From positions 1 through 29,653 of IMG/VR virus record IMGVR_UViG_3300027734_000236: a stretch of DNA of 29,653 bases. The stretch is one strand, 5' to 3'. Below, one piece after another: positions 1 to 29,653 of this stretch. This stretch comes from a virus. A program made the position numbers and the translations under genes. Position 1 is the stretch's first letter; each line of letters opens with the position of its first letter. Under the pieces are notes generated by a model, which was not told the DNA's origin, made no database searches, and saw only the letters and a list, made by a program, of their open reading frames with translations.

Positions 1-64
1 GTAGTCCTCCGCTCAAGGGTTTTGAGTTTGACCCCACCCCCCAGAGTGCCAGGGGGGGTGTCAT
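1..64 (-). CDS. Partial ORF entering the left edge, possibly start of terminase small subunit
   Basis: An ATG at 64-62 overlaps the HNH stop codon as ATGA and opens a reading frame of 21 codons that is still open at the window edge (begins MTPPLALWGVGSNSKPLSGG). The four-base overlap matches the coupling used throughout this genome. HNH genes in HK97-like phages commonly precede the terminase genes, so this could be the start of the small terminase subunit. The sequence is too short and too C/G-rich to recognise a domain, and it may instead be non-coding. Confidence 0.3.
   Translation of the reverse strand, partial: MTPPLALWGVGSNSKPLSGGL
35..60. other. C/G-tract inverted repeat beside the HNH gene
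   Basis: CACCCCCC at 35-42 pairs with GGGGGGTG at 53-60 around a ten-base loop, an eight-pair stem in a region otherwise near 50% GC. It lies immediately downstream of the HNH gene, where cos-type phages carry packaging sites. No T-tract follows on the minus strand, so a terminator is unlikely. A role in packaging or end formation is inference. Confidence 0.4.
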
Positions 65-363
65 CGTTTGACCTTGTTGCCTCGACTGCCGTTGCATGAG
101 CGGTGCGCTCCGCGTAGTTCGGAGTTGGGGTCTGCTGGCACAACATGGTCTGCTTGCCAGGGGTCGTTTGGGTCTGAGGGTTTGCCACAGATCCAGCAGA
201 GGATGGTGGTGTCACGTACTCGCTTTGCGCGTGAGGCGTAATCGCCTTGATAGTGGATTCGCTTCTTATTCCGGTTGCGCTGCCATGCCCCCTGGCAGGA
301 GTCACATCGCTGGATGTTTTGTGTGAGTTGCCGGCACACTAGGCATGGTCGTTGGATGGGCAT
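61..363 (-). CDS. HNH endonuclease
   Basis: A 100-residue protein with the HNH (beta-beta-alpha metal) nuclease layout. Two N-terminal zinc-binding pairs (CLVC near residues 8-11 and CDSC near 20-23) precede a CWIC knuckle, the DPWQADHVVP core with the catalytic His, and the HRSCNGSRG C-terminal motif that supplies the last His, Cys and Asn. Small HNH proteins of this type sit next to the terminase genes in many HK97-like phages and assist cleavage of packaging sites. The gene starts eight bases after the replication-protein stop. The following frame overlaps its stop as ATGA. Confidence 0.88.
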   Translation of the reverse strand: MPIQRPCLVCRQLTQNIQRCDSCQGAWQRNRNKKRIHYQGDYASRAKRVRDTTILCWICGKPSDPNDPWQADHVVPADPNSELRGAHRSCNGSRGNKVKR

Positions 364-371
364 GGGTTGGG

Positions 372-2465
372 TTACCAGAGTTCTGATTCGAGATCGTTTT
401 GATCAAGGTTGGTGTGGGCTTGGGTGGGGGTGGTTCCGAGGTGGTTCCGATTTATGGGTAGTTCTGTCTGAGGTACGGAACCGCGTGTACCTTTTAGGTA
501 CACACGCTGGTTCCTTTGTACAGCATGGAGTGGATCAGGTGGTTCCGAAGTGGTTCCGAAGGTGGTTCCGAAATCGTGGGTGGTTCCGAGTGGTTCCACT
601 TTTTGGGTGCTGGTGGTTCCGAGTGGGTCTGGTCGGGGTTGTTTGCGACATTGGATGGCTCGTCCGATGGCTGACTTGTGGCCTAGTGAGATGCCTTGGT
701 CTTTGAGTTGACGTTGCACTTCGTTGACTCCGATGTTGATGGGGAATCCTAACTCGTCTAGTCGGTTGGCTATGTTGATTTCTTTGGTTGTCCAGCCTCG
801 TTGTTCTTTGCTGCGGAGTCTGATGGTGATGACATCATCAAAGTCTTCGACTATGAGGCTGACGGTTTCTGGTACCCAGCTGATGCGTGTGTGGGTGCGT
901 TTGAGGGTGAGTCCGTCATCGGATTTGTCGAGTCGGTACACGATGTCCACGTCATCGTTTTTGGCTGAGGATCCGCGTTGGCCTTGTTTCTTTCCTCCGT
1001 CTTTGCCTGCGTGGTCTGTGCGCACGCACGCAACGTTTGCTCTTTTAAGCGCAAGTCCAGTCGTCCTGGCAAATTCACGATAACTATCAGCAGAGTTCTC
1101 TTCACCATCGATGGCGCGTCCTGTGGTGTCTATCACTACGACTTCAGCCTTGGTGAGTTCTACCAGTTTGATGATGGCTGAGGCACCTTCGGTGGTGTTG
1201 AGTGAGGGGAGGTTTGGGATGAGCGCGTAATGCAAATGCGATAGGTCGTCGTCTTCTGTGTAGCCGAATTGTTCTAGGCGTTCGTAGAGGTCTGCTTCAA
1301 TCATTTCGTAGTCCAAATACAGACAGTGGACTGGTGGTTGGGCTGGTTGTCCGAGGATGGGTTTACCAGATGCGAGTGCTGCAACGACGTTGAGTGTGAG
1401 CCAGGACTTACCTGTCTTGGCTGAGGCGTAGAGGGCGGTTTGTCTGCCTTTGGCGATGAGTGGTTTGGCTAACCATTCTTCTGTTGCGTGTTCTAATGAC
1501 CAGAAGGTTTTCCAATCCACCAGCATCGACAGCATTTCGTCTGGTGTGGGGATTGGGGTGGTTGGTTCGGATTTGCCTTCAGAGGTGGCTAGGAACGCTT
1601 GTGAGGCTTGTTTCCAGTCTCCTGCATGCTTTGATGCTGCGAAGTATCCGAAGCGGTTGTAGCCCCCTTCGGGTAGCCAAGGGATGCTGGAGGTGAAGAC
1701 GATGAGTGCATCATTCCCGTTATGCCCTATCGTCGCGCTGGAGCCGTCACGTGGGTCTTTGCCTGGTCGAACCCAATGCTGTTCACCATGACGGTCAGTC
1801 TTGGCAAGTGTCCAGCCATCGGGGATGAGTAGCTGTTCCCATGTTGTCTTCGAGTTGTAGCGGGCTGAGGGTGTGTTGGGGTCTGTGAGGAATGAGTCGG
1901 GTTGGCCTTGAGGTTTGACCATCTCTGGTTGTTTGGTTAAGAGTTTGACTAACCAGTCTGGGGCTTTGGCTGGTTTGCGTTCGTGTGGGCTTGAGCCATC
2001 TTCCCATTGGTAGGCGCGTCCGTTGGGGTGGATGGTGGGGGCTGCGAGGACTTGGCCTCCGGTACCTCTGATGTCGAGTCCAACTCCGAGGCGTGAGCCT
2101 GCGTCGTTGCGTATGTCTTCGTCACAGTAGAAGTACAGGTGTTGTCCACCGCTACCTGTGATAGCGGTAACTGTTTCGGGTAGTTGACCATACTTTTCTT
2201 GTAGGTCATGAAGTGTGTCTGAGCCTTTGTATTCGTCCCTATCGTCCACGTCGAGAACAAAGATGCGTCCGTGTTTGGTTTGCCCTGTGGCAATACCGAT
2301 TCCGTATCCTGAGTATTGGCTGGTAAACCAATCGTTCACAACATGAATGTCGTTGGACGCTTTGTCTTGCCAAGCGTTCATCGGTGGATACTTCTCACCA
2401 GGCTTAATCGGGATAACCCTTATACCTAACTCCGCAAGTTTGATGGCTTCATCACGCATAGTCAT
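372..2465 (-). CDS. PrimPol-helicase replication protein (AEP primase/polymerase plus RecA-fold ATPase)
   Basis: A 697-residue replication initiator. Residues 5-175 form a bifunctional primase/polymerase domain of the archaeo-eukaryotic primase superfamily: LDVDD with metal-binding D72 and D74, TGSGGQHLYF with H109, and GLDIRGTGG with D131. A RepA/AAA_25-like ATPase follows, with Walker A ASAKTGKSW at 347-355 and Walker B VVVIDT ending near 447. Residues about 555-600 resemble a winged-helix DNA-binding segment. The last roughly 90 residues are Pro/Thr-rich, look disordered, and are encoded by a repeat array (separate entry). The protein should make primers and unwind DNA at the phage origin. 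ATG 2465 overlaps the methyltransferase stop (ATGA), so the two are translationally coupled. Confidence 0.9.
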   Translation of the reverse strand: MTMRDEAIKLAELGIRVIPIKPGEKYPPMNAWQDKASNDIHVVNDWFTSQYSGYGIGIATGQTKHGRIFVLDVDDRDEYKGSDTLHDLQEKYGQLPETVTAITGSGGQHLYFYCDEDIRNDAGSRLGVGLDIRGTGGQVLAAPTIHPNGRAYQWEDGSSPHERKPAKAPDWLVKLLTKQPEMVKPQGQPDSFLTDPNTPSARYNSKTTWEQLLIPDGWTLAKTDRHGEQHWVRPGKDPRDGSSATIGHNGNDALIVFTSSIPWLPEGGYNRFGYFAASKHAGDWKQASQAFLATSEGKSEPTTPIPTPDEMLSMLVDWKTFWSLEHATEEWLAKPLIAKGRQTALYASAKTGKSWLTLNVVAALASGKPILGQPAQPPVHCLYLDYEMIEADLYERLEQFGYTEDDDLSHLHYALIPNLPSLNTTEGASAIIKLVELTKAEVVVIDTTGRAIDGEENSADSYREFARTTGLALKRANVACVRTDHAGKDGGKKQGQRGSSAKNDDVDIVYRLDKSDDGLTLKRTHTRISWVPETVSLIVEDFDDVITIRLRSKEQRGWTTKEINIANRLDELGFPINIGVNEVQRQLKDQGISLGHKSAIGRAIQCRKQPRPDPLGTTSTQKVEPLGTTHDFGTTFGTTSEPPDPLHAVQRNQRVYLKGTRGSVPQTELPINRNHLGTTPTQAHTNLDQNDLESELW
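432..622. repeat. Iteron-like direct repeat array (GGTTCCGA), candidate replication origin
   Basis: The plus strand carries GGTTCCGA at 432, 443, 541, 552, 564, 582 and 615 and a near copy (GGTTCCAC) at 593. Start-to-start spacings are 11, 98, 11, 12, 18, 11 and 22 bases, mostly close to whole helical turns. The array lies inside the 3' end of the PrimPol-helicase gene. Different copies are read in different codon frames, giving GTT, EPP and RNH peptides, so the DNA rather than the protein repeat appears to be kept. Iterons next to or inside a rep gene are the classical binding sites of replication initiators. Origin function is inferred. Confidence 0.7.
477..514. repeat. Large imperfect inverted repeat between the two iteron blocks
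   Basis: The left arm 477-492 (GGAACC, GCGTG, TACCT) pairs with the right arm 496-514, giving about 16 base pairs with small bulges at 508 and 501-502 and a three-base loop. The outermost arms contain the GGTTCC core of the iterons in inverted orientation. The element lies between the two-copy block (432-450) and the six-copy block (541-622). It could form a cruciform at an origin. A terminator is unlikely because it sits within coding sequence and has no U-tract. Confidence 0.65.
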
Positions 2466-4324
2466 TGTGGAACCTGTTCTAGTTTCATGAGCTGCTTACC
2501 AATCCACTCAGCAACAGGGCTGGCGACACCATTACCGCATTGTTTATAGCGATGAGTGTCAGCCTGCTCCGTGCCATCAGCCTTGAAACGAGTGTGGTCA
2601 TCAGGCCAACCCATCAGCCGTTCACATTCCAACGGGGTTAGTCGACGCACAGCCATCGTCGGCTCAGCAACTAGGTGTTCGCCTCGGCTTGATGGCACAC
2701 CACCGTCACCACCTGACCGCAAGGTGGCAGCGACCTCACCAATCATTTGATGTGCAGGTATTCGACCAGCACGTAATGTTCCTGCGGTGTCATATTCTTT
2801 GACCCCAAACTCGGAGTCTTGGAACATCAACACACCTGTTGATTGTTTAGTGCCTGCTCGTAAAGCGTGATGGGTTTCGTTGATGCTGTCGTTGTACTCA
2901 TCGTAAGCAACAGCATGAACATCGGTACCAGTCAGGGTGAACATTGGGTCACCTTCTTCGGTGTGTCCTTTGCCAGCAGGGCCGTTCTGAGGTTGACGAC
3001 CAATCACATTCCCTTGAATGCCGTAAGCAACAGCGTTGACATGGGTTGAGGTGAGTGTCGCCATTGGGTCGCCATCGTTGCCGATACCTAAGCCTTGACG
3101 GTTTTGTGCATCATATTTCTCTGGGTCACGCAACGCATTACGAGTATCAATCGGATACGCAACAGATGGTGCTGCTTGGCTTGCTTTCAATGTTGGTGAT
3201 TGGTCTTCAAACACGTTTGCGTTGCTGCCAAATTGTGTGTCAAACGCAAGCATTGGAACATTGTTTCCTCCTGTTCCCATTCGTGCGCCCAATGTCTGCA
3301 CCGGTGGCTCATACACTCGCACATCATCAACCCTTGTACCGTCAACCAGCATCGGTTCAATGATGGCTGTAGTGGCACGAGTGTCACCAACATCAAACGA
3401 GTTGAGGTTGGGGTCCACTTCGCCTGGTACCCATGTTTCGTCATCGGTTGCTGATTGCGCACGACGAGACTTCACATACGGTTCAACTACGACTTTGTTT
3501 TCGTTGACATATTGGGTACTAATCATTTTGGCATCAGATGTGTTGAGTGAACCTACGATGTCCGAGCCGAGTATCCCACCTTCGGTGACAAGGTGACCGC
3601 AGTTCACGTCTTGATTTACGACGGTTGATTTGTGGTAGATGCTGGCACCGATTGCGTTGACGATTCCACCACCTGCTCCAAAGCTTTCTGTAAGCGTGTT
3701 GGCAGCACTTTTCCTCTTCGGTTTGCCCTTCGCAGTATCCCTTGGCAAGCTTTCGCCGACAGGTAGTAGCGGGCTTGGACAGTTTGAGGCGGTTGCAGAA
3801 TTGAAGATAGCGATGCAGAAGACCCTTCTGCGTCGTTGGGGGATTCCGAAGTGTTGCGCATCCAAGAGTCCCCATTCGATGACCATCGCCCCTGCTTTAG
3901 CCATTTCGTCAAGGATGACTCCGAAGTCAGCACCTCTGTTGGAAGATAATGCTCCTGCGACGTTTTCCCAAATAGAGATTTTTGGATATTCATTGTTTGT
4001 TTCCTTTCGTATTTCGTTGATGATTCGTATGCCTTCGTGAAATAGACCTGAGCGTTCGCCTTCCAAACCCGCTCTCTTGCCTGCGACTGAGAGGTCTTGG
4101 CATGGTGATCCCCATGCAACAACGTCTGGTGGTGTTCCGTGTCGGAGGATTTCTTGTGCTGTGAGTGTGGTGATGTCGCCCCATCGTGGTACTTGAGGCC
4201 AATGGCGTTCAAGGATGGAGTTGGCGTGTTTGTCCCATTCGCATTGGTAGATGGTTTTCATGCCAGCGTTTTCTAGTCCGAGGTCAAAGCCTCCGACACC
4301 GCTGAACAGGCTTAATACATTCAT
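2462..4324 (-). CDS. C5 cytosine-specific DNA methyltransferase with long variable region
   Basis: A 620-residue m5C methyltransferase. Motif I is LFSGVGGFDLGL at the N-terminus (AdoMet binding). Motif IV is GSPCQ with catalytic C75. Motif VI is ENV (E120) and motif VIII is QRRRRVF near 163-169. Motifs IX and X are RRLTPLECERLMGWP and QCGNGVASPVAEWIG in the last 60 residues. Between about 180 and 555 lies a very long variable region with degenerate units such as GDPMATLT, GDPMFTLT, GTLRAG and ATLRSG, far longer than a usual target recognition domain. It probably methylates phage DNA to resist host restriction, and the target cannot be read from sequence. A good SD (AGGAGGGACA) precedes ATG 4324. 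No partner restriction nuclease is present. Confidence 0.92.
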   Translation of the reverse strand: MNVLSLFSGVGGFDLGLENAGMKTIYQCEWDKHANSILERHWPQVPRWGDITTLTAQEILRHGTPPDVVAWGSPCQDLSVAGKRAGLEGERSGLFHEGIRIINEIRKETNNEYPKISIWENVAGALSSNRGADFGVILDEMAKAGAMVIEWGLLDAQHFGIPQRRRRVFCIAIFNSATASNCPSPLLPVGESLPRDTAKGKPKRKSAANTLTESFGAGGGIVNAIGASIYHKSTVVNQDVNCGHLVTEGGILGSDIVGSLNTSDAKMISTQYVNENKVVVEPYVKSRRAQSATDDETWVPGEVDPNLNSFDVGDTRATTAIIEPMLVDGTRVDDVRVYEPPVQTLGARMGTGGNNVPMLAFDTQFGSNANVFEDQSPTLKASQAAPSVAYPIDTRNALRDPEKYDAQNRQGLGIGNDGDPMATLTSTHVNAVAYGIQGNVIGRQPQNGPAGKGHTEEGDPMFTLTGTDVHAVAYDEYNDSINETHHALRAGTKQSTGVLMFQDSEFGVKEYDTAGTLRAGRIPAHQMIGEVAATLRSGGDGGVPSSRGEHLVAEPTMAVRRLTPLECERLMGWPDDHTRFKADGTEQADTHRYKQCGNGVASPVAEWIGKQLMKLEQVPQ

Positions 4325-4365
4325 GTTGTGTCCCTCCTACAGGATTAGTTTGTTGAGTGTAACTG

Positions 4366-4605
4366 TTATTCGTCTTCGTCTTGGTGATGGTTGAATGACC
4401 TGGCTATCCGATACTTCTCTGCTGCGGAAGCTGATTCGAGGAGGCCGAGGCTGGTTGAGGCGGTTTGGTTCCTGAGTGTTGTCACCCAAAATGATTGGTC
4501 ACCGTTGATGCGTTCAATGTTGGCGATGACGACATATCCGGTGCAGAGTCCTTCTGCTGATGCTTCGATGAACTCTGCGATTGGGTCTTCGTAGTCATTC
4601 GTCAA
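4366..4605 (-). CDS. Small conserved phage protein of unknown function
   Basis: An acidic, soluble protein of about 79 residues if TTG 4605 is the start, or 94 residues from GTG 4650. It contains a GYVVIANIERINGDQSFWV strand pattern followed by a Leu/Ser-rich helix. The layout loosely recalls small alpha/beta proteins (DUF7213-like) that are frequent among early genes of actinobacteriophages, but this is from memory and weak. Start choice is uncertain: neither candidate has a well-placed SD, and the shorter form limits the overlap with the preceding 30-residue frame to 11 bases. It is the last of the small-gene train and is followed by the methyltransferase. Confidence 0.6.
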   Translation of the reverse strand: MTNDYEDPIAEFIEASAEGLCTGYVVIANIERINGDQSFWVTTLRNQTASTSLGLLESASAAEKYRIARSFNHHQDEDE

Positions 4606-4687
4606 AGTCGTCTGGCTTATCTCCGCATAACGGTTTGGACGGTAGCGCACGTTTGGGGATGCAGTTGCAGATACGGGCTTTGGTCAT
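4595..4687 (-). CDS. 30-residue Cys-containing micro-ORF
   Basis: A frame of 30 codons (MTKARICNCIPKRALPSKPL then an acidic GDKPDDFDE tail) whose ATG overlaps the upstream stop as ATGA. A CNC motif and one further Cys could bind a metal, but this is speculative. The evidence for coding is the coupling signature and its place in an otherwise unbroken train of overlapping tiny genes. Confidence 0.45.
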   Translation of the reverse strand: MTKARICNCIPKRALPSKPLCGDKPDDFDE

Positions 4688-4854
4688 GATTGCTCGAAGA
4701 CTGTGTAATCGGCATGACTCATTTTGAGCATTCGTCCGTCAGCTTGGATAGCAACCCACGACGGACTATCCGGATCGCACAAGCAGCCTTGCAAGATTTG
4801 GGTGTCATGTTTAACCATTGACCCACATTTGTTGCATTGGATTCGGTAGATCAT
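4684..4854 (-). CDS. Small zinc-ribbon-like protein
   Basis: A 56-residue protein beginning MIYRIQCNKCG. A CxxC knuckle (C7, C10) is paired with a GCLCD knuckle in the middle, the pattern of a single zinc ribbon. The C-terminal part (WVAIQADGRMLKMSHADY) is a compact beta pattern seen in small actinophage proteins. An upstream in-frame ATG at 4971 would add 39 residues of Arg/Leu-rich, non-conserved-looking sequence. The ATG at 4854 is preferred because it overlaps the stop of the 20-residue membrane peptide as ATGA. Its function is unknown; it may bind nucleic acid or a host protein. Confidence 0.65.
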   Translation of the reverse strand: MIYRIQCNKCGSMVKHDTQILQGCLCDPDSPSWVAIQADGRMLKMSHADYTVFEQS

Positions 4855-4913
4855 CGGGTCAACCAAAAGAAGTAGCAGCCGAGAACGACTGCGAAACCGA
4901 TTATCATGTTCAT
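4851..4913 (-). CDS. 20-residue single-span membrane peptide
   Basis: A 20-codon frame, MNMIIGFAVVLGCYFFWLTR, almost entirely one transmembrane segment with a C-terminal Arg. It fills the gap between two neighbouring small genes and its stop overlaps the next ATG (ATGA). The SD is weak (AGAG upstream). Genes this short are usually missed. The hydrophobic composition and coupling argue for expression, but the length makes chance possible. Confidence 0.5.
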   Translation of the reverse strand: MNMIIGFAVVLGCYFFWLTR

Positions 4914-4924
4914 TTTTGTTTGCT

Positions 4925-5086
4925 CTAAAGTTCCTGTTGTGTGACGTGTAATTCTGATTTGATTGAGTCAAGTTCGTTACGCAAAGACTCGATCAGGCTG
5001 GTGGCCTCATTCAACATGTGTACCAGCTCGTTGCGTTCATAGCCCAACATGAACAGGTCTAAGGCGAGTTCGTTATCTTTGCTCAT
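4925..5086 (-). CDS. Small coiled-coil protein
   Basis: A 53-residue protein from ATG 5086, which overlaps the upstream stop as ATGA. An in-frame ATG at 5128 is less likely. After MSKDNELALDLF the sequence is a continuous amphipathic helix (LVHMLNEATSLIESLRNELD), consistent with a dimeric coiled coil. No enzymatic motif is visible. It resembles the two helical proteins encoded upstream at 5576-5937. Confidence 0.65.
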   Translation of the reverse strand: MSKDNELALDLFMLGYERNELVHMLNEATSLIESLRNELDSIKSELHVTQQEL

Positions 5087-5325
5087 CGTCGTTCCAGTTG
5101 TATTGGTGGTGACCAAGTTGAATCCCATGCGGAACCTGGCTTGGTGGCAATCCTAAGCGTCCCATCTTCTTCAAGGCTGACGAGGAGGTAGATGCCTCCG
5201 GCTAGGGCGGCTGAGGTGATGTCGTGGGATTGGATGTGTCCTACCCAGTTTGCCATCATGTCACGGTTGGCGAGGATGGTGATTGTGGATGGTGCGTCTG
5301 GGAACGTGCCGTTGTCGAGGCTCAT
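5083..5325 (-). CDS. Small hypothetical protein of the overlapping early train
   Basis: An 80-residue protein beginning MSLDNGTFPDAPSTITILAN. A hydrophobic central run (SAALAGGIYLLVSLEEDGTLRI) looks like beta-strands of a soluble fold rather than a membrane span, followed by TKPGSAWDSTWSPPIQLERR. The start at 5325 overlaps the previous stop (ATGA). The longer frame from 5400 would overlap the upstream gene by 79 bases. I do not recognise the family. Confidence 0.65.
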   Translation of the reverse strand: MSLDNGTFPDAPSTITILANRDMMANWVGHIQSHDITSAALAGGIYLLVSLEEDGTLRIATKPGSAWDSTWSPPIQLERR

Positions 5326-5579
5326 GGTTTTGTCCTGTTGAGTGTTGAGAAAATTGATGGGTTGATGTCTATCCATCCTCCATCGTTGCTGATGAAACAT
5401 TTGGATTCGGTGAGGCCGTATTCGATGTAGACGGTTTCTTCGTTGGTGGCTTCAGCGAACTTGGCGCAGGCTTCACGTTTGTCATGTTTGGCGATATTGC
5501 CGGCAACAAGGAACGTGAGGACAATTACGAGTGTCATCGCTAGGACACCAATGATGAAGTCACGGGCTTGGTTGGTCAT
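5322..5579 (-). CDS. Small membrane protein, one transmembrane segment
   Basis: An 85-residue protein with one clear N-terminal transmembrane helix (residues about 8-28, FIIGVLAMTLVIVLTFLVAG) preceded by the short MTNQARD. A hydrophilic domain of about 55 residues with two Cys follows (EACAKF and SKCFI), consistent with a disulfide in an exported domain. The ATG at 5579 overlaps the upstream stop as ATGA. Function is unknown; small membrane proteins in early phage clusters may act in host takeover or superinfection exclusion, which is inference. Confidence 0.7.
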   Translation of the reverse strand: MTNQARDFIIGVLAMTLVIVLTFLVAGNIAKHDKREACAKFAEATNEETVYIEYGLTESKCFISNDGGWIDINPSIFSTLNRTKP

Positions 5580-5731
5580 TGGTCGAGTCGCTTCCGCAGT
5601 TCATACACCTCAGCTTTGAGTTCAAGGATGCGTAGGTGTGCATTCTCTAACGCGACCTGCTGCACCTCAGTCTTGACGGTCAGGTCTTTGATGATGCCAG
5701 CAACCTTGTCTGAAAGAATCATTGGACTCAC
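5576..5731 (-). CDS. Small helical protein with GTG start
   Basis: A 51-residue protein read from GTG 5731, which shares bases with the upstream TGA (GTGA) and has AAGGAG seven bases before it. The in-frame ATG at 5722 is too far from that SD. The sequence is a single long amphipathic helix (VQQVALENAHLRILELKAEV) ending RKRLDQ, a likely coiled coil. Its stop overlaps the next ATG. It could pair with the neighbouring coiled-coil proteins. Confidence 0.65.
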   Translation of the reverse strand: MSPMILSDKVAGIIKDLTVKTEVQQVALENAHLRILELKAEVYELRKRLDQ

Positions 5732-5937
5732 AGTTCTGCTCCTTGGGCTAGGTACACGCGCAAGCGTGAGATGTCTGAGTTGGCTTGGGTGAGTGTTGTC
5801 CGGCAGGCTTCAAGTTCACGGAATAGGGAGTCTGCTGTGTCTTTGTAGTTGTCACGTTCCTTGATGACACGGGTGAGGGCGTTTTGTAGGTCGTTTACTC
5901 GCAGTTCTAGTTCTGCGAATTGGTTTACATCAATCAT
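5728..5937 (-). CDS. Small coiled-coil protein
   Basis: A 69-residue protein, almost wholly helical with heptad-like hydrophobic spacing (LELRVNDLQNALTRVIKERD, then LFRELEACRTTLTQANSDI). ATG 5937 has AGGAGG eight bases upstream and overlaps the preceding gene stop as ATGA. There is no catalytic motif. It is probably an oligomeric accessory protein of unknown role. Confidence 0.7.
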   Translation of the reverse strand: MIDVNQFAELELRVNDLQNALTRVIKERDNYKDTADSLFRELEACRTTLTQANSDISRLRVYLAQGAEL

Positions 5938-6065
5938 TTCTTTTGCCTCCTAGCAATTTCAATTTTGAGTGCTTCAATGGTTTTGAAGAGTCGTTCTTGG
6001 TCGCCTTGACCGACGAAACTTTTCTCAAGAAACGCAATAGCGTTCTTTAGGTCTTGGATAGTCAT
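5934..6065 (-). CDS. 43-residue helical micro-protein, first gene of the tiny-gene train
   Basis: ATG 6065 with a good SD (AGGAG, seven-base spacing) opens a 43-codon frame beginning MTIQDLKNAIAFLEKSFVGQ, mostly helical with a basic tail (ARRQKK). Its TGA overlaps the next ATG. It begins just after the palindromic hairpin at 6090-6145, so it is the first gene after a possible transcription boundary. Confidence 0.7.
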   Translation of the reverse strand: MTIQDLKNAIAFLEKSFVGQGDQERLFKTIEALKIEIARRQKK

Positions 6066-6089
6066 GTTTGCTCCTGGTTAAATAAGTGC

Positions 6090-6145
6090 GACAAGTTGGG
6101 TACCGCAGGGGGCTGAATGGGGGTCAGCTCGATACCCAACTTGTC
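6090..6145. terminator. 13-bp perfect inverted repeat with nested stem, possible bidirectional terminator or processing site
   Basis: GACAAGTTGGGTA at 6090-6102 is the exact reverse complement of 6133-6145. Inside the 30-base loop a second stem (GCTGA 6112-6116 with TCAGC 6124-6128) stacks above it. TTATT lies outside both arms (6081-6085 read on the minus strand, and 6151-6155 on the plus strand), so U-rich ends are present but weak in each direction. The element fills the only real gap between the SSB-like gene and the tiny-gene train. It may terminate or attenuate transcription, or serve as a protein binding site. Confidence 0.55.
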
Positions 6146-6161
6146 ACGATTTATTGTGGGT

Positions 6162-6563
6162 TTACCACATTGATTCTGAATCATCCTTCACGGCTGGCTC
6201 AACCTTGGCCTTGTACAACTTCGGTGCGTTGAACGCTTTGGACTTCTTTTCACCATCGCCTGTGTACTTGACCGTGAGTTTCGTGCCGATCATGGTGCTG
6301 GCACCGATGGCTTGAGCTGCTTCACGGATGGATTTGACCATCGCTCCACGCGCCCAAAGGTTTCCGATCCCATCGGCTGTGTTAAGGGTGAATACGAAGA
6401 CGTATCGCACATCGCCGTTGTCCCAAGTTTTTACTGTCCCCGCAGGGTCACGGTCTTCGAGCTTCTTTACTTCGATAACCGTGCCGGTGTGGGTGTCGTT
6501 GACATTCTCAAATTTGAGTGCAGGATACTTGCTCCCGCCTTCGGATAGGAATATGTCTGTCAT
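6162..6563 (-). CDS. Single-stranded DNA-binding-like protein (OB-fold)
   Basis: A 133-residue protein with an N-terminal strand-rich region (ALKFENVNDTHTGTVIEVKK, then GDVRYVFVFTL, then KLTVKYTGDG) in the order of an OB-fold. It ends in an acidic, aromatic tail DDSESMW reminiscent of the SSB C-terminal tip that recruits partner proteins. It sits with a RecB-type nuclease and a resolvase-like nuclease, consistent with replication or recombination. It is not a canonical Ssb. The assignment rests on fold pattern, tail and context. ATGA overlap with the upstream gene. Confidence 0.6.
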   Translation of the reverse strand: MTDIFLSEGGSKYPALKFENVNDTHTGTVIEVKKLEDRDPAGTVKTWDNGDVRYVFVFTLNTADGIGNLWARGAMVKSIREAAQAIGASTMIGTKLTVKYTGDGEKKSKAFNAPKLYKAKVEPAVKDDSESMW

Positions 6564-6985
6564 GATGCTTGCTCCTCTATGTGGAATTGATTGGTTTCTG
6601 GGATATAAATCAGGTTCAGCAAGTCACGCGCAATGCCATGACAAGCGTCAGCGAAACGCTGTGCTTGTTTCACGTCAAGGTTCGCTAATGCTTCACCTGG
6701 TTTGCTGTATTTCTGCGAGGTGATTTGGGAACAGATGTCCTTCACCAAGTCTTCATCGAATTGGCCTGAGTCAAACAACAGGAATAACCCTCTTGCTATC
6801 TCAAACCTTCGAAGAGATTTTGTTTCCTTCAGGCTGATACTGCGACCAGCAAGTTCAGCCTGTGTGATGAGCATTGCCATTCGCGCACGATCAGCACCTT
6901 GAATGCTGTTCAACCGTTCACGAATATATGTGACCGCCTGCTCATCGCCAGGTTGGTCTAAGTCACGACCCTCGATGGCGTTCAT
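6560..6985 (-). CDS. Unknown protein between nuclease and SSB-like genes
   Basis: A 141-residue, mostly helical protein (for example RARMAMLITQAELAGRSISL and KQAQRFADACHGIARDLLNL). No metal or nucleotide motif is visible. It overlaps its neighbours by four bases on both sides (ATGA at 6982-6985 and 6560-6563), so it is co-translated with the RecB-type nuclease and the SSB-like protein and probably acts with them in DNA metabolism. A recombination mediator or annealing accessory is possible but unsupported by motif. Confidence 0.7.
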   Translation of the reverse strand: MNAIEGRDLDQPGDEQAVTYIRERLNSIQGADRARMAMLITQAELAGRSISLKETKSLRRFEIARGLFLLFDSGQFDEDLVKDICSQITSQKYSKPGEALANLDVKQAQRFADACHGIARDLLNLIYIPETNQFHIEEQAS

Positions 6986-8136
6986 TGGATGCTTCCAATT
7001 TCAGCTGTGTCAAAGCCCTTGAGTTTGCGCTTGACAGGCTTATTCGCTGTTGGGTCAGCGTCAAAGAATGGAATGTCATGTTGGGCTTCAACAGTTTGAA
7101 TGACCTTCACCAGTTGTTGTAACTGATCGGCTGTTGTTTCCTGCAACTTTGGGCATCCTTCAGGCCAGCAAAGGATGAGCATGGCTTGCGCTTCGCGTGT
7201 GAGGTTGGCGATGCGTTGCTTCATCCATTCTTGTTGGACTGCTAACTCTTTTGAATAGACAGGAATGTCAGCCTGTGGAATCGGATTTACCACAGGCTCG
7301 ACATCTCCCTGCTTCTCGTCAGAGAACTTGTAAGGCTTAAACAGGTCTTTGCGTTTACGCCAGTTACGCGTAGCGAACGACATCTTGGCTGCTTCCCAAC
7401 CAGCCTCTAGGTCTACTGTGTAGAACTTGCAGTTGGCTTCGCCTGCTGGAAGGTGGCAGATGATGCCTTCTTTCATGTCGAGTCCTTCTGGGAGTGGGGT
7501 GCGTTCGCCTGTTTTCCAGTCGTAAATCCAGTCTGCACGGGCATACATGGCGAGTTGGACGCTAATTGATCCATATGAGTAGCTGAGGTCTGTTCCAGTT
7601 TTCAAGTCGAAGATGCAGATTTTGCCATCACGGGTGGTGACGATTCTGTCTGCTGTACCTGCGTACTCATATTCGTCATTGATAAGCAGGACTTCAATCC
7701 ATTCTTTTTTCATACCGAAGTCCCACGCTGCGATTGACGCAACATAGGTTTCAATATCGGATTGCAAACCCGCAAGGATTTGTGGCTTCATTCCAAGGTC
7801 TATTTGCTGGGTGATTGAGTGGAGTGCTGTACCAAGGTTGGCGCGACTGTACGCACCAGCTGCTTCAATCGCATCGTTCGCAATCTTGTTCAGTTTGCTT
7901 CGATCATCCAACGATGTTGATGCTTGAGCAAGCAGGTCTGCACGTTGCACAATCCCTGTGATTGCCATGCGTGTTTTCCAATCGGCAAGTGAGGATGAAT
8001 CATCCAACACTTTTGCGATTGTTGTGACACGGGTATAACCGCGTTCTTTACCGGACGCTGGATCACTAATTTTGTAGCGACCCCAACGGTCTTTTGGTGC
8101 TTCAGCTAACAAACTAAATTCGTCTGATGTAGTCAT
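6982..8136 (-). CDS. PD-(D/E)XK exonuclease, RecB/Cas4-like
   Basis: A 384-residue nuclease from ATG 8136 (AGGAGG nine bases upstream). An in-frame ATG at 8208 lacks an SD. The RecB/Cas4-type motifs occur in order: GTALHSI (H106), EYAGTADRI (D163), IFDLKTG (D177, K179) and VQLAMYA (Q194), i.e. the complete two-metal active site. The C-terminal 150 residues are helical and unassigned. Such proteins in phages process DNA ends for recombination or degrade DNA. The next genes (unknown, SSB-like) overlap or follow directly, and a resolvase-like gene precedes it, forming a recombination module. Confidence 0.85.
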   Translation of the reverse strand: MTTSDEFSLLAEAPKDRWGRYKISDPASGKERGYTRVTTIAKVLDDSSSLADWKTRMAITGIVQRADLLAQASTSLDDRSKLNKIANDAIEAAGAYSRANLGTALHSITQQIDLGMKPQILAGLQSDIETYVASIAAWDFGMKKEWIEVLLINDEYEYAGTADRIVTTRDGKICIFDLKTGTDLSYSYGSISVQLAMYARADWIYDWKTGERTPLPEGLDMKEGIICHLPAGEANCKFYTVDLEAGWEAAKMSFATRNWRKRKDLFKPYKFSDEKQGDVEPVVNPIPQADIPVYSKELAVQQEWMKQRIANLTREAQAMLILCWPEGCPKLQETTADQLQQLVKVIQTVEAQHDIPFFDADPTANKPVKRKLKGFDTAEIGSIQ

Positions 8137-8211
8137 TTTCGCAGGCCTCCTGAGCTTGGGAATGTTTGGGATATTGACCGTAGCAGGTATTGCTACGAAG
8201 TCAAGCATGGT

Positions 8212-8580
8212 CTAATTCAAGGGTGTTACAGAGTTCCCGTTTGGCTGGTCAAGCATGACCATCAGCTCACCCCAAATCTTTGCTGGCATGACCGCATACC
8301 AATCATCCACGTTCATTGAGCCTCGACGCTTGACGATGACTGTTCCAGTCCATGCTTGAGCGTTAGCAATCTCAACCTCAAGCTCACGCAAATATCCAGG
8401 TAGATCAATCCGCTTCTCGTTCTTAACTTCGATACAGACCCCTGGCATTCCGTCTATGTCGCCTCGATCATCTGTCCAGCCGGCACGGGAACGTTCGGCA
8501 TGAACCCAGCCAAGTTTGCGCAACCACTTCGCTACCGCAAGTTCAGCTGCGGAACCTTTACGTTTCTGAGGTGAAGTCAC
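8212..8580 (-). CDS. Holliday-junction-resolvase-like (Hjc-type) nuclease
   Basis: A 122-residue protein from GTG 8580, chosen because GGAGG lies seven bases upstream. The Hjc/VRR-like PD-(D/E)XK pattern is clear: KGSAAELAVAKWLRKLGW (E13), RGDIDGMPGVCIEVKN (D41, E51, K53), then a basic KRRGS and a C-terminal hydrophobic strand. Archaeal-type resolvases of this size cut four-way junctions in phage replication intermediates. A host-defence or nicking role is an alternative. The start lies inside the end of whiB (23-base overlap). Confidence 0.75.
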   Translation of the reverse strand: MTSPQKRKGSAAELAVAKWLRKLGWVHAERSRAGWTDDRGDIDGMPGVCIEVKNEKRIDLPGYLRELEVEIANAQAWTGTVIVKRRGSMNVDDWYAVMPAKIWGELMVMLDQPNGNSVTPLN

Positions 8581-8860
8581 CGTTACGCCTCCGCGTCTTC
8601 TTAAGTCGTTGACGCTCCATCGTAGTCGTGGCACCCCACACACCAATCTCATCGTTCTTCAACGCAAACTGGAGACACATCCTGCGAACAGGACAACGAT
8701 TACAGAACCGTTTAGCGTCCGCTATCGCGTTCGGTGAACCCTCATTGAAGAATGTTTCGGTTTCACCTATGCAGAGGGCTTTGGTTTGCCAGTCTGGTCT
8801 GTGAGGTCTGAAGGTGTTGTCACCGTCAGACCACATATCAACAACATGACCGTTGCTCAT
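8558..8860 (-). CDS. whiB: WhiB-family iron-sulfur transcription factor
   Basis: A 100-residue WhiB-like protein. Four Cys ligands for a [4Fe-4S] cluster are present as C30, then C53-x2-C56-x5-C62 (FCNRCPVRRMCLQFAL), followed by the family turn GVWGA at 73-77 and the basic C-terminus RLKKTRRRNG. Wbl proteins bind the primary sigma factor and redirect host transcription. Phage copies can also affect superinfection. ATG 8860 overlaps the upstream stop as ATGA, and the frame extends upstream to 8908 without an SD. The family is restricted to Actinobacteria and their phages, which identifies the host phylum. Confidence 0.93.
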   Translation of the reverse strand: MSNGHVVDMWSDGDNTFRPHRPDWQTKALCIGETETFFNEGSPNAIADAKRFCNRCPVRRMCLQFALKNDEIGVWGATTTMERQRLKKTRRRNGDFTSET

Positions 8861-9129
8861 TTGTTTGTTGGATGGTTGTAACGCGCACGGGTTTCCATAC
8901 GCTCCCAATAACGCTGTTTTTCTTCAATACGGAGTTGGCGTTGATGTTCACAAATGTTCAAGATATGGACGTACACGATTAGCACGAAATTTAGTGCGAT
9001 AAATAGTTTCCATTCGAGCGGTGTTGCAGGCTTAGTGTCTGGTAGGTCTTCTGCTGTTGGCATCAGCCAGAACCCCCACATAATTGCCATTCCGATTCCT
9101 ACTGCTGCTTGCTTCTGACGGTTTGTCAT
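8857..9129 (-). CDS. Small membrane protein with two transmembrane segments
   Basis: A 90-residue protein from ATG 9129 (AAAGGAGGG five to seven bases upstream). A first hydrophobic segment lies near residues 8-23 (AAVGIGMAIMWGFWLM) and a second near 42-57 (LFIALNFVLIVYVHIL), followed by a charged helix (EHQRQLRIEEKQRYWERMET). The frame is open to 9216 but the upstream codons lack an SD. It overlaps whiB by four bases. Function is unknown. Confidence 0.7.
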   Translation of the reverse strand: MTNRQKQAAVGIGMAIMWGFWLMPTAEDLPDTKPATPLEWKLFIALNFVLIVYVHILNICEHQRQLRIEEKQRYWERMETRARYNHPTNK

Positions 9130-9187
9130 TGTCCCTCCTTTGGGTACAGATGACCTTAGAACAGAACTAGAGCGAAGTGGTGGATGA

Positions 9188-9658
9188 TCAGAGACTCCAG
9201 TGGCGTAGCCCGCCATTGTCGTATAGGTATCTCGCTACCGACAGGTTGCAGTCCACGTTGAATAATCCTGTGATGTCGGTGCCACAGATGTTTCTTGTGA
9301 CGGTCTTCCAGCTGGAGTTGATTTGAACAAGTCCGAGGTCTTGACTTCCATTGGCGTTTTTGTAGCGGTTCCAAGCATGAACATTGCATCGGCTTTCTCT
9401 AAATGAGATATACGAGAATGCAACTACTGGTAGGCCGTATTCACGGAACTTGGCTTCCCATTGTGGGCATCTTTGAGTTGGGTCTTTAGGGACTCCAGGT
9501 GGAGTTACTTCTACGACTGGTGGCATCTGTTCACGCAATTGCCGTTGATGCTCGATGAGGACGGCTGGGTGGGTTTGGGTGGGTTTGGGTTGGGCTGCGA
9601 AGGCGGTGCCTGCGAAGATGGTGGATAGGGCTATGAGTGTTGCGGTGAGTATGCGCAA
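9188..9658 (-). CDS. Secreted lysozyme-like transglycosylase with signal peptide
   Basis: A 156-residue protein starting at TTG 9658, supported by GGAAGG seven bases upstream. It begins MRILTATLIALSTIFAGTAF followed by AAQ, a typical Sec signal peptide. After a Pro-rich linker a compact lysozyme-like (SLT-type) domain follows: ISFRESRC with the likely catalytic Glu, DLGLVQINSSW, NICGTDI and LSVARYLYDNGG. It should cleave peptidoglycan outside the membrane and does not need a holin for export. It is separated from the M15 endolysin by four genes. It may act in lysis, entry or release. Confidence 0.8.
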   Translation of the reverse strand: MRILTATLIALSTIFAGTAFAAQPKPTQTHPAVLIEHQRQLREQMPPVVEVTPPGVPKDPTQRCPQWEAKFREYGLPVVAFSYISFRESRCNVHAWNRYKNANGSQDLGLVQINSSWKTVTRNICGTDITGLFNVDCNLSVARYLYDNGGLRHWSL

Positions 9659-9688
9659 AGTGTTTCCTTCCGGTTGTCCGATATATAA

Positions 9689-9716
9689 CGCACACCCAAG
9701 GAGGGGAAGGTGTGCG
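9689..9716 (-). terminator. Hairpin upstream of the lysozyme gene, weak terminator candidate
   Basis: CGCACACC (9689-9696) pairs with GGTGTGCG (9709-9716), eight base pairs with a 12-base loop. Read leftward it is followed by TTATATATC, a poor U-tract. It lies in the 103-base gap between 9658 and 9762. A TTGACA (minus strand, 9725-9720) lies just upstream but has no TANNNT at proper spacing. Termination, attenuation or mRNA stability are all possible. Confidence 0.4.
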
Positions 9717-9761
9717 GGATGTCAAGCCCAAGTGAAGGCGGGCGACGATCCGATATTTAGT

Positions 9762-10049
9762 CTACTTGCTTGGTGCTAACCCTGGGATGTTTTTGGTCAT
9801 GACTTTCATGTCTTGAACCATAGCAACGGGGATACATAAAACCCCGTCAACGTCATCTGCGTCAGTCTTTGATTGGAAAATAGTGATGTGGCCTTCTTTG
9901 CCACCTTCGCTGGTGGGCAGTAGAAATCCACAGCTGACGACCTCACAGGGGTCGGTGCCGATGTCGTCTATCGGTGTCCATGTATCGGTTGCAGAATGAG
10001 CGTCATGCCATCTGACCACAACCATCGTCCTCATCTCATCGTGCGACAT
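9762..10049 (-). CDS. Small conserved phage protein of unknown function
   Basis: A 95-residue protein from ATG 10049 (GGGAGG four bases upstream). The pattern MVVVRWHDAHSATDTWT, then VVSCGFLLP, EGHITIFQS and DGVLCIPVAMVQDM is a beta-rich fold. I recall it as a recurrent hypothetical protein of phages and prophages (a W-x-D-A-H start and C-terminal IPxxMV), but no function is established. It overlaps the metallophosphoesterase stop by 14 bases. Confidence 0.7.
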   Translation of the reverse strand: MSHDEMRTMVVVRWHDAHSATDTWTPIDDIGTDPCEVVSCGFLLPTSEGGKEGHITIFQSKTDADDVDGVLCIPVAMVQDMKVMTKNIPGLAPSK

Positions 10050-11004
10050 AATCCCTCCCGCGCCATCTTGACCAGCCATCCCTAATCGGGATCATCTCAA
10101 GGTTGAACTCTCCGTCACCAGGTATGTACTCAACCAGACACAAACCTTGTTGCCAGTCTTCGGCTCGATACAACGGACGACCATCCAAATCGTGACCGCC
10201 TCTAGTGCTAGGCACTTCGCCTGAAATCTTTGCAAGGCAACCAGGCGATGCAGCGAGGATTGTTCTCGCCCCATCATGGTCATCCCGTGTACGTTCAGCC
10301 CATTCGCGCCGGTGGATATGACCGTAAATCACCGAGGTCTTTACGGTTGACAGATACTTGTGCGCTGTGCTTCCACCGGAGGCAACCTTGTCACCGTGAA
10401 TGACATGAAGACGCTGGTTGATCCAATGCGCACCCGTCGGGTAACCAGGCAGATACTCAACCCCATAGTCATCAAGGTTGCAGAGATACGGCACTGACAT
10501 CACAGGCCACTCCTCAGGACGCAAACCTCGACGCAACCCGAACGCAGCACCCGCGCCGTCAAGGATAAAGTTGCCGAGCCGTTCCTCATGGTTGCCTGCG
10601 ATCCAAATGATCCGAGCGTCGGGGGCTAGTTTGCGGAGTTGTGCGCAGAGTTGGCTGGCACGGTCTATGGCTGCTTGGGTGGTTCGTGCGAACGCTGGGG
10701 TGAACCTGTATTTGCCGAACTCACAGAGGTCTAGGTTGTCGCCAACCAGCACGATCTGGTCAGGCTTTGAGGCTTTGACGATTTGAAGGGCAACGTCTAA
10801 GGCTTGCTCATCGTGGATGGGTTCGAGTGTGTTGTCGTGTGTTCGGAAGTATCCGAGTTGCATATCGGGGAGAACAACTGCGACTGCATAGTCTCGTTGC
10901 GGGGTTTTCGTTGCCTTCGTTGCAGGGAGATTGTATTTCTTGGCTTGGGAAACTAAAGGCCATGCCGGATAGATGGAATGACGGATGTCATTTAGTAGCG
11001 TCAC
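10036..11004 (-). CDS. Metallophosphoesterase (calcineurin-like)
   Basis: A 322-residue protein with the full metallophosphoesterase signature: PDMQLG (D47, with Gln where His is usual), GDNLD (88-92), GNHEE (137-140), HGD (203-205) and GHIH (228-231). GTG 11004 is the preferred start because AGGG lies six bases upstream; an in-frame ATG at 11067 would overlap the preceding gene by 80 bases. The family hydrolyses phosphoesters with two metals; substrates range from nucleic acid ends to cyclic nucleotides. Phage members may trim DNA ends or destroy signalling nucleotides, and nothing here decides between these. It follows the HTH-like gene with a 17-base overlap. Confidence 0.85.
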   Translation of the reverse strand: MTLLNDIRHSIYPAWPLVSQAKKYNLPATKATKTPQRDYAVAVVLPDMQLGYFRTHDNTLEPIHDEQALDVALQIVKASKPDQIVLVGDNLDLCEFGKYRFTPAFARTTQAAIDRASQLCAQLRKLAPDARIIWIAGNHEERLGNFILDGAGAAFGLRRGLRPEEWPVMSVPYLCNLDDYGVEYLPGYPTGAHWINQRLHVIHGDKVASGGSTAHKYLSTVKTSVIYGHIHRREWAERTRDDHDGARTILAASPGCLAKISGEVPSTRGGHDLDGRPLYRAEDWQQGLCLVEYIPGDGEFNLEMIPIRDGWSRWRGRDYVAR

Positions 11005-11215
11005 GGGTTGCCCTATATCGTGTGATAACTGAACCAGACAACGAGATTTTTCTAGCCTGCAAAGCACGAATGATTTGTGCAGGTCGCACAGTTGGATCGT
11101 TTAGGGCTTCAATTAAATCTTTGCCATCGGCTTCACCAAGTTCGGCAACGATTTGGTCTATGCGATTACTTTGACCTGCTCGCTGTCCTTTTATTTCTGA
11201 CAGGAATTTGCCCAC
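10988..11215 (-). CDS. Small HTH-like protein, possible DNA-binding regulator
   Basis: A 75-residue protein from GTG 11215, supported by a strong SD (AAGGGGG, six-base spacing). After a basic N-terminus it contains RIDQIVAELGEADGKDLIEA and then a helix-turn-helix-like stretch (ALNDPTVRPAQIIRALQARK, then SLSGSVITRYRATRD). Similar small actinophage proteins combine an A-L-x-DPxxxxxxIxRAL repeat with such a C-terminus. It begins within the end of the upstream membrane-protein gene (50-base overlap). A terminase-like or regulatory role cannot be distinguished. Confidence 0.65.
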   Translation of the reverse strand: MGKFLSEIKGQRAGQSNRIDQIVAELGEADGKDLIEALNDPTVRPAQIIRALQARKISLSGSVITRYRATRDATK

Positions 11216-11414
11216 TAGATGCCCCCTTGAGATGCCAATCGATGTGTGCATCCAACTTACTATCAATCTTCTCTACTTTTCCACCGACACTCCGCAAGAT
11301 TTCCATGACGCTTGCATGGTCTTTGGTGTTCTCGTTCTTCACTTTCAGCAGAAGCGTAGTAATGATTCCGCCAACTGCGGTGACCAACGCTGCGATGACG
11401 ATGCCCCAATCCAC
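11166..11414 (-). CDS. Small membrane protein, holin-like or endolysin accessory
   Basis: An 82-residue protein with one N-terminal transmembrane helix (WGIVIAALVTAVGGIITTLL), a helical acidic/basic segment (SVMEILRSVGGKVEKIDSKL) and a basic C-terminus. It begins one base after the endolysin stop. One-span proteins of this shape beside endolysins in actinophages are often called holins or DUF2746-like proteins. Whether it forms holes or anchors another factor is unknown. Confidence 0.65.
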   Translation of the reverse strand: MDWGIVIAALVTAVGGIITTLLLKVKNENTKDHASVMEILRSVGGKVEKIDSKLDAHIDWHLKGASSGQIPVRNKRTASRSK

Positions 11415-11415
11415 A

Positions 11416-11958
11416 TCAAGCCTTTACGCCTGTGTACCGAATGTGCCAAGGCTCAGCACCTTTACCGTTAGCGTCACCCAGAACCTCATGGCTGAAACCA
11501 AATCGGACTTCGTTGGCAAGTAACCATTGAAGGGTTGCACCATGCGCGTCTTTGATGTCGATAGCGATGCCGTATAGATGGCGTGAGCCACGCGCTTTGT
11601 CGTTTGCTGGGTCATCGTATGGGGTGGCAAGCATTGCCATCCCAGGCTTGAGATAGTAAGTCTCGTTGTTCCAATGCTTTGTGGAGGCTCCGGCAATCGG
11701 TGCCTTTTGATAGCGCTGTAAGAATCCTGCGGTTTGCTGAGCTATTGAACGCAACGTGTCACCAGCTGATGTGGCCTTTAAGATGATGCCGTCAGCCTTC
11801 GCAGCGGTAGCCATCTCCTCAAATGCAGCAGCAGCACATTTTTCCAACTTGCCACCAGCAGACACAGCAACCACCATGTCAGGTGTTATCTGTGAAGGTT
11901 TCTTACCTTTGAGATGCTCGCACCAATGGATGTCCCGAACAGGCCAGTTCGGTTTCAT
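11416..11958 (-). CDS. Endolysin, M15-family D-Ala-D-Ala/L-Ala-D-Glu peptidase
   Basis: A 180-residue protein ending in a VanY/M15 zinc peptidase domain: SRHLYGIAIDIK with H127 and D134 (the S-x-H-x-x-G-x-A-x-D motif), FGFSHEV, and EPWH with E169 and H172. The N-terminal 60 residues are helical with WCEHLKGKK and could bind cell wall. No signal peptide is seen, so it should be released by the adjacent holin-like proteins. Its ATG overlaps the stop of the 78-residue holin-like gene by four bases. It would cut stem peptides of host peptidoglycan at lysis. Confidence 0.9.
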   Translation of the reverse strand: MKPNWPVRDIHWCEHLKGKKPSQITPDMVVAVSAGGKLEKCAAAAFEEMATAAKADGIILKATSAGDTLRSIAQQTAGFLQRYQKAPIAGASTKHWNNETYYLKPGMAMLATPYDDPANDKARGSRHLYGIAIDIKDAHGATLQWLLANEVRFGFSHEVLGDANGKGAEPWHIRYTGVKA

Positions 11959-12191
11959 GCTTTAGGTTTTGCGCCGAATGCTTCGTTGATTTCAGCAACA
12001 GTCAACTGACCGTCAAGGCTGGCTTGAGCGAGGCGTTGGATAACGGTTGCCACAGCTGCGAATCCGGCAAGGATTGCACTCTTGTATATAGGCAAGTCTG
12101 GGGCGATGACGGCACTACCGCCGATGATGGCTAGCGCTGACGATAGGAATACTGCGACGATTCGTCCTGCGATGTCTTGAACCTTTTTCAT
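11955..12191 (-). CDS. Holin-like protein, two transmembrane segments
   Basis: A 78-residue protein from ATG 12191, beginning MKKVQDIAGRIVAVFLSSAL. Two hydrophobic segments (about 8-27 and 33-52) are joined by PDLPIYK, and a hydrophilic tail has DGQLTVAEINEAF. This tail and topology match small phage holins encoded directly upstream of endolysins. The longer frame (from 12320) starts inside the preceding gene and has a non-membrane, basic N-terminus, so it is rejected. ATGA overlaps on both sides. Confidence 0.78.
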   Translation of the reverse strand: MKKVQDIAGRIVAVFLSSALAIIGGSAVIAPDLPIYKSAILAGFAAVATVIQRLAQASLDGQLTVAEINEAFGAKPKA

Positions 12192-12352
12192 TCTGTGTCT
12201 TCTTTCTTTAACGCGCCGATGAAGTGAAGAACGAGAGCTGCAATGGTGAGCCAGATCACGATCTTTTGAAGCCCACCAGATAGCGTCAAGATTGTTGTGA
12301 CAGATGCAGCGATAGTCCAAATCAACGCATGGAACTCACCCCAAAACTTCAT
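12188..12352 (-). CDS. 54-residue membrane protein, second holin-like gene
   Basis: A compact frame (MKFWGEFHALIWTIAASVTT then about 25 hydrophobic residues and a KKEDTE tail) with two predicted membrane segments (about 10-24 and 31-47). ATG 12352 shares a base with the upstream TGA (TGATG) and its own stop overlaps the next ATG (ATGA). Its place directly before a holin-like gene and the endolysin suggests a holin/antiholin pair. Which one makes the lesion is unknown. Confidence 0.72.
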   Translation of the reverse strand: MKFWGEFHALIWTIAASVTTILTLSGGLQKIVIWLTIAALVLHFIGALKKEDTE

Positions 12353-13719
12353 CACTTATTCCTTCGACTAGGTGCAGGGGCTACGGTCAAGAATACAGCA
12401 GATAGCGCAATCAACGCACGACGAGTTTTCACCGGCACCGTTGAGTTGAGTGGGACATAGGAGTCAGCGAAACCTTGAAAGATATTGAGTACAGATTCGA
12501 ACGCTTTACGCACAGACGAAGGTGCCGATTGCACAGCTTCAACCACAGCCTCAGCCTCAGCCGGACTCAACTCCGTTGGACTGATTTCTTCAAACAATGC
12601 CACAGCCTGCTCACTCGTCACGCTGGCAAGAACTGTTGGGCTGGATACGAGTGAGGCTGCTTGGCTGGTATCCAAATCCTTTTCCAACACCTGTGTAACT
12701 AATGCTTGCACCTCAGCCTTGTCAGCCGTTCCCAGCGCGTCTAGGACGGCTACTAGCTCTTGGTTGCTGAGTGCAGGTTTAGCCTCGTCTGGGGGGCTTA
12801 GGACGCTTGTGGTGGGGTTCTCTGGGATGGTTGTGGGGGTAGGCTGTTCCGATGTTGTGGTCACATTCTCGGTCGTTGTGGTCACTTCTGCAACTGTCGT
12901 GGTTGTGGTTGACTGAGGCTCCGGTATGGGTTCTGTTGTCGTTGTTGACGGTTCGGTTGTTGTGGTTGGCGGTATATAAAGCGTCACAGGCACAGTCGAG
13001 GTCGTGGTCGTCGTCGTTGAGGTTGTGGTAGTAGATGTCGTTGTCGTTGAAGTCGTTGTTGAGGAGCTGGTAGTTGATGCGATATTTTCTTGGACTGTTG
13101 TTGTTGTTTGTAGTTCTCCCATTGTGGTTGATGGGGAGAGAGTAGATGTGGTGGACTCTGGCATCGTGGTCGTTAGGGCTGCTGCTGATTGTTGTTGTGT
13201 TGTTGTCGTAACAGACTGAACCCACAACGACACATTCGTTATCGTCAGATTCCCTGGCTGACAACACGTATCAACCGAATACTGACGGAACGTAAACACA
13301 TCCCCTTCAACCACCGGCACCGATTTAGAACCAGCATCATTGTTCAACATCGTCAACTGGATGTAGTTCCCATTCACCGCATACTGAGGCGGGTCATACC
13401 AAGCACCATCATTAGTTTGATAAGCCCAATCAAAATCAACCGTGTTAACACCAGCAGGAATCGTGGCCTCAATCTTCACCCAATGAGACTGACCAGAACA
13501 CCCACCATTATCAGCACCATGCAACACCACCCCATTAGCAATAGTTTCAACAGACCCAGAAGCAGCACAAGACTGACTATAAACCCAACCACCAAAACCG
13601 TCAGCCTCAGCCGAAGGAACGAAACTGAATAGCGAAACTAAAAGTGCTGGGGCTGCAATCAGCCAACGACTATGAAGTAATGATTTCAGGCGCAACGAAG
13701 GAATCCGAAACCTCGTCAT
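12352..13719 (-). CDS. Secreted, Thr-stalked, C-terminally anchored surface protein
   Basis: About 455 residues from ATG 13719. TTG 13695 and ATG 13797 are alternatives and none has a strong SD. A signal peptide (LIAAPALLVSLFSFVPSAEA, cleavage near DG) leads to a beta-rich domain of roughly 130 residues with four Cys, a Thr/Ser/Pro stalk (about 171-305), an Ala/Glu-rich helical domain, and a C-terminal block SYVPLNSTVPVKTRRALIAL followed by a hydrophobic helix and RRNK. I recall helix plus YVPxxSTxxVxxRR endings from surface proteins of aquatic Actinobacteria, so the end looks host-derived. The layout is that of an exported cell-envelope protein, not a virion part. It is joined to the holin-like gene by TGATG, so timing is probably late. 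Role unknown; adhesion, receptor masking or exclusion are possible. Confidence 0.72.
   Translation of the reverse strand: MTRFRIPSLRLKSLLHSRWLIAAPALLVSLFSFVPSAEADGFGGWVYSQSCAASGSVETIANGVVLHGADNGGCSGQSHWVKIEATIPAGVNTVDFDWAYQTNDGAWYDPPQYAVNGNYIQLTMLNNDAGSKSVPVVEGDVFTFRQYSVDTCCQPGNLTITNVSLWVQSVTTTTQQQSAAALTTTMPESTTSTLSPSTTMGELQTTTTVQENIASTTSSSTTTSTTTTSTTTTSTTTTTTSTVPVTLYIPPTTTTEPSTTTTEPIPEPQSTTTTTVAEVTTTTENVTTTSEQPTPTTIPENPTTSVLSPPDEAKPALSNQELVAVLDALGTADKAEVQALVTQVLEKDLDTSQAASLVSSPTVLASVTSEQAVALFEEISPTELSPAEAEAVVEAVQSAPSSVRKAFESVLNIFQGFADSYVPLNSTVPVKTRRALIALSAVFLTVAPAPSRRNK
12805..13209 (-). repeat. Threonine-codon low-complexity tract
   Basis: About 400 bases of ACN-rich near-repeats encode long runs of Thr with Ser, Pro, Glu and Gln in the surface protein. 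The plus strand shows strings of GTTGTTGTCGTN. Such tracts vary in length by slippage or recombination and usually form extended, often glycosylated, stalks. Confidence 0.8.
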
Positions 13720-13921
13720 AAATATAACCAATACCGGCATAAATTTCGCGGAAGTTTCCGTTGTACGAAGTTTGCAACCATTGGCCTTCAATGCCAAGCG
13801 ATGCTATAAAGGCTTGTCCTACTGGTTCGCTTTCTGGGAATGGCAGATTATCTATGTCATCGTTAGATACAACAATTACTTGTTGGACTTTGTTGTTTTT
13901 GATTTGTGCAAAGTGTGCCAT
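13670..13921 (-). CDS. Small conserved protein of aquatic phages (MAHFAQI family)
   Basis: An 83-residue protein from ATG 13921 (GGAAGG seven bases upstream), beginning MAHFAQIKNNKVQQVIVVSN. The pattern of DNLPFPESEP, GQWLQTSYNGNFREIYAGIG and YIYDEVSDSFVAP is one I recall as recurrent in marine and freshwater phages near tail fibre genes, with no proven function. It is separated by two bases from the fibre stop and its 3' end overlaps the surface-protein start by about 50 bases. A virion accessory or tail-tip role is plausible from position. Confidence 0.78.
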   Translation of the reverse strand: MAHFAQIKNNKVQQVIVVSNDDIDNLPFPESEPVGQAFIASLGIEGQWLQTSYNGNFREIYAGIGYIYDEVSDSFVAPEIITS

Positions 13922-13923
13922 GT

Positions 13924-15129
13924 TTAGGCCTTCCATCTAATATAAGCGACGCCTGATCCACCAGCACCAGCGTTGTTTGCACCTTGCGCACCGCCACCGC
14001 CTGAGCCTGTGTTCGCTGCAGCTGCGGTTCCAGTTGTTGTTCCACCAGCACCGCCGACAGATGATCCGCCTGCACCGCCTGACGCGCTACCTGCGCCGCC
14101 ACCACCGCCACCCTTAAACAGCGATGAACCGCCGATAAATGTGTTGACCTGCAACCCTGCTCCACCTGCACCACCGTTTGACGATGTGGCGTTAGATCCG
14201 ACAACTGTTGTGCCACCGCCACCGCCACCAGCAGTTGTTGCTGTTGTTCCGCTGAACCCTGTCCCACCATTAAAGCCGAACAATGTTGAAATCGTTGTAA
14301 ACAAACCGACGCCAGCTGTGGAAACAAGGCCACCGCCACCGCCACATGTTCCTGGATACGCAATCAATGTTGTGTTGACGTCACCAGTACTTGCTCCACC
14401 CATGCCACCAGGAATAATGGTTTGAGGTTCTGCAGCTGTGGTTGCCATTGCCGAGGCCGATCCTTTGCCACCTGCAACACCATTTGTTGTTGAACCTGCA
14501 CCACCAGCGCCAATTGTGATTGTTGTATTAGCAGTCAAATATGTTTCTACAAATTGCCAACCGCCAGCGCCACCGCCGCCACCGCCATAACCTGTTGCGT
14601 CGCCTCGACCTCCGCCACCGCCACCAGCCCAAAGATATATTTCAAACAATCCTGCTTTGGTAACTGTCAATGTTCCTGTTGCGTTAAATTGCAAATACTG
14701 GTAATTCGTTCCGCTAATAGTTACAGAGGTTGGTGCACCAATTCCGCCTGTAGCGGTTCCGTAACTTACACCACCTGAGGGAAAAAATATGGAGGCTGAG
14801 GCCGACGTGAAATAAAGTGTGCCGCCTCCCCACTGCCCCAAAGCAAGACTTCCTGAAGTAGTAACTGTGCAAGTACCAGCAGTAACTGTGCAAGTTCCTG
14901 TACCAATATTGATGATTTGTAAAGTATCGCCAGCCGTAAATAGTGATGTGTTCACAGTGATTGTTGTGTTTGATGCAGAGTTCATCACAACTCTGGTTCC
15001 CTTATCGGCAGCCACCAAAACATATGAAGCAGTCTGTGTAGAAACAGTCCAGTTGTAATCGTTGGCCTGCAATGAGGTCATTTGAGCTGCGGTGAGCGTC
15101 TGACCAGTAGTGAATGTCTGAATCGCCAT
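13924..15129 (-). CDS. Glycine-rich tail fibre / receptor-binding protein
   Basis: A 401-residue protein. Residues 1-165 are Thr/Ser-rich beta sequence starting MAIQTFTTGQTLTAAQMTSL, a fold seen at virion-attached ends of small fibres. From LFEIYLWAGGGGGGRG on, the protein is dominated by Gly runs with Ala, Ser, Thr and Asn, and it closes with GGSGVAYIRWKA. Gly-rich sandwich domains of this kind form receptor-binding tips in other phages. ATG 15129 has GAGGACT just upstream. The Gly codon runs make the locus repetitive, and such adhesins tend to diversify between related phages. Confidence 0.85.
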   Translation of the reverse strand: MAIQTFTTGQTLTAAQMTSLQANDYNWTVSTQTASYVLVAADKGTRVVMNSASNTTITVNTSLFTAGDTLQIINIGTGTCTVTAGTCTVTTSGSLALGQWGGGTLYFTSASASIFFPSGGVSYGTATGGIGAPTSVTISGTNYQYLQFNATGTLTVTKAGLFEIYLWAGGGGGGRGDATGYGGGGGGAGGWQFVETYLTANTTITIGAGGAGSTTNGVAGGKGSASAMATTAAEPQTIIPGGMGGASTGDVNTTLIAYPGTCGGGGGLVSTAGVGLFTTISTLFGFNGGTGFSGTTATTAGGGGGGTTVVGSNATSSNGGAGGAGLQVNTFIGGSSLFKGGGGGGAGSASGGAGGSSVGGAGGTTTGTAAAANTGSGGGGAQGANNAGAGGSGVAYIRWKA

Positions 15130-15140
15130 AGTCCTCTACT

Positions 15141-15740
15141 CTAGCCTAAAGCTTTCGCTTGGTCATCTAACGCATCAGTACCCAAAATAAAATAGGTATA
15201 GATACGCGCTGGGTTCGTGTACAGGGTGACGATGTGACGGTCTGGGCTGATGTCATGGCTGATCCCTTCCAAAGCCATCAACTGTGTCACCGTCGACGGG
15301 GTGGACTTAGGGAACGTTTTTGTTACCGAAATCTGCGACCCAATATCAAGGTTCGTGATCGTGGTTCGTTGCGCGTCAGTCAACCCGTTCATAATGATTC
15401 GGATATTGCCGAACCAAAATTTTGGTACAGGTTGAATAATAAACGATGATAAATCTCTAGCATCATCCAATGTTTCAAGAATCGTTACAACGACTGTTGT
15501 GGATTGGGTTCCAAATTGAGATATAGATTCGGCTGCGATTGATTGTGCAGCTTGGATTGTGGTGTTGAGATTGCCTGCTGTTGGTGCTGGTGGGGCGATG
15601 GCAACTATGGCTTTATTGATAACTGATGAGTTTGTTGTGGTGATGTCGTTGGAGCGTTGGTAAGACGGTGCTGCAACCGAGTCAGCGAGTTGTCCTATAC
15701 CAATAAAATCTAAGAATTTATCAAAATAGATACCAGGCAT
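15141..15740 (-). CDS. Minor tail protein (C-terminal half type)
   Basis: A 199-residue protein starting one base after the previous stop. The last 80 residues (IQPVPKFWFGNIRIIMNG, LTDAQRTTITNLDIGSQISV, EGISHDISPDRHIVTLYTNP and FILG) match, from memory, the C-terminal beta domain of larger actinophage minor tail proteins. The N-terminal 60 residues are not recognised. Together with the next gene upstream it probably makes the tail-tip complex. It may be one half of a protein that is a single chain in relatives. Confidence 0.7.
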   Translation of the reverse strand: MPGIYFDKFLDFIGIGQLADSVAAPSYQRSNDITTTNSSVINKAIVAIAPPAPTAGNLNTTIQAAQSIAAESISQFGTQSTTVVVTILETLDDARDLSSFIIQPVPKFWFGNIRIIMNGLTDAQRTTITNLDIGSQISVTKTFPKSTPSTVTQLMALEGISHDISPDRHIVTLYTNPARIYTYFILGTDALDDQAKALG

Positions 15741-15741
15741 A

Positions 15742-16542
15742 TCAGCTGTTCACAATTTCAAATTCGGTAAATGGGATAGCAGTTCCGCCAGTATCAGCAA
15801 GTGTTGCTTCAATTGCTTGATAGTCACCGGTTAGACGGCGATCAAATGCGAATGCACCGTTTGCTTTAATAAATATGCGTCCCATTTCTGCAACATTTAT
15901 TCGTTGTAGATATTCAAGTACTGTAGCTGATTGGTCAATCGGTGCGGTTCCAAGTTTCGCAATACCAGTATCAATATCTCGATCGCCTGCTTGAGCAAAT
16001 AAACCAGCATTATTCAAAACTGTTCCGATTCGAGCACCAGAGTATTGAACTGCAGGCGTGAAGTTTGTGACAACAATGTTATTCATTGTGAATAGTTTGT
16101 CTGAGCAAGTAACTGTTACTACTGATCGGTTTGGCTTTTCAATGGCCTGATTATATTGAGAAATAATACCTACGAAAAGATATGTTCCATTACGACTAAC
16201 ACGCACGTTTGAATTCAATTCAAATCCAAGTCGTCCTTGCGTTGAATTGTAATACGGTGATGCAGTATTCACTAAAGAAAAATACCAGTCACGATCTTCT
16301 AAAACAATTGTTGCATTACTAGCCTGACCACTAATTTCACGATATTTATTTTGACGACCACGATCAATAGAAACAGATTTCACGTACGATGTCACATCAA
16401 CAAATAAAGGTGATCCACCAAGCACATACAGCGTTGAACCTAATACGCCAGCAGCTGCATCATCTAAACGAAATGCGTTTGTCGTCGCACCATAGTCCAT
16501 CTCAACCATGTACGTTCCGCAGTTAGGGACAACAACAGCCAC
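15742..16542 (-). CDS. Minor tail protein (distal tail / baseplate-like)
   Basis: A 266-residue beta-rich protein beginning MAVVVPNCGTYMVEMDYGAT, with VDVTSYVKSVSIDRGRQNKY, a motif seen at the N-terminus of tail-tip proteins encoded just after the tape measure. Its middle (VTVTCSDKLFTMNN, then QRINVAEMGRIFIKANGAFA) is compatible with distal-tail or hub proteins that bind the tail tube. It starts two bases after the tape measure stop and ends one base before the next gene. Confidence 0.8.
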   Translation of the reverse strand: MAVVVPNCGTYMVEMDYGATTNAFRLDDAAAGVLGSTLYVLGGSPLFVDVTSYVKSVSIDRGRQNKYREISGQASNATIVLEDRDWYFSLVNTASPYYNSTQGRLGFELNSNVRVSRNGTYLFVGIISQYNQAIEKPNRSVVTVTCSDKLFTMNNIVVTNFTPAVQYSGARIGTVLNNAGLFAQAGDRDIDTGIAKLGTAPIDQSATVLEYLQRINVAEMGRIFIKANGAFAFDRRLTGDYQAIEATLADTGGTAIPFTEFEIVNS

Positions 16543-16544
16543 AA

Positions 16545-18692
16545 CTATTTTGTCCTAACTGGAATCGTTCCAACCGTAGCGTTGTATTGCTTCAAATAAT
16601 CCACAATCAACGCTGGTACACCAGCATCGGCTATCGCAGCGTTAATGATGATTGTTGGTGCTGACTGTGAAGAAACCTTATTTGCACCGGCACCAAGGTT
16701 GTATCGAGGGTCGTTAGGTTGAATGAACTCTGGCATACCAGCAGAAGCAGATGTCCCAGAATAAGCAGAACGCGCACCATAAAAGGCTTCTTGTGCAGTC
16801 TTCAAATTCTGTAAAGCCTCAGCCTCATTCTCCAACGCTGTAGTCACAGCATCAATCGCCTCAGCCTGACGCTCCTTAGCCGTTGTCAACGCATCCTGAT
16901 ACTCCGTATAGATCGCTGAACCAATAGTCGCACCATAAATCGTGTCATTCAAAATCTGTTGCTGATCGTTCAAATCCTTGGTTGAAGAAGTCTGTGCATC
17001 GGTAGCATCAACTACCGACAACTTTGCCTCAGCCAAATTCAACTCTGCTCGACGAACATCCATAGGTGACGACTCAGGGTCTTTACGAACCGTCATCAAA
17101 TTCATCTCAGCATCAGCAACAGAATAGATCGCTTCTTCAACTGCATACGTTGCCCGTTCCTGGTCACGCTTAGCTTTATCTAAAGCCTTCTGAGCTGCAA
17201 TAGCCTCTGGTGAACCAGCACCATAACCCTGCGAAATCTTGTCAAACTTCGCTTGAGCCTCAGCCAACGCAGCATCAGCCTCATTCCTAGACTTCTTTGC
17301 AGACGTTGATGATTTAGTTGCAGAGTCAAGCGACTTCTGTGCAGAAGTAGCAGACTTCAATGAATCACTATATTCCTTCATATTGTCGGTTGCTTTTTTA
17401 ATTGCATCATCAGCTTTTTTGACACCTCCACCAAGATTGATGGCTTTTGGAATTAACCCTGTTGCTGCCAAAGAAGCTGAACGAGTTGACTGGCTCATAC
17501 GGTCAAGAGAGTCAGAAATGTCTTTTGGTGGTTTACCAAAATTGGCCAATTCGACTGAAGCCAAATAAACTTGCCGTCTAAATCCATCAAACATTGCTCC
17601 AGCATTAGCCAAAGCATCCTCAGTAGCGAACTGGATTTCCTTCATTGCAACGGCAACAGCTAAAGATTTTGCAGCACCAACTAGGTTCCCCTTCAAACCA
17701 TAAGCAAGAGCAGCACCGTCAGCAATAATACGAACAGTTTTAGCAATCTCATGTGTAAATGAAACAAGCGACAAATATGCGGATTCAATAACATTGATTG
17801 CTGTTATTCCAAATTCCCCCATTTGTGCTGTTGCCATAGCTAACGCGCCAGAGATGCCTTTTTCTTTTACATTCTCAGCAAATATTTTGATTGCTGGAAC
17901 CACAGTTTGATTCATTGTTGAAACAAAGTTTTTGAAGTATGGAAGAAGAACTAAACCTATTTCAGTTGCAGCGTCACTCAACGATGCTTTGAGAATACGC
18001 ATCTGGTTGGCGAAACCACCAGAGGTTCTTTCAAAGTCGCCTTGAGCTAACGCAGTATCTTTAAGGATAAGGGCATACGATGCTTGCGTTTTGGCAGTAA
18101 TGTCCAATGCGCCTTTGCCGTCGTATAGGCCAAGGTTCATCGCTTCCTGCTTGAGTCGAACATCGTTGATGGCGACACCAAACCGCTTCAAAGGTTCAGC
18201 TTCTCCAGATAAGCCGGAGCGTAATGCTTGGATTGCTTCTTCAATATTTGTGTTATTGAATGAAGCCAAGTCTGCAGCCAAACCAAGCAATGTTGTGCTC
18301 ATCTCAGCAGCTTGACCTTTGCCAATACCAAAAGCTTGAATTAAGTTACCAAAAGTTCCAGCAGCTTCTAAAGCGGATTGTTTGGTGATACCAAATGAAA
18401 CAGCAGATTGCTTAGCGAAATCGTTGACAACCTTTGCCGAAGCACCAAAAACTGTATTTACTTTAGATTGGGATTCTTCCAAATTGGAAGCCATATCAAC
18501 AAGTTTGATTGAACTAGCAGCAATAGCACCGAACGCTGCGGTACCGGCTACAGCAAGGGTGCGGAAGGATGGGACAAGGGTTTTAAGTTTTCCACCTATG
18601 CCGTTTACATCATCGCTGACTTTCTTGATTCCTTTGTTGAATCCAAGTGTGTCAGAAATGAATTTAACAACGAACGTGCGCTCACCAGCCAT
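16545..18692 (-). CDS. Tape measure protein
   Basis: A 715-residue protein, the longest in the window, placed right after the tail chaperone region and before the tail-tip genes. The N-terminus is RTFVVKFISDTLGFNKGIKK, followed by hydrophobic segments (TLAVAGTAAFGAIAASSIKL). A conserved-looking module (SAVSFGITKQSALEAAGTFG, then LADLASFNNTNIEEAIQALR) is typical of the TP901-type tape measure core. Residues about 420-640 are a long Ala/Glu/Lys coiled coil. At about 0.15 nm per residue it predicts a tail of roughly 100 nm. No lysozyme or peptidase domain is seen. Confidence 0.92.
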   Translation of the reverse strand: MAGERTFVVKFISDTLGFNKGIKKVSDDVNGIGGKLKTLVPSFRTLAVAGTAAFGAIAASSIKLVDMASNLEESQSKVNTVFGASAKVVNDFAKQSAVSFGITKQSALEAAGTFGNLIQAFGIGKGQAAEMSTTLLGLAADLASFNNTNIEEAIQALRSGLSGEAEPLKRFGVAINDVRLKQEAMNLGLYDGKGALDITAKTQASYALILKDTALAQGDFERTSGGFANQMRILKASLSDAATEIGLVLLPYFKNFVSTMNQTVVPAIKIFAENVKEKGISGALAMATAQMGEFGITAINVIESAYLSLVSFTHEIAKTVRIIADGAALAYGLKGNLVGAAKSLAVAVAMKEIQFATEDALANAGAMFDGFRRQVYLASVELANFGKPPKDISDSLDRMSQSTRSASLAATGLIPKAINLGGGVKKADDAIKKATDNMKEYSDSLKSATSAQKSLDSATKSSTSAKKSRNEADAALAEAQAKFDKISQGYGAGSPEAIAAQKALDKAKRDQERATYAVEEAIYSVADAEMNLMTVRKDPESSPMDVRRAELNLAEAKLSVVDATDAQTSSTKDLNDQQQILNDTIYGATIGSAIYTEYQDALTTAKERQAEAIDAVTTALENEAEALQNLKTAQEAFYGARSAYSGTSASAGMPEFIQPNDPRYNLGAGANKVSSQSAPTIIINAAIADAGVPALIVDYLKQYNATVGTIPVRTK

Positions 18693-18701
18693 GCGCCGAT
18701 T

Positions 18702-19412
18702 CTACTCAATAACCGACAACCCATTTCGCAAAGCCCTGAACTCTTTCAACATTGCTGAATATAAGTCTTTCCCTGATAGACCATCCCAGCGAGAAATATC
18801 TACAGGAGCATTCCACCAAGCCTCACTCAATATCTCTGCACCAGCACGATGCTGACGTGGCTGACGTGCTTGCTTTGCGCGTGGTGCTACAGGATTAGAA
18901 GCAACCTGGACATCGAGTGTGAATGATGAATCCAACAACTCACCGTGACCTTCATGGAACTCAAACGGCTGATCTGGTGCGTGTTGAGGGAGATAGAAAA
19001 TTCGTGCAGGGTCTTTAGTCTGAGGGTCACCAACCAAACCGATACGCTCATGCAACTCAGCCCACACCACCCGCCACAACGACGCAGGCACCTTCTCCGC
19101 TAACGGCAAGACCAGGTGATAGTGAGGATCATCCAAGCGATGCGAATACGTCGAATAAGCGAACCATTCCAAACCCTCTAGTTGAGCATTGTCAAAGGCT
19201 TCGCTGTCCATGTCCACAACTAACGCCTCAACAAAGCGAACATTACGGTTGCCTCTAGTCGTTCCAGCGTCATACTCAACAGGCGACCACAACGACCCAG
19301 AAGCCTTCTCAGCGTTCTCCTCATGGAATGACAACAACTCCTTGAGTTGCAGCCACGACGAAGCCAAAGGCTTCGGATAAATAGACTTCACATCCTTAAA
19401 TAGAACAGCCAT
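18702..19412 (-). CDS. Stand-alone AEP/PrimPol-like primase domain protein
   Basis: A 236-residue protein with an archaeo-eukaryotic primase-like core: VEALVVDMD (D67, D69), FAYSTYSHR with DPHYHLVLPL (residues about 84-104, H99), and KDPARIFYLP (133-142), in the usual order. There is no helicase domain. It lies between the HK97-gp10-like and tape measure genes, in the middle of the tail operon, which is unexpected for a replication protein. It has a strong SD (AGGAGGAGGGG) and a possible promoter of its own. It differs in sequence from the PrimPol-helicase at the left end. Primase, plasmid-type Rep or a repurposed domain are all possible. Confidence 0.72.
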   Translation of the reverse strand: MAVLFKDVKSIYPKPLASSWLQLKELLSFHEENAEKASGSLWSPVEYDAGTTRGNRNVRFVEALVVDMDSEAFDNAQLEGLEWFAYSTYSHRLDDPHYHLVLPLAEKVPASLWRVVWAELHERIGLVGDPQTKDPARIFYLPQHAPDQPFEFHEGHGELLDSSFTLDVQVASNPVAPRAKQARQPRQHRAGAEILSEAWWNAPVDISRWDGLSGKDLYSAMLKEFRALRNGLSVIE

Positions 19413-19428
19413 AACCCCTCCTCCTAGA

Positions 19429-19456
19429 AGGGTACAGGAACCTCAGCCAAAGTCAA
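19429..19456 (-). promoter_or_regulatory. Candidate sigma-70-type promoter before the AEP gene
   Basis: On the minus strand TTGACT (19456-19451) and TACCCT (19434-19429) are 16 bases apart, matching TTGACA and the actinobacterial TANNNT. A start near 19422 would give a very short leader carrying the SD. It lies in a 60-base gap within an otherwise tightly packed tail operon. The match is modest and the leader unusually short. Confidence 0.35.
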
Positions 19457-19472
19457 GCATTATCTTTTAAGG

Positions 19473-20099
19473 CTAATCTTTGACGAAAACCAAGCCCTTG
19501 TCAGTCATGTTGTAAACACCGCCAGCCTCAGTACGGGCTTTAGTAGCAGCAGCTTTGTCATCAGACAATTTGGCTAAAACTCGGTCAATGGCATTGAGAT
19601 ATTCGTTAGCAATATTTTGTTTTTCTTTACGGACAGTAGGCCAAAAGAAATAACCGGAACGACCACGATGCCTTAAAAATTGTTTGGTTGTTGGTCTAGA
19701 TCCACCACCAAATTCGGCACCAAAAAATACATCACCTCTGGTGACTTTACGCTTGACTCTTCGCTTTGTTTTGATGTTGTATGAAGAAGAGAATTTGCTT
19801 GATTTTGATTGGAATGGAGAGTTTTCTTTAAGCTTGATAGTCGGGATGCGATCTCGGCTTGCGCTCATGCCCTTCATAACTTCAACAGCCTGACGGCTAC
19901 GAGTCACAGTCCCAGCTTCTGCTTTAGCTTTATCCAACAAATTCTGTGCCACTTGTTCAGCAGCCTTACGCATTTCATTATTGAAATCAGGATAAGCCTT
20001 TGAAGCATCACGCAAAAATTCTGCAATACCAATGATTTGTACAGAATCGTTTCCAGCAGTAATGCTGACCTGTCCTGCTCTACCAAATGCTTGCGCCAT
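19473..20099 (-). CDS. HK97-gp10-like tail completion / neck protein
   Basis: A 208-residue basic protein with the HK97-gp10-like pattern: an N-terminal strand region (VQIIGIAEFLRDASKAYPDF), AAEQVAQNLLDKAKA, and the family segment FGAEFGGGSRPTTKQFLRHR followed by GYFFWPTVR. These proteins act at the head-tail joint or in tail completion. They normally sit between the connector and the tail terminator. Here the gene lies after the tail chaperone, a displaced position. The SD is weak, so translation may depend on the chaperone gene that ends ten bases upstream. Confidence 0.78.
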   Translation of the reverse strand: MAQAFGRAGQVSITAGNDSVQIIGIAEFLRDASKAYPDFNNEMRKAAEQVAQNLLDKAKAEAGTVTRSRQAVEVMKGMSASRDRIPTIKLKENSPFQSKSSKFSSSYNIKTKRRVKRKVTRGDVFFGAEFGGGSRPTTKQFLRHRGRSGYFFWPTVRKEKQNIANEYLNAIDRVLAKLSDDKAAATKARTEAGGVYNMTDKGLVFVKD

Positions 20100-20108
20100 A
20101 CTGCAAGA

Positions 20109-20518
20109 CTACTTGCCTAGATGAATTGCTCTCCAACGCAAATAAGCGAACATCGTGAAAATCATTCGAGGGTCTTCTGCCAGCAACACCGAAGGTGCAA
20201 TACCTGTCTCAACAGACAAGTAAGCAATCATCCAATGGGCTGACTGATCTCCAAAGGGACGATCACGGCATCAGCCTGGTTACCCAACTCCAAAGCCTCA
20301 ATCTCGTTAATCCACGAATCAAAATCTAAACCAGTACGTTTCGTGCGATGCTCAGAATGCCAAGCCAAGAAACCTAAATCGGTGAGCGTCAGTTCAGCCT
20401 CAAACTTCGCAACGCTTTTACTGAACTTTTGTTCAAAGGCGATGAAGTCTGGGAACGCAGCAATGATGGTGCGCTTTGATTGATCTAACGATGACGTTAC
20501 TTCTAACGCTATTTTCAT
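20109..20518 (-). CDS. Tail assembly chaperone, long form made by -1 frameshift
   Basis: Ribosomes slipping -1 at the CCCTTTG heptamer (20258-20252) would leave the short form after 89 residues and add 47 residues beginning GDQSAHWMIAYLSVETG, ending at TAG 20111-20109, for a 136-residue product. The extension contains AYLRWRAIHL, a typical end of chaperone second frames. It cannot start independently because no suitable start codon and SD lie at its head. Production of a short and a long form in a fixed ratio, upstream of the tape measure, is the rule for long-tailed phages. Confidence 0.85.
20228..20518 (-). CDS. Tail assembly chaperone, short form
   Basis: A 96-residue protein (zero-frame product) with SD CGGAGGACAA before ATG 20518. 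It begins MKIALEVTSSLDQSKRTIIA and contains FPDFIAFEQKF and LTDLGFLAWHSEHRT, the size and composition usual for the first chaperone frame (gpG-like). It folds onto the tape measure protein before tube assembly. It lies directly after the major tail protein. Both forms share residues 1-89. Confidence 0.85.
   Translation of the reverse strand: MKIALEVTSSLDQSKRTIIAAFPDFIAFEQKFSKSVAKFEAELTLTDLGFLAWHSEHRTKRTGLDFDSWINEIEALELGNQADAVIVPLEISQPIG
20252..20258 (-). other. Programmed -1 frameshift slippery heptamer CCCTTTG
   Basis: Read on the minus strand as C-CCT-TTG in the chaperone frame, this fits X-XXY-YYZ exactly. Re-pairing of both tRNAs to CCC and TTT leads into the 47-codon -1 frame. It lies eight codons before the zero-frame stop (20230-20228), the expected geometry. 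Confidence 0.85.
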
Positions 20519-20553
20519 TTGTCCTCCGCAGGGTTAAGGGTTTGTTAGAAAAC

Positions 20554-20979
20554 TTACGCGCCAGTACCAGTCTTAACAACTGCACCGTCAACAGGGAAGG
20601 TGACATCAAAAGTGGCAAGGTCGCCTACAGCACCGTTGACTGGTGTGTAGCCAACTGGCAACACGTTGAACGAATACTGTGGTTGAGCCGAACCGGCAGT
20701 AGCAGTACCGTTTGGCTTAATCACCATTGGTACAGCAGTTCCGTTGTTGAACGCATCATAAAACAACTTTTCAATCGTTGGATAATCCTGGTGCATTGAC
20801 AAGGTGACGCTGTGGTCACGCAAGCCTTGGATGCGGGTAACAGCGTTTGCTGTACCGAACGCGGTAGTTGTGACTTCGGCTGCGGAGAGCGTCAAGGCCA
20901 CAGATGCTACGTAACTAGAAATATCTGTATTCGCAGTACCGAAGGTTACGTTTACGTTTGTGAGAACTTGCTTTGCCAT
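20554..20979 (-). CDS. Major tail (tube) protein
   Basis: A 141-residue beta-rich protein beginning MAKQVLTNVNVTFGTANTDI. Ser/Thr/Val-rich strands (ASVALTLSAAEVTTTAFG, then RDHSVTLSMHQDYPTIEKLF, then FNVLPVGYTP) match tail tube proteins, which are of this size in small actinophages. A strong SD (GGCAGGAG) precedes ATG 20979. It is followed by the chaperone pair and preceded by the tail terminator. It has no extra C-terminal Ig-like domain. Confidence 0.85.
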   Translation of the reverse strand: MAKQVLTNVNVTFGTANTDISSYVASVALTLSAAEVTTTAFGTANAVTRIQGLRDHSVTLSMHQDYPTIEKLFYDAFNNGTAVPMVIKPNGTATAGSAQPQYSFNVLPVGYTPVNGAVGDLATFDVTFPVDGAVVKTGTGA

Positions 20980-21053
20980 GTTGATTACTCCTGCCTTCCG
21001 GCACTCGAAGATTTACTAATGAAACTCTACACGCTCGCAGGAATGCGTATCAA

Positions 21054-21467
21054 CTAAGCGTACACCACCACACGGAAGTCAACCATCAGATAGGTCGCAT
21101 CGTTACCATCCAGCGTCGAGATGTTGGATGCTGACTCAACTAACAAGTCCTGTACCACCCCGCCCAACGTGCGATCCGATTCCAACGCCTGACGAACCGA
21201 TGAGGTTCCCCGATACGACAAGAAGCCGTCCAACGCTATCTGAGCTGTGCGTTCAGCCGAACGACCGACCACCACAGACACATTGAAAATGTGGGTTAGC
21301 AAACCCCCACCCATAGCCCCGTTGTAGGTGATTGAATCCAACATAGGCCACGCAAACGGAGCGTTCACATTGTCAGGCTGCTGAGCGTAAGCACGAAGCC
21401 CTGAGATGGTTCTCAGCGCGGTAGCAATACCTTCTTTGATTTCGGTGACGGTTGTTGTTGCGCTCAT
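21054..21467 (-). CDS. Tail terminator protein
   Basis: A 137-residue protein between the connector and the major tail protein. It starts MSATTTVTEIKEGIATALRT, then GLRAYAQQPDNVNAPFAWPM, a pattern found in phage tail terminators and minor capsid-like completion proteins, and ends in a strand YLMVDFRVVVYA. It caps the tail tube and binds the head. ATG 21467 overlaps the connector stop as ATGA. Confidence 0.78.
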   Translation of the reverse strand: MSATTTVTEIKEGIATALRTISGLRAYAQQPDNVNAPFAWPMLDSITYNGAMGGGLLTHIFNVSVVVGRSAERTAQIALDGFLSYRGTSSVRQALESDRTLGGVVQDLLVESASNISTLDGNDATYLMVDFRVVVYA

Positions 21468-22090
21468 GCGTAAATCCGCATACGACGATACGGTTCAACC
21501 AGCTGAGCCATATCAGGGTCAAGGTATCGAGATACACGAATGGCACCCAAGTCACCAAACCCAGCCACCCCAAGCGGTGAGTCGTAACGTTTGAAGATGC
21601 GTGAAGCCTGAATGATCGTTGCCTGAGTTACAGGCTCAGGGATCGCAGGCCAACCGAACACAGCAGTCACCTGAACCAAAGCCTGCTCACCATAGTTAGC
21701 GTTTACCGTTGGGAACAGATAATCACCAACAGCACGAATCTTGTCGTAACTCCAAGTCAACCCGTCAAGGTTTCCGTTCAACGGTTCCAACTGGTAATCG
21801 GAACGAGTCCACGTCACATCAAAGTTGCCATCAGCAAACGAAGAAGTTTTCAACGTGATAGCAGTACCAGCAATATCGTCAATCGAGCAGTAAAACGAAT
21901 CCTCTGCCTGGAACACGCGAGCCTCAGCCGTGCCACTCTGCCAGAAGCGACGGTTGCAATAACCATCAATCAGACGTGATGCTGCACCAACACAGTTATC
22001 AATCAGGTCGTCATCAATGGTGTCAGCTGTGCCGATACGCAAAGCAGCCTTAACTTGGTTGCGTGTGGCATACCCATTCGTAATGGTCAT
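21464..22090 (-). CDS. Head-tail connector (adaptor) protein
   Basis: A 208-residue protein with the gp6/gp15-like adaptor start: TRNQVKAALRIGTADTIDDD, LIDNCVGAASRLIDGYCNRR, then strand-rich sequence (VFQAEDSFYCSIDDIAGTAI) and a C-terminal helix with FKRYDSPLGVAGFGDLGAIR. It joins the portal ring to the tail. It is separated from the capsid gene by the three sugar-transfer-type genes, an insertion relative to the usual order. SD AGGACACT is only moderate. Confidence 0.85.
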   Translation of the reverse strand: MTITNGYATRNQVKAALRIGTADTIDDDLIDNCVGAASRLIDGYCNRRFWQSGTAEARVFQAEDSFYCSIDDIAGTAITLKTSSFADGNFDVTWTRSDYQLEPLNGNLDGLTWSYDKIRAVGDYLFPTVNANYGEQALVQVTAVFGWPAIPEPVTQATIIQASRIFKRYDSPLGVAGFGDLGAIRVSRYLDPDMAQLVEPYRRMRIYA

Positions 22091-22102
22091 AGTGTCCTGA
22101 TT

Positions 22103-22750
22103 CTAGTTGATTGACGCAGCACCACGATACTGCACACCTTCAAGCGAATAGTTCACAAATGGGTTCAACGAATACACCTGACACGAATACACATCCCACA
22201 ACCGTTGCTTCATATCTCGAAGATGACGCTCATACAAAGCCCAATGAGTATCCCCAGCAACATACCCATCAACCCTGTCCTTGCCGTTCAACTGACCACA
22301 ATCAGCCCCAACTAACACAATGAACTTCGCCCCCATATACGCTGCAAGGTGCATCGCCCCATGAATGCTCGATGACCCGATAGTCAACTGGTCATACTCA
22401 ACAGGCCAATCCTTGTCATGTGGATTGAACGACACACCAGGTCTGCCGGTGCGGGTATGGAATGTCACGATCTTTGGCATGAAGCCTTGGAACTCTGCAT
22501 CAGTTCCATGCTCACGCAATGGGGTAAAGACTGCGATTGACTCATCACGTCGAGCTTCTTGAATTGCGTCAGAGTGATAATGGCTGAAGCAGTAATAGTT
22601 TTTCATCCCGAAAACTGACCCAGAGAAATTGACTGCGATACTCAGTTTGTCGTCAAAGAAATCTGGTGACAAATAATCTAATGTCGCACCTGACCCGATG
22701 ACATAAATTGTTTCTCCCTCATGCAAAAGGTTGTAATCCTCTAATCCCAT
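22103..22750 (-). CDS. DUF115/MptE-like putative glycosyltransferase-fold protein
   Basis: A 215-residue protein from ATG 22750 (AAGGGA six bases upstream; an in-frame ATG at 22810 lacks one). It contains GETIYVIGSGATLDYLSPDF, a nucleotide-binding-type loop near the N-terminus, and IHGAMHLAAYMGAKFIVLVG, then ADCGQLNGKDRV, features shared with MptE/DUF115-like and sialyltransferase-like proteins. Substrate is unknown. It overlaps the GT2 stop by ten bases, so it belongs to the same sugar cassette. Confidence 0.6.
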   Translation of the reverse strand: MGLEDYNLLHEGETIYVIGSGATLDYLSPDFFDDKLSIAVNFSGSVFGMKNYYCFSHYHSDAIQEARRDESIAVFTPLREHGTDAEFQGFMPKIVTFHTRTGRPGVSFNPHDKDWPVEYDQLTIGSSSIHGAMHLAAYMGAKFIVLVGADCGQLNGKDRVDGYVAGDTHWALYERHLRDMKQRLWDVYSCQVYSLNPFVNYSLEGVQYRGAASIN

Positions 22751-23406
22751 CCCAAATCCCTTCGTCGTGTTAAATCCCAATGACCCGCTTCTGGTAAACC
22801 TGACTGCCAACGCATCGCATGTAAAGCCCCATTCGCAGCAAAACTGCGACGATTCTTTTCGGCTAGTTCTGGTGCCGATGAAATCGTTGACGAGTTGTCA
22901 TGAACGATCCCAGCATTAGAAGTAAAAATCTCTATGTTCAAACGTGTTGCACGATCCTGAAAATCTGTGTCCTCAAAATATGCTGGCACATAACACTCTG
23001 AGAACAATCCAACCTTTGCCACTACATTCGCACCAACCCACGCGCACGACCAACCAGGCATCGCCTCAGTCAACGTGATTGATTCAGGGTTGCAGTCCTT
23101 GTAGAAAACTTCTAGTTGTCCTGGCTCAAAGAACGCATCCGAGTTGAGGATCATCCAGCCGTCAGCGTGAGGAGTTGCTTTGATACCAATGTTCCAAGAT
23201 GGTGCTACACCGAGGTTAGTTGGCATTGACCAGACGTGATAGTTCTTGACATGGCGACGGTCAATCACCCAAGGCCAGTCATGCAGGGTGGACTGTCCAC
23301 CATTGTCAATGATGATGAGTGTCTCCACGTCATAGTCAATCGACTGGAGGCACCTGTCTAGTAGGTCGTAACGATTTAAGACGGGGACGATGATGACTGG
23401 CACCAT
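22741..23406 (-). CDS. Family 2 glycosyltransferase
   Basis: A 221-residue GT-A fold enzyme. ATG 23406 is chosen because AAGGAG lies eight bases upstream; the frame is open to 23436. Motifs include VIIVPVLNRYDLLDRCLQSI at the start, IIIDNGG (D34 region), TNLGVAPSWNIGI and MILNSDAFFEPG (S-D near 89-90, metal/sugar nucleotide site), then YFEDTDFQDRATRL (acceptor-side acidic motif). It transfers a sugar from a nucleotide donor; acceptor may be virion protein, DNA or host envelope. It overlaps the end of the GT4 gene by 31 bases. Confidence 0.88.
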   Translation of the reverse strand: MVPVIIVPVLNRYDLLDRCLQSIDYDVETLIIIDNGGQSTLHDWPWVIDRRHVKNYHVWSMPTNLGVAPSWNIGIKATPHADGWMILNSDAFFEPGQLEVFYKDCNPESITLTEAMPGWSCAWVGANVVAKVGLFSECYVPAYFEDTDFQDRATRLNIEIFTSNAGIVHDNSSTISSAPELAEKNRRSFAANGALHAMRWQSGLPEAGHWDLTRRRDLGWD

Positions 23407-24689
23407 GCTGACAACTCCTTCATCACAGGCTTCCACGATTGCTCATAAACGAGGTCTGCGTCATATTGGCTGGCAAAGGCCACAGCATCCTTATCCACGC
23501 CTCTGGGGGCTTCGTAGGAGGCTTTCAGGGCATCCACGATGGAAGACACAACAGGGGTGCAGAACCATGACCTTTGATGCGCATCCCAGAATGGCTGAAT
23601 GTCCACAGCCCACCCAGACCCAACCAACTCAGGCTGTGCCGTGTAGTTAGACACGATGACCCGTGTACCGCAAGCCTGAGCCTCGATGACCGGAACCCCG
23701 AAGCCCTCACCCATCGAGCAAGCCAACAGCACATCAGCTGCGGAATACAACGCAGCCAAAGCCTGCTGAGGGAAACCAGTCCGATAAACATACGGGTCAC
23801 AAATCTTGTACTGCTCAGGCTTCACACCACAAGCCTCCAAAAGATGCACCAAATTGATACCACCCATCGCACCATCACGTTCCGTGTGTAGATACAACAT
23901 TGCGTCAGGATGATCTTGAGCAAAAATTGCGAACGCCAAAATGTTTTCAGCAAACGATTTACGCGAAGGGTTCGCACCCTTATTCGCAGCGTTCATCATG
24001 ACAACAAACTTGTCGTCAGGAATCTCCATCAAATCACGACCCGTAACATCACCCTTCGGTGAAACAATTTTTGCTGTTGGCTTAAAAACTTTTTCTATCG
24101 CATGAGGGACATACATCGCATCTACGCCAGCGTTCTGCAACATTTGTAAACCAAACTTTGACATCGCAATCGGTTTCACATTGTCACGCTTACACCAAGC
24201 CAAAACATTCGGAGGAATAGGAGCATGGTCAATAGGTACCCAAGATGCAATGTTTGGTACCTGATCCAATGAGCCTGATTGCAACACCCAAACATCAAAC
24301 AATGTAATCATCATTGCTTGCATATCAAGATTGCCGTTAGCCCAATCCATCCAATGCGCAACCATGATGTCATCGCTATACGCAGACATTCCACGCGGAT
24401 AAAGTTTTACACCATTCCACATTGAAGAAATACCTTCAATGCCATACATCGCATGGATCGCTACTTCGTGTTGGTCTTGGATGAGCCTTGTGACGACTTG
24501 CGCTGTTTGGGTGCCGTAGCCCGTTGGGGCGAAAGGGGCGTTGGAATACCAGAGGATTCGTAGCGCGTCGGAATTGGCAAATCTGCCAGCTCTGGCAAGT
24601 GCGCTATTCCCCTGCGGAGCAATATCTCCGCCTCTAGGTCTGGTAACTCGACCGGTGTGTTCTTGACGATTACGAGCATTTCCCACCAT
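23376..24689 (-). CDS. Family 4 glycosyltransferase
   Basis: A 437-residue GT-B enzyme. The conserved fold starts at LRILWYSNAPFAPTGYGTQT (about residues 43-62), and the donor site motif EGFGVPVIEA contains the EX7E pair E328 and E336, followed by CGTRVIVSNYTAQPELVGSG. The first about 40 residues are basic, not family-like, and coincide with another frame that looks real (24461-24679). No ATG, GTG or TTG lies close to the true domain start, so initiation at 24689 (SD AAGGAG three bases away) or a frameshift from the other frame is required. First gene after the post-capsid terminator. Confidence 0.82.
   Translation of the reverse strand: MVGNARNRQEHTGRVTRPRGGDIAPQGNSALARAGRFANSDALRILWYSNAPFAPTGYGTQTAQVVTRLIQDQHEVAIHAMYGIEGISSMWNGVKLYPRGMSAYSDDIMVAHWMDWANGNLDMQAMMITLFDVWVLQSGSLDQVPNIASWVPIDHAPIPPNVLAWCKRDNVKPIAMSKFGLQMLQNAGVDAMYVPHAIEKVFKPTAKIVSPKGDVTGRDLMEIPDDKFVVMMNAANKGANPSRKSFAENILAFAIFAQDHPDAMLYLHTERDGAMGGINLVHLLEACGVKPEQYKICDPYVYRTGFPQQALAALYSAADVLLACSMGEGFGVPVIEAQACGTRVIVSNYTAQPELVGSGWAVDIQPFWDAHQRSWFCTPVVSSIVDALKASYEAPRGVDKDAVAFASQYDADLVYEQSWKPVMKELSAWCQSSSSPS
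24461..24679 (-). CDS. Overlapping small frame, head-gene-like N-terminus
   Basis: A 72-residue frame whose first about 40 residues (MLVIVKNTPVELPDLEAEIL, then LRRGIAHLPELADLPIPTR) resemble small phage proteins often encoded after the capsid gene. Its last 30 residues are Ser/Thr/Pro-rich and look like shadow coding of the GT4 domain. ATG 24679 has a poorly placed SD. It may be a real short protein, or the former N-terminus of a fused gene now in the wrong frame; the frame of GT4 is reached by a -1 shift. Confidence is limited by the overlap. Confidence 0.45.
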   Translation of the reverse strand: MLVIVKNTPVELPDLEAEILLRRGIAHLPELADLPIPTRYESSGIPTPLSPQRATAPKQRKSSQGSSKTNTK

Positions 24690-24714
24690 TCTCTCCTTCG
24701 CAGGTCGCAGGGTA

Positions 24715-24760
24715 TAAAAAGAAATGAGGGTAGGTCGCCCTGCGTGTTCGACCTACCCTC
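24715..24760 (-). terminator. Strong intrinsic terminator after the capsid gene
   Basis: A perfect 12-base-pair stem (24726-24737 with 24749-24760, arms GAGGGTAGGTCG) with an 11-base loop is followed on the minus strand by ATTTCTTTTTAT (24725-24714). It is the best intrinsic terminator in the window. It stands between the capsid gene and the sugar-transfer cassette and should set the high capsid-to-tail expression ratio. Confidence 0.9.
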
Positions 24761-24768
24761 AAACTTAC

Positions 24769-24786
24769 ACCGATATTGCTATCGGT
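24769..24786 (-). other. GNRA tetraloop hairpin between capsid stop and terminator
   Basis: ACCGATA and TATCGGT form seven base pairs closed, on the minus strand, by a GCAA loop (GNRA class). It sits 16 bases after the capsid stop and immediately before the terminator stem. It could protect the capsid mRNA 3' end or tune termination. Confidence 0.55.
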
Positions 24787-24801
24787 TGCACTACCTTCAA
24801 C

Positions 24802-25983
24802 TTATGGTTGGAGGAGGTGCTTAATGTGGCTAACTTGTGGAAGATTTCCGTCAACTCTGTATGTGCTGCGGAAAGTCACTAAGCCCGTGTTGAATGCGAA
24901 GTCATCGCTGCGCTCCAACTTGATTCCACCAACTGTGCGTACATAGTACGAAGGTAGGTGACCAACAATGACGGACTTGGTTCCAGTTGCTACGTCGACC
25001 ATTGAAGGGTTTTCGTAGATTGGCTTGCCAAGAAGCATGTCTGGTGATTCCATTGAAAGAGCTGGCTGGAATACATAATTTCCAGCTGTGTCCTTCAACT
25101 TGCGAACTGCACCAATTGACTTGCCGTTCATCATCCAACCAACACCAGGAAGGTTACGTGCTGCGCCATCAAGGCTGTATAGCAAGTCAATCAAGTTGTC
25201 TGCGGTGAATGCGGTAGCAGTTCCAGCCGTGCCGCCTACTGCGCTCGCTGTCACGATGCCCTTTGGCTGGTTGGTTCCTGAACCGACTGTCAAAGCCGAA
25301 CCTACTGCGTAACCAAGAGCGTTACCAGTTTGTTCTGCCAAGAAGCCGAGGATGTCAACACCAGAGTCTTCGATAAGTTCCGTTGTCAACTGCGTCAAGA
25401 ATGAGTACTTGTAAGCACCCAAGGTAACGAAGCTGTTGAACTGTGGATCGGATTCTGGAATTGCGGTTCCTTCACCTGGCAGAGTAGCTGTTGACCAGCT
25501 GAACTGCGAAGGGATTTGAAGGTTCTCGCCACCAGCGGTGTTCAAAATCGTTGCTACTTGCAAGATCGGTGCAACAAGACGAGCCTGTGCAATTACTTGG
25601 TTGTAGAACGAGGTTGGTACAGGTGCGCCTGCTGAACCCTTGGTGATGTCACGACGTTCAAATGTGTGTGAACGCTTTTCGCCCATAACAAGTGAACGCA
25701 AGAACGAAGCATCATCTGCAACTGGTGCAGCTGATTCCTGTGGACGTGCCTGTGAAGCGATGTCACGGGTTGCTGCATCGAGGCGAAGTTCGCGAGCTTC
25801 GTCTTCACGAAGTTTTGCGATGGTCTGTCCACGCTCGTCCAGTTCCTTAGAGATGCGCTCATAGGTTTGGTTTTCTTCTGCTGAGAGGTCACGCTTTTCT
25901 GCGGTGGCTTTGTCCAAGATTGACTTGGCTTCTTCCCATGCACGATTGCGAATCTCAACCTGACGGTCAATATATTCTTTCAT
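24802..25983 (-). CDS. Major capsid protein (HK97 fold)
   Basis: A 393-residue protein. Residues 1-95 form a charged helical scaffold (delta) domain (MKEYIDRQVEIRNRAWEEAK, then DLSAEENQTYERISKELDER), normally removed by the protease. The HK97 body follows from about 115: APVPTSFYNQVIAQARLVAP, then an E-loop-like segment and AYKYSFLTQLTTELIEDSGV, and the A-domain end DGNLPQVSHIKHL. No separate scaffold gene is needed. SD AAGGA lies eight bases before the ATG. It is flanked by hairpins upstream and a strong terminator downstream. Confidence 0.95.
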   Translation of the reverse strand: MKEYIDRQVEIRNRAWEEAKSILDKATAEKRDLSAEENQTYERISKELDERGQTIAKLREDEARELRLDAATRDIASQARPQESAAPVADDASFLRSLVMGEKRSHTFERRDITKGSAGAPVPTSFYNQVIAQARLVAPILQVATILNTAGGENLQIPSQFSWSTATLPGEGTAIPESDPQFNSFVTLGAYKYSFLTQLTTELIEDSGVDILGFLAEQTGNALGYAVGSALTVGSGTNQPKGIVTASAVGGTAGTATAFTADNLIDLLYSLDGAARNLPGVGWMMNGKSIGAVRKLKDTAGNYVFQPALSMESPDMLLGKPIYENPSMVDVATGTKSVIVGHLPSYYVRTVGGIKLERSDDFAFNTGLVTFRSTYRVDGNLPQVSHIKHLLQP

Positions 25984-26052
25984 GATGTTTTCCTTCTCCC
26001 GTTAGGGATGAATGTTGAGTGTTTGGATACGCAGGGATTTAACTTAAACCTG

Positions 26053-26119
26053 GTACGGCTCCGTACACAGCAACATCCAAGGAGGCTCCTCGCGTTGGAC
26101 GCAGTACTAAAACAGTACT
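26053..26119 (-). promoter_or_regulatory. Cluster of three hairpins between protease and capsid genes
   Basis: Three inverted repeats lie in 67 bases. AGTACT repeated at 103-108 and 114-119 of the 26000s (5-base loop) overlaps the protease stop. CCAA/TTGG (26077-26080, 26095-26098) encloses GAGG/CCTC. GTACGG/CCGTAC spans 26053-26066. Two of the three share GGAGCC at the apex (minus strand). No U-tract follows, so termination is unlikely. A role in capsid mRNA processing, stability or translation is inferred. Confidence 0.6.
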
Positions 26120-27782
26120 AGAAATTCTTGATTAGTTCAAGATGCTTGGCCATCAGGCCAAGAGTCGCAGGTGGTTCAGTTGGTGTTGGCTCCAACTTCG
26201 CAACAGTTTCACGCAACAACGCACCCTGATCGGATGACAAAGTTTTCCCTGATTCCAGAACCAAGATTGCGTCAGCAAGACGATCAGCATCAACACCAGT
26301 ACGAGTAGCAAGCGCATCAAAGCTGCGAACCTGTGCAGATGTTGCTGAATACGCTGGGAACCCTGTCACAACAGAAACTTCAAATAGTTTGATTTGACGG
26401 AGTTCACGGTTCATTCCGTCTTCAGACCAACGGTCACCACCAGAAGGAACAGTAAACCCGAACGACATCGAGGTCACGTCACCACGCTTCATCAAAATTG
26501 ATAGGTCTTTACCCACAGAAGTTTCAGGCAAATCAGCCGAAGCCAACAAACCCTTTGAATCTTCTTGCAGGCGCAAAGTCTTTGCGCGGGTCGTAGCCAA
26601 CAACATTGATGAGTCATGATTCATGTACATCCGAATATTATTTCGTGCCTTCAACGAACGTGCGAATGCACCAGGCGCAATAGTTTCAATGAATGGCAAT
26701 GGTTCAGATGGTGAGTTGAATACAGCTGCATAACCTGTGAACGACATACCGTCACCGGACTCGTTAGCGCGTAACTCAAAATCGGATACGGTAACTCTGC
26801 GTGTTTCAACCTGTTCAGTCATATAAGAAACATTACCAAAGTCCTGTTCACGCTGACGATGGAACGCTGGTGCTTCACGCAAGACAGGCATATCACCAGA
26901 TTTGATTCGCTTTGGGTCAAGAGTTTTGATACCTAAATCAAAATATGCTCGACGTGCAGCAGGGTCATTATCTATCGCTAGAACCACAGTCTGCTCAGAC
27001 AGAATGTCCGCAGCCTTGTTGCCTTTGTATTCAGGCGTTGGGATGCTCAAGTCTTCGTTGAACTCAATGTCATCGTATTTAACTCCGGCATCAGCCAACT
27101 CTGCAACAGTCTTATCTTCTTCGTCTTCGCCACGACCAGTCACAATATAGATAAAGAACTTCTCATAAAGAGCGTTCACATAGTCAATGTTTTTTTGAAT
27201 GCCCTCACCGCCAGCAAGCAATGTTCCATCAATATCAACGATGACCACATCTTGAGCATTGGCAGTTCGTTGCGAACCAGTCTGATCGTCTTTTATGGCC
27301 TGTGCTTTACGAGCAAACCAAGTCATCGCAGGTTCAGGGTCAAGTGGATCAATTCCCCAAAGATAGAACGCGACAGCACCAGCACCAGGGAAACCCTCAT
27401 CATCAGCCTCAGAGTTCTGTGAAGCATCCAAATCAACTAGATGACGTTGACCCCAAGCGTTTGCTCGAATCACCTTGTCCTCAGTAATTTGACCGTCAGC
27501 CATCTGGCGAGCCTCACGAATAGTGCGCTCCACCAAACCATCACCACCCAAACCTTGAACGTTATATTCCAAACCTTTAGCAGCTGCATCTTGAATATAT
27601 GAAGGCAGATTCAAATCAACTGCACGTTCCCCACCAGGAGCCATATCCTCAGCCAACGAAACTGCAACCATCTGATCTATCGCATCCTGTTTTGATTGGT
27701 GGCATCCCATGACTTCGCCATCTTCCTTTTCAACAGCCCAACCTGAACAATCAGGATTCTTATCTGAAATAAAATATGGCAT
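26118..27782 (-). CDS. Multi-domain prohead protease with inserted HAD phosphatase domain
   Basis: A 554-residue protein from ATG 27782 (TAATG overlap with the preceding stop). Four parts are visible. Residues 1-50 are the small Cys-containing MPYFISDKNPDCSGWAVEKE module with GCHQSKQDAIDQM. About 58-165 is a helical YIQDAAAKGLEY to FYLWGIDP module also found in actinophage heads. About 177-300 is a HAD-type domain: VVIVDIDGTLL (D183, D185), YIVTGRG (T215), KGNKAADIL, and AIDNDPAARRAYF (D271, D273). About 330-490 is the HK97 prohead protease with H389 (MNHDS), S440 (SMSFGF) and E468. The protease domain matures the capsid. The HAD part resembles polynucleotide kinase 3'-phosphatases and is unusual here. 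Confidence 0.88.
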   Translation of the reverse strand: MPYFISDKNPDCSGWAVEKEDGEVMGCHQSKQDAIDQMVAVSLAEDMAPGGERAVDLNLPSYIQDAAAKGLEYNVQGLGGDGLVERTIREARQMADGQITEDKVIRANAWGQRHLVDLDASQNSEADDEGFPGAGAVAFYLWGIDPLDPEPAMTWFARKAQAIKDDQTGSQRTANAQDVVIVDIDGTLLAGGEGIQKNIDYVNALYEKFFIYIVTGRGEDEEDKTVAELADAGVKYDDIEFNEDLSIPTPEYKGNKAADILSEQTVVLAIDNDPAARRAYFDLGIKTLDPKRIKSGDMPVLREAPAFHRQREQDFGNVSYMTEQVETRRVTVSDFELRANESGDGMSFTGYAAVFNSPSEPLPFIETIAPGAFARSLKARNNIRMYMNHDSSMLLATTRAKTLRLQEDSKGLLASADLPETSVGKDLSILMKRGDVTSMSFGFTVPSGGDRWSEDGMNRELRQIKLFEVSVVTGFPAYSATSAQVRSFDALATRTGVDADRLADAILVLESGKTLSSDQGALLRETVAKLEPTPTEPPATLGLMAKHLELIKNF

Positions 27783-28048
27783 TAGAACGGCTGCACAATC
27801 AGAGAACAAGTAAGCGAACTTCCAGCAATTCCAAAGAGCTGTTCGGTGGTATTCAAAACAAAATACAAAGTTGCTTCAGGATCAAGATGTAAACCAGTTG
27901 AAGTTGTAACAGCAGAACCACCCAAATAAATAACCGAGTTCGCCTGATGGTTATTGTTATGAATTGTCACCTTCACAGGATTGATAGGTGCATCAGCCAG
28001 CAACACAGGCGTTGTGTTCACCGTGTAAACATAAGAACTCAAAGTCAT
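27782..28048 (-). CDS. Small beta-rich protein beside the portal gene
   Basis: An 88-residue protein, beginning MTLSSYVYTVNTTPVLLADA, with strands PVKVTIHNNNH, SVIYLGGSAVTTSTGLHL and LFGIAGSSLTCSLIVQ. It is a compact beta-sandwich-like sequence without catalytic residues. It overlaps the portal stop by ATGA and the protease start by one base. I recall similar short proteins from aquatic phages, unassigned. Decoration or head-stabilising function is a guess based on position. Confidence 0.7.
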   Translation of the reverse strand: MTLSSYVYTVNTTPVLLADAPINPVKVTIHNNNHQANSVIYLGGSAVTTSTGLHLDPEATLYFVLNTTEQLFGIAGSSLTCSLIVQPF

Positions 28049-29394
28049 GTCACCTCATAAGCAGACGGAGGATCATCAGGTGCCACAGTTGAAATCTGTT
28101 GCAACTGACTCGAAGGCAAACCAGTATGAGCCACAGCTGGTAAACCAACCATCGCCAAAACCTCAGCCGGATCAAAGCCAGTCAAAATCAACCGTTGCGC
28201 AATCTCAGCCTTGGACTGCATCTCAGCCAAGTTCGCAGCATTCACATCCACATTGGCAAGCGAAACTCTATAACCATCGCCACCCTCAACAGGAGCCATA
28301 TCCTCAAGACGATGAACATCATTGATTGATAAGAAGCCTGACTGAAGGCCTGTTGAGAACGCTGTGTAACGCGAAGCCTGATCGCCACGAAGCAGGCCGT
28401 CCACGTTGAACTTCATGAATGCTCGACCAGCAAGCAAGCGTGAATAGCCTTCCTCAATTTTTTCTATGTACGGACGCAAAGTGTGAGTCACATACTGGAT
28501 GCCGTTCTGTTCAACGGAGGCATACGACATCGCACCAGGCGTAGTCACACCCAGCATTGATGGAGGCACACGGAAGATACGGGCAATCTCCTCAACAGCG
28601 AAACGACGTGACTCCAAGAACTGTGCAGAATCATTGTCCACAGTTGTCTTCGTGAACTTAGCCCCACCGAACAACACACCAGGACGATGCGAACGACGCA
28701 AACCCTTGTGGCCTTCCTCGAACCCTGACACCAAATCCTTAGCCTGTTCACGGGTCAGGTTGCCAGGGAACTCGATGATGCCAGAAGCTGAAGAACCTTG
28801 ACCGAAGAATCGTGCAGCGAACTCCTCCAACGCTTTAGCCAACCCCAAGTTTTCTTTGATGAGTTCAATGCGTGAGCGTCCACGCAAATCACCAGGCAAA
28901 CGAAGTTCGGTGATATGAATCATGTTGTCAGCTGTGATTACATCACGGCCTTCATAAATGTAAATCGGACGACGAGTCTCACGGTCACGACTGCACTCAA
29001 CACGCTCAGGGTTCAAAACAACCAAACCAGCAATACCTTGATCGTCGCGCAAGATGCGGGTGAACGAGTTGCCGTTCAACATCAACGAAACAAGAACCTG
29101 TTGGAAATGCTCGATGCGGGTCACACCAGATTCAGGGTTATCCAACCAGTCTGGTCGTGGACGGAACGGACGACGAGTTCCATCAAGACGTAAGAATGTG
29201 TCAACAGGAAGAGTTGAAATTGAATCTGAAATCATGCGCACACACGCATAGACCGCTTCAATTTTTAGTGAGTCTTGTTGCGTGACTGTTGTGCCTGATG
29301 CGGTAGTGAAACTGAACGTGTCACCTGAAGCAAACAAATTTTGGAACGAAACCGCACGTTCCTCGTTGCCACCACCCAACAGCCTTGACAACAT
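28045..29394 (-). CDS. Portal protein (HK97 gp3 type)
   Basis: A 449-residue portal. The N-terminus has DSLKIEAVYACVRMISDSIS and LPVDTFLRLDGTRRPFRPRP, the usual start of the HK97 gp3-like family. The core has VLMLNGNSFTRILRD-like sequence and GLVVLNPERVE, then the clip/crown pattern SSASGIIEFPGNLTREQAKD and FRVPPSMLGVTTPGAMSYAS. It forms the dodecameric ring through which DNA enters. Its ATG shares one base with the upstream stop (TAATG). Confidence 0.95.
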   Translation of the reverse strand: MLSRLLGGGNEERAVSFQNLFASGDTFSFTTASGTTVTQQDSLKIEAVYACVRMISDSISTLPVDTFLRLDGTRRPFRPRPDWLDNPESGVTRIEHFQQVLVSLMLNGNSFTRILRDDQGIAGLVVLNPERVECSRDRETRRPIYIYEGRDVITADNMIHITELRLPGDLRGRSRIELIKENLGLAKALEEFAARFFGQGSSASGIIEFPGNLTREQAKDLVSGFEEGHKGLRRSHRPGVLFGGAKFTKTTVDNDSAQFLESRRFAVEEIARIFRVPPSMLGVTTPGAMSYASVEQNGIQYVTHTLRPYIEKIEEGYSRLLAGRAFMKFNVDGLLRGDQASRYTAFSTGLQSGFLSINDVHRLEDMAPVEGGDGYRVSLANVDVNAANLAEMQSKAEIAQRLILTGFDPAEVLAMVGLPAVAHTGLPSSQLQQISTVAPDDPPSAYEVT

Positions 29395-29543
29395 TATTTA
29401 GCCTTTCCGCGACCACGCTCGTAGGCAGCCGTGAACAATAGAACTGACAGGCCAACAAAAATTAGCCCTAATGGAATTGATAACAAGAATAGTCCAGATG
29501 CGATGAGCAAGATGGATAAAAGTTCTAGCAGGATGATAGGCAT
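29394..29543 (-). CDS. Small membrane protein between terminase and portal
   Basis: A 49-residue hydrophobic protein (MPIILLELLSILLIASGLFL, then a second segment IPLGLIFVGLSVLLFTAAYE) ending RGRGKAK. Two membrane spans are predicted. The ATG lies five bases after the terminase stop, and TAATG couples it to portal. Tiny membrane proteins in this slot occur in other actinophages, without known function. Confidence 0.75.
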   Translation of the reverse strand: MPIILLELLSILLIASGLFLLSIPLGLIFVGLSVLLFTAAYERGRGKAK

Positions 29544-29547
29544 ATCT

Positions 29548-29653
29548 CTAGACTACAAAGAACCCAGGCACAGGTGCGACTTCTTCACGTCGAGTCGCAC
29601 GATCCACAGCCATACTCAAGGCAATAGCAGCGTCAATCTTGCGTCGTGACTTA
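29548..29653 (-). CDS. terL: Terminase large subunit, C-terminal fragment
   Basis: The last 34 codons of a frame cut by the right window edge: KSRRKIDAAIALSMAVDRAT, then a tail ending PVPGFFVV. The KIDAAIALSMAVDRA helix is the standard C-terminal signature of large terminase subunits in HK97-like phages, and the location before the portal agrees. ATPase and most nuclease motifs lie outside the window. Confidence 0.85.
   Translation of the reverse strand, partial: KSRRKIDAAIALSMAVDRATRREEVAPVPGFFVV

Follow-up and report, generated by a model that had tools for sequence, protein, structure and literature searches.

Why should a short DNA repeat be clustered inside the coding sequence of a replication gene? 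The question is raised by a phage record from IMG/VR of 29,653 bp (the window, meaning the whole stretch that was analysed), in which copies of GGTTCCGA crowd into the last codons of a gene for a PrimPol-helicase. The answer favoured here, drawn from comparative sequence analysis, is that the 3′ end of this gene is very likely the replication origin of the phage, bound by the initiator and embedded in the initiator's own gene. The features on which the argument turns are as follows.

372–2465, minus strand: PrimPol-AAA_25 helicase gene, 697 amino acids, the presumed initiator (Pfam Prim-Pol E=1e-38, AAA_25 E=1e-23).
645–788, minus strand: codons of a predicted helix-turn-helix (HTH), residues about 560–607, the presumed reader of the repeats (AF2).
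372–632, minus strand: coding region of the disordered tail at the C terminus (residues 612–697), which hosts the array (pLDDT about 25).
541–622, plus strand: main repeat array, GGTTCCGA at 541, 552, 564, 582 and 615, with a relaxed GGTTCCAC at 592.
432–450, plus strand: two more exact copies of GGTTCCGA (432 and 443), on the far side of the hairpin.
473–521, strandless: inverted repeat that forms a hairpin, with GGAACC (477) in one arm and GGTTCC (509), 32 bp away, in the other (folding z-scores).
61–363, minus strand: HNH endonuclease gene, which separates the array from the cos end and lies outside the exchanged cassette (PHROG 338 HNH, E=1e-6).
1, strandless: boundary, right cos end of the phage genome (shared CTAC end; circular assemblies).

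Repeats, hairpin and the presumed initiator

Seven exact copies between 432 and 622 had been claimed in the earlier note, and all seven were recovered, together with relaxed copies; no exact GGTTCCGA lies outside this interval in the 29,653-bp window. The core GTGGTTCC, which is commoner than GGTTCCGA, occurs 8 times in 191 bp, while 300 Markov-1 shuffled windows usually held 2–3 copies and at most 6. In the coding direction the unit reads (T)CGGAACCAC, and the copies occupy all three codon frames, as had been proposed from the peptides GTT, EPP and RNH. When the inverted copy GGAACC at 477 and the relaxed copies at 509 and 592 are included, the start-to-start distances of GGTTCC on the plus strand are 11, 34, 32, 32, 11, 12, 18, 10 and 23. 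The spacings of 11, 11, 12, 11 and 22 given at first agree with this only in part, and the step of 18 bp breaks the helical phase that they had implied.

Several direct repeats linked to an initiator gene, as is typical of iteron origins, are present here, with seven exact copies in the gene that are kept in relatives. An AT-rich unwinding element was not found at the array, around which the GC content is 0.49–0.58 and reaches its lowest values (0.46–0.47) at 700–850. There is also no DnaA box near the array, the nearest box with one mismatch being at 2142; DnaA boxes are not obligatory for all initiator-bound iteron origins.

The hairpin at 473–521 had been overlooked, and it sets the copies at 477 and 509 against each other in its two arms. 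Its folding energy is −15.7 to −15.9 kcal/mol, with z of about −5 to −6 against dinucleotide shuffles. Against codon shuffles its stability gives z=−5.2 in the window and z=−9.4 in lineage L046, and it exceeds the shuffles in most lineages, being indistinguishable from them in L066, L067, L069, L077 and some GC-rich prophage cases. DNA folding was used for this comparison, as an ungapped scan for palindromes with symmetric arms missed most of the bulged hairpins. The inner arms vary in sequence among relatives with pairing retained, an apparent compensatory change for which RNAalifold on the mixed palindromes returned weak covariation because the arms align poorly.

The protein itself offers a plausible reader. 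AF2 predicted a three-helix HTH at residues about 560–607, with a pLDDT of about 83 in both models; the full-length model has low confidence overall (mean pLDDT 55). Structural matches to the HTH model were weak and mostly to HTH proteins, and since Foldseek gave no significant match to this model, absence of a protein from the match list is uninformative. Beyond the HTH lies the tail, which is 18–30% identical between phages whose PrimPol and AAA domains are more than 90% identical.

At its very end, the PrimPol-helicase (372–386, minus strand) resembles an SSB-like protein (end at 6162–6176, minus strand), both having a tip that is acidic and closes with an aromatic residue (ESELW and DSESMW). 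Paired tips recur in relatives G008 (PLW/ELW) and G016 (EIF/DDF), whereas the tips in G014 are DDF and EAW. A partner common to the two tips is possible, and the tails of the T7 SSB and helicase are a precedent for such sharing.

Conservation and joint exchange in relatives

A scan recovered 57 relatives, others that are more distant came from a profile scan, and the repeat cluster is conserved in about 50 relatives. Spacing is largely constant: long arrays follow 10-18-12-11 or close to it, the full pattern of 10-18-12-11-32-32 bp is largely exact, and in most of the approximately 35 relatives listed the first hairpin arm is 32 bp from the last direct copy and the arms are 31–32 bp apart. The reading frames and the peptides at the repeats differ meanwhile (GTT, EPL, GNH). 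In codon shuffles that preserve the protein, the best 7-mer, observed 9 times in the window, had a mean of 2.9 and never reached the observed count (0/300), and 0/300 was also the outcome in most other lineages with long arrays. For relatives with only 3–4 copies the count alone was non-significant in such shuffles; these retain the same geometry despite the low count. The repeat array is therefore under selection at the DNA level, as the earlier note had argued from the frames. Its expectation that related phages would conserve the repeats at this site also held, and the finding that would have spoken against it, a conserved tail with lost repeats, turned out to be reversed: the tail peptide diverges, and the repeats, their spacing and the hairpin stay.

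Farther out, the units change and the place does not. Lineages L061/62, L066-74, L069, L075-78, L077 and L079/80 have repeat units of their own in the same position, and distant relatives, as far as the isolated Streptomyces phage mu1/6 and prophages of Streptomyces and Kitasatospora, carry other repeats and a hairpin just downstream of the predicted HTH. The arrays of these prophages consist of GGTTCCC, CGTTCCC or ACCTCCC in a similar layout and have the motif CAGGTCAA in common; its translation is PQV in some prophages and GQ in others, which is conservation at the DNA level once more. The same motif separates forward from inverted repeat copies in the L118 tail, L117, L119-L123 and L125-L128, and could bind a second, shared factor.

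The limits of the distribution were traced in several collections. Lineages L063-65 have the same PrimPol-helicase as a shorter protein, with neither tail nor array, at a different genome position; the repeat clusters found outside the helicase in L063 and L065 proved to be Thr-rich coding repeats. Arthrobacter phage Eileen, Rhodococcus phage Shagrat and Streptococcus phage P7602 have no strong array near their primases. No match came from a profile search of genome contigs with the PrimPol alignment, no relative combining AAA and HTH from a plasmid collection, and no near match from a comparison of window DNA 1–24000 with 50,697 phage records. A scan of 200 genomes of the Streptomyces family added only four loci, one of them with the tail of L117. 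The phages with this putative origin, abundant and uncultivated, are probably phages of actinobacteria, and no description of such an origin type in actinophages was found in the open-access literature.

How array and protein are related can be seen from pairs of phages that differ in both. Lineages L026 and L052 are 94% identical in PrimPol and 98% in AAA, but only 45% in the HTH, and their units are GGTACC and GGGACACC, respectively; the drop in DNA identity is limited to the HTH and tail and recovers in the next gene (HNH). HTH and repeats have been swapped as one between phages with primase and AAA about 95% identical, so that related phages appear to exchange the site and its putative reader together. 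It is proposed that a reader and a site housed in one gene end stay matched through phage recombination. The HTH positions that separate carriers of GGAACC from carriers of GGTACC include residues 601, 604 and 608, which, because there are few independent switches, are a lead on specificity rather than proof.

The cos end, GC skew and competing readings

The main rival to an origin follows from the genome end, about 0.4 kb away. Linear relatives from different samples stop at the same CTAC, circular assemblies go on with CCATGCCGTGC, and one left-end contig begins just past the equivalent of CCATGCCGTGC; together these identify position 1 as the right cos end. The overhang is apparently about 11 nt, approximately CCATGCCGTGC to judge from the circular assemblies, and the left genome end with terL is absent from this record. 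HNH and cos are separated by an inverted repeat rich in GC at 35–60 (CACCCCCC...GGGGGGTG), which nearly all of the listed linear relatives share and which may be part of the cos site or a terminator.

So close to cos, the array could be a packaging site of the cosB or cosQ kind, to which the HNH protein or the small subunit of the terminase would bind. Most relatives with an array indeed have HNH and terL after the helicase gene, and L063-65, with no terL nearby, are without the array. However, array type tracks the DNA-binding domain and not HNH or the terminase, in a comparison that covered HNH and terL as the packaging genes: L021 and L034 are 92% identical in HNH and 93% in terL and yet differ in HTH and array, HNH being 92% identical between phages with different arrays. 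L028 moreover retains its array type without the intervening gene, and the array-bearing gene of mu1/6 is ten genes from terL. A packaging site is therefore judged unlikely.

GC skew provides further evidence for the origin. Cumulative skew, detrended, was calculated for 14 long or complete genomes rotated at the PrimPol stop. In 12 of them, which are related genomes and not independent ones, the minimum lay 0.3–0.95 kb after the stop and so less than 1 kb from the array. Of the other two, G014 is flat, and G013, which lacks an array, places its minimum elsewhere. A skew minimum had been named in advance as a check on the origin, and it adjoins the array rather than lying elsewhere. At fourfold-degenerate sites, seven of ten genomes had the minimum 0.3–0.9 kb past the stop and G016 had it 0.3 kb before, with disagreement in G012 and G015. 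Genes run in one direction along the genomes tested, so transcription direction alone cannot explain a change of skew sign in mid-genome; the minimum lies so near the cos end that the two cannot be told apart.

A regulatory role was also weighed, in which the array is an operator or an RNA element controlling its own or neighbouring transcripts. Repeats of the HTH-bound type with an inverted pair can be operators, and the gene sits in a co-directional run, but the array is more than 1.8 kb downstream of the gene start and has no promoter-like site, nor a T-tract terminator at the hairpin, which makes this reading quite improbable. A search for an intrinsic terminator (GC-rich hairpin with T-run) at 473–521 found none on either strand, and reading the hairpin as a terminator or promoter was unsupported by the site search.

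Still fainter is the prospect that the repeats are clustered methylation sites of the adjacent C5 methyltransferase: GGAACC and GGTACC both fit GGNNCC and the methyltransferase gene adjoins, but the units of other lineages (GGGACGCG, GGGGCGCG, CCTGCCC and CGTGTCG) do not fit. In this methyltransferase (2462–4324, minus strand) a long, repetitive-looking insert of about 350 residues lies between N- and C-terminal parts that are conserved. That the repeats merely mirror a repetitive peptide or codon bias, as a low-complexity and predicted disordered tail might suggest, has next to no likelihood left, such an artefact being ruled out by the codon shuffles, the use of three frames and the constant spacing under a changing peptide.

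A probable origin within its initiator gene, and known counterparts

An initiator-controlled origin in the replication gene, as the earlier note had it, is supported by conservation and skew, with the gene product as the presumed binder of the array and the array as the presumed start of replication; the note's term "plasmid-like" is too strong, because this is a tailed phage of the cos type. In the model preferred here, the HTH of freshly made PrimPol-helicase would bind the repeats, and the opposed sites at the hairpin could load or orient helicase rings and help the DNA to open or to be extruded, with priming carried out by the PrimPol domain. On the circularised genome two forks would then leave the site, one passing through the terminase and structural genes and the other running back across the early genes.

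It is somewhat more likely than not that there is a widespread class of actinophage origins, in which AAA_25 helicase genes, both PrimPol- and DnaB-N-fused, carry at their 3′ end a cassette of reader and origin (HTH, iterons and hairpin in coding DNA of about 0.4 kb) that recombination can exchange and that sets the replication type independently of the catalytic domains. If this is true, abundant uncultivated phages gain a located and testable origin, and initiator specificity is being swapped in nature. The paired HTH sequences and repeat units would then be a ready data set for a recognition code, of use in origin prediction, incompatibility grouping and phage-derived laboratory replicons.

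Among characterised systems, phage lambda offers the precedent for location. Lambda O has its iterons inside the initiator gene, as here, and reader and site travel together; it differs in that O is neither a helicase nor a primase, has an N-terminal DNA-binding domain, and is adjoined by an AT-rich element. PMC7157519 likewise places the lambda origin within the initiator gene O. Phage mu1/6 gp21 is a nearer relation, with a homologous AAA region (35% over residues 308–538), an HTH-like segment, and CCTGCCC repeats with a palindrome at the 3′ end of its gene; it differs in combining AAA_25 with DnaB-N and no PrimPol and in not lying beside terL, and its record is without an annotated origin.

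For the iterons, the alpha protein of phage P4 is a primase-helicase whose winged-helix domain binds origin repeats, with a DnaG-type primase and a different helicase family (described in PMC4234260). In the SaPI Rep/Cch2 group, the C-terminal domain of the SCCmec initiator helicase Cch2 binds short repeats downstream of its own gene (PMC7581432), a likeness to the binding presumed here, but with the site beyond the gene and another helicase family. For the hairpin, the counterpart is the crenarchaeal plasmid pRN1, whose PrimPol-helicase gene shows that a hairpin at its 3′ end can be the origin and whose protein, orf904, has a C-terminal winged-helix (PMC4234260). Prim-Pol and a predicted HTH are present in the phage protein too, but its helicase domain is AAA_25 (RecA-like) and not SF3 as in pRN1. 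The 100-nt stem-loop of pRN1 is downstream of the stop codon, and the plasmid has no iterons (PMC4234260), whereas the phage hairpin, conserved in relatives, is shorter, lies within the coding region and has iterons added. By analogy, then, the candidate origin is one that unites iterons of the P4 and SaPI kind with a hairpin of the pRN1 kind, and lambda O is the precedent for its place inside a gene.
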